This document shows, one piece after another, positions 1 to 55,297 of a DNA stretch of 55,297 bases. The translations under genes and the position numbers were made by a program. Source of the DNA: Holdemanella biformis DSM 3989 (GTDB lineage Bacteria > Bacillota_I > Bacilli_A > Erysipelotrichales > Erysipelotrichaceae); assembly GCF_000156655.1 (NCBI RefSeq), contig NZ_DS996841.1:598624-653920 (forward strand). Direction: 5' to 3'. Every line of letters begins with the position of its first letter. Position 1 is the stretch's first letter. The notes beneath the pieces were generated by a model. It ran no database searches and was not told the DNA's origin. It worked only from the letters and a program-made list of their open reading frames with translations.

Positions 1-1929
1 TTTAATTGCAGCTGTCAAAGGACGAATGTTAGTCAATTTTCTTGGAGTTAAGCTATCCATTTCCTGAATTGACATACGTTCTTTAACAACACGTTCCATA
101 CGAGATAAACCAATACGGAATTGGTTTTGAATCAATTCACCAACAGAACGAATACGACGGTTACCCAACATATCGATATCATCTGTTGTTCCTACACCTT
201 CCATAACATTTAAGCTATATGAGAAGAATGCATACATATCTGAAACTGTAATTGTATGTTTATTTGCGAATGGGTCATTTCCAGCAACACGTACTTCATC
301 CCCATTGTTATCAATAATATATACTTCTTGAACACATGCACCAATCAACCATGCCGTAATATCTTCGCTTAAAGCACGTTGCTTAACTTGTGTTTCAACA
401 TCACTATCGATGGCATCTGGACTTACACCAACCATATAACGGTTCGCAACTAATTCCATATCTGCATCAACAATATCTTCACCTTGCGCATTTGTTAAAC
501 GTCCAAGAGCATATAAACGTTGACCATAGTTAAATACAGAATCCATATTTTCGGCTGTTAATTTAACTGGTTGTGCAAACAATCCTGCAAAAATATCAAC
601 ATTTTCAACAACCTTTTGGATTGCTAAAACATCTTGTTCAGTTAATACTGTACCAGCATCTAAATATGCATCTTCCGTTTCCACATCACTAGCCAATACA
701 CGACCAATTAATCCTGTAGTCCAGCTTGTTGGAATTGAAACGATATCTTCTTCATGGAATTCTGAGCGGAATGGATAAGCGACACAATAAGTACCTTTCG
801 CTAATTCTTCACGCAATGCATTTCTTTCATCACGGTGAACCATTGTACCTTTTTCCATGAACACATTGCCATTTACATCAACAATATCATGAGCAAGGCT
901 CATACCATACATACGATCGATCGCATTTAATTTCTTGCGTAATTTATAACGGCCAGCCTTTGTCAAATCATAACGACGGTGATCAAAGAATTTAGCCTGC
1001 ATCAAAGTGATTGATCCATCTAATGTAGGAATTTCATCACTTCTCTGGTTTTCATAGAAAGAAAGTAAAGCTTCCTGCGTTGTTTTAACTTTATCGTTCA
1101 ATAAAGAATTTTCGATTTCTTCATATTTTCCAAAGAAGGCAGTGTACAACAACAAATACATATTCATGTATTCGCGATCTTCTGCATCTGTAGCTACATC
1201 AGACCAGTTACGTCCCATTGCACGTAAGAACGTTTCCATCATTGATGTATCATGAGTATCTTCATTTACCCCAATATTCAAAGACATACCTATAGCCTTG
1301 AATAAGATACTGAATAATACTTTACGACGACGGTCAATAGAAACGTTGATCAAACGTCCATTTGTAGTTTTCTTTTGCTCAGTCATGAACTCTAACCAAG
1401 TACCACGACTTGGAATTAATTCACAGCTAAAGTTTTGTTTACCAGTCTTTTCATCATAACTATCCGCAAAATATGCGCCAGGAGAACGTACGATCTGACT
1501 AACGATTACACGTTCTGCACCATTGATGATGAATGTACCAGTTTCTGTCATTAAAGGGAAATCCCCTAAATATACTTCTTCACTCTTAGTTACTACTTCC
1601 CCAGTTTCTGAGTCCGTAACTTCTAATTCCATATCTGCATATAGAGGTGCTGCAAAATTGCATTCTCTATACATAGATTCCTCAGCGTTATATTTTGGTT
1701 CTTCAAAATGATAACGTAAGAAATTTAAGCGAATGTTTTTTCCATAGTTTTCAATTGGATAGATTTCTTCAAATACTTCTTGGATACCTTGTTGCGTAAA
1801 CCATTTAAATGAATCTGTCTGGATTTCGACAAGATTAGGTAACTCTAATTTACCACTAACCTTTGAGTAATCTCGGCGGGAAGATTTTTTTCCACACGAG
1901 ACAATACGATATGCTTTGTTGTTGTCCAT
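1..1929 (-). CDS. rpoB: RNA polymerase beta subunit, N-terminal 643 residues (runs off left edge)
   Basis: Catalytic beta subunit of RNA polymerase. The open frame starts at the ATG at 1929 and is uninterrupted to base 1, where it reads ...[10 protein letters not shown] just before the rifampicin-resistance region. Recognisable family signatures are [11 protein letters not shown] near the N-terminus, [18 protein letters not shown] (about residues 130-147), [26 protein letters not shown] and [19 protein letters not shown]. The ATG at 1929 is chosen because an AAAGG box lies nine bases upstream; an in-frame ATG at 1938 abuts that box. The AAIK motif falls at residue 643, about 180 residues later than in B. 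subtilis RpoB (Q469 lies ten residues after it there), so the lobe region is enlarged. Normally rplL precedes rpoB in an operon; here rpoB has its own promoter and a divergent neighbour. Confidence 0.97.
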
Positions 1930-1967
1930 GCATGCCATCCTTTCGTTCGAATTTGTACTATATTAGG

Positions 1968-1987
1968 AAGTTTTCATTCGAAAACTT
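1968..1987 (-). promoter_or_regulatory. Inverted repeat in the rpoB 5' untranslated region
   Basis: A perfect 8-bp inverted repeat (AAGTTTTC, 4-base loop, GAAAACTT) lies between the predicted rpoB -10 box and its ribosome binding site. It has no U-tract, so it is not a terminator. It could be an operator or an mRNA-stabilising or translational-control hairpin; the role is unknown. Confidence 0.5.
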
Positions 1988-2004
1988 ACACTATTATGCA
2001 ATTT

Positions 2005-2036
2005 ATTATACTACTAGTAAAACCACCAAATGTCAA
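2005..2036 (-). promoter_or_regulatory. Predicted rpoB promoter
   Basis: On the minus strand a perfect TTGACA (2036-2031) is followed by a perfect TATAAT (2010-2005). The spacer is 20 bases, longer than the ideal 17; with a 17-base spacer the -10 would be TAGTAT (2013-2008). The -35 box is one arm of a TGTCAAG/CTTGACA palindrome whose other arm is the -35 of a plus-strand promoter. Confidence 0.65.
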
Positions 2037-2043
2037 GAAAAAC

Positions 2044-2072
2044 TTGACAAAACTATAAAAATGGGTTATAAA
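2044..2072 (+). promoter_or_regulatory. Predicted plus-strand promoter upstream of an early terminator
   Basis: TTGACA (2044-2049), a 17-base spacer and TATAAA (2067-2072) form a near-consensus sigma-A promoter pointing right. The transcript would start near 2079 and meet the terminator hairpin at 2091-2118 after only about 12 bases. It could make a roughly 40-nt RNA or act as an attenuated promoter for the lipoprotein gene. Confidence 0.5.
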
Positions 2073-2090
2073 TATTGCCTATCCTTTTTT

Positions 2091-2118
2091 AGCACCTTCA
2101 CAAATTAGGTGCTTTTTT
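2091..2118 (+). terminator. Intrinsic terminator on the plus strand with no plus-strand gene before it
   Basis: AGCACCT (2091-2097) pairs with AGGTGCT (2107-2113) across a 9-base loop and is followed by six T residues. Read on the minus strand there is no T-run. No gene on the plus strand ends upstream, so it appears to terminate only the transcript from the promoter at 2044-2072. Confidence 0.65.
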
Positions 2119-2129
2119 ATTTGTCCATT

Positions 2130-2158
2130 TTGACAACCCATATATTTATGCATACAAT
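2130..2158 (+). promoter_or_regulatory. Predicted promoter of the small lipoprotein gene
   Basis: TTGACA (2130-2135), 17-base spacer, TACAAT (2153-2158). It lies just after the terminator and 24 bases before the lipoprotein ATG at 2182. Confidence 0.75.
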
Positions 2159-2181
2159 AAAGAAGTTAAAAGGAGTCTTTA

Positions 2182-2889
2182 ATGAAAAAAATATTAACTA
2201 TAATCTTAACTTGTTTTTTATCACTTAACCTTGCAGGATGCTCGGCCTCAAAAAACAATGACGATATCCTTGCATTCTTCAATGCATTAGATAATACACT
2301 AAATTTAAAAAGTGCCCAAATCAATGGAACACTTGCAATGAAAGATTCAAAATTAAATATTGATGCACAAATTCTTCAAAAAGACGAATTACAGGTTTCT
2401 AGTTCCATTGGTCTTGTCGCAGGAAAAAATGTGCAAAATAACTTTTTGAACTTCTATATCAAAGATGGAAAAACATATTTAAATTCCATGGGAACAAAAA
2501 CACAAAGTACAGTCGATAAAATTGGGTTAAAAAAGAATTCAAAATTAAATGCATACAACCCATTTCTAGATTTAACCGACGATCAATTATGTGAATTGTT
2601 TGATTCTTCTAAAAAAGAAAATGACACCTACACATTTAAAGTCAATACAAGCAAATTAGCAACACTACTCGATAACATGGGATCCGTTAAACTAGATCAT
2701 GCTACACTTGTTGCAACCATCAAAAACGAAAAAATCTCACATATGATTTTAAGCTTTACCGGAACACAAACCGTTGATGATGCGAGTGCTGATATTGATG
2801 TTTCAATTGAACTAAGTATCAAAAAACTAAACAAAATCAACTTCCCAAACGATTTAGACAATTATAAAAACGAAACTGCAGAAGATTAA
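2182..2889 (+). CDS. Predicted lipoprotein of unknown function, 235 aa
   Basis: The N-terminus is a lipoprotein signal: MKK, a hydrophobic stretch and lipobox LAGC with the acceptor Cys at about residue 20, so the mature protein should be anchored on the outer face of the membrane. The rest is hydrophilic and lysine-, aspartate- and asparagine-rich, with no motif I recognise. The pattern of alternating strands with phrases such as NGTLAMKDSKLNIDAQI and FYIKDGKTYLNSMG loosely resembles small beta-rich surface lipoproteins of the LolA/LppX or DUF6612-like type, but this is only an impression. AAAGGAG lies seven bases before the ATG. It is monocistronic, with its own promoter and a terminator after the stop codon. 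Confidence 0.85.
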   Translation: MKKILTIILTCFLSLNLAGCSASKNNDDILAFFNALDNTLNLKSAQINGTLAMKDSKLNIDAQILQKDELQVSSSIGLVAGKNVQNNFLNFYIKDGKTYLNSMGTKTQSTVDKIGLKKNSKLNAYNPFLDLTDDQLCELFDSSKKENDTYTFKVNTSKLATLLDNMGSVKLDHATLVATIKNEKISHMILSFTGTQTVDDASADIDVSIELSIKKLNKINFPNDLDNYKNETAED

Positions 2890-2905
2890 TTCCTCTGCAG
2901 TCTTT
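2876..2905 (+). terminator. Bidirectional terminator between the lipoprotein and acyltransferase genes
   Basis: CTGCAGA (2876-2882) pairs with TCTGCAG (2894-2900) and is followed by TCTTTTT. The reverse orientation gives TTTCGTTTTT, so it can also serve the convergent gene at 2906. The stem overlaps the last codons of the lipoprotein gene. Confidence 0.75.
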
Positions 2906-4681
2906 TTATTTATTCACTTTTTCTTCAATCTCTTTTTGTTTTTGCATAACCTCATTAATTTTTTCTTGAATTAAATGAGCATATGCATCAGCACCAGATT
3001 CCATCGGATGTATTCCATCCTCTTCTAATAAATCTGTATGCTTAGAAATATAAGAGTTCCAATCTATAATTGTGACATTTGAATGTTTTTTAGCCAATTC
3101 ATTCAGATATTTATTGTTGCTAGCTTCCCATTCAACTCCAGGCGCATATACATTGACCCAGAAAATAGATTTATCTGAACCAATCATTTCTAATGTTTGT
3201 TCAACCGTACTCTCATCCAATACCCCATTTGTTCCTAGTGACATCACAACTGTATTATGCACAGCCCCTTTTGACTCGTACCAACGCAAAACATCTGGTG
3301 CTTGTGACATTTGTCTTGAAACAGCTGCATCGACAGTTGCATCTGGATAAACAGCTTGTATATTTGTATATGCTGACAACATAACGGAATCTCCCAAACA
3401 GAATAAACCTTTATCAGATACTTTCTGTGAATTTCCACTAGGACTATAATCTACACTTTTAGCCTTTTCCATTTTGCCATCTGATTTTGCATTCTTTTTC
3501 TTATTCTTGATAGTTTCTTCATTTTCAGCAATACGTTTTTGCAACGCACTAGAATCCACTTCTTTTGAAGTTGCTAAAGCAATAACACCTGTGGCCTGAA
3601 ATACAAACCCAACGATTCCACAAGCCAACACGGCTTTTTGAAATTTTGGTTTGATTTGCTTATATTTAAACACCTTTAAGAAATAATTTGTCCATACAAC
3701 AAGTGCAATCAAAATTACAAATTCAAATAAATATATGATGAAATGTTTATTCCAATCCTTATACTGAAACAAATAAATGACTGGATATTGCCACAAATAA
3801 ATTTCATAACTATGTTTACCAATCCAATCTAATATAGGCACATCCAACGAAACTGAGCTATTTGCCGTTTTCTCAATTAAGAACATAGACAAAATTGTCG
3901 TTAGTGTTAACACCAATAAATATACAATTGGCATTTTACCATCAAAAATAAAGTAAGAAGCTACTAATATAGCTATTAATGAAAGTGAAATGTAAAAATT
4001 CTTTTTCGTTTCTTCTTCCTTTGTATATATCCAACCCAAAAGCATACCCGCGAACAATGCATAAATTCGAGTATCCGTTCCATAATACAATCTTGTGACA
4101 TTCACTTTACATAAATAAAGTATTGGCATTATTAACGCAAAAACAACAGTGACTCCAAGCATTGTCTTGATTGTATTCGACTTTCCTTTTTTTTCTTCCA
4201 ACTTATATAATCCAAATAATAAAAGCGGAAAAATCAAATAAAACTGCATTTCAATAGACAAGAACCATAAATGAGAAAATGGTGAAGTATTCGCAATTCT
4301 AGTAAAGTAATCCAAACTTTGTGAAATCTGCCAAAAGTTATTAAAACCCGCAAATATACTTAATACTTGCATCTTCATTCCACGCAAACTATCATTAGCC
4401 AAAAAGAAATAAACACCTAAAGTTGTAAAAACCATTACCAACAATGGTGGATACAATCTTTTTATTCTTGATATATAAAATTTGATAGTAGAAAACTCTC
4501 TGTTCTCCATTTTTTTCTTATTTGTGATAACCATTAAAAAACCAGTTAAAACAAAAAATAAAACAACCCCTAAATAACCACCTTTAAACACATTAGGAAA
4601 CATATGAAATAGCGTAATTCCGATAATCGCAATACCACGCAATCCATCCATTCCCTTTATACGATTTCCTTTTTCTTTCAT
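2906..4681 (-). CDS. oatA: OatA-like acyltransferase 3 with C-terminal SGNH domain
   Basis: Membrane acyltransferase of the acyltransferase-3 family fused to an SGNH hydrolase domain, the layout of peptidoglycan O-acetyltransferase OatA (S. aureus OatA is about 600 aa; this is 591). The N-terminal part opens with GMDGLRGIAIIGITLFHMFP, a typical family motif with the conserved His, followed by about ten membrane segments to residue 370. A linker rich in Lys/Glu leads to the SGNH domain, with FCLGDSVMLSA (Ser nucleophile block), SLGTNG and the DGIHP block carrying the Asp/His pair. ATG 4681 is chosen over the GTG at 4687 because AAGGGG is ten bases upstream. It probably O-acetylates cell-wall muramic acid, giving lysozyme resistance; other cell-envelope polymers are possible substrates. 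Confidence 0.85.
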   Translation of the reverse strand: MKEKGNRIKGMDGLRGIAIIGITLFHMFPNVFKGGYLGVVLFFVLTGFLMVITNKKKMENREFSTIKFYISRIKRLYPPLLVMVFTTLGVYFFLANDSLRGMKMQVLSIFAGFNNFWQISQSLDYFTRIANTSPFSHLWFLSIEMQFYLIFPLLLFGLYKLEEKKGKSNTIKTMLGVTVVFALIMPILYLCKVNVTRLYYGTDTRIYALFAGMLLGWIYTKEEETKKNFYISLSLIAILVASYFIFDGKMPIVYLLVLTLTTILSMFLIEKTANSSVSLDVPILDWIGKHSYEIYLWQYPVIYLFQYKDWNKHFIIYLFEFVILIALVVWTNYFLKVFKYKQIKPKFQKAVLACGIVGFVFQATGVIALATSKEVDSSALQKRIAENEETIKNKKKNAKSDGKMEKAKSVDYSPSGNSQKVSDKGLFCLGDSVMLSAYTNIQAVYPDATVDAAVSRQMSQAPDVLRWYESKGAVHNTVVMSLGTNGVLDESTVEQTLEMIGSDKSIFWVNVYAPGVEWEASNNKYLNELAKKHSNVTIIDWNSYISKHTDLLEEDGIHPMESGADAYAHLIQEKINEVMQKQKEIEEKVNK

Positions 4682-4829
4682 ATCCACATATCCCCTTATA
4701 ACGCTATTATTAGCACTTTATATTCTAACACAAAAAAACCTTAACAATTATTAATAAATATATAAATTTTTAATATCCCTTTTTAAAAAAATACAATATA
4801 ATATATTAAGATTCTGAAAGGATAATAAC

Positions 4830-6038
4830 ATGCAAAGTATTAAGACAATTTATAAAATCGGACCCGGACCTAGTAGTTCACATACATTCGGTCCAATGAT
4901 GGCTTCTAAGTATATCAATGAGCATTATCCAGATGCCACACACTTCAAAATCACTTTATTTGGTTCCTTAGCACTTACAGGAAAAGGACACCTTACAGAT
5001 AAAATCATTTTAAAAACATTGGGTGCTAGTAAATGCGAAATCATTTTTGATATGAAAACGGCTGTCGAACATCCAAACACAATGATTATTGAAGTATTTG
5101 ACAATGATACAAAGGTTGCACAACACACATTTGTTTCAATCGGTGGCGGCAAAATTGAAATCGATGGTAAAAAAGGCAATGTAGATCCAGAGATTTATCC
5201 ACACACAAAGATGGATGATATTCAAGTCTATTGCAACGAGCGTCATTTACGTTTAGACCAATATATCGATGAAGTGGAAGATTCTGATTTTGATTCTTAT
5301 ATGAATCAAATCTTTAAACAAATGCTAAAAACAGTAAATACAGGATTAAAGAAGACAGGTGTATTACCTGGAAGCTTAAAAATTGATCGTGTAGCCCATG
5401 CATTACACCAATCCGCACAAAGTTGTAGTGATATTCAAGATAAAAACAGTTTATTACTAAGCAGCTATGCCTATGCAGCCAACGAACAAAATGCCAGTGG
5501 AGGTATTGTCGTAACTGCTCCAACAATGGGTAGTTGCGGCGTTTTACCAAGTCTTGTATATCATTTCTATCACGATCAAAAATATCCTAAAAAGACACTT
5601 ATTCAAGGTTTAAAGGTTGCCGGATTAATTGGAAATCTAATCCAGACAAACGCTACTATTTCAGGAGCTAAAGCTGGATGTCAAGCAGAAGTTGGTGCCG
5701 CTTGTTCTATGGGTGCTGCTTTTGTTGCTTATTGTCAACTTCAAAACAACGAACAAATTGAATGTGCTGCAGAAATTGGATTAGAACACCATCTAGGACT
5801 TACTTGCGATCCAGTTGGTGGATACGTAATGATTCCTTGTATTGAAAGAAATGCAGTAGCTGCACAAAGAAGCGTGGATGCCGCAAGACTTGCCAAATAT
5901 TTACGCAACGTAAAAAAGAATCGTGTTAGTTTTGATATGGTTGTTAAAACCATGAATCTAACAGGAAAGAAACTTCCAATTGAACTAAAAGAAAGTGCAC
6001 TTGGCGGCTTAGCCGTTGTTGTACCTGAAAAAGCATAA
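4830..6038 (+). CDS. sdaA: L-serine dehydratase, fused beta and alpha domains, [4Fe-4S] type
   Basis: Deaminates L-serine to pyruvate and ammonia using an oxygen-sensitive iron-sulfur cluster. The N-terminal beta domain begins with the family motif GPGPSSSHTFGP. The alpha domain starts near residue 165 and contains the cluster cysteines in MGSCGVLP, AACSMGAAF and LTCDPVGG. At 402 aa it is a single-chain form, whereas many Firmicutes use separate SdaAA and SdaAB chains; it is somewhat shorter than the E. coli enzyme. AAAGG precedes the ATG. The gene stands alone on the plus strand between two minus-strand units and ends in a strong bidirectional terminator. No regulator site was recognised. 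Confidence 0.93.
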   Translation: MQSIKTIYKIGPGPSSSHTFGPMMASKYINEHYPDATHFKITLFGSLALTGKGHLTDKIILKTLGASKCEIIFDMKTAVEHPNTMIIEVFDNDTKVAQHTFVSIGGGKIEIDGKKGNVDPEIYPHTKMDDIQVYCNERHLRLDQYIDEVEDSDFDSYMNQIFKQMLKTVNTGLKKTGVLPGSLKIDRVAHALHQSAQSCSDIQDKNSLLLSSYAYAANEQNASGGIVVTAPTMGSCGVLPSLVYHFYHDQKYPKKTLIQGLKVAGLIGNLIQTNATISGAKAGCQAEVGAACSMGAAFVAYCQLQNNEQIECAAEIGLEHHLGLTCDPVGGYVMIPCIERNAVAAQRSVDAARLAKYLRNVKKNRVSFDMVVKTMNLTGKKLPIELKESALGGLAVVVPEKA

Positions 6039-6067
6039 AGGTCTAATTCATATGAATTAGACCTTTT
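6038..6067 (+). terminator. Bidirectional terminator, perfect 14-bp stem
   Basis: A 28-base perfect palindrome (6038-6065, centred on ATAT, starting with the last base of the sdaA stop codon) is followed by T residues. It separates convergent sdaA and the CBS-ACT gene and should stop transcription from both sides. Confidence 0.88.
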
Positions 6068-6070
6068 TCT

Positions 6071-6721
6071 CTATTTATCACGAACAAAACACTCTAACAC
6101 TTTATAGCCCTTTCGCTCTAGATCTGCCTGCAAATCATCCGGATCTGTTGTATCACAACGAATAACTAGATTGGCAATTCCATCTTCAAAAGAATACACA
6201 CCAATATGATTGATATTCACTTTGTTTTCAACAAAGATTTCCGACAACTTACCAATGGCACCAATTTCATCTTTTACGGAAACCGTAATTCTTGAACCCA
6301 CTTCATCCCATCCAAGAACATTCAAGAAACATTTAAATACATCATTTTGCGTTACAATACCCGTAACTTCACCCGATGCATTGATGACCGGCAAACATCC
6401 AATATTGTTTTTCAACATTTTCTGTGTCGCATATTCCATCAATTCATTTTCATCCACAGAAATGACTTTTTTTACCATCACAGTACTTACAGTCGTTTTT
6501 GACAACAAATAATTTAATTCATATATACTTAAGCTTGTCGCATTCGTTGTACCCGAATTTGAAATCATACCCTCAGTAATCAATCCAACAAGTTGACCTT
6601 TTTCAACAACTGGAACACGGTGAATTTCCTTTTCCTTCATCAAATCAATGATTTGTGAAATCGTTGCATCTGGTTCAGCACATATAACATTTTTTGTCAT
6701 ATAATCCTTAACTTTAAACAT
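6071..6721 (-). CDS. CBS domain pair plus ACT domain protein
   Basis: 216 aa with two CBS motifs (about residues 6-60 and 78-135; MTKNVICAEPDATISQI and NNIGCLPVINASGEVTGIV) followed by an ACT domain (about 143-214; ITVSVKDEIGAIGKLSEIF). CBS pairs bind adenosyl ligands and ACT domains bind amino acids, so this is probably a ligand-sensing regulatory protein, similar in layout to AcuB-type proteins. It is the last gene of the liv transporter operon, four bases after livF, which suggests that it senses branched-chain amino acids or cellular energy and modulates transport or related enzymes. No DNA-binding or catalytic domain is present. AGGAGG precedes the start. Confidence 0.85.
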   Translation of the reverse strand: MFKVKDYMTKNVICAEPDATISQIIDLMKEKEIHRVPVVEKGQLVGLITEGMISNSGTTNATSLSIYELNYLLSKTTVSTVMVKKVISVDENELMEYATQKMLKNNIGCLPVINASGEVTGIVTQNDVFKCFLNVLGWDEVGSRITVSVKDEIGAIGKLSEIFVENKVNINHIGVYSFEDGIANLVIRCDTTDPDDLQADLERKGYKVLECFVRDK

Positions 6722-6725
6722 CTTA

Positions 6726-7436
6726 TTATCCTCCTAGATATGCCTTTTGAACATCCGAACTTTTGGCAAGTTCTTCCCCTGTACCTGACATTACAACTTT
6801 ACCCGTCTCTAAAACATAGGCACGATGCGCAATTGACAAAGCCATCTTTGCGTTTTGTTCTACCAATAAAACCGTTGTTCCCGATTTATTGATTTCTTCA
6901 ATAATATTAAAGATTTCCTTAACTAATATTGGAGCAAGACCCATGCTTGGCTCATCCAAAAGTAACAATTTAGGCTTAGCCATTAAAGCACGTCCCATCG
7001 CTAACATTTGTTGCTCACCACCAGATAAAGTAGAAGCATCCTGATTCATACGTTCTTTTAAGATTGGAAACTGTTCACAAACCTTTTCATAATCATGCTT
7101 AATTCCATCTTTATCTTTTCTTAAAAAAGCACCCATCATCAAGTTTTCATATACACTCATACCCGTAAAGATACGACGACCTTCTGGCACTTGCGTTAAA
7201 CCCATCTCAACAATATGTTTCGGATTGGCCTTCATAATTGATTCATTTAAAAAGTTGATTTCTCCAGCCGACTTTTTAACAATGCCACTAATGGACTGCA
7301 TCATTGTCGTTTTTCCAGCACCATTGGCACCAATCAACGCGACAATTTCACCTTCATTTACTTCTAAACTGATGCCTTTTAAAGCTTCAATAACACCATA
7401 ATGCACATGAAGATCTTTGATTTCTAACATTGCCAT
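6726..7436 (-). CDS. livF: Branched-chain amino-acid ABC transporter, ATPase LivF
   Basis: 236-aa ABC ATPase energising uptake of leucine, isoleucine and valine. It shows Walker A GANGAGKTT, the signature LSGGEQQM and Walker B LLLLDEPSMGLAP, and the typical LivF length. VPEGRRIFTGMSVYENL is characteristic of LivF, as opposed to LivG. It follows livG with a one-base gap and precedes the CBS-ACT gene. The two ATPases LivF and LivG form the heterodimeric motor under the LivH/LivM channel. Confidence 0.95.
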   Translation of the reverse strand: MAMLEIKDLHVHYGVIEALKGISLEVNEGEIVALIGANGAGKTTMMQSISGIVKKSAGEINFLNESIMKANPKHIVEMGLTQVPEGRRIFTGMSVYENLMMGAFLRKDKDGIKHDYEKVCEQFPILKERMNQDASTLSGGEQQMLAMGRALMAKPKLLLLDEPSMGLAPILVKEIFNIIEEINKSGTTVLLVEQNAKMALSIAHRAYVLETGKVVMSGTGEELAKSSDVQKAYLGG

Positions 7437-7437
7437 A

Positions 7438-8217
7438 CTAGATCTCCTCTCCTAAATATGCCTTAACTACAAACTCATTTTGCTTAATTTCTTCAGGCGT
7501 ACCATTCGCTATCATTTTACCATAGTTCAAAACATAAATACGCTCGCAAATCTTCATAACCAAAGACATATCATGCTCAATCAGGATTACAGTTAATTTA
7601 TATTTTTCTCGAATATGATCAATCAATTCCGTTAACTCTTTTGTTTCTTGCGGATTCATACCTGCAGCTGGCTCATCCAAATATAAAATTTTGGGCTGAA
7701 TTGCCAAAGCACGAGCAATCTCCAATCGACGTTGTTTACCATAAGGAAGATTTGTCGCCAATTCATTTCTTAAAGAATACAATCCAACTTCTTTTAATAA
7801 TTCTTCTGCCTTTTCTTCGACCCACTTCTCTTCTTTATAATATGTAGGCAAGCGCAAAATTGCAGCTAATGTTCCATAACGAATATTTTTATGCATCGCA
7901 ACCTTAACATTTTCTAAGACTGTCATCGATTTAAATAAACGAATATTTTGAAAAGTTCGGGCAACACCTAAGTTTGTGATTTTATAAGGCTTCAATCCCC
8001 CAATCTGAATACTTTTATTTTGATCCATCAATTCAATCAAACCACTACTTGGTTCATAAACACCTGTCAATAAGTTGAATAATGTTGTTTTCCCAGCACC
8101 ATTTGGACCAATCAAACCAATAAGCTCTCCCTCATTGATTGTCATAGACACATTAGAAACTGCACAAAGGCCACCGAAATTCTTTGTCAAATTTTTTACA
8201 TTTAAAATTGTTTTCAT
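7438..8217 (-). CDS. livG: Branched-chain amino-acid ABC transporter, ATPase LivG
   Basis: 259-aa ATPase partner of LivF. Walker A is GPNGAGKTTLFN. The signature region reads NLPYGKQRRLEIARAL, the variant LPYG form usual for LivG. Walker B is ILYLDEPAAGMNP, and the LivG-specific motif GVARTFQNIRLF is present. Its ATG overlaps the livM stop codon by four bases, implying translational coupling. Confidence 0.95.
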   Translation of the reverse strand: MKTILNVKNLTKNFGGLCAVSNVSMTINEGELIGLIGPNGAGKTTLFNLLTGVYEPSSGLIELMDQNKSIQIGGLKPYKITNLGVARTFQNIRLFKSMTVLENVKVAMHKNIRYGTLAAILRLPTYYKEEKWVEEKAEELLKEVGLYSLRNELATNLPYGKQRRLEIARALAIQPKILYLDEPAAGMNPQETKELTELIDHIREKYKLTVILIEHDMSLVMKICERIYVLNYGKMIANGTPEEIKQNEFVVKAYLGEEI

Positions 8218-9170
8218 GCAGATTTCTCCTTTCGCTTATCAAATAATTTCTTAAATGACAATTCTTTTGTGCCTAAAATTCCCGTTGGCTTAAAGATCAT
8301 GATTCCAACCAATGCCAAGCCATAAATAATCATTCGAATTTCTGAAAAGTTTGCCAAAACAACATTGATAATACCAATCGCAACAGCTGCCAAAACACTC
8401 GATGTCATAGAGCCCATACCACCAAATACGACCATAACCAAGATATCGATGGATTTATTAAATGTAAATTGATCTGGCTTAATAACATAGAAGTTACAAG
8501 CAAACAATGCTCCAGCTAAAGAAGCTAATAACGCACCAATCACAAAGGCAATAACTTTATATTTCGTGGTATTGATACCCATTGCCTCACTAGCAATCTC
8601 ATCTTCACGAATCGATAAACAAGCTCGTCCTGGAGCGGAATGCGTAAAGTTACAAACAACTAAAATTGAAATAACAGCACACACAAACAACAATGGAAAT
8701 GTTGTTAATTTGGGAATTCCATTTAGTCCAGCTGCTCCATTTGTGATTTCCATATTCTGTACTAGGATACGAACAATTTCTGCAAATCCCAATGTTGCAA
8801 TCGCCAAATAATCCCCTTTTAAACGTAATGTTGGAATAGAAACAATCAAAGCTACAATGGTTGAAAGAACAAAACCAATCAATACTCCAATAACCAAACC
8901 TGTCATATTTGGCATCATTTTAACCATAATACCAGCACAATATGCTCCAATACACATAAATCCAGCATGCCCTAAAGAGAATTGGCCACATACACCAATA
9001 ACTAAATTTAACGAAACAGCTAAAATAATATTAATAAAAATATTATATAAAGTAATTGAATAATAAGATCCAATAATTCCAACTTTCATTAAAATTGTTA
9101 AAACTACAAAAGATACGACAGAAAGTAAAAGCCAAGCAAAATTTGCCTTATTCAATAATTCTTTACGCAT
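8214..9170 (-). CDS. livM: Branched-chain amino-acid ABC transporter, permease LivM
   Basis: 318-aa polytopic membrane protein with about eight to nine hydrophobic segments and family motifs GQFSLGHAGFMCIGAY and GDYLAIATLGFAEI plus GGMGSM (about residues 245-255). It pairs with LivH to form the translocation path. It overlaps livG at its 3' end and follows livH after three bases. Confidence 0.94.
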   Translation of the reverse strand: MRKELLNKANFAWLLLSVVSFVVLTILMKVGIIGSYYSITLYNIFINIILAVSLNLVIGVCGQFSLGHAGFMCIGAYCAGIMVKMMPNMTGLVIGVLIGFVLSTIVALIVSIPTLRLKGDYLAIATLGFAEIVRILVQNMEITNGAAGLNGIPKLTTFPLLFVCAVISILVVCNFTHSAPGRACLSIREDEIASEAMGINTTKYKVIAFVIGALLASLAGALFACNFYVIKPDQFTFNKSIDILVMVVFGGMGSMTSSVLAAVAIGIINVVLANFSEIRMIIYGLALVGIMIFKPTGILGTKELSFKKLFDKRKEKSA

Positions 9171-9173
9171 GAC

Positions 9174-10052
9174 TTACACCTTCTCTCTCACGTTTTTACC
9201 TAATAAACCAGCTGGTTTTAAGATCAAAATCAAAATCAAAATAATGTAAACAATCGCATCCTTATACAAAGAACTACCATATGCGGTAACCATCGTTTCG
9301 GCAATACCAATAAATAATCCACCAATCATGGCTCCTGGAATACTTCCAATGCCACCAAATACAGCGGCAATAAATGCTTTTAACCCTGGTGTCATACCCA
9401 TTAATGGATTGATTGAGTTATAGTAAATACCAACTAGAACACCGGCAACACCTGCTAAAGCAGATCCTAATAAGAATGTAAAAGAAATTGTTTTATCTAC
9501 ATCGATTCCCATCAAACGTGCAGCATCTTCATCGACACTTACAGCACGCATGGCACGGCCCATTTTTGTCTTCTGAACAATAAATTGCAAAACAATCATT
9601 AAAATTACGGTAATGACAAAAATATAGACTTGTTGCATCGTAATCGTAACGGGGCCTAAATGAAAAGAGGCACTCGTTAATAATTTAGGATAGGTTCTTA
9701 CTTCACTTCCCATAATATATTGTGTTGCATATTCCAACACATAACTTACACCAATAGCTGTAATCAATGCGGTAATTCGAGTCGCATGACGAAGTGGCTT
9801 ATACGCAATGCGTTCAATCAAAACACCAACGACTCCACAAAAAACCATTGAAATCAATAGGGCAGGAATAAATCCCAATCCACAATATGTTGTTATTAGA
9901 AATGCACAATAAGCTCCTAACATATAGATATCTCCATGTGCAAAGTTGATCAATTTAATAATTCCATAAACCATAGTATATCCCAAGGCAATCAAGGCAT
10001 AAATACTTCCTAAGGATAGACCATTGACTAGTTGTTGTAAAAAAGCAGTCAT
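9174..10052 (-). CDS. livH: Branched-chain amino-acid ABC transporter, permease LivH
   Basis: 292-aa permease with the LivH signatures GLSLGSIYALIALGYTMVYG and INFAHGDIYMLGAY near the N-terminus and VFGGIGSIPGAMIGG near the C-terminus. AAGGAGG precedes the ATG. The 50-base gap before it, following livJ, contains a GC-rich hairpin and T-run, so livH and downstream genes may be expressed at a lower level than the binding protein. Confidence 0.94.
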   Translation of the reverse strand: MTAFLQQLVNGLSLGSIYALIALGYTMVYGIIKLINFAHGDIYMLGAYCAFLITTYCGLGFIPALLISMVFCGVVGVLIERIAYKPLRHATRITALITAIGVSYVLEYATQYIMGSEVRTYPKLLTSASFHLGPVTITMQQVYIFVITVILMIVLQFIVQKTKMGRAMRAVSVDEDAARLMGIDVDKTISFTFLLGSALAGVAGVLVGIYYNSINPLMGMTPGLKAFIAAVFGGIGSIPGAMIGGLFIGIAETMVTAYGSSLYKDAIVYIILILILILKPAGLLGKNVREKV

Positions 10053-10065
10053 ATTAACCTCCTTA

Positions 10066-10092
10066 TTAAAAAAGAGGGGGAATTGTCCCCCT
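10066..10092 (-). terminator. Intercistronic hairpin with T-run between livJ and livH
   Basis: On the minus strand AGGGGG (10092-10087), a 6-base loop and CCCCCT (10080-10075) are followed by C and six T residues. This looks like an intrinsic terminator or processing hairpin inside the liv operon. It would allow more binding protein than permease, a common arrangement in ABC operons. Confidence 0.7.
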
Positions 10093-10102
10093 GAACAAAT
10101 AC

Positions 10103-11275
10103 TTATTTATTTGGATCTACTGATACGGCTTCAGTTTGAACACCATCTACTAAGTTAACAACTAATACAGATTTCTTAGGTGAATGTGTCTTATCAAATG
10201 TGAATGAACCCGTTAAACCTTCAAATTTAGCATCAGCGATAGCCTTTTGTAGATCTGCACCTGTTTTACCAGCTTTTTCTAAAGCTTGTAAACCTAAGTT
10301 AGTAGCATCATATGTTAATGCAGAGAACATATTTGGAGCTTCCCCATATTCTTTTGTATATGCATCTACAAATGCAGTTAAATCATCACTTGCGTTAACT
10401 GTAGTATAAGCAGTTGAATAGTAGCAGTTATTTAAATTTTCTTTACCTGCAAGTTCAGCTAATTTTTCTGATTCAAATCCATCAGCGCCTAAAATTGTGC
10501 AATCCATACCAGCTTCACGAGCCTGTTTAATAATTAATCCAGCTTCTGAATAGTAACCAGCGATGAATAATACATCTGCTCCTTTATCTTTTACTTTCGT
10601 AATGATACCTGCAAAGTCAGTATCTTTCGCATTATAACTTTCAGTAGCTACAACTTCTCCACCTAAATCTTCAAATTTTTGTGTAAATACTTTAGTAAGA
10701 CCCTTTCCATAATCACTGACTTCATTGATAATAACCGCTTTTTTCTTACCTAAATTTTCATATCCAAACTTAGCCATTGCCTTACCTTGATATGAGTCTT
10801 CAAAACAAATACGGAACGCATATTCATAAGGAGAATCTCCATTCATTGTTGCATCGACCTGAGTAGCTGATGGTGAAATAACTGGAACCTGGTTTTGATC
10901 CGCTACTGGATATGTTGCGATAGAAGCACCAGAAGTTGCAGGTCCTACCACAAAGGCTACACCATCTTCAGTCATCAATTTTGTAGCCGCACTAGTCGAT
11001 TCACTCGCATCTCCTTTATTATCCATTTTAACAGCTTTAATTTTATACTTTGAATCCTTATTTGCGTTATATTGTTTAATCGCAAGAGAAGCCCCTTTAT
11101 ACTCCGCTTGACCATAAGAAGCTACAGCACCCGATAATTCATAGTTCAAACCAATTTTGACTGTATCTCCCTCTTTTAATTCTGTACTAGCAGTTCCACT
11201 TCCCGAACTACATCCGACTAACATGCTTAATGCGACAACACTAGAAGCAAACGTTTTTAATAATTTACCTTTCAT
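10103..11275 (-). CDS. livJ: Branched-chain amino-acid binding lipoprotein
   Basis: 390-aa extracellular substrate-binding protein (periplasmic-binding type I fold). A lipoprotein signal ends in LVGC, with the acceptor Cys at about residue 22. It is followed by the family opening VKIGLNYELSGAVASYGQAEYKGASLA and later GPATSGASIA, the ligand-binding Ser/Thr region. It is the first gene of the liv operon, with GGGAGG upstream and a promoter overlapped by a cre-like site. The ligand (Leu/Ile/Val versus another hydrophobic amino acid) cannot be fixed from sequence. Confidence 0.93.
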   Translation of the reverse strand: MKGKLLKTFASSVVALSMLVGCSSGSGTASTELKEGDTVKIGLNYELSGAVASYGQAEYKGASLAIKQYNANKDSKYKIKAVKMDNKGDASESTSAATKLMTEDGVAFVVGPATSGASIATYPVADQNQVPVISPSATQVDATMNGDSPYEYAFRICFEDSYQGKAMAKFGYENLGKKKAVIINEVSDYGKGLTKVFTQKFEDLGGEVVATESYNAKDTDFAGIITKVKDKGADVLFIAGYYSEAGLIIKQAREAGMDCTILGADGFESEKLAELAGKENLNNCYYSTAYTTVNASDDLTAFVDAYTKEYGEAPNMFSALTYDATNLGLQALEKAGKTGADLQKAIADAKFEGLTGSFTFDKTHSPKKSVLVVNLVDGVQTEAVSVDPNK

Positions 11276-11304
11276 AATCTATACCTCCCTCGAGTTGTAC
11301 TGAT

Positions 11305-11333
11305 ATAATAGCGCAAGCGGAAAACGTTTTCAA
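11305..11333 (-). promoter_or_regulatory. Predicted liv operon promoter
   Basis: TTGAAA (11333-11328), 17-base spacer, TATTAT (11310-11305) on the minus strand, with the start expected near 11298 and the livJ ATG at 11275. The -35 box and spacer are covered by the cre-like site at 11319-11332. Confidence 0.75.
11319..11332 (-). promoter_or_regulatory. cre-like CcpA operator over the liv promoter
   Basis: The minus strand reads TGAAAACGTTTTCC, matching the catabolite-responsive element consensus (TGNNARCGNWWWCA) at every position but the last. It lies across the -35 box and spacer of the liv promoter, a position expected to give repression by promoter occlusion when preferred sugars are present. 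The call is by motif only. Confidence 0.7.
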
Positions 11334-11340
11334 GTGCTTT

Positions 11341-11387
11341 TTACATTTTGTTACATTTGATTTTACATTGCATTTTACATTTTACAT
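11341..11387. repeat. Five TTACAT repeats upstream of the liv promoter
   Basis: TTACAT (mostly TTTTACAT) occurs at 11341, 11351, 11363, 11375 and 11382, with steps of 10, 12, 12 and 7 bases. The array sits about 43-90 bases upstream of the predicted liv start site, on roughly one face of the helix, where an activator would bind. The binding factor is unknown. Confidence 0.5.
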
Positions 11388-11410
11388 CGTTTTCAGGCAT
11401 TTTCTTGGAC

Positions 11411-11446
11411 AAAAAAAATAGCCAAGGTTTATTAAACCTTAGCTAT
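11411..11446 (-). terminator. groEL terminator
   Basis: On the minus strand, ATAGCTAAGGTTT pairs with AAACCTTGGCTAT (11446-11419) with one mismatch or wobble, followed by a run of T residues (11418-11411). It begins about 11 bases after the groEL stop codon. Confidence 0.9.
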
Positions 11447-11457
11447 TCAATCACCTA

Positions 11458-13077
<1,620 letters not shown>

Positions 13078-13087
13078 TTACCTCCTA

Positions 13088-13348
13088 CTATTTGCTTACC
13101 GCAATAATATCTTCATCTTTGATGACAATAAATTCTTCATCATCGATCTTCATTGTAGTACCTGAATATTCTTTATATAAAACCTTGTCTCCACAAGCAT
13201 ATCCAGCCTCTTTGACATCAGCTCCAATACTTGCGACAACTGCAAGCTTTGATTTCTCTTTTCCACTTGTCAAAATGATTCCACTTGCCGTAGTTTTTTC
13301 TTCTTTCTCTTTCTTTAATAAAACATAATCATGTAAAGGTTGTAACAT
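13088..13348 (-). CDS. groS: Co-chaperonin GroES (Hsp10)
   Basis: 86-aa lid of the GroEL chamber. PLHDYVLLKKEKEEKTTASGI is the conserved start of the family, with the mobile loop around residues 18-30, and GDKVLYKEYSGT in the second half. AAGGAGG lies upstream. It is first in the groES-groEL operon, directly behind a CIRCE-controlled promoter. Confidence 0.98.
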   Translation of the reverse strand: MLQPLHDYVLLKKEKEEKTTASGIILTSGKEKSKLAVVASIGADVKEAGYACGDKVLYKEYSGTTMKIDDEEFIVIKDEDIIAVSK

Positions 13349-13362
13349 AATTCATCCTCCTT

Positions 13363-13389
13363 TTAGCACTTAACTATTCTAACTGCTAA
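13363..13389 (-). promoter_or_regulatory. CIRCE-like HrcA operator 1 (downstream of the -10 box)
   Basis: TTAGCACTT, nine bases, AACTGCTAA. This matches the CIRCE consensus TTAGCACTC-N9-GAGTGCTAA with three changes (outer pairs and one internal base). It lies between the -10 box and the groES start codon, in the transcribed leader. Confidence 0.8.
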
Positions 13390-13394
13390 ATACT

Positions 13395-13422
13395 ATTATA
13401 CTCATTTTTAGCACTGATGCAA
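13395..13422 (-). promoter_or_regulatory. groESL promoter
   Basis: On the minus strand, TTGCAT (13422-13417), a 16-base spacer and a perfect TATAAT (13400-13395). The -35 lies in the loop of CIRCE 2 and CIRCE 1 follows the -10, so HrcA bound at either site should block RNA polymerase. Confidence 0.75.
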
Positions 13423-13434
13423 CAAGTTTGCTAA
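13408..13434 (-). promoter_or_regulatory. CIRCE-like HrcA operator 2 (over the -35 region)
   Basis: TTAGCACTG, nine bases, GTTTGCTAA. The left arm is near perfect and the right arm departs at two or three positions. It overlaps the groESL -35 box. Confidence 0.7.
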
Positions 13435-13440
13435 AATTTG

Positions 13441-13471
13441 ACAAAAGAAAATGGCGAGGATTACTCGCCAT
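13441..13471 (-). terminator. ATP synthase operon terminator
   Basis: On the minus strand ATGGCGAG (13471-13464), a 5-base loop and CTCGCCAT (13458-13451) are followed by TTTCTTTT. The atpC stop codon (13461-13463) lies in the loop, so translation ends within the hairpin. Confidence 0.88.
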
Positions 13472-13856
13472 ATACATGAATTCTATTAATAGCTCTTTCT
13501 AAAGATAATTGAGCTCTTTTTAGATTCGTGTTTGAATCTTTCTTTTCTAAACGCTCTTTAGCACGTTCCATTGATTTTTTAGCACGCTCAAGATCGATAT
13601 CTTTTTTACCCTCGATCGCATCAGCTAGAATCATGCCTTCATTTTTATTGAATTGTAAAAAGCCGCCAGAAATCGCATAGACTTCTTCTTCGTCATTTTC
13701 ATTCTTTAAAACAAGTTTACAAGGAACTAAAGATGCAAAGATTGGCATATGATTCGGTAAAATCGTAGTTTCACCAATGACTGTCTTTACATGAATACTC
13801 TTTACGTCTTGTTTTAAATATTCGCCTTTAGGTGTTACAACTTTAAAAGCAATCAT
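13461..13856 (-). CDS. atpC: ATP synthase F1 epsilon subunit
   Basis: 131 aa, with an N-terminal beta sandwich (FKVVTPKGEYLKQDVKSIHVKT, GETTILPNHMPIFASL) and a C-terminal helical hairpin rich in Lys, Glu and Arg (about residues 88-131). It is the central-stalk regulator that can inhibit ATP hydrolysis. It is the last gene of the atp operon, two bases after atpD. Confidence 0.96.
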   Translation of the reverse strand: MIAFKVVTPKGEYLKQDVKSIHVKTVIGETTILPNHMPIFASLVPCKLVLKNENDEEEVYAISGGFLQFNKNEGMILADAIEGKKDIDLERAKKSMERAKERLEKKDSNTNLKRAQLSLERAINRIHVYGE

Positions 13857-13858
13857 GA

Positions 13859-15271
<1,413 letters not shown>

Positions 15272-16120
15272 TTATGAAAGTGCATTTGCACCACCGACAA
15301 TTTCAGTAATTTCTTGCGTAATTGCACCCTGACGTACACGGTTATATGCAAGTTCAAGATCATTCTGCAACTCTTCTGCATTGTCAGTTGCACTCTCCAT
15401 TGCCATTCTTCGAGAAGCCTGTTCGCTAGTTTTACTTTCTAAATAACGAGAGTAAAGAATTGATTTTGTCACCATAGGAATCATGTTTTGTAGCATTGTT
15501 TCCTTATCTGGTTCAAAAATCATATCCGCATGCATGCCTGACTTCTTTTCTTCCTGAGGCTTAGAAACAGGTAAAACCGTTTCTAAAGTAGGAACAAATG
15601 TCAATGTATTTTTATAGTGCGTATATAAAATTTGAATTTTTGAAATTTCTTTCTTTTCAAACAAGTCTAATGCATCCTGCATACATTTCGATAAAGCATT
15701 ATATACATCATCCTCGTCAAGATCACTTAATACAGTTTCAACATTATAGTCACGTTTTGAAATCCATGCAGCACCACGAACTCCAACCATAACTATATGA
15801 TCCTCATTTGAAAACTCATCTTGTATCATACGATACACGTTCGCATTGTAGCCTCCACAAAGTCCCATATCGCTCGTAATCACAAAGATAAAGCTTGGCT
15901 TTCCTTGATTCTCATTTAAATACATGGAATCATTTCCAGCACTACGAAGTACCATTGTGAAAAGTTCTTGAAGACCTTGTGCATAACTACGGTTTTCTTC
16001 CATAATTTGTCTTTGTCTAGTTAATTTACTTGAAGCAATCAGTTGCATTGCTTTTGTGATTTTCTTTGTTGAACTAACGGAACTGATTCGAGCCTGAATA
16101 GCCTGTCTACTTTGTGCCAT
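15272..16120 (-). CDS. atpG: ATP synthase F1 gamma subunit (rotor shaft)
   Basis: 282 aa. The N-terminal helix [20 protein letters not shown] and the C-terminal helix with [16 protein letters not shown] and [19 protein letters not shown] are the family's coiled coil. The middle part contains the conserved [16 protein letters not shown] 16120 is preferred to the upstream in-frame GTG at 16129, because an AAAAGGG box lies eight bases before the ATG and nearly abuts the GTG. The 5' end overlaps the atpA 3' end by 14 bases. Confidence 0.95.
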
Positions 16121-17645
16121 GTTGCGCACCCTTTTCTAGCGCATATTGATTTGCGTAGGCATCTAAAGCCTTCTTAATATCGGCTTCTAATTCATCGTCA
16201 ATTGCCTTTTTCATTTCAATCTGATCTAGAACATAAGGATATTCACGATGTACATATTCCAACATTCCTTGTTCAAATTCACCAACTTGGTCTACTTCAA
16301 CAGGTTTTAAATATCTATTTTTTGCAGCATATAAAGATAATACTTGTTCAGGCACTGTTAATGGTGAATATTGTTTTTGAATCAATAATTGAGTCAATCT
16401 TGCACCATGATCCAGTACATCTTTTGTACTTGCATCTAAATCAGAACCAAATTTCGCAAAAGATTCCATTTCACGATATTGGGCAAGCTCTAATTTTAAT
16501 GAACCAGATACCTGCTTCATAGCCTTTGTTTGTGCAGCACTACCTACACGGCTAACACTTAAACCGCTATCTACACTTGGACGAATACCTTCATTAAACA
16601 TATCTGTCTTTAAGAAGATCTGTCCATCTGTAATTGAAATTACATTTGTAGGAATATAAGCAGAAATATCTCCGGCTTGCGTTTCAATGATTGGTAAAGC
16701 GGTTAAAGATCCACCACCATAATTTTCATTTAAACGAGCAGCACGCTCTAATAAACGAGAATGCAAATAGAAGACATCTCCAGGATAGGCTTCACGTCCA
16801 GGAGGACGACGAAGAAGTAAAGACAGTGTACGGTAAGCTACGGCATGTTTTGATAAATCATCATAAACAATTAGTACATCTTCTCCATTTTCCATCCATT
16901 CTTCACCCATAGCACAACCTGCATATGGTGCAATATATTGTAATGGCGCTGCCTCAGATGCAGTAGCCGCTACAATTGTTGTATACTCCATAGCTCCATG
17001 TTGTTTTAATTTTTCAACAATTTGAGCTACAGTACTCGCTTTTTGTCCAATCGCTACATAAATACATTTTACGTTTTGACCTTTTTGATTCAAAATCGTA
17101 TCAATTGCGATAGCTGTTTTACCTGTTTGACGATCCCCAATGATCAACTCACGCTGACCACGTCCAATTGGAATCATAGAGTCAATAATTTTTAAACCCG
17201 TTTGTAATGGAACAGAAACACTCTTTCTTGTCATTACACCTGGGGCAACACGCTCAACCGGACGTGTTTTATCTGTTTGGATTTCACCTAAACCATCAAT
17301 CGGCTGCCCTAATGCATTGACAACACGACCCATCAAACTATCACCAACTGGAACTTCAATGATGTGACCTGTACGTTTTACAACGTCACCTTCTTTGATA
17401 TCTGAATTATCACCTAAAAGTACAACACCTACTTGTTCATCTTCTAAGTTCATGACCATACCATATACATCATGAGGGAATAACAACAATTCACTCATCA
17501 TGGCATTTTTCAATCCATATACCGTTGCGATACCATCACCAACTGTAAGAATAGTACCACTTTCATTCATTTCAAGATCCTGGTCGATACTTTGAATCTG
17601 AGCTTTGATTAATTTTGAAATCTCTGCTGGATTTAAACTCATCAT
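16107..17645 (-). CDS. atpA: ATP synthase F1 alpha subunit
   Basis: 512 aa non-catalytic nucleotide-binding subunit. The P-loop is [13 protein letters not shown] (about residues 170-182), the Walker B region is [16 protein letters not shown], and the conserved [21 protein letters not shown] is present. The frame opens with two ATGs (17645 and 17642); either fits. It follows atpH after nine bases. Confidence 0.97.
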
Positions 17646-17654
17646 ATCACCTGC

Positions 17655-18182
17655 TTATCTATTAATTGCTTCCTTCATTGCGTTAATCTTCGCAACAAGG
17701 GTATTATCCATCACCAAGTCACTTGCCTGTACTTTAATACCTGCAATCAAAGATGGATCCACTTGCACTTCAAGTTCAAGTGTTTTATTTAATTTTTTCT
17801 CTAACATCTCTTTCAATCTTGATAATTGATCTTCATCAAGCTTCGATGCACTTGTAACCTTAACAATTTCAATTCTATGTCTCTTTCGATAACACGCTTC
17901 ATAAGCATCACTAATTTTATCAAGATGAGAAAGTTCATTATGCTCATTTAACACAAGCAAAAAACGAAATACAGTTGTATCTAATTCGGATTCAAAAGCT
18001 GTCTGGATGATTTCCTTTTTCTTTACTCGAGGAATACTTGGATGTGCTAAAATTTGACTCAATTCTGACACTGAAGTAATCACTTGCGCTACTTGTTTTA
18101 GCTCAGACATCCAAGCAATTTCTTGTTTTGAATCTTGTGCTAATTCAAATAGAGCCTCGGCATAAGGCGTGTAATCTACCAT
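17655..18182 (-). CDS. atpH: ATP synthase delta subunit
   Basis: 175 aa peripheral-stalk subunit linking F1 to subunit b. It starts VDYTPYAEALFELA (family motif YA.ALFE.A) and ends with the conserved LIAGIKVQASDLVMDNTLVAKI. The ATG overlaps the atpF 3' end by seven bases. Confidence 0.94.
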   Translation of the reverse strand: MVDYTPYAEALFELAQDSKQEIAWMSELKQVAQVITSVSELSQILAHPSIPRVKKKEIIQTAFESELDTTVFRFLLVLNEHNELSHLDKISDAYEACYRKRHRIEIVKVTSASKLDEDQLSRLKEMLEKKLNKTLELEVQVDPSLIAGIKVQASDLVMDNTLVAKINAMKEAINR

Positions 18183-18691
18183 TGTTTATCGCCTGCCTGT
18201 TCAATAAAATCTTCCACGAACTGCTTCTGTGTTTTTTCATCCATTTCTTTTTTGATCAACTGACTTGCAGCACTTAAAGCAACATCACTGATTGCTTTTT
18301 TCATTTCTTTTTGAGCGTCACGCTTTTGACGTTCAATATCTTCATTTGCGTTTTTCTTAATACGCAAAGCTTCATCATTTGCTTCTTTTATAATCTGCTG
18401 TTTTTCTTGATCCGCATGTGCTCTAGCTGAAACAAGAATGGTATGAGCTTCTTGCGAAACATTACGCAATTTTTCATCATACTTCTCTTTAACATCTTCA
18501 GCCTGCTTTTTAATAGCTACTGAAGAATCGATATTTTCTTGAATTAAATCTTGTCGTTTTTGAATTAAAGTTAGTAATTTATCCCAAAAGAATTTTTTGG
18601 CGAACATTACAATCAAAAATGTAGAAATACAAACTAAAACAACATCGGTCAATGAAATACGCAAATAATTGTCAATATTAAAGTCAATCAT
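18176..18691 (-). CDS. atpF: ATP synthase Fo b subunit
   Basis: 171 aa. A single N-terminal membrane helix (about residues 12-33) is followed by a long charged helix rich in Lys, Glu, Gln and Ala, the dimeric peripheral stalk. ATG 18691 is used because GGGAG lies eight bases upstream; the in-frame TTG at 18706 has no spacing for it. It is the second stalk gene, just after atpE. Confidence 0.93.
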   Translation of the reverse strand: MIDFNIDNYLRISLTDVVLVCISTFLIVMFAKKFFWDKLLTLIQKRQDLIQENIDSSVAIKKQAEDVKEKYDEKLRNVSQEAHTILVSARAHADQEKQQIIKEANDEALRIKKNANEDIERQKRDAQKEMKKAISDVALSAASQLIKKEMDEKTQKQFVEDFIEQAGDKQW

Positions 18692-18709
18692 TACCGATTC
18701 TCCCAATCA

Positions 18710-18964
<255 letters not shown>

Positions 18965-18971
18965 CTATTTA

Positions 18972-19679
18972 TTAATCTTCCTGAATCGCTACTTGTTGTC
19001 CTAAGAAAAACGAACTAAGCGTAAAGAAGATATATGTCTGAATTACACCTGAGAATATATCAAAATACATATGTAAGAAAGGCGTTACTAATAAACCTAA
19101 AAGTCCTACTGGCATCAGCATTTTAATTAATGTATAGACCAACATAGAAATGATATATCCTGCCAAAATATTACCAAATAAACGCATTGTTAATGAGATA
19201 GGCAACGCCAACTCTCCTATGACATTCAATGGTGTCAACAAAAACATTGGTTCCGTCAACTCTTTCATTCGCGCTAATAATCCACCTTTTTTAATACCAT
19301 TACCTTGGATCATCAACCACATTGTGACAGCCAATGTCGCATTAAAACTTACATTGCTCGTTGGATTTTGAAGTCCAATCAAACCAATTAAGTTGCTTAC
19401 AATCATCATCACAATCAAAGTACCAAACAATGGAATATACTTCTTTGTTGTTTCCCTTAAATTATCTTTAATTACGTAAAGTACTAAGTTGTACATCTCC
19501 TCACAAATATACACAATCCCCTTACTTGATTTGGATGGATCCTGTGCCTCAATTTTCTTCCCCGCAAAATAAAAGAAGAACGCAAAGAAAACACAAATTC
19601 CAAGCCAAACAAGAATCGATTGCTGAATCTGTAAAGAGAACTTTCCTATGTGAATGATAATTGCACTTACATCACTCAT
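18972..19679 (-). CDS. atpB: ATP synthase Fo a subunit
   Basis: 235-aa membrane stator subunit that carries ions to and from the c ring. The essential Arg is in SLTMRLFGNILAG (about residue 164). Five to six hydrophobic segments are visible and length is typical of Firmicutes. Its start overlaps the atpI 3' end by eight bases. Confidence 0.96.
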   Translation of the reverse strand: MSDVSAIIIHIGKFSLQIQQSILVWLGICVFFAFFFYFAGKKIEAQDPSKSSKGIVYICEEMYNLVLYVIKDNLRETTKKYIPLFGTLIVMMIVSNLIGLIGLQNPTSNVSFNATLAVTMWLMIQGNGIKKGGLLARMKELTEPMFLLTPLNVIGELALPISLTMRLFGNILAGYIISMLVYTLIKMLMPVGLLGLLVTPFLHMYFDIFSGVIQTYIFFTLSSFFLGQQVAIQED

Positions 19680-20040
19680 GGAAATCCTCCTTTTCTTTTA
19701 GTGCATATAAAAGAATCGCTCCTTTATTACACATTAGCCCAACAAGAACAGCCAATATAGGCAATTCCATCAATTGACAAACAACTAGAACTAGACCATA
19801 CATTAAATATCGTTTCATATATTCTTGTGTACCAATCTTTTTTCCAGCCGCTTCATCCGTTGGGATATTTAAAGCCATTTGAACAATCTTATGATATCCA
19901 ACTAAACCTGTCAGACATCCAATCCAAACCGCTATAAATACTTGAATCATTTGAGAATGAAAAATCATTGCACAAGCTATAGAACAAAATAAGCTAAAAG
20001 CCAAAGTATACCTTTTTATTTTTTTATTCATTTGCTGCAT
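19672..20040 (-). CDS. atpI: ATP synthase subunit I
   Basis: 122-aa protein with four membrane segments and a basic N-terminus (NKKIKRY), at the usual place upstream of atpB. AtpI proteins help assemble the c ring and may affect cation supply. The family is weakly conserved; the identification rests on position, size and topology as well as sequence. It starts four bases after the small atpZ-like gene. Confidence 0.85.
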   Translation of the reverse strand: MQQMNKKIKRYTLAFSLFCSIACAMIFHSQMIQVFIAVWIGCLTGLVGYHKIVQMALNIPTDEAAGKKIGTQEYMKRYLMYGLVLVVCQLMELPILAVLVGLMCNKGAILLYALKEKEDFHE

Positions 20041-20044
20041 TGTT

Positions 20045-20212
20045 CTACCTCGATTTTTTAATCAATAAAATTACGCTACCAATTATGCTATATAATAAAC
20101 CAATAATCACAAATAGTGGAGTTGTATGTAACCAACCATCAATATTGTAACCAATAAGGCCAAATATCAACATACTTGTGCATAGCATTCCCGAAAAAGC
20201 ATAAGGTTTCAT
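20045..20212 (-). CDS. AtpZ-like small membrane protein, 55 aa
   Basis: A short open frame, MKPYAFSGMLCTSMLIF...IKKSR, fits exactly between upp (stop 20216) and atpI (ATG 20040). It has two hydrophobic segments joined by GYNIDGWLHT and a basic end. This is the layout of AtpZ/AtpI-family accessory proteins encoded at the head of atp operons, where the sequence between the helices (GxxID) is typical. No Shine-Dalgarno is seen; the start is three bases after the upp stop codon, so translation is probably coupled to upp. AtpZ has been linked to c-ring assembly and divalent-cation handling in other bacteria. Confidence 0.75.
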   Translation of the reverse strand: MKPYAFSGMLCTSMLIFGLIGYNIDGWLHTTPLFVIIGLLYSIIGSVILLIKKSR

Positions 20213-20215
20213 CAA

Positions 20216-20836
20216 CTATTTTGTACCGAAAATACGATCGCCTGCATCTCCTAAACCAGGAACAATATATCCATGCTCATTTAAATGATCATCTAATGAT
20301 GCCAAATAAATATCTACATCTGGGTGTGCTTCTTCAACCGTTTTCACACCTTCAGGAGCTCCAACCAAACAAACTAATTTAATATTTGTAGCACCTTGTT
20401 TTTTAACCATATCAATAGCCGCAACACTAGATCCACCTGTTGCCAACATTGGATCCACAACAATTGTAATTGCTTCTTCTAAATTTTTCGGATATTTTTC
20501 AAAATAAGTGTGTGGTTCTAAAGTTTCTTCATCACGATACATACCAACATGTGCAATTTTAGCAGTTGGAATTAAATCTTGAATTCCATTTACCATACCA
20601 AGTCCAGCACGTAAAATTGGTACAATAACCACTTTTTTAGCCAATTCATAGCCAGTGTACGGACAAATTGGAGTTTCAATCTCAACTGGATTTAATGGTA
20701 GATCACGCGTGATTTCATAAACCATTAATCCTCCAATTTCATCTAAGTTTTGACGAAAATCTTTCGTCCCCGTATCCTTTTTTCGCATAACTGTTAGTTT
20801 ATGCTTAATTAAAGGATGATCAATAACTGTTAACAT
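20216..20836 (-). CDS. upp: Uracil phosphoribosyltransferase
   Basis: 206-aa salvage enzyme converting uracil and PRPP to UMP. The PRPP-binding loop is [12 protein letters not shown] (about residues 126-137) and the C-terminus [13 protein letters not shown] is the uracil-binding signature. It is placed directly upstream of atpZ-atpI as in many Firmicutes and probably shares their transcript. An AAAGGTAGG box precedes the ATG. Confidence 0.97.
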
Positions 20837-20862
20837 TTAAATTACCTACCTTTATACTCATA

Positions 20863-20891
20863 ATTATAACATCCTTATCCATAATAGAAAA
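20863..20891 (-). promoter_or_regulatory. Possible upp-atp operon promoter
   Basis: TATAAT (20868-20863) with a weak -35 TTTTCT (20891-20886) 17 bases upstream. The -35 lies in the T-run of the walJ terminator. No other promoter is visible between this point and atpB. Confidence 0.5.
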
Positions 20892-20930
20892 CACTGAAAG
20901 AAATGGATTCCTCCAAAAACTTCCAGTGTT
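20886..20930 (-). terminator. Terminator after the MBL-fold gene
   Basis: On the minus strand AACACTGGAAG (20930-20920) pairs with CTTTCAGTGTT (20900-20890), one G-U pair, across a 19-base loop, and is followed by TTTCT. Confidence 0.65.
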
Positions 20931-20969
20931 ATATTATATGAATATTCTATTTTTTATCATTAAACAATT

Positions 20970-21710
20970 TTACTCAATTGTCAAAATTTCAAACTGCTTT
21001 GCCGCCCTTACATCCACTTTAGAAGGATGTAAGTCCTTTCTAAGTAAAACATCTGAAAAAGTATCTAACGCCAAATCTTGCGTATTTGCCTCTTCACTCA
21101 AATGTGCCAAGACAATATTTTTTGTCTTCATATTGATCAATGAAGTTAGATTTAAACTTGAATCTTCATTATTCAAATGTCCACTATCACTTAAAATTCG
21201 CTGCTTCAAAAACATAGGACGCTTTGTCTGCATCAAACGATTGACATCATGATTACTTTCAAAAATATAATGATCGGCATTGGCAATATATGGCTTGATT
21301 TGATTAGGCACATACCCTGTATCCGTTACATATACTAGCTTTTCCGTTTCTGATTCAACCACAAAACCAATGGTGTGTGGTGAATCATGGGATAAACCAA
21401 TAAATTGAATACTTAAATCGTTAATAATCATTTTTTGATTTGGGAATACATCATGCTTATCTAAAGCATCCTTTAAATCACAATAGGAATATACATCCAA
21501 ATGTTTAAAATGTTTTAATTGCGAAACATGATCTGAATGCGCATGACTAATTAAAACGCCATTTGTATCATCCACACAAGCCCCAACCTTTTGAAAGCTT
21601 TCCATTAAATACTTTTTGGTTGAACCACAATCAATCAACAATTGCGTATCTTTATGTCGGATCAAACAACTATTGCCTTTTGAACCACTACACAACAAAT
21701 CAATGCGCAT
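20970..21710 (-). CDS. walJ: MBL-fold metallohydrolase, WalJ/YycJ-like
   Basis: 246-aa beta-lactamase-fold protein. The metal-binding motif is SHAHSDHV (HxHxDH, about residues 53-60), with later ligand His/Asp in YVTDTGY and NHDVNR. The opening RIDLLCSGSKGNSCLI is typical of the YycJ/VicX group, which in Bacillus and streptococci is encoded with the WalRK system and affects the cell wall and mutation rate. Here it sits after the dnaB helicase instead. ATG 21710 is chosen because a GGAG box is nine bases upstream. It overlaps dnaB by 11 bases. Confidence 0.85.
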   Translation of the reverse strand: MRIDLLCSGSKGNSCLIRHKDTQLLIDCGSTKKYLMESFQKVGACVDDTNGVLISHAHSDHVSQLKHFKHLDVYSYCDLKDALDKHDVFPNQKMIINDLSIQFIGLSHDSPHTIGFVVESETEKLVYVTDTGYVPNQIKPYIANADHYIFESNHDVNRLMQTKRPMFLKQRILSDSGHLNNEDSSLNLTSLINMKTKNIVLAHLSEEANTQDLALDTFSDVLLRKDLHPSKVDVRAAKQFEILTIE

Positions 21711-23046
21711 AAATATCATCTCCGGATGCTTCTAAATTTGTAAAGCGAGATATGTTTTTTTCAAAGGCCAATTGAATCTTTCCAATACCACCATTACGAT
21801 GTTTTGCCAAAGACAAATCTACCACTTCCGTTTCTTCTTGTGATTCCTTATCTTTATCATAATAATTACTACGATATAAAAACATGACAATATCGGCATC
21901 CTGCTCGATGGATCCAGACTCACGTAAATCGGACAACTGCGGTTCATGATCTGTTCTTTCTTCAACCTTACGAGAAAGCTGAGAAAGCGCAATAACGGGA
22001 CATTCCATTTCTTTTGCCAAAATCTTTAAATTACGCGAAATATCACTAACCTCTTGTTGACGAGAATCGGCACGTGTTCCGGTAATCAGCTGCAAATAGT
22101 CAATTACAACTAAAGAAATAGAGCCATTTTCACTCTTTAATTTACGACACTTTGAAAATATCTGAGATACCTTGATACTACTTGTATCATCAATATAAAT
22201 CTTTCTTTCACTCAAATGTGAACCTGCCTCATATAAACGAGACATTTCTTCATTTGTCAATTTACCACTACGAAGCTTATCTGAATATACCTGAGATTCA
22301 GAACTCATTAAACGTTTCATCATCGAATCACTCGGCATTTCCAGTGAGAATATCGCAACAGCTCCTTCGTTACGTTTTGCAACCTGGGCTGCAAAATTCA
22401 AGGCCAAGGCACTTTTACCCATGGCCGGACGAGCTGCAAGAATAATTAAATCACCTCGTTGAAAGCCATTTGTCATACGATCCAACAAGACATAACCCGT
22501 TTCGATTCCAGTTACACCTTTCATCGTACGAAGCTCTTTTAATTCATTAATAACACGAGTAACGATTTCTTCACTCGATTCAAATTCGCTTCCCCTACGA
22601 TGCCTGGTTACATCCATAACTAAACGTTCCGCATCATCTAAAACTGTATCAATATCTTCACCAGATGAGTATCCTTCTTCACTGATTTTATCCGCAACAT
22701 AAATCAATCTTCTCAATTGCGCCTTATTCTTGATTGTTTCAATATACGATCTTGATGTTGCACTTGAAATAGCTGAATCGGCCAAACGAATAATATAATC
22801 TGTTCCTTGACTAGACTCTAACTGATCTGTTTCCTGTAAACGCGTAACCACTGTATTCATGTCAATAGGCTGACCATTTTCATGAATTGTACAGATAGCC
22901 TGATAAATCTGCTGATGAGAAGGCAAATAAAATTCTTCTGCATGTAAATCAAGTTCCTGACAATCTTGAATGACTCTTGGATAAACCATTAAAGAACCAA
23001 GAACAGATTGTTCTAAGGAAACCGCATTAGGCATTTCACGAGACAT
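21700..23046 (-). CDS. dnaB: Replicative DNA helicase (DnaB family; DnaC of Bacillus)
   Basis: 448-aa hexameric helicase of the replication fork. The N-terminal domain (PNAVSLEQSVLGSLMVYPRV) is followed by a RecA-like core with Walker A ARPAMGKSALALN (about residues 205-217), Walker B SLVVIDYLQLI and the DLRESGSIEQDADIV arginine-finger region. ATG 23046 is preferred, with AAAAGG upstream and just after the rplI stop codon. The order yybS-gdpP-rplI-dnaB matches B. subtilis. Confidence 0.97.
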   Translation of the reverse strand: MSREMPNAVSLEQSVLGSLMVYPRVIQDCQELDLHAEEFYLPSHQQIYQAICTIHENGQPIDMNTVVTRLQETDQLESSQGTDYIIRLADSAISSATSRSYIETIKNKAQLRRLIYVADKISEEGYSSGEDIDTVLDDAERLVMDVTRHRRGSEFESSEEIVTRVINELKELRTMKGVTGIETGYVLLDRMTNGFQRGDLIILAARPAMGKSALALNFAAQVAKRNEGAVAIFSLEMPSDSMMKRLMSSESQVYSDKLRSGKLTNEEMSRLYEAGSHLSERKIYIDDTSSIKVSQIFSKCRKLKSENGSISLVVIDYLQLITGTRADSRQQEVSDISRNLKILAKEMECPVIALSQLSRKVEERTDHEPQLSDLRESGSIEQDADIVMFLYRSNYYDKDKESQEETEVVDLSLAKHRNGGIGKIQLAFEKNISRFTNLEASGDDIYAH

Positions 23047-23047
23047 A

Positions 23048-23497
23048 TTATGCCTTTTCACTTACATGAACAACAATTTCACCAATCACTTGCCCATGAT
23101 ATAAGTCAACTGGAACACGAGTTACACCCAAAGAAGCAATTGATTGATCCAATTGAAGTTTTCTTTTATCAACACGAACTCCTTTTTTAGCCAATGCCTC
23201 AACAATTTGTTTACTTGAAACGGAACCAAAAGTAGCTCCATTTTTTCCTGTACTCAATCTAAACTCTAAAGTAATACCCTTTAAAGTTTCGCTTAAAGCC
23301 TCAGCTTCTTTTTTCAATTCTGCTTCATGCTCCGCTCTTTCTTCCATTTGTTTATCTAAAACTTTGGCAGAACCCTTTGTGTAGGCAATGGCAGACTTAT
23401 TTTTGAACAAGAAATTTCTTGCGTACCCATCACTTACTTCTACTACATCGTCTTTCTTTCCTAATTTACGAATATCTTTAAGCAATATTACTTTCAT
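23048..23497 (-). CDS. rplI: Ribosomal protein bL9
   Basis: 149 aa with the N-terminal RNA-binding domain MKVILLKDIRKLGKKDDVVEV and GYARNFL, a long connecting helix (about 45-75) and a C-terminal domain with STGKNGATFGSVSSKQI. Length and sequence are normal. The start overlaps the gdpP end by 20 bases. Confidence 0.98.
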   Translation of the reverse strand: MKVILLKDIRKLGKKDDVVEVSDGYARNFLFKNKSAIAYTKGSAKVLDKQMEERAEHEAELKKEAEALSETLKGITLEFRLSTGKNGATFGSVSSKQIVEALAKKGVRVDKRKLQLDQSIASLGVTRVPVDLYHGQVIGEIVVHVSEKA

Positions 23498-25448
23498 TAT
23501 TTTGTTCCTCCTCTATACATTTTAAGATCATATCCTTCATCTGTTGTACGGATACATCTGCCCTTTCAACAGCAGCCGCACTAAAGTGACCACCACCATT
23601 TAATTTTTCCATAATCTTTTGAACATTGTATGAACCATCACTACGAGCACTTACCGCAACCGCATTTGAATTGTTCTTAACTTTCGCAATTGTAAAACTT
23701 GCGATACAACCTTTGATCAAAAGCAACGCTTGTGATACTTGAGCCATCATCGTTTTTTCTAATGTTTCATCTTCAATAGCCGCAATCATAAAATGATTAT
23801 AATAAGGCTTAGCTTGCTGAATCAATGCATTCTTCATTGAGAAATACAAATAATCTTCGCACAATGCTTTTTCGGCACGTTTTGTATTAGCACCCCAATT
23901 TTGTAAAGCAGCTGCAGCTTCAAATGTACGCGCATCCGTATGCATTTTAAAACGATTTGTATCCACTAAAATACCCAAATACATAATCGTTGCTTCCATT
24001 TCATAAATAGGAATATGATTTGGAATATTTTGAAGCAATTCAACAATCAACTCACAAGCTGAACTCGCACTGCTTTCAACATATGTCAACAAAGTATTCT
24101 TAACAAACGCATCACTACGTCTATGATGATCAATCACAAGAATACGATTGCACTGATTCACAAATTCTTTAACACTTGAAATAGCTGGAATACCATGATC
24201 TGCCATAATCAATAGATCTGAATTGAAATCCATAGAAGCCATTGCCTCATCTGGAGTAACCAAATTATGCCTTTCTTGAACAACTGAGCTAAATGAATTC
24301 ATCACTTCTTGAAGTTGCTCATCTCTAGGTACATCTTTTAAAACGATATATACTTCTTTACCCAACGCATGCACCCAACTTGATAAGGCAAGACAGGCAC
24401 CCATACAGTCAAAATCACTCATCACATGTCCAGAAATATAGACACGATTGGATTCCATAATAGCTTCTTGAATCGATTGTGCCATAATACGGACACGCAC
24501 TTTAGAACGAGTCGAACTTGTCTCTGAGTTTCCACCCACAAACTGCACGGTTCCCCCACTAGCACGAATGGCCGCTTGATCTCCACCACGACTTTGAGCT
24601 AGTTCAATCAATTCATTAACCATATCATCTAAAACCGTGAAATCATTGGATCCATACGCAAAAGCCATACTTAAAGTAATCGAAACATCCAATTTATTCG
24701 CTTCATCTTTGATCAACTGTAGAATTGTAAAATTCTGCTTGCGTACTTGAGCCAATATCTCTTTATTTAAAATAACTAAGAAACGATCTGAACGCAAACG
24801 TCTGACAAACATTTTATTTTCTTTTGCCCAAGTAACTAAAGACGCTCTTAAATGCGTATTGATTTGTGCCATGATCTCTTCATTTTCATAAGATTGATAT
24901 TCCATATAATTATCGAGTTGCAACAAACCAATCACAATTTCATTATCTAAATATTGTTGGCGCATATTATAATAATCTGTAATATCTTTTACATACAAAA
25001 TTTGTGCATCTCTTTTACGCGTGATTTCATAGATACGACCTTCACTTTTTCCTATAACCATATCTACATCATCATCAAATAAAGTACGAATATTACTGAT
25101 CCAGCTCGTTAATTTATCATTTGTTAGATTGATTCCTTTTTCTTTAAAGAAAGGAGAAGCCCACGTTACAATATATTCTTCATTGTATGTTACAATACCC
25201 ACATCTCCAAAATTTAGTGCGTCCTTGGCATCTTTACCTAACACTCTTGATATATCGACTTCTGTTTTCATGCCATGCTTCTTTAATGACTTCCAAAAGC
25301 CAAAAAAAGCACACATTAAAATAATCCATATAACTAAGGCTGCAACCATGAATATATATTCTTTTTTCAAAAATAACAGAAACGATAGTATGCCACCTAA
25401 AACAAGGCCTGTAACGCATAGGCTACGCCACTTTTCAAATTGTTTCAT
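23478..25448 (-). CDS. gdpP: Cyclic-di-AMP phosphodiesterase GdpP
   Basis: 656-aa membrane enzyme hydrolysing c-di-AMP. Two N-terminal membrane helices (about residues 10-50) are followed by a PAS-like region, a degenerate GGDEF domain (about 160-290, with no GGDEF motif) and the DHH/DHHA1 catalytic part. Metal-binding motifs are SDFDCMGACLA, MADHGIP and VIDHHRRSD, and GGGHFSAAA in DHHA1. ATG 25448 is used because AGAGG lies about eight bases before it; the open frame extends further upstream without a start signal. Its position between yybS and rplI is conserved in Firmicutes. Confidence 0.95.
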   Translation of the reverse strand: MKQFEKWRSLCVTGLVLGGILSFLLFLKKEYIFMVAALVIWIILMCAFFGFWKSLKKHGMKTEVDISRVLGKDAKDALNFGDVGIVTYNEEYIVTWASPFFKEKGINLTNDKLTSWISNIRTLFDDDVDMVIGKSEGRIYEITRKRDAQILYVKDITDYYNMRQQYLDNEIVIGLLQLDNYMEYQSYENEEIMAQINTHLRASLVTWAKENKMFVRRLRSDRFLVILNKEILAQVRKQNFTILQLIKDEANKLDVSITLSMAFAYGSNDFTVLDDMVNELIELAQSRGGDQAAIRASGGTVQFVGGNSETSSTRSKVRVRIMAQSIQEAIMESNRVYISGHVMSDFDCMGACLALSSWVHALGKEVYIVLKDVPRDEQLQEVMNSFSSVVQERHNLVTPDEAMASMDFNSDLLIMADHGIPAISSVKEFVNQCNRILVIDHHRRSDAFVKNTLLTYVESSASSACELIVELLQNIPNHIPIYEMEATIMYLGILVDTNRFKMHTDARTFEAAAALQNWGANTKRAEKALCEDYLYFSMKNALIQQAKPYYNHFMIAAIEDETLEKTMMAQVSQALLLIKGCIASFTIAKVKNNSNAVAVSARSDGSYNVQKIMEKLNGGGHFSAAAVERADVSVQQMKDMILKCIEEEQNNESNIA

Positions 25449-25459
25449 ATAGAAAACCT

Positions 25460-26314
25460 CTATTCTTTTCTCAACTGTAAAAGACAGTCTAATTCTCCCA
25501 TAAACATCCACAATAAATTAAGTCCAGGTATAAAGGCACCAAAAATAGATAGAAATGACCATTTCTTTTTTTGATACTTTACACATAAACTCATAAAATA
25601 AACAACACCAAAATATAAAAGTAAAGCACAATCCACAAAAAATAAAATTTGTGCTAAATCTTGAATCCCCGTTGGACATTTTAACACATTTTGAATAAAA
25701 AAGAACGCAATCCATACCACAATAGAGCATACTCCAACCCATCTTGGACTTTGTACCTTTGATAATGGTTGTAAAGGAACAATATCCATATGCATACGCA
25801 TGCATACCATTAATGCGACTAGATGTATACATAAAGCTTGTAAAAGTCCTAACATTCCTATCATCAAGTATGTAAATACTTTTAAGCTAATAAATGGAAT
25901 GTATTGTGAAATTAAGCGGAAATCTTCATAGAAATCAATACCGAATAATGTACTCCACAATAGAATAATACATAAATTAGCCAAAACAGATAGAATAAAA
26001 CAGAAAATAAAATTTGTCATATTCTTAACATGTTTAGACACCCCCACACCATATAAAAAACCAATCAATAATGATGTCCAACTATAAAACCAGGTCGTGA
26101 AGCCACCAAAAAACATGGTCATCAAGCCCATACAAATGGTTACCAAAATTCCCATTTTGACTCCGCTCATAGCTGTATAAATGAGTACAGGGAAAGCAAA
26201 AATCCAGGAAGCACTGGATTCAATCATTAATGCACTCTGTTGATTTAAAAATAATAAAGCTCCATAAATAGCGCAAACCATAGCGCCTTTTGTGATTTGT
26301 TTCGTTTTAATCAT
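25460..26314 (-). CDS. yybS: YybS-like DUF2232 membrane protein
   Basis: 284-aa protein with about eight hydrophobic segments and almost no soluble part, at the position of yybS upstream of gdpP. DUF2232 proteins resemble energy-coupling/S-component-like membrane proteins; the function is unknown. The ATG at 26314 has no Shine-Dalgarno; instead a TTGAAG-17-TATAAT promoter ends six bases before it, so the transcript is predicted to begin at the ATG. Confidence 0.85.
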   Translation of the reverse strand: MIKTKQITKGAMVCAIYGALLFLNQQSALMIESSASWIFAFPVLIYTAMSGVKMGILVTICMGLMTMFFGGFTTWFYSWTSLLIGFLYGVGVSKHVKNMTNFIFCFILSVLANLCIILLWSTLFGIDFYEDFRLISQYIPFISLKVFTYLMIGMLGLLQALCIHLVALMVCMRMHMDIVPLQPLSKVQSPRWVGVCSIVVWIAFFFIQNVLKCPTGIQDLAQILFFVDCALLLYFGVVYFMSLCVKYQKKKWSFLSIFGAFIPGLNLLWMFMGELDCLLQLRKE

Positions 26315-26320
26315 ATTCTT

Positions 26321-26349
26321 ATTATATAAAAATAAAAAAAAGACTTCAA
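26321..26349 (-). promoter_or_regulatory. yybS-gdpP promoter, predicted leaderless
   Basis: TTGAAG (26349-26344), 17 bases, TATAAT (26326-26321), six bases, then ATG (26314). The -35 box is inside the rpsR terminator stem and the spacer is its T-run. Confidence 0.7.
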
Positions 26350-26361
26350 TATATGAAGTCT
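26337..26361 (-). terminator. rpsF-ssb-rpsR operon terminator
   Basis: On the minus strand AGACTTCA (26361-26354) pairs with TGAAGTCT (26348-26341) and is followed by seven more T residues. It closes the ribosomal operon right after rpsR. Confidence 0.88.
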
Positions 26362-26363
26362 AA

Positions 26364-26594
26364 TTAGTCAACCACGTAAGGTAACAAAGCCATTTGACGA
26401 GCACGTTTAATAGCTGTTGCTAACATTCTTTGGTATTTTGCACGAGTTCCAGTCACACGTCTAGGAATGATTTTTCCATTAGCGTTGATGAAACGTTTTA
26501 ATAATTCTACGTCTTTGTAGTCGATTTCCTTAATTTTGTTCTTAGTGAAGTAACAAACTTTTTTACGACCCATACGTTGTTTTTTAAATGCCAT
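26364..26594 (-). CDS. rpsR: Ribosomal protein bS18
   Basis: 76 aa, highly basic, with the family core [20 protein letters not shown] and [14 protein letters not shown]. It binds the small subunit together with S6, encoded upstream. GGAAGG precedes the ATG. It is the last gene of rpsF-ssb-rpsR. Confidence 0.98.
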
Positions 26595-26611
26595 AAGTAA
26601 GTCCTTCCTTT

Positions 26612-27130
26612 CTAGAATGGTAAGTCATCACTAGCAATATCTAGTGAATCATTCGCATTGAATGTTGAATCAAATGCGTTGTTTGTATTCTGCACAGGAT
26701 TTGAGTATGAATTTTGATTATATCCATTCTGTGCAGGAGCAGTATATGTATTTTGAGCAAAACCTTGATTCATTCCATAATCTTGGCTTCCAGCTGAGTA
26801 ATTTGATTGTGCATTTTTTGGTTCTAAGAATTGAACACTTTCTGCCACAACCTCTGTAACATATACCCTTTGTCCTTGTTGATTATCATAAGAACGAGTT
26901 TGGATACGTCCCTCTAAACCAATCAATGAACCTTTGTGTAAATACTGTGTCATCAAATCAGCTGTTTTATTCCAAGCTACACAGTTAATAAAATCTGCAT
27001 CTGGCTGTCCTTGCGTTGAAACACGACGGCCAACTGCCATTGTGAATGAGCAAACACTTGTTCCACTTTGCGTTTTACGTAATTCAGGATCACGTGTTAA
27101 ACGCCCAACTAATACTACTCGATTAATCAT
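26612..27130 (-). CDS. ssb: Single-stranded DNA-binding protein
   Basis: 172 aa with an N-terminal OB fold ([31 protein letters not shown]), a Gln/Asn/Tyr/Gly-rich linker (about residues 108-160) and the conserved acidic tip DDLPF that recruits repair and replication proteins. It lies between rpsF and rpsR, the usual Firmicute order. Confidence 0.98.
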
Positions 27131-27146
27131 ATTTATTTAACCTCGA

Positions 27147-27440
27147 TTATTTTTCGCTTTCAGTTTTTACAACCATAATACGAATAACATTGTTGCTGAT
27201 ACGAGACAAACGTTGGAATTCGAAAACTCCCGCATTGTTTGCAGTTACGTTGATAACTACATAGTGTCCCTTCTTCATGTGATCGATTTCGTAAGCGAAT
27301 TCTTTCACACCCCAGTCATCTACTTTGTCAATTGAACCACCGTTTTCAGTGATTGTTGCATGTAAACGATCTGAAACTGTTTTGAACGCTGCATCATCTA
27401 AAGATGCATTCACAATGTACATAATTTCATATTTTTTCAT
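27147..27440 (-). CDS. rpsF: Ribosomal protein bS6
   Basis: 97 aa. MKKYEIMYIVNASLDDAAFK and HMKKGHYVVINVTA are family signatures. The start at 27440 has GGGAGG seven bases upstream; the open frame runs further 5' without a start signal. It begins the rpsF-ssb-rpsR operon behind a promoter at 27509-27538. Confidence 0.97.
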   Translation of the reverse strand: MKKYEIMYIVNASLDDAAFKTVSDRLHATITENGGSIDKVDDWGVKEFAYEIDHMKKGHYVVINVTANNAGVFEFQRLSRISNNVIRIMVVKTESEK

Positions 27441-27508
27441 GTGTACACCTCCCTTTGGTCTTTTTTGGCTTCTTTCGAAGCAGAGAACAGGCATAAACCT
27501 GCTTTGTT

Positions 27509-27538
27509 ATTATAACAAAAAAAGACTTTGCTTGTAAA
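27509..27538 (-). promoter_or_regulatory. rpsF-ssb-rpsR promoter embedded in the preceding terminator
   Basis: On the minus strand TTTACA (27538-27533), 18 bases and a perfect TATAAT (27514-27509). The -35 lies in the loop of the upstream terminator and its T-run is in the spacer. Confidence 0.75.
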
Positions 27539-27549
27539 CCACAAAGTCT
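27515..27549 (-). terminator. Terminator of the activator/dehydratase/NUDIX operon
   Basis: On the minus strand AGACTTTG (27549-27542), an 11-base loop and CAAAGTCT (27530-27523) are followed by TTTTTT. It directly follows the stop codon of the NUDIX fusion gene. Confidence 0.87.
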
Positions 27550-28771
27550 AATATTTTTTTAATTGATATTGCGCATTATAGTAAAGCTCATTAAATTTAG
27601 TTCCCGCAAACACTTCAAGCACATCGCTTAAGCCTGAAACCAACTTATAATCCTGAATATTCGATAATGGAATCCAATAGGATTCTTCATTTATCTTTCC
27701 ATTAAACACATTCGTTTTATATAAGAATACAATATGTCTACAATTATCACTTGTGATAAACTGTTTAGTTCCACAAAGCTCTAATTGATCAACATCCAAA
27801 CCTGTTTTCTCTTTTACATCACGAATTGCCGATTGCACAAAGGATTCACCAAGTTCAATATGACCTGATGGTAATGTGTATCCATTTGGATTTTTGCTAT
27901 TTTGAACTAACACATTTCCTTTTTCATCTTGAACCATGACCATATTTGTTAATTCGCAATATTCAGCTTGCTTATTCGCATTCAATCGTCTTCTTTCAAG
28001 TGCTAGTTTACCATCTGCTACAATATTACGAATCTCTGTAGAAATACGACGTTCTGGGAAAGCTTTTGAAATATGTTTTTTTGCTTCTAAAGAGAAGTTA
28101 TCTAAACTGCTTTGGAATTCTTCAATACGCTGGGATAAATCAGGACGAGACAACATCCATTCTTGAAAAGCTTCTTGCGCTTCTTGAACACGCAATTGAC
28201 TTTCGGCTTCGAAATCCTTTTTGAAAGCTTCCATTTGTGTTTGCACCTTTTGGAATACTTTCTTGCGACGAAGTAAAGCAAGCACAGTAAATACACAGTC
28301 AATACCAAAACCAATCGTAAAGGCTGACAAAAAACTCATCAATGCCGTAAGTGGAATATCTAACACGATATCTTGAATCACTGGATGAATGATATAAACC
28401 ACCACAATAGACATAATGCCAAATAAAGTGGAGTTCAACAAACATACGCGTCCATTAATATTCATAAATCTTTTAGAGTAATCCCACCATCTTGTTTTAA
28501 ATAAAATTTCCATTACCCAACTCGTAATATATTCCAAAGTACTTGTGATAATGACACCCAAAATAAATACAAGTATTGGATAATCTTTCACAAATAACAA
28601 AGGATATAAAACCAATAAAGCACCTACTCCATAAATCGGACAATATGGACCATAAAAGAAGCCTCGGTTAATAAACTTCTTTGCGGGAATCCCACAATAT
28701 AAGTCTTCACACACCCATCCTAAAAAGGCATACAAAATAAAGTAGGCATAGGCATATACAAATTCCATCAT
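27548..28771 (-). CDS. Membrane protein (PF06541-like) fused to a NUDIX hydrolase domain
   Basis: 407 aa in three parts. Residues 1-180 are a membrane domain with about five segments and the motif AFLGWVCEDLYCG, FINRGFFYGPYCPIYG, typical of the so-called putative ABC-transporter type IV family (CmpB-like). Residues about 185-285 are a charged, probably coiled-coil helix. Residues about 285-400 form a NUDIX domain with SGHIELGESFVQSAIRDVKE matching the NUDIX box, except that RE is RD and the second Glu of EE is Lys (EKTG). Activity may therefore be reduced. The stop of the dehydratase-like gene overlaps its ATG (ATGA), so they are co-translated. The substrate is unknown. Confidence 0.8.
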   Translation of the reverse strand: MMEFVYAYAYFILYAFLGWVCEDLYCGIPAKKFINRGFFYGPYCPIYGVGALLVLYPLLFVKDYPILVFILGVIITSTLEYITSWVMEILFKTRWWDYSKRFMNINGRVCLLNSTLFGIMSIVVVYIIHPVIQDIVLDIPLTALMSFLSAFTIGFGIDCVFTVLALLRRKKVFQKVQTQMEAFKKDFEAESQLRVQEAQEAFQEWMLSRPDLSQRIEEFQSSLDNFSLEAKKHISKAFPERRISTEIRNIVADGKLALERRRLNANKQAEYCELTNMVMVQDEKGNVLVQNSKNPNGYTLPSGHIELGESFVQSAIRDVKEKTGLDVDQLELCGTKQFITSDNCRHIVFLYKTNVFNGKINEESYWIPLSNIQDYKLVSGLSDVLEVFAGTKFNELYYNAQYQLKKY

Positions 28772-30024
28772 ACACTCGCCTTCATTTCTTCACTTAATTT
28801 AGCGTTGGCCAACATCAATCGTATACGATTTTCCTGATTTACTTTAGATGCACTTGGATCATAATCAATCGCAACAATATTGGCTTCTGGATACCCATCC
28901 TTAATTTTACGAACCATACCTTTGGCAACAATATGATTTGGCAGACAACCAAATGGCTGTGCACTAATCACATTGGTAACACCAGATTTAATAAGTGAAA
29001 CAACTTCACCCGTTAAAAGCCAACCTTCACCCATTTTTACACCTGGATCAATAAAGGCTTTTCCATTATCAATCACTTCACTAAAATCATCTGGTGCAAT
29101 AAAAGTACCCTCTTTTTTCACCATATCTCTAAATGTTTTCTGCATGCGCATAATTACATCTTTTACTATATTATATATATAGTGATTTTTTTCGTGCATA
29201 TGATAATATTCATAATCAATAATTGAATTTTCTACACAATATAACGCAAAATCCATCACGCCGGATAGAACGGGTTCAAAACCTTCTTCAATTAAATAGT
29301 CTTCTAAATGTTGATTTCCTAATGGAGAATATTTCATATAGATTTCTCCAACAATTCCAATACGAATCTTTGTCTGACTACGATCTTGTGGAATGAACTT
29401 AAACATTTCTAGCATTTTTTTATAAATACGCTTAGATTGTTTATAAGAACCATGTTCAAACATTGGAATCAATTCATCAATAAATTGATTGACCGCCTTA
29501 TCTGTAGATCCTTTTTCAAGTTCATAAGGCTTCACCTGATTGCCTAGCCACATTAAGGCATCTCCATATAAAGCTCCATAAAGAATGCGAAGAATCAACG
29601 GCATTGTAAATTCGACACTGCTGCCTTTTTCTAGACCATTCGCATTAGCAGATAAACAAGGAATGTGTTGCCATCCTTCCATAGCCAAAGCTTTTCTCAA
29701 TAAAGAAAGATAATTGCTAGCACGACATCCTCCTGCTGTTTGTGTAATGGCACAAGCTACATGATTCATATCATACTTACCACTTTTTAATGCGTCAATC
29801 ATTTGACCAATTACTAATAATGCTGGATAACAAGTATCATTATGCACATGAGCTAAGCCTTCTTCACGTACTTGCTCCCCTTCATTTGTCAAAACTTCTA
29901 ATTTATACCCACTTTTCGCAAAGACAGGTGTCAATAAGCGAAAGTGAATAGGAAGCATAGAAGGAACTAAAATTGTATAATCCTTCTTCATATCCGAATT
30001 AAATAATGTATATTCTAAACTCAA
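28768..30024 (-). CDS. 2-hydroxyacyl-CoA dehydratase-like protein
   Basis: 418 aa, related to the second half of large proteins that join an activator with a 2-hydroxyacyl-CoA dehydratase-like part (COG3580/3581 type). Conserved Cys-containing motifs that could hold an iron-sulfur cluster are NDTCYPALL, TAGGCRASNY and QPFGCLPNH. The start is a TTG with AGGAG seven bases upstream. It lies two bases after the activator gene and overlaps the NUDIX fusion. In many Firmicutes the two proteins are one chain of about 1400 aa; here they are split (972 + 418). The substrate is unknown; the housekeeping versions have no assigned reaction. Confidence 0.8.
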   Translation of the reverse strand: MSLEYTLFNSDMKKDYTILVPSMLPIHFRLLTPVFAKSGYKLEVLTNEGEQVREEGLAHVHNDTCYPALLVIGQMIDALKSGKYDMNHVACAITQTAGGCRASNYLSLLRKALAMEGWQHIPCLSANANGLEKGSSVEFTMPLILRILYGALYGDALMWLGNQVKPYELEKGSTDKAVNQFIDELIPMFEHGSYKQSKRIYKKMLEMFKFIPQDRSQTKIRIGIVGEIYMKYSPLGNQHLEDYLIEEGFEPVLSGVMDFALYCVENSIIDYEYYHMHEKNHYIYNIVKDVIMRMQKTFRDMVKKEGTFIAPDDFSEVIDNGKAFIDPGVKMGEGWLLTGEVVSLIKSGVTNVISAQPFGCLPNHIVAKGMVRKIKDGYPEANIVAIDYDPSASKVNQENRIRLMLANAKLSEEMKASV

Positions 30025-30026
30025 TT

Positions 30027-32945
30027 TTAGACTCCTTTCCTTTGGGCAATCGCCTCTTTTAAAGAACGCAAACGAATTTTAGCAGCACCCAAATTATCAA
30101 TTTCATCAATTTTGATTTGTGTATAAAATTTATTTCCATCCTTTAATATATCTCGAACCTCATCACTTGTAATGGCATCAATACCGCATCCAAAGCTAAC
30201 AAGTTGAATTAAATTCATATCTTTATTGTCAACCACATAGTGTGCTGCTTGATATAATCTTGCATGATAAGTCCATTGATTTAAGACATTCACTTTATGT
30301 CCAATTTGGCGAGGAACACTTTCTTCACTAACAACCACAAAACCAAGTTGCGTCAATAATTGATTCATCTGGTGATTGATTAGAGGATCTAAGTGATATG
30401 GTCTTCCACAAAGAACAATAATTGGATGATTGTTTTCACGTGCATACGCAACGGCTTTAAGATGTTCCTTTACTAATTGTTCATGAAAAGCTTCATATTC
30501 ATTTGTAGCTGCATTTTTCGCAATAATAATATCCTTTTCACTAAAATGAATACCCACTTTTTCAAAATGCATACAAATGGCCTTCGCAAAAGTTGCATCA
30601 TGATCAAAATTAATAAATGGGTATACAATTTTTGTCTTACCAAAATCCATATTGGCCGCGATCACTTCTGGATAATAAGCAACCAATGGACAATTATAAT
30701 GATTATCCGATTGATGTTCATCTACATTATATGTCATACATGGATAGAATATTACATCCACATCTTTATCAATCAATTGTTGAATATGCCCATGCACAAC
30801 CTTGGCTGGAAAACATGCCGTATCACTTGGAATACTTTGTTGTCCTGAATGATACATTTCTTTAGTACTCGGTGTTGACCACACAATTTCATAGCCTAAA
30901 CTATCAAAAAAACGCGTCCAGAAAGGTAATAAGTCATAATTATTTAAGACGAGTGGCATACCAATCTTTTTATTATGTTTGAATTTCTTTTTTTGTGCAT
31001 CCAACATATCTGTTTTGATCTTATATAAATCTGGAAGTTCTTCCTTCTTTGTATCTAAATTATGCACCATCTTTTCACATTTGTTTCCTGCAACTAAACG
31101 CGTTCCATCATTGAATGTATTAATTGTCAATGAACAATGGTTGTTGCAACCTTGGCAAGCAACAGATTGTGATTTATGCGTAAATTTAACAAGTTGTTCA
31201 TAGTTCAAAACATTACTTCTTGTTCGATGTAATTTTTTCGCATATAAAGCCGCTCCGTAAGCACCCATTAAAGGTGCAATGCTTGGTCGAATGACTTCAA
31301 GACCTAGCTCTTGTTCAAAACAACGAAGTACAGAATCATTTTGGAAGGTTCCACCTTGTACAACGATATGTTTTCCAATATCATCTTTATTTTTTGCACG
31401 AATCACTTTATATAGTGCATTCTTTACAACAGATTTACAAAGTCCAGCTGAAATATCTTCAATACAAGCCCCATTCTTTTGGGCTTGTTTAACCCCTGAA
31501 TTCATAAATACAGTACAACGCGTTCCTAAATCGACTGGGTGTTTTGACTTTAATCCAAGTGTCGCAAATTCTTTGGCATCATACCCTAGTGATTTTGCGA
31601 ACGTTTCAATAAATGAACCACATCCACTTGAACAAGCTTCATTCAGTACAATATCATCGATATGTCCATCACGAATTTTAAAACACTTAATATCCTGCCC
31701 ACCAATATCTAGTATATAGTCTACTTCTGGATTGAAAGATCGAGCAGCTGTATAGTGTGCCATTGTTTCGACAATTCCACCATCTAAATGGAAGGCATGA
31801 CGCATCAATTCTTCACCATATCCTGTGGCATAGGCTCCATAAATCTTAATATTTGGATTTGTTTCATAGATCTTCTTTAAATCCTCTAACACAACATCTA
31901 ATGGATTTCCCTTATTCGATGTATAAGAATCATATAGAATCGCATCGTTTTCATCGAGTAAAACGAGTTTTGTGGTCGTTGAACCGGAATCGATTCCTAA
32001 ATAGGCTTTACCTAAATAATCTTTTAACTGAGCATACTTCGCATCATGTGATTTATGACGTTCAATAAATTTTTGATAGTCTTCTTCACTTTCAAACAAA
32101 GGTTTTGATTCTGTTAATTTAGCTGGTGCATGCACTAAATCTTCTAAAGCCTTATACAATTCATCATATGTATATTCTTGATCTGCGCAAATGGCAGTTC
32201 CTAAAGCCACAAAGTTTATGGCTGTTTCAGGACAATTCACTTGTACATCACTTAATTTCAAAGTCTCAACAAATCGTTTTCTAAGTCCACTCATAAAATA
32301 AAGTGGTCCTCCTAAAAACAATATATTTCCTTCAATCTTTCTTCCTTGTGCTAGCGAAGTAATGGTTTGATCCACAACAGCTTGAAAAATACTCGCACAC
32401 AAATCGCATTTATCCACACCTTGATTGATCAATGGCTGAATATCTGTTTTCGCAAACACACCACAACGAGATGCGATGGGATATAAACGATGATAGTTTA
32501 AACTCGCTTCATTCATTTCTTCCAAAGACATATTTAATAAGGTAGACATTTGGTCAATAAATGCACCTGTTCCACCAGCACAAGTTGAATTCATTCTTTG
32601 TTCTACACTTCCTTGAAAGAAAAGAATTTTCGCATCTTCTCCACCAAGTTCAATTGCACAATCGGTTTCTGGATATAATTTACTGACTCCAGTCGCACTT
32701 GCGAATACTTCTTGAACAAAAGGCAACTCGCCTTGTTCACATAATCCTAAAGCACCCGATCCACTGATCGCAAATTTAAATGGTTCTTTTGTATATTTCT
32801 TTAATTCTACTAATTTATCTAAAGCTTTTTGACGCACTTGCGCCTTATGTCTTTCATAACTTTTATAACAGATTTGGTTATTTTCATCTAAAACAACCGC
32901 TTTGATTGTTGTACTTCCAATGTCGAATCCTATACGATAACCCAT
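30027..32945 (-). CDS. Tandem ASKHA acyl-CoA dehydratase activase-like protein
   Basis: 972 aa. Two ASKHA ATPase domains of the BadF/HgdC type lie in tandem: the first opens GYRIGFDIGSTTIKA, the second (about residue 312 on) YLGIDSGSTTTKLVLL. Each has the two cysteines that in HgdC dimers hold a single [4Fe-4S] cluster (NSTCAGGTGAF and SRCGVFAKTD; EACSSGCGSF and TRCTVFMNSG), so the pair may form an internal pseudodimer. The C-terminal third is a DUF2229 (CoA enzyme activase) region with QGCNNHCSLTIN. Such proteins use ATP to push an electron into a dehydratase. ATG 32945 is preferred, with GGAGG five bases upstream. Confidence 0.85.
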   Translation of the reverse strand: MGYRIGFDIGSTTIKAVVLDENNQICYKSYERHKAQVRQKALDKLVELKKYTKEPFKFAISGSGALGLCEQGELPFVQEVFASATGVSKLYPETDCAIELGGEDAKILFFQGSVEQRMNSTCAGGTGAFIDQMSTLLNMSLEEMNEASLNYHRLYPIASRCGVFAKTDIQPLINQGVDKCDLCASIFQAVVDQTITSLAQGRKIEGNILFLGGPLYFMSGLRKRFVETLKLSDVQVNCPETAINFVALGTAICADQEYTYDELYKALEDLVHAPAKLTESKPLFESEEDYQKFIERHKSHDAKYAQLKDYLGKAYLGIDSGSTTTKLVLLDENDAILYDSYTSNKGNPLDVVLEDLKKIYETNPNIKIYGAYATGYGEELMRHAFHLDGGIVETMAHYTAARSFNPEVDYILDIGGQDIKCFKIRDGHIDDIVLNEACSSGCGSFIETFAKSLGYDAKEFATLGLKSKHPVDLGTRCTVFMNSGVKQAQKNGACIEDISAGLCKSVVKNALYKVIRAKNKDDIGKHIVVQGGTFQNDSVLRCFEQELGLEVIRPSIAPLMGAYGAALYAKKLHRTRSNVLNYEQLVKFTHKSQSVACQGCNNHCSLTINTFNDGTRLVAGNKCEKMVHNLDTKKEELPDLYKIKTDMLDAQKKKFKHNKKIGMPLVLNNYDLLPFWTRFFDSLGYEIVWSTPSTKEMYHSGQQSIPSDTACFPAKVVHGHIQQLIDKDVDVIFYPCMTYNVDEHQSDNHYNCPLVAYYPEVIAANMDFGKTKIVYPFINFDHDATFAKAICMHFEKVGIHFSEKDIIIAKNAATNEYEAFHEQLVKEHLKAVAYARENNHPIIVLCGRPYHLDPLINHQMNQLLTQLGFVVVSEESVPRQIGHKVNVLNQWTYHARLYQAAHYVVDNKDMNLIQLVSFGCGIDAITSDEVRDILKDGNKFYTQIKIDEIDNLGAAKIRLRSLKEAIAQRKGV

Positions 32946-32979
32946 AATCTCCTCCATTTTCTTTTCTTATATCAGTATT

Positions 32980-32985
32980 ATTATA
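32980..32985 (-). promoter_or_regulatory. -10 box of the activase-dehydratase-NUDIX operon
   Basis: GAGTATAAT with a perfect TATAAT at 32985-32980, 35 bases before the activase ATG. No convincing -35 is found at 16-18 bases, so this is a partial promoter call. Confidence 0.45.
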
Positions 32986-33157
32986 CTCATTTTTCATTTT
33001 TTTTCATGTTTTCAGTTCAAAATTAAGACAACGCAATAAATATGTTCACTTTGTTGTAGATTATTCGCGACAAAACATATATCATTAAATTAACAAATAG
33101 TTAACAAGTTCAATACACAGGATTGTTATAATTATTTTTGGAAAGTTGGTAAATCAA

Positions 33158-34393
33158 ATGAAAAACAAATTAACAAAACTTGAATTCAAGTGGATTTGTT
33201 ACGACATGGGAAACTCTGCCTTTATTTTATTAGTCGCAACAATTCTTCCTATCTATTTTAATTATCTTTCAAGCTCACAAGGTGTAGCCGAATACAACTA
33301 CCTAAGTTATTGGAGCTATGCTGCAAGTATTTCGACATTAATTGTTGCACTTGCTGGTCCAATTCTAGGAACACTTGCTGACTATAAAGATCACAAGAAG
33401 AAAATCTTCTTAACTTGTGCAATGCTAGGCGCATTAGCATTAGCTTGTTTCTGGATTCCAAGTTCTTGGTTTGCATTTCTAGTCCTATTTATTGCTGCCA
33501 AAGTTGCCTATTCTTTATCTTTGATTGTATATGATTCCATGCTTACAGACATTACTACTGAAGATAGAATGGATGCCGTAAGTTCAAAAGGCTATGCTTG
33601 GGGATATATCGGTAGTGTTGTTCCATTTATTATTAGTTTAGTCTTTGTATTAATGTATGACAAAATGGGCATGACATTAAAGGCGGCCATGATGATCGCA
33701 TTTATTTTAAATGCTGTATGGTGGATTGCATTTACACTTCCTTTAGTAAAAAGCTACAAACAAAAATTCTATATTGAACCAAAGGCACATCCTGTTTTAG
33801 ATACATTCGCTCGTTTAAAAAACACTTTAATGAAGGCAAAAGAACAAAAGAAAGTCTTCTTATTCTTATTTGCGTTCTTCTTCTATATTGATGGTGTTTA
33901 TACAATTATCGATATGGCTACAGCCTACGGAACAAGTTTAGGACTAAATACAACTGGCCTTCTATTAGCTTTATTATTGACGCAAATTGTTGCCTTCCCT
34001 GCAAGTTTAACATTCGCTGTATTATCCAAAACAAAAGATACGGCTTCATTAATCAAGGTTGCGATCATCGCATACTTCTTAATTGCCTTATTTGCCATAC
34101 AATTGGATAAACAATGGGAATTCTGGGTATTAGCGGTTGCGGTTGGATGTTTCCAAGGTGGTATTCAAGCTTTATCTAGATCATACTTTGCAAAAATCAT
34201 TCCAGAAAATGCCAGTGGTGAATACTTCGGTTTATTTGATATCTGTGGTAAAGGTGCTAGCTTTTTAGGAACTATGTTGATTGGTGTTGTAACACAGATT
34301 ACGGGTAAACAAAACTTAGGTGTTGCCGCTCTTTCCATCATGTTTGTGATTGGATACCTAATTTTTAATAAAGTATCTAAAATGGACGACTAA
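33158..34393 (+). CDS. MFS transporter, UMF1/Atg22-like family
   Basis: 411-aa transporter with about twelve membrane helices. The opening FKWICYDMGNSAFILLVATILPIYF is the signature of the UMF1 group (Atg22-like permeases), with LGTLADYKDHKKK in the first cytoplasmic loop and FGLFDICGKGASFLGT near helix 11. Atg22 exports amino acids from fungal vacuoles; the bacterial substrate is unknown. ATG 33158 is preferred over the TTG at 33146, which abuts the GGAAAG box (12 bases before the ATG). The gene is divergent from the activase operon, with TATAAT at 33127-33132. Confidence 0.87.
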   Translation: MKNKLTKLEFKWICYDMGNSAFILLVATILPIYFNYLSSSQGVAEYNYLSYWSYAASISTLIVALAGPILGTLADYKDHKKKIFLTCAMLGALALACFWIPSSWFAFLVLFIAAKVAYSLSLIVYDSMLTDITTEDRMDAVSSKGYAWGYIGSVVPFIISLVFVLMYDKMGMTLKAAMMIAFILNAVWWIAFTLPLVKSYKQKFYIEPKAHPVLDTFARLKNTLMKAKEQKKVFLFLFAFFFYIDGVYTIIDMATAYGTSLGLNTTGLLLALLLTQIVAFPASLTFAVLSKTKDTASLIKVAIIAYFLIALFAIQLDKQWEFWVLAVAVGCFQGGIQALSRSYFAKIIPENASGEYFGLFDICGKGASFLGTMLIGVVTQITGKQNLGVAALSIMFVIGYLIFNKVSKMDD

Positions 34394-34430
34394 AAAAGAT
34401 TGTACAAACAAAGTACAATCTTTTTATTTC
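34393..34430 (+). terminator. Bidirectional terminator between the MFS and XRE genes
   Basis: GATTGTAC (34398-34405) and GTACAATC (34413-34420) form a stem flanked by A-runs on the left and T-runs on the right, so it works for both convergent genes. Confidence 0.9.
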
Positions 34431-35383
34431 TCTAATTTCATGATCATTCTTACAATTCCATACATGGCTGCATATAAGACGGCAGCAACAGGCCAAATCA
34501 TATAGGTTACATCCCATTGTTTTGTCCATAAGCTCCAACCAAGATAAATAGCTGTCACAAGACACCAATACACACCTGTGAATGTTTCCGTTTTCTTCTT
34601 TGCGAGCTTTTCTTTTTTCGTATAATCACCTTCTTGCAACAATGTATCATAGCTACTTTTTATTGTGGAAACACGAATCAGAATATTCACACCAACGGAA
34701 ACCAAAATGAGTAATACAGCTAAACATAATGTACATATATAATCAGATGCTTCCATGCAACCTGCAATAATCAACGGAATTACAGATAAAATACATAGAA
34801 CAACACCACAAGCTAACGAAAAGGAGTAATGTTCTTGATAGCTTTGATTCTTTTCTTTGACAAGTCCTGTTACACCATATTCTGTTTCAAAGGGTTCTTG
34901 TTCTAAATATTGTAAAGGGCTCAATTTAATTCCCGTTTTAACAAAGATAAAAACCGCAAGTGCAACCGTCACTATTAAAGCAGTACACGCAATTCCAATG
35001 GCTAAACCATCATTTAAAGTTGAAACTAGAAACAAAGGAACCAGGCTTAAGATACACAGTGTTGTCGCATTCGCAAGCATAGGTGCTGCTTTTTTCTTTT
35101 CATCCATGTATGCATTTGCTTCTTCCATTGTGACACGATGTAATTCACAATCTGTATCACATGATATATCTGTATTTTCTTTTTCAATTTCATCTTTTAA
35201 TAAATAATCTGTACTCACTTCAAATAAGTCAGCTAACTGAATGATCTTTTTTAAATCCGGAATAGCTCCTGCACTTTCCCATTTTGAAACCGATTGTCTG
35301 GATACACCTAGTTTTTGTGCAAGATCTTCTTGTGTCCACCCATTCTTTTTTCTTTCTTCAATTATTTTATCAGCTAGAATCAT
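34424..35383 (-). CDS. XRE-family regulator with C-terminal membrane domain
   Basis: 319 aa. Residues 1-65 are a helix-turn-helix of the Cro/C1 type (ERKKNGWTQEDLAQKLGVSRQSVSKWESAGAIP). A linker leads to a membrane region with about six to seven segments (from residue 105 on), so this is a membrane-bound transcription factor-like protein. ATG 35383 is chosen because GGAGG lies seven bases upstream. Two nearly identical 15-bp repeats upstream (35414-35428, 35456-35470) are candidate operator sites for autoregulation. The signal sensed is unknown. It converges with the MFS gene. Confidence 0.87.
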   Translation of the reverse strand: MILADKIIEERKKNGWTQEDLAQKLGVSRQSVSKWESAGAIPDLKKIIQLADLFEVSTDYLLKDEIEKENTDISCDTDCELHRVTMEEANAYMDEKKKAAPMLANATTLCILSLVPLFLVSTLNDGLAIGIACTALIVTVALAVFIFVKTGIKLSPLQYLEQEPFETEYGVTGLVKEKNQSYQEHYSFSLACGVVLCILSVIPLIIAGCMEASDYICTLCLAVLLILVSVGVNILIRVSTIKSSYDTLLQEGDYTKKEKLAKKKTETFTGVYWCLVTAIYLGWSLWTKQWDVTYMIWPVAAVLYAAMYGIVRMIMKLEK

Positions 35384-35413
35384 TGTTCTTCCTCCATAGC
35401 CAAAGTTTACTAA

Positions 35414-35470
35414 AATTTGCGGTTGCATTCTACCAACTAGACTTGTCAATTTATCAATTTACAGTTGCAT
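35414..35470 (-). promoter_or_regulatory. Two 15-bp direct repeats, candidate XRE operator
   Basis: AATTTGCGGTTGCAT (35414-35428) and AATTTACAGTTGCAT (35456-35470) match at 13 of 15 positions. Their starts are 42 bases apart, four helical turns, directly upstream of the XRE gene and with -35-like TTGATA and TTGACA between them. Confidence 0.6.
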
Positions 35471-35475
35471 AGACT

Positions 35476-35503
35476 AGAAAAGACTTGATTCAAGTCAAGT
35501 CTT
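35476..35503 (-). terminator. Terminator of the GGDEF/histidine kinase gene
   Basis: On the minus strand AAGACTTG (35503-35496), 8-base loop, CAAGTCTT (35487-35480), followed by TTCT. It begins just after the stop codon of the kinase gene. Confidence 0.75.
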
Positions 35504-35507
35504 TGTC

Positions 35508-38500
35508 TTATGCCACATATTTGCTTAATATTTGATCAAGCTTTTGTTCATCAATCGGTTTTGAGATTGAATCATTCATAATTGTTTGATCAATACTATA
35601 TTCTGATTGTGCACTCATGGCAACAATTGGAATAGATGGATTGATTTTACGAATACATTTAGCCCCTTCATCCCCATTCATTTTTGGCATCATGATATCC
35701 ATTAAAATTAAAGAGTATTGATTGGGTTGTTCCTTAACTTTTTCAACTGCTTCTAATCCATTCCATGCCTTATCTACATTAGCATGTACGGCATTCAAGT
35801 AAAACTCAGCCACTTCCATATTGATTTCATTATCTTCTACTAAAAGAATTCTTTTATCCTTTAAATCCAATTTTGAAGTATCTTGTTTTTCATTTTTAGA
35901 TGTATCCAATTGGTAAGTAAGAACGACCTTGATTTGTGTACCTACACCCACTTCACTTTTAACATCAATATTGCCACCAAGCTTATCCACTAATCCCTTC
36001 ACAATCGACATGCCAAGACCAGTTCCTTCATATCTTGTTCTGGCATCTTGTTTAGCTTGTGAAAATGGCGTAAACAAGTGATTTTCAATATAATCTTCAC
36101 TCATACCAATTCCCGTGTCTTTAATTTCAAATTCAAATGTAACTTTTGAATCATCACTCGACATTTCTCTGACAAACATATCAATCGTGCCATTTGACTT
36201 ATTGTACTTAATGGCATTCGTTAATAGGTTAATGAGAATTCTTCTAAGTTGTAACGCATCCCCAATTAAATGCGTATGGACTACATTCTCCATATGATTG
36301 TGATATGTAATATTTTGAAGAGAAATTTCTGCGTCAATCAAACTATTCAATTCTTCAACAAGACATTTTAAATCAAATGGTTCATTCACAATCTCCATAT
36401 GATCTGATTCTAATTTAGACATATTCAAAATATCTTCAACCAATTCATTTAAATGTTTTGTCAAAACTTCCATCTTATTTAAAGAATCATCCAACTTATC
36501 CATATCACCCCAGTTTTTACGTATAATTTGCATCATACCTAAAATGCCATTGATTGGCGTACGAATATCATGGCTCATGCGATTCATAAAATCTGTTTTC
36601 GCTTTACTTTCTAAATCTACTTTTTGATATGCTAATTGTAGCTTTTCCTTATCTCTATCTTCCTTCTCATGAAATGTCGATGTATTTCTAAATAAAATAA
36701 TGGCACGCACTATATTACGTTCCTTTTGAATATCTATATCATAAATTGTTTCTTCACTCATCAATATCATTTCTTGAACCCAAATCACTCGATCATCTGG
36801 CATTTTAATTTGATATTCAACCGTAACATGTTTATCTCCAGCCTTATAGCGATCTAATAAATTTTGACAAGATTCCACAATACTGAAACTTCCCAAACAA
36901 TCTTCTAATACATTGGATTTCCATTGTTTAAAATATGTCTCATATGAACAAGGTAAAACAGGTTTTTTATTTTTCTGCATATATTTATCATAAATACCAT
37001 CGATTTGATTCTGCGTTAAATTCACAGAAAAAATAGATTGCGCCATATTCATCAAGGCTTCAATATAATTCGCATTCTCTAAGATAGATTGTTTCAACTG
37101 ATCATAGTAACGCATCAATTGTTTCTTTTCATCCATCTCAACCGTATCACTATACATCTTAAAGCCCAGCACAAAATGGTGAAGATTACCATACTCATCG
37201 CTATCCAAATAGACAGCCATGATTTTACCTTTCATTTCTGTATTATTCAATTGATGATAATATGGTATTTCGAATATAGGATTATCTTTTGTGACATGCT
37301 TATTCAAACTATCCACATTTAAAACATTTCGATAATCCTTTCTTTTATCTTCATTAAACAATTCATTTAAGATTTGTTCGATTGCTCCCGAATAATTTCC
37401 ATCTTCAGCTAAAAAGAAAGAATAGCCAGCACGCAAAGTAAAATATGCGTCTGCCTTGGCATCACAATAAATACAATCTGAAAAATTGAATCCTTTTTCT
37501 TTTAATTGTTGAATCACATTTAAAATTAAATTTCGTTTATGATTCGCTTCTTTGATTTTTGCCTGGTTTTTATCAATATACATATTTTTATCCGCCTGAC
37601 AAAAAAGTTCACGCATTGTTAATGTTGAAAAATCATTTGAATACGCAAAACCAGCCGCATAACTTAATGGAATTTCTGAACATTTAGCACATTCTTTTTT
37701 GATATTTTCTAAATTTCTTTTTACATCTTCCTTTGTCACATTTTTAAAAAAAACAATGAATTCATCACCGCCACAGCGACCTACAAATTGATTTTCATCC
37801 ACACCTTTACGAAGACTTTTCGCAAACGAACGGATGTATAAATCACCTCTTTCATGTCCTTGTTGATTATTGATGATTCTAAGATTATTCAAATCAAATA
37901 CGCAAATCGCCATATTTTGTTCAGCTTCTAAAGTTAAAATCTCTTCACACTTATTTTTATTTGGCAATCCCGTAGCTTCATCTAAATATATTTTGCTTTT
38001 TAATTCTCGATTCGCCTTCGCATAACGCAAAGCTTTAAGTAGTTCATACAAAATCATAAATACTAAGATAACAATATCAATAACCGTCAAAGTTTCAAAT
38101 TGTTTAAGTCTTGTCGCAATTCTTTGTGAATACGATTCCGCAAGACCTGTCGCAACATCACATAAGTTAAAAAATATTTCACTCTTTTCAATTATATTTG
38201 TATTCTCATAGCCAACTTGTCGGACCAAATCAATTTCTTGTTTTAAAGTATCAAAATAATCATCTAATTCTTCCATCTTTGCTTGAAAAGCCTTATCATC
38301 TAAAGATACTAAATCTAGTTCTTCACTACCAAAACGAAGGCCTTTTATATAGCCTTTGACATCCGCAATCATATCATCTTGAGGCATTCTGGCATCTTCT
38401 AATTTAACGATACGCTGTGTTTTTCCACGTACTAATCCCGCATAATTGACTACACGTGCGGTTCCTTGAATACGTGAAACCATAAGTATGATAATTAAAA

Positions 38501-38582
38501 TGAGCACAATTAAAAGACTGGTTAAAGCCGTCATTAAAATACGCATTATTTTTGAGAAACGATTCTTTTTCTTATTCTGCAT
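35508..38582 (-). CDS. GGDEF domain plus hybrid histidine kinase with receiver domain
   Basis: 1024-aa membrane sensor. From the N-terminus: helix at about 13-35, extracytoplasmic region to about 165, second helix (165-183), GGDEF domain with intact CGGDEF (residues 271-275), a long PAS-like middle region, HisKA with RMSHDIRTPINGILG carrying the phospho-His, HATPase with NLLTNAIKYN and DTGIGMS, and a receiver domain with LILMDIMMPKMNG. It could both make c-di-GMP and relay phosphate. The inhibitory RxxD site before GGDEF is absent. ATG 38582 is preferred because a TTGTGA-17-TACAAT promoter ends six bases before it; a TTG at 38636 in the same frame is the alternative. No output partner is adjacent. 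Confidence 0.87.
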   Translation of the reverse strand: MQNKKKNRFSKIMRILMTALTSLLIVLILIIILMVSRIQGTARVVNYAGLVRGKTQRIVKLEDARMPQDDMIADVKGYIKGLRFGSEELDLVSLDDKAFQAKMEELDDYFDTLKQEIDLVRQVGYENTNIIEKSEIFFNLCDVATGLAESYSQRIATRLKQFETLTVIDIVILVFMILYELLKALRYAKANRELKSKIYLDEATGLPNKNKCEEILTLEAEQNMAICVFDLNNLRIINNQQGHERGDLYIRSFAKSLRKGVDENQFVGRCGGDEFIVFFKNVTKEDVKRNLENIKKECAKCSEIPLSYAAGFAYSNDFSTLTMRELFCQADKNMYIDKNQAKIKEANHKRNLILNVIQQLKEKGFNFSDCIYCDAKADAYFTLRAGYSFFLAEDGNYSGAIEQILNELFNEDKRKDYRNVLNVDSLNKHVTKDNPIFEIPYYHQLNNTEMKGKIMAVYLDSDEYGNLHHFVLGFKMYSDTVEMDEKKQLMRYYDQLKQSILENANYIEALMNMAQSIFSVNLTQNQIDGIYDKYMQKNKKPVLPCSYETYFKQWKSNVLEDCLGSFSIVESCQNLLDRYKAGDKHVTVEYQIKMPDDRVIWVQEMILMSEETIYDIDIQKERNIVRAIILFRNTSTFHEKEDRDKEKLQLAYQKVDLESKAKTDFMNRMSHDIRTPINGILGMMQIIRKNWGDMDKLDDSLNKMEVLTKHLNELVEDILNMSKLESDHMEIVNEPFDLKCLVEELNSLIDAEISLQNITYHNHMENVVHTHLIGDALQLRRILINLLTNAIKYNKSNGTIDMFVREMSSDDSKVTFEFEIKDTGIGMSEDYIENHLFTPFSQAKQDARTRYEGTGLGMSIVKGLVDKLGGNIDVKSEVGVGTQIKVVLTYQLDTSKNEKQDTSKLDLKDKRILLVEDNEINMEVAEFYLNAVHANVDKAWNGLEAVEKVKEQPNQYSLILMDIMMPKMNGDEGAKCIRKINPSIPIVAMSAQSEYSIDQTIMNDSISKPIDEQKLDQILSKYVA

Positions 38583-38588
38583 ACAACT

Positions 38589-38617
38589 ATTGTATAAAGA
38601 AAATGAAATTATCACAA
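38589..38617 (-). promoter_or_regulatory. Kinase gene promoter, predicted leaderless
   Basis: TTGTGA (38617-38612), 17 bases, TACAAT (38594-38589), six bases, ATG (38582). No Shine-Dalgarno before the ATG. Confidence 0.65.
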
Positions 38618-38639
38618 GAAAATAATAAAAGGACAAATC

Positions 38640-38861
38640 CTAACGATTCATCCTCTTATTAATCCATACTATGATCCAAATGCCAATGCCAATACACACT
38701 AAAGCCAAGCCAATCAGCATTAAAGCATTACCATCATGCATCGCACCATCATATCCTACATATGCGTTTATTTTCCCCTTTAAAAACAAGAAAACAGTTC
38801 CTGCAATTAAAAATAAATTTGCGATAAATGTAGGCGTAAAAACACGATCCTTTTGATCCAT
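38640..38861 (-). CDS. Small membrane protein, 73 aa, unknown function
   Basis: Two hydrophobic helices (about residues 12-28 and 46-68) joined by the loop NAYVGYDGAMHDGN, and a basic end (NKRMNR). No family recognised. AAGGGG lies ten bases before the ATG. It stands upstream of the kinase gene on the same strand, 58 bases before the kinase ATG, and divergent from the zinc-ribbon gene. Confidence 0.7.
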   Translation of the reverse strand: MDQKDRVFTPTFIANLFLIAGTVFLFLKGKINAYVGYDGAMHDGNALMLIGLALVCIGIGIWIIVWINKRMNR

Positions 38862-38929
38862 AATAACATCCCCTTATTGTTACCGATGTATTATATCATT
38901 TCATTCCTTTATTAAACCTTAAATTTCTC

Positions 38930-38958
38930 TTAACTTTCTTAGCATTTGATTGTACAAT
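38930..38958 (+). promoter_or_regulatory. Promoter of the zinc-ribbon gene
   Basis: TTAACT (38930-38935), 17 bases, TACAAT (38953-38958), followed by GAAGGAAGG and the ATG at 38988. Confidence 0.65.
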
Positions 38959-38987
38959 AGATAGGAATAAAAGAAGGAAGGATTCTT

Positions 38988-39212
38988 ATGCAAAACATTG
39001 ATGATTTAGTTGAATTACACGAATGCCCTCTATGCGAAGGTGGTTCGATTCTAGAAGAAGAAGGAAACGGATTCTATGCACAATGCATGGATTGTGGCTG
39101 CTATACAGTTCACGTTGATTATAAAAACGAAGAAGATCGTTTAGAAGCGGCAAAAAGAGCTGCTGAACTATTTAATACAGGTAAAGTATTAAAATCAAAT
39201 CCTGGTGAATAA
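38988..39212 (+). CDS. Small zinc-ribbon protein, Lar-like, 74 aa
   Basis: Two CxxC pairs (HECPLCEGGS and AQCMDCGCYTV, about 18 residues apart) form a zinc ribbon, followed by an acidic/basic helix (NEEDRLEAAKRAAELFNTG). The layout (CPxCG..., later C..CG, then a WN/LFN-like helix end) resembles restriction-alleviation Lar-family and related small zinc-finger proteins, usually phage-borne, but it is not adjacent to any phage gene here. The function is uncertain; it could bind nucleic acid or protein. It is a single-gene unit with a strong RBS and terminator. Confidence 0.75.
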   Translation: MQNIDDLVELHECPLCEGGSILEEEGNGFYAQCMDCGCYTVHVDYKNEEDRLEAAKRAAELFNTGKVLKSNPGE

Positions 39213-39213
39213 G

Positions 39214-39240
39214 AAAATGAGTGGAATTCCACTCATTTTT
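39214..39240 (+). terminator. Bidirectional terminator, perfect 13-bp stem
   Basis: AAAATGAGTGGAA (39214-39226) and its complement (39227-39239) form a palindrome followed by T residues; A-runs on the other side let it serve the convergent MATE gene. Confidence 0.9.
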
Positions 39241-39241
39241 T

Positions 39242-40609
39242 CTACTCAATTGAATTTTGGTCTAACCACTTACCTCGAACCATACGAATAAAGAATAGAA
39301 TACCTCTAAATACCAATTCGAAAGTCATTGTAACCCATACACCAATAACACCATATCGTTTGGTGAAGATGATAATTGGTAAAACACGCATGCCCCACAT
39401 ACTCAAGGCATTTAAGATAAAAGGACGTTTACTATCCCCAGCCCCACGTAATGCTCCCATGACTACAATACTTATCGCAAATAATGGTTCTGAAAAAGAA
39501 ACAATTCTTAAGCATTCACTAGCTCCATCTATGACTTCTTGACTATTTGTCAAAGTTGAAGCTAAGAATGGCGCAAACACAAATAGAATAACACTCATAA
39601 ATATGACAAGGACAAATGATAATAAAGTCGTTAAATACGCAAAGCGTTTCGCCATATCTTTTCGCTCTGCACCAATACTTTGTCCAACCAATGTAGTTGC
39701 AGCACCACCAATTCCATAGGCCGGCAAATAACATAACCCTTCTGCAGATACAGCTACATAATTGATGGCTATACTCACAGCTCCCATACTTGAAACAACA
39801 CCTGTCATTACAACTTGAGCTAAAGAAAGTGTGACTCTTTCAAGCCCCGCAGGAATCGAAAGATTAACTACATTCTTTAAGATATCCTTATCAAACTTCC
39901 AAGATTCATCTCCTAAAAGACGTAACGAACTTTCCTTTTTGACTACTATATACATTAAAATAAAACCTACAACCAACTGCGCCATTCCCGTACCAAGTGC
40001 AGCTCCTGCAACTTTTAAATTCAATATATAAATAAAGAAATAGTTAAAAAGAACATCAAATACACACATTGAAATATTCATAAGACTTGGAAGCACGGCA
40101 TTTCCTGAACATCTTAACATTCCTGAATGTAACATAGCCATCATATTAAATGGTATAAAAGCTCCTACAATAGCTAAATATAAAGTGGCATCTTTACATA
40201 TTGATGGATCAGCCCCTAATAAAGTTGGCAAATAAAAACTGGCTCCTACTACAATTAAAGCCATACATAAGCCAAAAATAATATTAAAAAGTATCGACTG
40301 ACAAACAACTTGCCTAGCCAGTTTGTTTTTACCCGCCCCTAAATATTGGGCTACTTGCACTGAAAAGCCTAATACGGCTGCTGTACAAATACCACCAAAT
40401 AACCATGTAGTACTGGCAACTACACCAATAGCTGCCGTAGCCTTATAGCCTAAAGATCCAACCATCGCCGTATCAATATAACTCATGGCTGTTCCAACTA
40501 ATTGTTCTAATATGGCAGGTACAGATAATAAAATGACAATTTTTAATTGATCTTTAAATTCTATTTTTTTATTTTCGCGCATCTGCGCCGTTATTTCCAT
40601 CATATTCAT
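39242..40609 (-). CDS. MATE-family efflux transporter
   Basis: 455-aa protein of about twelve helices, with the pattern of multidrug and toxic compound extrusion pumps: LLSVPAILEQLVGTAMSYIDTAMVG in helix 1, GFSVQVAQYLGAGK, and the repeated half VNLSIPAGLERVTLSLAQVV with GQSIGAERKDMAKR. Substrates are not predictable. The start is set at ATG 40609, since a GTGACA-17-TATAAT promoter ends exactly six bases before it. The GTG at 40651 that would extend the frame lies inside the murA terminator. Downstream ATGs at 40603, 40600 and 40582 are alternatives. Confidence 0.88.
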   Translation of the reverse strand: MNMMEITAQMRENKKIEFKDQLKIVILLSVPAILEQLVGTAMSYIDTAMVGSLGYKATAAIGVVASTTWLFGGICTAAVLGFSVQVAQYLGAGKNKLARQVVCQSILFNIIFGLCMALIVVGASFYLPTLLGADPSICKDATLYLAIVGAFIPFNMMAMLHSGMLRCSGNAVLPSLMNISMCVFDVLFNYFFIYILNLKVAGAALGTGMAQLVVGFILMYIVVKKESSLRLLGDESWKFDKDILKNVVNLSIPAGLERVTLSLAQVVMTGVVSSMGAVSIAINYVAVSAEGLCYLPAYGIGGAATTLVGQSIGAERKDMAKRFAYLTTLLSFVLVIFMSVILFVFAPFLASTLTNSQEVIDGASECLRIVSFSEPLFAISIVVMGALRGAGDSKRPFILNALSMWGMRVLPIIIFTKRYGVIGVWVTMTFELVFRGILFFIRMVRGKWLDQNSIE

Positions 40610-40615
40610 AAATTG

Positions 40616-40644
40616 ATTATACATAGAAAAAAGATGTATGTCAC
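40616..40644 (-). promoter_or_regulatory. MATE gene promoter, predicted leaderless, inside the murA terminator
   Basis: GTGACA (40644-40639), 17 bases, TATAAT (40621-40616), six bases, ATG (40609). The -35 spans the terminator loop and the spacer holds its descending stem and T-run. Confidence 0.7.
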
Positions 40645-40652
40645 CATACACC
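40627..40652 (-). terminator. murA terminator
   Basis: On the minus strand GGTGTATG (40652-40645), loop GTGA, CATACATC (40640-40633), followed by six T residues; one G-U pair. It starts immediately after the murA stop codon. Confidence 0.85.
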
Positions 40653-41921
40653 TTAATCTTCTACCTCTTCACGCCACATTTTAGCACCTAAATGAGCTAA
40701 CTTTCCATCTAAGTTATCATATCCACGATCAATATGATAAATATCATGAATTTCTGTAACACCATCTGCCATCAAGGCTGCGATCACAAGTCCTGCACCA
40801 CAACGAAGATCTGTTGCGGTTACTTTCGAACCATGTAACTTTGTTTTTCCGTTGATAAATGCACTTGGTGTGTGTACATCAATATTCGCACCCATCTTAT
40901 TTAATTCCGCACAATGCTTAAATCGCTCTGTATAAATCGTTTCTGTGACAACAGACTGTCCTTCACATTGCGTTAATAATACAGTAAATGGTTGTTGCAC
41001 ATCGGTCGCAAATCCTGGGTATGGTTTAGTCAATATTTCTGTGCGTTTTAACGGCTTATCACTCTTAAATACATGAATAAAATCTGAACCCACTTCCATA
41101 TTGATTCCCACTTCTTGAAGTTTCATAACAATGGCTTCAAGATGTTGAGGAATAATATTCTCAATTCGCATATCATTAGCCATAGCTGCTGCCATAATCA
41201 CATAAGTAGCTGCTTCAATACGATCCGGAATAATTTCATGAATACATCCCTTTAAGTAATCAACACCATCAATTACTAATGTACTTGTACCCATACCATG
41301 AATTCTTGCGCCCATTTTATTCAATAAAGTCGCAATATCAATGATTTCCGGTTCACGTGCCGCATTTTCAATGACAGTTCTTCCTTTTGCGTAAACAGCT
41401 GCCATCATAATATTGATTGTAGCCCCTACACTTGAGATATCTAAGAAAATATTTGTTCCTTTTAATTCTTTCGCATCCAATATATAACATCCATTTTCAT
41501 ATTGAATATCTGCACCCAAAGCTTCAAAGCCCTTCAAGTGTAAATCAATAGGTCTAGGACCTAAATAACAGCCTCCTGGCATTTTAATTTCTGCATGTCC
41601 AAATTTTCCTAACAAAGCTCCCATAAAATAGTAGCTTGCTCTTAATTTTGAAACAGCTTTAGATACCATAGGAATATTTTCCATATGAGTAGGATCTATA
41701 TATAATGTTTCTTCATCTCGTTTTTCAACACAAACACCAAGTTCATTCAATAAAACGATTAAAGACTGTACATCTGAAATATTAGGTACACCATAAATTG
41801 TCACTGGCTCATTTCCTAAAACACATGCTGGTATTAAAGCCACAGTCGCATTTTTAGAACCACTAATACGAACTGTTCCATTTAAATGATGTCCACCTTC
41901 AATTTTAATGACTTTTTCCAT
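40653..41921 (-). CDS. murA: UDP-N-acetylglucosamine 1-carboxyvinyltransferase
   Basis: 422-aa enzyme of the first committed step of peptidoglycan synthesis. SGSKNATVALIPACVL is the N-terminal substrate loop, and PGGCYLGPRPIDLH carries the catalytic Cys (fosfomycin target, Cys115 in E. coli). DRGYDNLDGKLAHLGA closes the C-terminus. GGGGG lies upstream of the ATG. A -10 TATAAT is present about 60 bases before the start, without a convincing -35. Low-GC Gram-positives often carry two copies; whether another exists elsewhere cannot be seen. Confidence 0.96.
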   Translation of the reverse strand: MEKVIKIEGGHHLNGTVRISGSKNATVALIPACVLGNEPVTIYGVPNISDVQSLIVLLNELGVCVEKRDEETLYIDPTHMENIPMVSKAVSKLRASYYFMGALLGKFGHAEIKMPGGCYLGPRPIDLHLKGFEALGADIQYENGCYILDAKELKGTNIFLDISSVGATINIMMAAVYAKGRTVIENAAREPEIIDIATLLNKMGARIHGMGTSTLVIDGVDYLKGCIHEIIPDRIEAATYVIMAAAMANDMRIENIIPQHLEAIVMKLQEVGINMEVGSDFIHVFKSDKPLKRTEILTKPYPGFATDVQQPFTVLLTQCEGQSVVTETIYTERFKHCAELNKMGANIDVHTPSAFINGKTKLHGSKVTATDLRCGAGLVIAALMADGVTEIHDIYHIDRGYDNLDGKLAHLGAKMWREEVED

Positions 41922-42011
41922 TCATTTTCCCCCATTTCAAGGTAATGCCCATCTATTATATCCTATTCAATCCGGATAATCTAGAAAAAATTTGTAAATT
42001 CAAAAAGCCAT

Positions 42012-43865
42012 CTATTTTAAGTGTTGTTCCATCCAATTTGTGATTTCATTTAAACGACGCAAACGATGTTGTGGAAGTCCCGTACGTGATAAATCATGAT
42101 TTTCACCATGGAATAAGCACATGCGAGCCTCAATATTTTGATCTAATAATGCATTCAACATTTGTAGACCTTCACAAAGCGGACAACGATAATCCTCATC
42201 CGAGTGAATAAACAATGTTGGTGTCTTTACATTACGCGCATATTTCAATGGTGAATGCCACCATAATTTTTCTGGATTCTCATAATATGTAGCTAATTGT
42301 TGATCTTGCGCAAAATATGGCCCAATATCACTTGTCTGAGAGAATGAAATCCAGTTTGCGATACTTCTTTGACTAGCTGCACACGCAAAACGGTCTGTAT
42401 GACCAATAATCCAGTTTGTCATAAATCCACCATAACTTCCTCCAGTCACGCCGACTTTACTAGCATCAATTTGAGGATATGTTTCCAACACTTTATCTGT
42501 AAACTGCATTAATTCATCATAATCAATCGTTCCATATTTCCCACGGATATCCATAAATTCATTGCCACGTCCATCTGATCCATGAATATTACAGAAGAAC
42601 ACAAAATAGCCTTTGCTTGCCCATACTTGCATCTCATGATAGAACACTTTTCCATATACAGTTTTAGGACCACCATGAATATCTAAAATAGCCGGATATT
42701 TTTTTGTTTCATCATAATCTTTTGGCAACAATACCCATCCTGTTAGATCTTCACCAAAACTTACTTCTACTGGATCTGCCACATACGTATCTTCCATCTT
42801 ATTAAAGTCAGATAATTGAATCACTTTTCCATCTTGAACCTTATATAATTGTTGAAGACTCGCCAGATCTGCTCCAATAAAATATAATGTGTCATCTTCA
42901 AATGCGAAAGTCTGAATTGTTCCTGGCCATTCAAATACAAGTTCAATCTTTCCATTTTCTAATTTATAAAGATTATTATGATCATAAATGGTTGATACAA
43001 AATATAAAGCTTGATCTTTTACTAAAGTCGCATTTCCTGCAACTAAAGCACAATCTGTACCCACGCTGTTACCAACACATTCTTGCCAATCCACGATTAA
43101 ATTAAAGTCTTGATCAAAGAATTTTGGATTCTCATTCAAACCATATTTTTCATGTGTACTTGCGATCAAAACTAATTTATCATCCACAAAATCAAAACTT
43201 TGAATACTTCTTTCTTTAGCCTCTACAACTGTACTTACTTCACCATCATACTTATAAAGATTTTCATATAAAGATTGTTTTCTTGTCCAATTTTGACCTG
43301 TATAATACAAAGCCCCATCATGAATTTTTGCGTTGGATACATCAAAAGTGCCTTTTGTAACACAAACAAGTTCTTTTGTATCCAAATTATATGTATATAA
43401 ATGACTACGATGTTTATTTGTGACTCCCTGACCATTCATGTAGAAAGGAATCTCATCAAACACTTCATAATCACTTTCTTCTTCCACTAGTTTTTCTTTA
43501 GTCATCAAAGCCAAAGTATTCTCGTTTAAATATCCCAAAACACTCATTCCTGGTTTATCGAAGCGAGCAATTTCTTTGGCTTCTCCACCATTTAAAGATA
43601 AACGATATAAAGAAGTGGATTTTTCAATATTTTTACGATTTCCACAGAATAGAATCGAATTCTCATTTTCGATATAAAAACCAGATTCTTTTCCATAAGA
43701 AGTTAAATCATATACTTTATCGTCCTTTACGCATTTTAAAGTATAATCATAAGCATTATCTTTTTCTGCTGCTACTCCATCAACAAAGACTTTTACTCCA
43801 TCTTTCACTTTTAAATTTCCATAAAAGTGATAAGACAATAAATCATTAATTTCAATTGACTTCAT
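42012..43865 (-). CDS. S9-family serine peptidase (prolyl oligopeptidase type)
   Basis: 617 aa. The N-terminal two-thirds (to about residue 370) is a beta-propeller of short repeats. The C-terminal alpha/beta hydrolase contains the nucleophile in GVTGGSYGGFMTNW, the catalytic Asp region HSDEDYRCP and His in FHGENHD. It probably cleaves small peptides, acting as an acylaminoacyl- or dipeptidyl-peptidase in the cytoplasm (no signal peptide). ATG 43865 follows GGAGGGG by six bases. It lies downstream of fba, after a terminator. Confidence 0.92.
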   Translation of the reverse strand: MKSIEINDLLSYHFYGNLKVKDGVKVFVDGVAAEKDNAYDYTLKCVKDDKVYDLTSYGKESGFYIENENSILFCGNRKNIEKSTSLYRLSLNGGEAKEIARFDKPGMSVLGYLNENTLALMTKEKLVEEESDYEVFDEIPFYMNGQGVTNKHRSHLYTYNLDTKELVCVTKGTFDVSNAKIHDGALYYTGQNWTRKQSLYENLYKYDGEVSTVVEAKERSIQSFDFVDDKLVLIASTHEKYGLNENPKFFDQDFNLIVDWQECVGNSVGTDCALVAGNATLVKDQALYFVSTIYDHNNLYKLENGKIELVFEWPGTIQTFAFEDDTLYFIGADLASLQQLYKVQDGKVIQLSDFNKMEDTYVADPVEVSFGEDLTGWVLLPKDYDETKKYPAILDIHGGPKTVYGKVFYHEMQVWASKGYFVFFCNIHGSDGRGNEFMDIRGKYGTIDYDELMQFTDKVLETYPQIDASKVGVTGGSYGGFMTNWIIGHTDRFACAASQRSIANWISFSQTSDIGPYFAQDQQLATYYENPEKLWWHSPLKYARNVKTPTLFIHSDEDYRCPLCEGLQMLNALLDQNIEARMCLFHGENHDLSRTGLPQHRLRRLNEITNWMEQHLK

Positions 43866-43889
43866 ATATTTCCCCTCCAAATTATGCAA

Positions 43890-43912
43890 AAAGCAGGCAT
43901 AAAGCCTGCTTT
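43890..43912 (-). terminator. fba terminator
   Basis: On the minus strand AAAGCAGGC (43912-43904), loop of five, GCCTGCTTT (43898-43890), then TT. Confidence 0.88.
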
Positions 43913-43927
43913 ATTTAAAAACTTTAA

Positions 43928-44797
43928 TTATTCAGCTTTTCCAGCAGAACCAAAGAAGTTTTCCATCATTTCTTTACATAATGCTGTGATTGCATCAGCA
44001 CCTGGTTTTAATAATTTACGTGGATCGTATCCTTTTCCTTCTTGGTCTTTTCCAGCTTCGATGTATTTACGAGTTGCTTCAGCAAATACTAACTGGCATT
44101 CAGTATTTACGTTAACTTTAGAAACACCTAATGTGATAGCTTTTTGAACTTGTTCACGAGGGATTCCTGAACCACCGTGTAATACTAATGGTTTTCCGTT
44201 TGTTACGTTTTGGATTTCTTCTAAACGATCAAAGTTCAATCCAGCCCAGTTTGCAGGATATTTACCGTGGATATTTCCGATACCAGCTGCTAAGAAGTCT
44301 ACACCTAAGTCAGCGATAGTTTTACATTCTTCAGGATCAGCTAATTCACCAGCAGATATGACACCGTCTTCTTCTCCACCGATTCCACCAACTTCACATT
44401 CAATTGATAATCCTTTTGAGTGTGCTAAGGCGATCATTTCTTTTGATTTTTCTAAGTTTTCTTCGAATGCATAGTGAGAACCATCGAACATTACAGAAGT
44501 AAATCCTGCTTCGATAGCAGCTTTTGCACCTTCATATGAACCGTGGTCCAAGTGTAAAGCTACAGGAACTGTAATTCCCATTGCATCGTGGATTTCTTTT
44601 ACCATAGCAGCAACTGTTTTGAAACCACACATATATTTAGCAGCACCTTCAGATACTCCTAACATAACTGGTGATTTAGCTTCTTCAGCAGCAGCTAAGA
44701 TAGCTTTTGTCCATTCTAAGTTATTGATGTTGAAAGCACCAATCGCATAGTGCCCTTCGTGAGCTTTGTTGATCATTTCAGTAGCAGATACTAACAT
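43928..44797 (-). CDS. fba: Class II fructose-1,6-bisphosphate aldolase
   Basis: 289-aa zinc enzyme of glycolysis and gluconeogenesis. Metal-binding and catalytic residues lie in ALHLDHGSYEG, GNIHGKYPA and LVLHGGSGIP; the phosphate-binding end includes KVNVNTECQLVF. Length fits the short class IIA/B Firmicute form. AAAGGAGG precedes the ATG. Codon use appears strongly biased, as expected for an abundant protein. It is monocistronic, with its own terminator. Confidence 0.97.
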   Translation of the reverse strand: MLVSATEMINKAHEGHYAIGAFNINNLEWTKAILAAAEEAKSPVMLGVSEGAAKYMCGFKTVAAMVKEIHDAMGITVPVALHLDHGSYEGAKAAIEAGFTSVMFDGSHYAFEENLEKSKEMIALAHSKGLSIECEVGGIGGEEDGVISAGELADPEECKTIADLGVDFLAAGIGNIHGKYPANWAGLNFDRLEEIQNVTNGKPLVLHGGSGIPREQVQKAITLGVSKVNVNTECQLVFAEATRKYIEAGKDQEGKGYDPRKLLKPGADAITALCKEMMENFFGSAGKAE

Positions 44798-44875
44798 TAC
44801 TCTATTCCTCCTTTAAACATTTCTGTCATAACTATTCTACTCCATAACGCCTAATTTGAAAAGTGAAATTATTAA

Positions 44876-45778
44876 CTAACGACGTGATTTCCCCGATAAT
44901 TCGACGGGTTTCGATAAAGTACGAATTCTTTCTAGAATTCTTAGACTCGCAATCGTATTATTCGGTTTATTCGCAAGACGATATTGTTGTTCTAATTCTT
45001 CCATGGAATAATTCGATGTAAAATAAGTTTTCATTCCTTTATTCATACGCTCATCTAAAACCGGAAGTAAAATTTCATCACGCGTCCATTGCGTAATACT
45101 TTCAGCTCCAATATCATCCAAAACCAAAACATCACTATAACGCAAATGATTCATCACTCTTTGACGATATTCATTATCCGTCATAAATTGTTTTAATTCT
45201 TGAATCAATAAAGGAACTTGCACAAAAGAAACACTCTTATTACTTTTAGCATAATAATTACAGATTCCCTTCATTAAATACGATTTACCCGTTCCAGGAT
45301 TTCCATATAAATACACACCCTGATTTAATGGAATACTACTTACACTTTGCGTATACGCAAGGCCATATTCCTTTTCTTTGGCAGCACTTAAAAAGGAAGC
45401 ATCATTTAAATCAATCAAATAATCATTTAAAGACATGTGAGAAAAACGAAACTTACTTTGATGAGCCAAATGTTTATCACGATTCTGTTCATATTGACAC
45501 GAAGCATAATATTCATTTAAAAAACCTGAATCATCGATTTTTAATTTTGAAACCTTACCACGAATCTTTTGAACACAATACTTTAATCCTTTGCAGTTTC
45601 TACAAGCACTCACACTTTTTAGCCACTGCAACAAAGCACCACTGTTTTCTTCTACAAAAGATGCATCTAAATGGTTTTGGTTTAAAAATAATTGAATTAA
45701 TTCATTCTCTTTTAAACGTGCGATATTTCGTTGTCTTTCTAACATTTGTTCTTCGGAAAGTTTAATATTTAAATTCAC
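44876..45778 (-). CDS. dnaI: Primosomal helicase loader DnaI
   Basis: 300-aa AAA+ ATPase that loads the replicative helicase. The N-terminal zinc-binding domain has CRNCKGLKYC (about residues 57-66). Walker A is YGNPGTGKSYLMKG, Walker B is VLVLDDIGAES, and the C-terminal arginine-rich sensor region contains RILERIR. It follows dnaB with a one-base overlap, as in Bacillus. Confidence 0.95.
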   Translation of the reverse strand: MNLNIKLSEEQMLERQRNIARLKENELIQLFLNQNHLDASFVEENSGALLQWLKSVSACRNCKGLKYCVQKIRGKVSKLKIDDSGFLNEYYASCQYEQNRDKHLAHQSKFRFSHMSLNDYLIDLNDASFLSAAKEKEYGLAYTQSVSSIPLNQGVYLYGNPGTGKSYLMKGICNYYAKSNKSVSFVQVPLLIQELKQFMTDNEYRQRVMNHLRYSDVLVLDDIGAESITQWTRDEILLPVLDERMNKGMKTYFTSNYSMEELEQQYRLANKPNNTIASLRILERIRTLSKPVELSGKSRR

Positions 45779-46911
45779 TACAATTTACCTTCTTTCAACA
45801 TCTTCTGTAACTCCAACATTTCCTTATGTAGCTGTGCATCTGATTTTTCTTCTTTTTGCGTATAGAATTTATCATCTAACACAACCTTCTCTGCCTTTTT
45901 ATCCCTTTTATTTTCAAGAGGACTTTGATTGATGATATCCAAAGCCTTCTTTCTTGAATCCACACCCAAGCGAACCCAGCTTGCCGCTACTTTTTCTACA
46001 TAATTTCGAGAAAACTGTTGATTCGTTTGTTGTAAAGTATATTCAATCAATGTATTTACGACTTCTATAGGAAATTGGAATTCTTTACACAAACGCTCGA
46101 TCAACGCTTGATCCGATTTCACAACTGGAATTCCATTTTGTTTATTCTGCAAAAATTTAACTGGAGACATTTTATATGGATCTTTATTCACTTCCATAAC
46201 CTTACGATTACGCATAACCATATCTTTTAGTTTTTCTAAATCGAATACATGCGTAGAAGGATTCGTACTTCTTTGTACATATTTACGCATATCTTTGGCA
46301 TCAATTCCATATATTTTAGCCATTTCTGCGATACGATCCAAATTTTTGCTTGTACGTAAACGCACTGGAAAAATTCGATCCATCCCTTTAAAGAGTGTCG
46401 CAAAATCAAAATCATATTTCTGCTTTATCGTTGGCTTCACCTTTTCAAATGCGATTTCTTTTGATTCATTCCAAGAATCTAAAATAGAAACGTCCAAAGG
46501 ACTTTCTACTTTTGTATATGAAGAAGAAACTGTTTTATCTTTATAAAGCATCGCCTTCACTTTGTCAAAACACTTTGCGCCAACACTTGCCAAATACAAT
46601 CTTGAATATGTCTCATGACATAAAAACGAATCTGGCAATAATGGAGCATATAATAAAATCAACATATCCCCTTCATGAACGTATGTTTCAATCAAATGAT
46701 ATTGTTCCAAACGATTTCTTGCGATGTCAAATTGCGAAGCATTCATATTCAATAAAAGATATACATCTTCTAATTCAACCAAATTTTGAATAGAACCCAA
46801 AAACTCATATAGACAAATTGAGTTTTTCCCCATTAAAGGACCATACAATAAATTTAAAGATTGTCTTTGTTCGCTAGATAAATGTTCTATGCATCGTACT
46901 TCAATCGCCAT
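45778..46911 (-). CDS. dnaB: Replication initiation and membrane attachment protein DnaB (Firmicute type)
   Basis: 377-aa DnaB/DnaD-family protein, not the hexameric helicase. It helps DnaA and DnaI load the helicase at origins. It has N-terminal winged-helix-like segments and a C-terminal DnaD-like region (about 270-330; VVNTLIEYTLQQTNQQFSRNYVEKVAASWVRLG, which carries the family's YxxxIxxxW-like pattern as YVEKVAASW). It sits between coaE and dnaI in one operon. Start and stop overlap both neighbours by a few bases. Confidence 0.9.
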   Translation of the reverse strand: MAIEVRCIEHLSSEQRQSLNLLYGPLMGKNSICLYEFLGSIQNLVELEDVYLLLNMNASQFDIARNRLEQYHLIETYVHEGDMLILLYAPLLPDSFLCHETYSRLYLASVGAKCFDKVKAMLYKDKTVSSSYTKVESPLDVSILDSWNESKEIAFEKVKPTIKQKYDFDFATLFKGMDRIFPVRLRTSKNLDRIAEMAKIYGIDAKDMRKYVQRSTNPSTHVFDLEKLKDMVMRNRKVMEVNKDPYKMSPVKFLQNKQNGIPVVKSDQALIERLCKEFQFPIEVVNTLIEYTLQQTNQQFSRNYVEKVAASWVRLGVDSRKKALDIINQSPLENKRDKKAEKVVLDDKFYTQKEEKSDAQLHKEMLELQKMLKEGKL

Positions 46912-47506
46912 TTAACTTCTCCTCTTTTAATGCATCCTCAATCTGCATATGCAACTGTTCTACCGTACTATTATTACGTAATACAATATCACTTTTTGCC
47001 ATTTTCTCTTCTGGATTCATCTGTGATACAAGTCTTGCCAAAGCTTGTTCCCTAGTAAAATTACGATACGTTTGTAGACGTGATAATGCCACATCTAAAT
47101 CAGCCACAACGCACCAAATAGAATCAAAATGTTCTTGTGCTGAAATCTCAAATAAAATTGGCATCTCCACAAAGACAATTAAGCTCTCTTGTTCATGGAT
47201 CCATTTGTGCATTTCATCAAAGATTAAAGGATGTAGAATCGCTTCTACTTGTTTTCGATGCTCTACATTTGAAAACATATAGGAAGCTAGACTCTCCTTA
47301 ATAATTTCTCCATTCGAATCCAATTCAACAATGTGTAAATCATTTAATTTCTGATAACCCAAATTTCCCTTTTTTAATAAATCCGCATTGACCTGATCAC
47401 AATCTAAAACAGGATATTTTTTTCTTAGATATCGAGAAATTTCGCTCTTTCCTGAGCCCATTGATCCCGTGATTCCGATTACTTTCTTTTTTGACATTTT
47501 GGACAT
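46901..47506 (-). CDS. coaE: Dephospho-CoA kinase
   Basis: 201-aa enzyme of the last CoA-synthesis step. The P-loop is GITGSMGSGKSEISR (residues 10-24), with the CoA-domain LDCDQVNADLL and the lid motif RLVSQMNPEEKMAKSDIVLRN. ATG 47506 is chosen because GGGGG is nine bases upstream, within the mutM 3' end; the frame extends 5' without a start signal. It overlaps mutM by 28 bases. Confidence 0.95.
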   Translation of the reverse strand: MSKMSKKKVIGITGSMGSGKSEISRYLRKKYPVLDCDQVNADLLKKGNLGYQKLNDLHIVELDSNGEIIKESLASYMFSNVEHRKQVEAILHPLIFDEMHKWIHEQESLIVFVEMPILFEISAQEHFDSIWCVVADLDVALSRLQTYRNFTREQALARLVSQMNPEEKMAKSDIVLRNNSTVEQLHMQIEDALKEEKLNGD

Positions 47507-48300
47507 AAATAAGTCCCCCTTTGTGATACAGTTATTTTTTTTATTGCATGATGACACACTTTACATTGTGTCTGATCATGTACTTTTAAATGAAGTTGAA
47601 AACGCCCCGTTACACCTAAACTTGATGTATAGGAACGAATGGTCGTTCCACCATAGTGTGTGGCTCCTTGCAAGATCCGTCTTGTTTCTAAAACAATTTT
47701 GTCACAATCTTTTTTTGATAACTTGCAAGCACGACTTCTTGGATCTAAGCCTAGCGCAAAACATATCTCATCGGCATAAATATTTCCAATACCTGCCATA
47801 ATCGATTGATCCAAAAGACAAGATTTTAAATTTCGTTTTAATGTATGAATACAATGATAGAAATACATTCCATCTACTCTTTGATCCATATAATCATATC
47901 CAACATTTTTAAAACAAGGATATGCATGAATATCTTCTTTTTTAGAATACAAATACATTCTTCCAAACTTTCGAGTATCATGATACGACATACAGATTCC
48001 ATTATTTAATTTGAATACGACATGAATATGTTTGTCCTCGCAAATTTTATCATAAAGATAAAACTTGCCTTCCATTCTTAGATGAACAACTAAATCATAA
48101 TCATCTAAGCCAAAAATCAAATATTTTCCAAGCCGATTAAATGTACGAAAGGATTGCCCAATCAATCGATGTTTAAAAGTTTCTACTTCTACATTATCAA
48201 CAATCTTAGGATAATATATCAATACATCTTCAATTGAAATATCTTTAATTTGTGTTTCCAACGTACTTAATACGGTTTGTACTTCCGGTGCTTCCGGCAT
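47479..48300 (-). CDS. mutM: Formamidopyrimidine-DNA glycosylase
   Basis: 273-aa base-excision repair enzyme removing 8-oxoguanine and opened purines. The N-terminus MPEAPEVQTV carries catalytic Pro2 and Glu3. The Lys in RLGKYLIFGL (about residue 59) contacts phosphate. The C-terminal zinc finger has two Cys pairs (CKVCHH and LCPKCQ). It directly follows polA with a shared base, giving a repair pair. Confidence 0.96.
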   Translation of the reverse strand: MPEAPEVQTVLSTLETQIKDISIEDVLIYYPKIVDNVEVETFKHRLIGQSFRTFNRLGKYLIFGLDDYDLVVHLRMEGKFYLYDKICEDKHIHVVFKLNNGICMSYHDTRKFGRMYLYSKKEDIHAYPCFKNVGYDYMDQRVDGMYFYHCIHTLKRNLKSCLLDQSIMAGIGNIYADEICFALGLDPRSRACKLSKKDCDKIVLETRRILQGATHYGGTTIRSYTSSLGVTGRFQLHLKVHDQTQCKVCHHAIKKITVSQRGTYLCPKCQKRK

Positions 48301-50876
48301 TATTTTGCCTCATACCAAGACTTGCCAACACTAATGCTTGCCTTTAATGGAACCTTTAATTCCATTGCACTTTCCATTGTTTCTTTGACAAGTTTTTGCA
48401 TCAAGTCCAACTCTTCATCTGGCACCAAGAAAATCAATTCATCATGGATCTGAAGAAGCATTTTTGAGTTTACGTTGGCATCCTTTAAAGCTTGATCCAT
48501 TTTCAACATCGCAATCTTAATCAAGTCTGCTGCACTGCCCTGGATTGGCGCATTCATCGCCGCACGCTTACCAAATTCTCGTGTCATAAAATTCTTGTCA
48601 TTGATTTCTGGAATTTCTCTTCTTCGATGGAATAATGTTTCTACATATCCATTTTCTTTACAGAAATCAATCAATTGATTCATATACTCATGAATTTTTG
48701 GATAACTTTCAAAATACATCTTCATAAACTCACCCGCCTCTTTGCGTGTGATATTTAATTGTGATGATAAACCAAATTCCGTTTGACCATATACAATTCC
48801 AAAGTTTACTGTCTTTGCGATTCTTCTTTTGTGTTCATCCACTTCTTCTGGTGAACAATTAAAAATCAACGTTGCCGTTTTTGTATGAATATCCAATCCT
48901 TCATTAAACGCTTTAATCATATGATCTTCATTTGCCATATGTGCAAGCATTCTTAGTTCAATTTGCGAATAATCAGCTGACAATAAGTGATAACCCTCTT
49001 GAGCAACAAAAGCTTTACGAATTTCTTTTCCCAACTCATCACGAATACTAATATTTTGAAGATTTGGTTCACTACTTGAAAGTCTTCCTGTTTGTGTCAT
49101 GGTTTGATTAAAAGAAGTATGAATCTTTTGATCTGAACGAATATGTTTTTTCAAACCATCAATATATGTACTAGATACTTTTGATATTTTACGATATTCC
49201 AAGATATCATCCACGATTGGATGTTTTCCACGAAGCTTTTCGAGTACATCAGCAGAAGTCGAACGCTTCTTACCGCCAGAGCTTAAATTTAATTCATCAA
49301 ATAAAACATTCGCCAATTGTTTTGGAGAATTGATGTTAAAAATCATGCCGGCATGAGAATAAATTTGTTGAGCCAAAGTCTCTAGCTTTTCATTTAATAA
49401 AGCCCCATATTCATCCAAGAAGCTTTCTTGAATCGAAATCCCTTCTTGTTCCATAGAAAATAATACTCGTGTAAGTGGCATTTCAATTTCTCTATATAAA
49501 GAAAGCACATTTTCTTCTTTTAAAGATTGAAGGATTTCACCTTTCTTTTCATATAACTGTTGTGTCAAACTATGACAAAGTGCTTGTTCTCTATTCAAAC
49601 TAAAAGCAGGTTCTTCTTTCGTCTTTTTGGATACATCATGAAAAGATTCTGGCAAAGTAATATGAAGAGCTTCTAGTACTGCATCACTATCTGTTGCAGT
49701 AGAATTCAATAAGAATCCTGCAATATGAAGATCATCATTAAATGTATTCCATTTAAATCCATATCGATCTAATAGATGCATCATTTCTTTGGTATCCCAT
49801 GTACTAATTTCTTTTGTTTCTAATATTTTTTTAAAGTTTGTATCTTCCAACGCATTTTCTACGGAAATATAGTAAATTGTCTTATCTTTTGGAATCATAA
49901 AGCCATATAATTGCTGATCTAAGTATGGTTGTTGTGTACATACTGGTAGTACCATTAAATCCTCTATATCAAACATTTCAAAATGTTCCACTTCTTTTAA
50001 TGGCCATTTTTCGTTCTTAGCTTGCTTTGTTCGATTCACTAAAGATCGCATTTCATATTTTTCATAGAATCCATTTACATCTTCTTGAATTCCTGTAAAC
50101 TCACAATCATTTAAACTAAACGGAAGTTCCATCTTTGTATAAATGGTTGCCAATTCTAAAGACATAAACGCATTGTCTTTATCTTTTTCCAGCTTTTCCT
50201 TTAATTTCCCCTTTACCTCATCAATATGGGCATAAACATTTTCTACAGTTGAATATTGATTCAATAAACGCAAAGCCGTTTTTTCACCAACACCTTGCAC
50301 ACCTGGAATATTGTCGGCTGTATCTCCCATTAGTCCTTTCATATCAATGACTTGGCTTGGTGTAATTCCATATGTATCGAATAGATTTTGTTCGTCCATC
50401 AATTCCATTTCACTTAAGCCTTTTTTCATTAAAAGAACATGTGTACTTGGATCAATCAATTGAAGTAAGTCGCGATCACTTGTTAGAATGGTTGTTTGAA
50501 TATCATTACAACATTTAGCCATACTTCCAATAATATCATCCGCTTCATAACCCTCTTGTTCATAACGCTTGATTCCAGCTGCATCTAAATATTCTCTTAC
50601 AATTGGAAATTGTACGATCAATTCCTCATCTAAGGGTTTACGTGTTCCTTTATAGGCTGCAAATTGTTTGTGTCTAAAAGTCGGTTTTCCTGCATCCCAA
50701 GCAACTAGAATCTTGTCGGGCTCAATAATATCAATTGCCTTATTTAACATCATCACAAAGCCATAAACTGCATTGGTTGGAATCCCATTGGATGTTGTCA
50801 TTCTGTGTGTATATAAAGTTGCATAATATGCACGAAATAGCATGGAGTTTCCATCTAATAATAATAGTTTTTTCAT
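48300..50876 (-). CDS. polA: DNA polymerase I (5' nuclease plus polymerase; exonuclease domain inactive)
   Basis: 858 aa. The 5'-3' nuclease domain (1-290) has LLLDGNSMLFRAYYA, EGYEADDIIGS and GLMGDTADNIPGV. The middle region (about 300-460) occupies the place of the 3'-5' exonuclease but lacks the DxE metal-binding motif. The polymerase domain contains motif A SADYSQIELRMLAH, motif B RRIAKTVNFGIVYGQ and motif C LQIHDELIFL. It starts the polA-mutM-coaE-dnaB-dnaI run; an AAAGAGG box is near the ATG. It lies after the mreD terminator. Confidence 0.97.
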   Translation of the reverse strand: MKKLLLLDGNSMLFRAYYATLYTHRMTTSNGIPTNAVYGFVMMLNKAIDIIEPDKILVAWDAGKPTFRHKQFAAYKGTRKPLDEELIVQFPIVREYLDAAGIKRYEQEGYEADDIIGSMAKCCNDIQTTILTSDRDLLQLIDPSTHVLLMKKGLSEMELMDEQNLFDTYGITPSQVIDMKGLMGDTADNIPGVQGVGEKTALRLLNQYSTVENVYAHIDEVKGKLKEKLEKDKDNAFMSLELATIYTKMELPFSLNDCEFTGIQEDVNGFYEKYEMRSLVNRTKQAKNEKWPLKEVEHFEMFDIEDLMVLPVCTQQPYLDQQLYGFMIPKDKTIYYISVENALEDTNFKKILETKEISTWDTKEMMHLLDRYGFKWNTFNDDLHIAGFLLNSTATDSDAVLEALHITLPESFHDVSKKTKEEPAFSLNREQALCHSLTQQLYEKKGEILQSLKEENVLSLYREIEMPLTRVLFSMEQEGISIQESFLDEYGALLNEKLETLAQQIYSHAGMIFNINSPKQLANVLFDELNLSSGGKKRSTSADVLEKLRGKHPIVDDILEYRKISKVSSTYIDGLKKHIRSDQKIHTSFNQTMTQTGRLSSSEPNLQNISIRDELGKEIRKAFVAQEGYHLLSADYSQIELRMLAHMANEDHMIKAFNEGLDIHTKTATLIFNCSPEEVDEHKRRIAKTVNFGIVYGQTEFGLSSQLNITRKEAGEFMKMYFESYPKIHEYMNQLIDFCKENGYVETLFHRRREIPEINDKNFMTREFGKRAAMNAPIQGSAADLIKIAMLKMDQALKDANVNSKMLLQIHDELIFLVPDEELDLMQKLVKETMESAMELKVPLKASISVGKSWYEAK

Positions 50877-50915
50877 CTGAATACCTCTTTTCTTCTATTT
50901 TAACACATATGAAAA

Positions 50916-50946
50916 GAAGGAAACGAATCCACGACTCATTTCCTTC
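50916..50946 (-). terminator. mreCD terminator
   Basis: On the minus strand GAAGGAAATGA (50946-50936) pairs with TCGTTTCCTTC (50926-50916) with one wobble pair, followed by TTTTC. The mreD stop codon lies in the stem. Confidence 0.75.
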
Positions 50947-51502
50947 GAATATTTTGCATGTGCAACTTTTCCATTCGTTTAAAACGAATATTTTTTATAG
51001 TTGCATATCGATTGAATACTGTAATAATATAGAGCAATACAAATATCCAAGCCCCATTAAATATTAATGTAAGTGCTTCAACGTGAATAAACCATTTCAC
51101 AAAGCTCATTGTAAGATATCCAAATAATTTTGCACCCAAAAAACAAATTAAATCATTTATAAACATCATTAAAAAGACAAGGGCAAATTGTACCCAGTGA
51201 TCTTGATCCATTGCATTTTTAAATAGTCCCGATAGCCATCCAAAAAGGCCAAATAGAATCATTTTAAAAAACCAATCCGAAGTAAAGAACAATCCTACAC
51301 AAAGGCCGCATAGGCATGCATATAAAAGTCGATTTAAGCTTTTTTCATGACTCACAACAAGTATGCATCCACAAAAACATAAATGACTGACAAAAGATAA
51401 GGAAGAATATGTAAAATCCACACTGAATAAAGATGCATTCATTTGATCAAGTATTGCTAAAATCAATAAGAAAATAAATGAGCAACGTTCTTTATTTATC
51501 AT
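50936..51502 (-). CDS. mreD: Rod-shape determining protein MreD-like
   Basis: 188 aa with five to six hydrophobic segments and a basic C-terminal tail (RFKRMEKLHMQNIRRK). It follows mreC with a four-base overlap, which is the main reason for the call because MreD is poorly conserved. MreD and MreC organise lateral cell-wall synthesis with MreB and RodA/PBP2. No mreB lies in this window. Confidence 0.8.
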   Translation of the reverse strand: MINKERCSFIFLLILAILDQMNASLFSVDFTYSSLSFVSHLCFCGCILVVSHEKSLNRLLYACLCGLCVGLFFTSDWFFKMILFGLFGWLSGLFKNAMDQDHWVQFALVFLMMFINDLICFLGAKLFGYLTMSFVKWFIHVEALTLIFNGAWIFVLLYIITVFNRYATIKNIRFKRMEKLHMQNIRRK

Positions 51503-52335
51503 TTACTCTCCTCTTTTCCAATCACAAGACAATAGTCAAAGCTTTTCATATTCGATACCGGCGAAACATAGACTGTTGAAATAATCGAATCATCGTTTAA
51601 AGACACATCTTTTACTTCTCCAATTAAGATTCCACTCGGATAATTTCCACCCTTACCACTTGTAGCTACTTTTTGTCCTTTTGTGACAATCGCATCATTA
51701 TCAAATAATGAAACACGATAGGCCTTCTTTTCAGTATCATAAGACTGTAGCACACCTTCTACGCTTGTTCCATCTTCTAATGACATCTTGATTGCAATAT
51801 CATTATTCAAATGTTGACTTGTCAACAACTGAACAGTACTTGTAACGGTTTGTACACTATCCACTAATCCTATAGCGCCATCGCTTGTTGCCACAAGCAT
51901 ATTTTTTTCGACACCTTGTTTTTTTCCTGCTGAAATCGTTACCGTCTGAAGCCATGAATCGCCTGAACGTTCTAATACAGATACACTGATTGTCTTAGCA
52001 TCCCCTAGACCACCTTTCATTTCCAACAAGGCTTCAAGTTGTTTGTTTTTATTTCTTTCATCTTCATATGCCGTTTGATAGTTTTTTTGTTGAGCTAATT
52101 GTTTCGTCAAATATTCATTATCGTCATAGGCATGCCATAAATTTGAAAAATCATTTACCGCATTTCCAATCGATGATAGTGGATATTGAATCAAACCATA
52201 TTTCAAATATGTCCAAGCACTGTAACCAATATTTGTGATGGAGTTTTGTCTTAAGCCAAACATAGCACACGCTAATATACATAAAACGACAATAATCGTA
52301 AGTAATCTTTTTTGAATTCGAGTAAATTTACGCAT
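51499..52335 (-). CDS. mreC: Rod-shape determining protein MreC
   Basis: 278 aa with one N-terminal membrane helix (about residues 9-28), a coiled coil (about 65-105, rich in Gln, Lys and Glu) and an extracytoplasmic beta-barrel region with SGDSWLQTVTISAG and SGKGGNYPSGILIGEV. ATG 52335 follows GGGGG by five bases; an in-frame ATG at 52347 overlaps that box. A good promoter lies upstream. It anchors elongation enzymes at the outer face of the membrane. Confidence 0.93.
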   Translation of the reverse strand: MRKFTRIQKRLLTIIVVLCILACAMFGLRQNSITNIGYSAWTYLKYGLIQYPLSSIGNAVNDFSNLWHAYDDNEYLTKQLAQQKNYQTAYEDERNKNKQLEALLEMKGGLGDAKTISVSVLERSGDSWLQTVTISAGKKQGVEKNMLVATSDGAIGLVDSVQTVTSTVQLLTSQHLNNDIAIKMSLEDGTSVEGVLQSYDTEKKAYRVSLFDNDAIVTKGQKVATSGKGGNYPSGILIGEVKDVSLNDDSIISTVYVSPVSNMKSFDYCLVIGKEESK

Positions 52336-52357
52336 AATATCCCCCAAACTAACTTAT

Positions 52358-52386
52358 ATTATAGCGATAAACCCTCCTTCTTTCAA
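52358..52386 (-). promoter_or_regulatory. mreCD promoter
   Basis: TTGAAA (52386-52381), 17 bases, TATAAT (52363-52358), 22 bases before the mreC ATG. The -35 overlaps the last codons of radC. Confidence 0.75.
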
Positions 52387-53057
52387 TCGAGATATTTGTG
52401 CTCTTTAAATGAATAATATTGATTTTTACATACAATAATATGATCCACTAAACAAACCCCCATTGTCATCGCTACATGAACCATTTTGTAAGTTACTTCA
52501 AAATCTGCTTTTGAAGGCGTACAATCCCCCGAGGGATGATTATGTGCAATCAATACTGAATTTGCGTTTTGTAAAAAAGCCTCCTTAAATACTTCACGTG
52601 GATGTACCACGCTTTCATTTAATGTTCCTTTAAATAAAACACGATGCGAAATTAGCTTGCTTTTTGTGTCTAGATAAAGGGCGATAAAGCATTCTTGCGA
52701 CATAGTTCCATACTCAAATTTGAACCATTCGATCACATCTTCTGGTTTTAAAATAGGAGCATGATATACTTTTGATTTAATAACACGCTTACTAAGTTCT
52801 ACACTTGCCAAAAGTTGTAAAGCCTTAACTTCACGAATTCCTTGAATCTGCATCAATGTATTTACGTGCATTGTCATTAATTTTGATAAACCTTCACTTT
52901 CTTTCAACACATCAGATGCAATTTCAAATACGGAACGGTTTTTATTTCCGCTTTGCAGAATCAACGCAACCAATTCTAGATCGCTTAATGATTCTAAACC
53001 ATAGCGCAACGCTTTTTCTCGTGGGCGTTGCTCCACTTCCATCTCTTTTACCTTCAT
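52383..53057 (-). CDS. radC: RadC-family JAMM domain protein
   Basis: 224 aa. An N-terminal helix-hairpin-helix part (RPREKALRYGLESLSDLELVAL) is followed by the MPN/JAMM metal-binding motif HNHPSGDCTPSKADFEVT (about residues 171-188). RadC was once assigned to DNA repair, but its biochemical role is unknown. Start choice is open: the ATG at 53057 has only a TATAAG-like box five bases upstream, while the ATG at 53042 has AAGG eight bases before it. It is upstream of mreC, a common neighbour. Confidence 0.93.
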   Translation of the reverse strand: MKVKEMEVEQRPREKALRYGLESLSDLELVALILQSGNKNRSVFEIASDVLKESEGLSKLMTMHVNTLMQIQGIREVKALQLLASVELSKRVIKSKVYHAPILKPEDVIEWFKFEYGTMSQECFIALYLDTKSKLISHRVLFKGTLNESVVHPREVFKEAFLQNANSVLIAHNHPSGDCTPSKADFEVTYKMVHVAMTMGVCLVDHIIVCKNQYYSFKEHKYLD

Positions 53058-53110
53058 ATACTCTTATACGAAAAAAAATACACTTTTTTTAATTTATTTT
53101 CATTTTTTGC

Positions 53111-53139
53111 TTGCAAAGAAGAGAATCACATGATATATT
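53111..53139 (+). promoter_or_regulatory. tRNA-His promoter
   Basis: TTGCAA (53111-53116), 17 bases, TATATT (53134-53139). The -35 region reads TTGCTTGCAA, the same ten bases as the other tRNA promoter at 55266-55275. Confidence 0.7.
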
Positions 53140-53160
53140 ATACAAGCGTTAAGCAATTAT

Positions 53161-53238
53161 GGCGGTTGTGGTGAAGTTGGTTAACACAGCGGATTGTGGC
53201 TCCGTCACGCGCGCGTTCGAATCGCGTCAGCCGCCCCA
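53161..53238 (+). tRNA. tRNA-His (anticodon GTG)
   Basis: The gene folds into a cloverleaf: an eight-pair acceptor with encoded G at position -1 facing C73, D arm GTGGTGAAGTTGGTTAACAC, anticodon loop TTGTGGC and T arm with TTCGAAT. The 3' CCA is encoded (53236-53238). The extra G -1 is the identity element of tRNA-His. Confidence 0.96.
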
Positions 53239-53249
53239 CAAAGATTTTT

Positions 53250-53276
53250 AAGCTTCGAGAGATCGAAGCTTTTTTC
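53250..53276 (+). terminator. tRNA-His terminator
   Basis: AAGCTTCGA (53250-53258), GAGA loop, TCGAAGCTT (53263-53271), followed by TTTT. Confidence 0.92.
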
Positions 53277-53305
53277 TTTACTTTTTTTTATTTTATTTGT
53301 ATATT
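53277..53305 (+). promoter_or_regulatory. Promoter of the thioredoxin-like lipoprotein, predicted leaderless
   Basis: TTTACT (53277-53282), 17 bases, TATATT (53300-53305), six bases, ATG (53312). The -35 follows the tRNA-His terminator T-run. The six bases are AGGAGC, an SD-like string too close to the ATG to act normally. Confidence 0.6.
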
Positions 53306-53311
53306 AGGAGC

Positions 53312-53881
53312 ATGAAAAAATTTTTACTCATACTTTTAAGTCTTACATTATGTGCGTGTCAAACACAAACAAAGAGTACAACTTCAACTTCAAAAAAGGC
53401 TTGTGATGTTACAAGTGAAGAAAAAACATGCAACACAAAAGATGACACAAAAACTAATTTTAATGAAATTAGTTTTGATGAAGCTATTCAATATTTTACA
53501 CAAGAAAAATCAGATGTTTTATATTTCGGATTTTCAAGTTGTCCTTGGTGCAAAGAAGCAAAACCCATTTTAAAGAAAGTGGCCAAAGAAAACGGAATCG
53601 ACATCCAATATGTAAAGGTAAGAGATGAAGAAAAAAATCGTCTTTACACGGATGAGCAAAAAGCGATTATTGAACCATATATCCAAGATTATATGTCCAA
53701 TAATGATGAAGGTGTTCTAACCTTATACGTTCCTTTAGTACTTGTGGTAAAGGATGGAAAAGTCGTTGATGGACATGAAGGAACATTAGAAAGTCATGAT
53801 GCGACCGAAAGAAAAATGACGGATGATGAAAAAAAAGAGTTAACAAAAATCTATACAAAATTAATGAGTGAAGCCAATTAA
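53312..53881 (+). CDS. Thioredoxin-fold lipoprotein with CPWC motif
   Basis: 189 aa. A lipoprotein signal (MKKFLLILLSLTLCAC, acceptor Cys at about residue 16) is followed by a Thr/Ser/Lys-rich linker containing two further Cys. The thioredoxin-like domain has FGFSSCPWCKEAKPIL at about residues 73-88 and the cis-Pro region LYVPLVLVVKDGK. It resembles bacteriocin-transport accessory-type thioredoxins and probably handles disulfides outside the membrane. The start at 53312 is chosen for the signal peptide; the in-frame TTG at 53297 would lie in the promoter. Confidence 0.82.
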   Translation: MKKFLLILLSLTLCACQTQTKSTTSTSKKACDVTSEEKTCNTKDDTKTNFNEISFDEAIQYFTQEKSDVLYFGFSSCPWCKEAKPILKKVAKENGIDIQYVKVRDEEKNRLYTDEQKAIIEPYIQDYMSNNDEGVLTLYVPLVLVVKDGKVVDGHEGTLESHDATERKMTDDEKKELTKIYTKLMSEAN

Positions 53882-53892
53882 CTTCACCCATT

Positions 53893-54747
53893 TTATTTTC
53901 TTCGTATTTTGATTTGATCATCCAAATTCAATTGTCCAATCAATAAACTAGAATTCACATCATGCATTTTATAGTTTGACACAATTTGTTTGGAATCAAA
54001 ATTGGCATAACAATATTTGCATCCGTGTAAACAAGAATTGTAAGCACCAACATCCACCATATTCACACAATGGCAATCTCTTGCCTTCCACTCTTTAAAA
54101 AGCTTGCCTGTTCTTTCAAAAGCATATTTAATGCTGATGCAACAATCCTTTTCATCCCCAATTTGATATTTATTTTCCATACAACTAATGATCTTTATAT
54201 TGTTTTTTTCGAACTCTTCTTTTAATTTAAGATATTCCTCATTGGATGGTTCATGATAATCCAAATGATTATTTCGAACATTTTTATAATCATCCACAAA
54301 AGAGACAATCATTTTAGATACATATCCTTTTAACATTGTGCATAATTTGTTAAAAGCACGAACGTGATAATCAACATTATATTTGGAATTCAAAAGGATA
54401 GGATCATATCGAACACATACGTTTTCTTTGCCTAAATAAGATGATAGCTTTTTAATGCATTCAATGACTTGTTTCTTATCCAAAACATTAGGCTCCATAT
54501 CTTTAAAGTATCCAGTGATGGTAACTTGTAGCTGAATGGGTACAGAAAATAGATGTATCGTATCTAATAATGGCAATGGATTTTTTGTGCAAAATACAAT
54601 CATATCTACATCCGATACAAAGATACGACTGACAAGTTTTGGATTAAAAGGGTTTCTTACATCAAAATATCCTTCATTCCATCGGTTCACAAACCAATCC
54701 ATATAATAGGCGACAATATCTGTTCTTCCACTTGCGTTAATAATCAT
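53893..54747 (-). CDS. DUF1848 family protein
   Basis: 284 aa. The opening NASGRTDIVAYYMDWFVNRW and FCTKNPLPLL are family hallmarks, with RYDPILLN in the middle. The C-terminal part carries CHCVNMVDVGAYNSC and CLHGCKYCYAN, in which CxxxCxxC has the spacing of a radical-SAM cluster site but sits at the C-terminal end. The function is unknown; a metal- or iron-sulfur-binding repair or modification enzyme is conceivable. No Shine-Dalgarno precedes the ATG; a promoter box ends six bases before it. It is convergent with the lipoprotein gene. Confidence 0.88.
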   Translation of the reverse strand: MIINASGRTDIVAYYMDWFVNRWNEGYFDVRNPFNPKLVSRIFVSDVDMIVFCTKNPLPLLDTIHLFSVPIQLQVTITGYFKDMEPNVLDKKQVIECIKKLSSYLGKENVCVRYDPILLNSKYNVDYHVRAFNKLCTMLKGYVSKMIVSFVDDYKNVRNNHLDYHEPSNEEYLKLKEEFEKNNIKIISCMENKYQIGDEKDCCISIKYAFERTGKLFKEWKARDCHCVNMVDVGAYNSCLHGCKYCYANFDSKQIVSNYKMHDVNSSLLIGQLNLDDQIKIRRK

Positions 54748-54753
54748 AGATTT

Positions 54754-54782
54754 ATTAAACTAAGAAACAAAAAAATAGTCAA
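54754..54782 (-). promoter_or_regulatory. DUF1848 gene promoter, predicted leaderless
   Basis: TTGACT (54782-54777), 17 bases, TTTAAT (54759-54754), six bases, ATG (54747). No Shine-Dalgarno. Confidence 0.6.
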
Positions 54783-54788
54783 TATAAA

Positions 54789-54812
54789 GAAAAAAGCCAT
54801 CCTAAGATGACT
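54789..54812 (-). terminator. Terminator of the tRNA operon
   Basis: On the minus strand AGTCATC (54812-54806), four-base loop, GATGGCT (54801-54795), followed by five T residues; one G-U pair. Confidence 0.82.
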
Positions 54813-54824
54813 TATATTTCTAAA

Positions 54825-54900
54825 TGGCGGTCCAGATGGGACTCGAACCCACGATCTCCTCCGTGACAGGGAGGCATGTTAACCACTACACCACTGGACC
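54825..54900 (-). tRNA. tRNA-Asp (anticodon GTC), copy 2
   Basis: 76-base cloverleaf with acceptor GGTCCAG, anticodon loop CTGTCAC, T arm GTGGGTTCGAGTCCCAT and encoded CCA. It is identical to the copy at 54996-55071. It is last in the tRNA operon. Confidence 0.96.
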
Positions 54901-54916
54901 AATATTCAATTTTAAA

Positions 54917-54990
54917 TGGAGCAGATGAGGGGAATTGAACCCCCGTATCAGCCTTGGCAAGGCTGTGTTCTACCATTGAACTACATCTGC
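54917..54990 (-). tRNA. tRNA-Gly (anticodon GCC)
   Basis: 74-base cloverleaf with acceptor GCAGATG, anticodon loop TTGCCAA, T arm with GTTCAAT and encoded CCA. It lies between two identical tRNA-Asp genes. Confidence 0.96.
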
Positions 54991-54995
54991 ATGAA

Positions 54996-55071
54996 TGGCG
55001 GTCCAGATGGGACTCGAACCCACGATCTCCTCCGTGACAGGGAGGCATGTTAACCACTACACCACTGGACC
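54996..55071 (-). tRNA. tRNA-Asp (anticodon GTC), copy 1
   Basis: 76-base cloverleaf with acceptor GGTCCAG, anticodon loop CTGTCAC and encoded CCA. It matches the other tRNA-Asp gene base for base and lies five bases before tRNA-Gly. Confidence 0.96.
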
Positions 55072-55091
55072 ATAATTTTCCAAAAATAAGA

Positions 55092-55182
55092 TGGCGGAGA
55101 AGGAGAGATTTGAACTCTCGCGCCAGTTTCCCGACCTATACCCTTAGCAGGGGCACCTCTTCAGCCACTTGAGTACTTCTCC
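55092..55182 (-). tRNA. tRNA-Ser (anticodon GCT)
   Basis: 91-base class II tRNA with acceptor GGAGAAG, anticodon loop CTGCTAA, a long variable arm (GGTCGGGAAACTGGC region), T arm with GTTCAAAT and encoded CCA. It is first in the operon Ser-Asp-Gly-Asp. Confidence 0.95.
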
Positions 55183-55242
55183 AAGAATATTTTCAGAATA
55201 CTTATTTTTTAGAACAACCTGCGTTATCCGTAACGCCCGTTT

Positions 55243-55271
55243 ATAATAACATGGATAAAAACTTATTGCAA
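55243..55271 (-). promoter_or_regulatory. Promoter of the tRNA operon
   Basis: TTGCAA (55271-55266), 17 bases, TATTAT (55248-55243), with the -35 context TTGCTTGCAA. A GCGTTA-CGGA-TAACGC hairpin (about 55219-55236) follows in the leader. Confidence 0.75.
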
Positions 55272-55297
55272 GCAATTTTTTCAAAAAAGACAAAAAA

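Follow-up and report, generated by a model that had tools for sequence, protein, structure and literature searches.

What might a second promoter-like site do when it stands back to back with the promoter of an essential gene and points away from it, toward a terminator? The 55,297-nucleotide stretch of Holdemanella biformis DNA that we analyzed (the window) raises this question at its left end, where the gene order is rpoB (minus strand, partial), a divergent lipoprotein gene, an acyltransferase gene and a serine dehydratase gene. A first-pass annotation had described a palindrome upstream of rpoB that supplies the -35 boxes of two divergent promoters, and had suggested that the rightward one makes a tiny RNA or competes for polymerase and so tunes rpoB. 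We regard the observation as mildly unusual, and its explanation as likely to be ordinary and not a novel type of regulator.

Anatomy of the region between rpoB and the lipoprotein gene

The features, in window coordinates, are these:
2008-2036, minus strand: rpoB promoter, with -35 TTGACA (2036-2031), a 17-base spacer and -10 TAGTAT (2013-2008); predicted start at about 2001
2031-2049, no strand: inverted repeat TGTCAAG-AAAAA-CTTGACA, containing both -35 boxes
2044-2072, plus strand: rightward promoter-like site TTGACA-17-TATAAA, matching at 11 of 12 positions (-35 at 2044-2049, -10 at 2067-2072)
2079-2118, plus strand: predicted terminated RNA of about 40 bases, from the promoter-terminator spacing
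2091-2118, plus strand: intrinsic terminator with a 7-pair stem, a 9-base loop and six T, rightward only
2130-2158, plus strand: lipoprotein gene promoter TTGACA-17-TACAAT, a second 11/12 site, after the terminator
2182-2889, plus strand: lipoprotein gene, 235 amino acids, identified as a lipoprotein by visual inspection of its N-terminus

The palindrome can be read directly at 2031-2049 with its two divergent -35 boxes seven bases apart, and the assignment of its left arm to rpoB agrees well with the relatives, in which the minus-strand promoter has the same layout. By sequence the locus belongs among back-to-back divergent promoter pairs, having a sigma-70-type promoter on each strand and the two -35 boxes adjacent. 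From base composition, TTGACA would be matched perfectly at any of ten offsets with a probability of about 0.003. The palindrome by itself is unremarkable, because an inverted repeat with arms of 7 bases or more and a loop of 3-10 turns up in 29.6% of sequences when the 243-nt intergenic region is dinucleotide-shuffled 2000 times. It is single-copy in the genome in a search allowing up to two mismatches. A repeated element was considered and rejected: 2030-2130 has no second genomic copy, and the next best matches reach E 0.06 over 17-35 bases.

The rightward site is present as first described, with a predicted start at about 2079-2081. What the earlier description had not weighed is that its -10 box lacks the final T, a base important for promoter function, and the promoter may therefore be weaker than its score. 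A stock promoter scan that demands this T does not list the site. Of the 2000 shuffles, 1.3% have a plus-strand promoter matching at 11 or more of 12 positions and none has a pair of them; the window has such a pair.

The claim of a good terminator about 12 bases past the rightward start is borne out by the hairpin AGCACCT-9-AGGTGCT at 2091-2113 and the six T at 2113-2118. The RNA from 2079 to 2122 folds at -9.7 kcal/mol (z -4.4), better than every one of 200 shuffles. The terminator is one-directional, since the opposite strand has A after the stem, and its 9-base loop keeps it off the list of a stock terminator rule that accepts loops of up to 8. Past it, the lipoprotein gene does have its own promoter, as had been annotated, together with a ribosome-binding site at 2170-2175 and an ATG at 2182. 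An attenuator or riboswitch leader of this gene was rejected as a candidate, with no Rfam match and a fold that is the terminator alone. The region 1800-2300 has nothing near an Rfam gathering score, only weak chance-level matches, and across the whole window tRNAs alone reach it. The lipoprotein itself (2182-2889) has no match in Pfam or NCBIfam; relatives of it occur in 36 of 195 family genomes and lie divergent from rpoB within 3 kb in 6 of 20 loci inspected.

The rpoB side has features of its own. Two in-frame ATG codons stand at 1938 and 1929 (1927-1938, minus strand), and translation probably starts at 1929, because this codon has the better-placed ribosome-binding site and the one at 1938 is absent in some relatives (L067, L075). 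Directly 3' of the rpoB -10 box lies AATAAATTGCATAATA (1992-2007, minus strand), which covers the predicted start site, is near-invariant in much of the family and exceeds the needs of a plain promoter. The leaders that follow (1939-2003, minus strand, and relatives; 59 leaders) fold better than shuffles, with a mean z of -2.3, and an outer stem enclosing a G-rich/C-rich inner hairpin is found in 49 of 59 leaders versus 505 of 1180 shuffles. The stem sequences vary (GTCTAAA/TTTAGAC, GTCGAA/TTCGAC, TACTAAA/TTTAGTA). Against Rfam, none of the leaders reaches a gathering score (20 loci) or comes near one (4 loci), and RNAalifold on plain MAFFT alignments, which were poor, gives no good shared stem, contrary to the per-sequence folds. 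It is possible, on these predicted folds, that the rpoB leaders represent an undescribed leader RNA.

Rarity in the genome and occurrence in relatives

We surveyed 455,297 bases, made up of the window and 20 stretches from a single contig; a simple open-frame rule that may miss small genes called 425 genes in them. Among 34 promoter-like sites matching at 11 or more of 12 positions, only two lack the last T of the -10 box, the rightward site and one that is intragenic. Terminator-like sites number 211, and they occur in 7 of 40 divergent intergenic regions, in one case behind a tRNA. A promoter of at least 11/12 followed by a terminator in the same direction is found in one of the 40 divergent regions, the window's alone. 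The combination of a strong rightward match with an orphan rightward terminator is thus unusual in this set.

Upstream regions of rpoB were compared in 95 cases (the window, 29 loci, 5 further loci and 60 stretches). The rpoB promoter was recognized by rule in 64 distinct regions; 2 were duplicates and 29 were unrecognized, although by eye a promoter looks to be present in at least four of these (L026, L206, L209, L212). Its usual form in relatives is TTGACA-17-TANNAT, then AATAAATTGCATAATA or a variant. Much of the family shares the rpoB promoter but not the rightward unit; the full unit is absent from most relatives examined. At offsets 6-8, 6 of the 64 regions carry a rightward site matching at 9 or more of 12 positions, versus 0.385 in shuffles (maximum 3 in 200), and 4 carry one of at least 10/12, versus 0.08; this excess is a lead rather than a test, since these offsets were picked after seeing the window. 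The six carriers are the window, Holdemanella porci, two g55 genomes, one g29 and one g2. When the last T of the -10 box is required, 3 (at least 9/12) and 2 (at least 10/12) of the 64 remain, and Holdemanella is absent. Because 58 of the 64 relatives with the same rpoB promoter have no such site there, the rightward site stands outside the conserved control of rpoB. In 49 of the 60 stretches, a reading frame on the rpoB strand stays open across 200 bases or more until it reaches the promoter or start region, a pattern that fits a co-directional upstream gene and leaves no room for a rightward unit there.

Looser arrangements do recur. Both g55 genomes have a rightward site followed by a hairpin and a T run, from which RNAs of about 62 and 80 bases are predicted; these hairpins (at least in M10-2 and OPF54) may be bidirectional terminators, because an upstream rpoB-facing gene ends there. 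Under a stricter rule, a rightward terminator-like site lies within 220 bases in 6 of 35 regions (the window, L013, L022, L079, L080 and L081). Upstream of this terminator-like site is a rightward site of 10/12 in L081 and of 9/12 in L080, so that promoter-terminator pairs of a looser kind occur outside the window as well. In the g2 genome G058 the lipoprotein and rpoB genes are divergent, about 250 bases apart, with a 9/12 rightward site at offset 6 and no rightward terminator-like site in the rpoB upstream region. Open frames upstream of rpoB were checked for gene remnants in 20 of 58 loci (of the rest, 36 come from distant groups and 2 repeat a single contig). The upstream neighbors differ between genera, and origin of the unit as the remnant of a deleted gene consequently gains no support and loses none. 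As a separate observation, one genome (G111; L012, L217, L218) has three equal-score rpoB matches 71,006 bases apart on one contig, reflecting either tandem duplication or assembly error.

Within the genus the comparison rests on two genomes, the H. biformis window and H. porci, in which 148 of 161 aligned bases are identical from the rpoB start to 2096. The rightward hexamers have 0 changes in 12 bases, the spacer 4 in 17 and the following 18 bases 1. Unchanged hexamers beside a changed spacer would fit a working rightward promoter, although at 8% divergence the chance of 0/12 hexamer changes is about 0.37, so that unchanged hexamers alone are expected often. Pooling the Holdemanella and g55 pairs gives 2/24 changed hexamer bases and 11/34 changed spacer bases (one-sided Fisher 0.029, a post hoc test on closely related pairs). 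One palindrome arm base outside the hexamers is changed, leaving arms of 6 instead of 7. The H. porci alignment ends inside the 5' arm of the terminator stem, where an IS1634-family transposase gene follows, and its lipoprotein gene matches from residue 95 onward, at the edge of another contig; because of this interruption and the contig edge, the comparison excludes the terminator and the downstream gene. An apparent transposase end, judged by eye, precedes the lipoprotein fragment, and the two H. porci loci (L078 1-1200; L003 1-140) perhaps reflect an insertion plus an adjacent deletion.

Possible roles of the rightward promoter

The account that we tentatively prefer, and to which we give slightly less than an even chance, is a dead-end rightward promoter of weak to moderate strength, mutually exclusive with that of rpoB, whose terminator insulates the lipoprotein gene. 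The locus would comprise two back-to-back housekeeping-sigma promoters, the left one being the true rpoB promoter and the right one a genus-level addition, probably weak to moderate, in the AT-rich DNA upstream of it. Polymerase starting rightward would make an RNA of about 40 bases and end at the intrinsic terminator, which would stop that start from feeding a lipoprotein gene with its own promoter. Some loss of rpoB initiation is physically expected, and is probably small, because the -35 boxes are too close for joint occupancy. If the rightward promoter is active, rpoB faces a futile promoter drawing on the same polymerase pool, and the locus is a simple natural experiment in how promoters compete at an essential gene. 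Literature on Holdemanella transcription starts yielded nothing relevant, judged by title.

Less probable, and in our view unlikely, is that the rightward site is inactive, a chance product of AT-rich DNA, with the terminator either a remnant or a stop for stray rpoB antisense transcription. The missing final T of TATAAA, the ordinary length of the palindrome among shuffles and the 58 of 64 relatives with no 9/12 rightward site at offsets 6-8 all fit this explanation. The scarcity of an 11/12 plus-strand match in shuffles (just 1.3%) argues against it, as do the H. porci hexamers, unchanged beside a changed spacer. If it is correct, the region would neatly illustrate how a promoter-like site and an orphan terminator can adjoin an essential gene.

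Tuning of rpoB by the rightward promoter, as had first been proposed, is possible; that competition at the shared -35 region does so measurably, with the rightward promoter as a polymerase decoy, we consider distinctly unlikely. Boxes seven bases apart would make binding mutually exclusive, and sites of at least 9/12 are in excess among relatives (6/64 versus 0.385, at offsets chosen post hoc), yet with the final T required this falls to 3/64 and Holdemanella is lost. One report describes competition at E. coli bidirectional promoters when one side is strong (PMC12825309), but also basal activity too low for it at all five promoters tested, and the promoters described there differ in geometry from ours.

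It is improbable that the rightward promoter serves as a second, attenuated lipoprotein promoter through partial terminator read-through. The gene is on the same strand, 109 bases past the -10 box, and natural terminators leak. However, the gene has a better-formed promoter downstream of the terminator, a leader of about 12 bases offers no competing antiterminator, and the leader of a read-through transcript would, by prediction, pair with the lipoprotein gene's own ribosome-binding site; nor was an Rfam leader found in 1800-2300 or in the whole window.

It is very improbable that the predicted RNA is a functional small RNA acting on the rpoB ribosome-binding region by base pairing. The 13 free 5' bases of the predicted RNA could form 10 contiguous pairs with rpoB at -11.5 kcal/mol, ranking fifth (tied) of 409 gene starts, a pairing that we give little weight because most of it involves the generic AAAGGA. 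Four unrelated genes have better-scoring starts, the lipoprotein start is unexceptional (-6.7 versus a mean of -6.0), and the arrangement has been seen in one genus only. It is tempting to speculate that the free end, CUAUCCUUUU, base-pairs to the rpoB mRNA at its ribosome-binding region, such that the palindrome takes polymerase while the RNA lowers rpoB translation; we give this combination equally little credence. Were it true, palindrome and RNA together would sense free RNA polymerase and exert feedback at the polymerase's own gene.

Least probable of all is a palindrome acting as operator of a DNA-binding regulator, for which the perfect 7-base arms across two -35 boxes and a mild excess of a relaxed core with one mismatch (13 versus 6 for the reversed control in the same genome, 17 versus 3 in H. 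porci) count less than its single copy at up to two mismatches and the H. porci change in an arm base outside the kept hexamers, which fits -35 boxes better.

Comparison with known systems

Some small trans-acting RNAs of Gram-positive bacteria mask ribosome-binding sites. The RNA predicted here would resemble them in having its own promoter, an intrinsic terminator and a C/U-rich free 5' end, and differ in being very short and seen in one genus only.

Back-to-back divergent housekeeping-sigma promoters with neighboring -35 boxes are a known general class. The window shares with that class a consensus-like pair in opposite directions, with -35 boxes here seven bases apart. It differs in that its rightward arm reaches no gene and meets a terminator about 12 bases on.

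The bidirectional promoters described by Warman, Grainger and colleagues (PMC12825309) share or overlap their -10 elements, with starts mostly 10-23 bases apart. Assignment to that type was rejected, since the window has separate -10 boxes (2013-2008 and 2067-2072), with predicted starts about 78 bases apart. Common to both would be divergent starts from symmetric sequence and steric exclusion.
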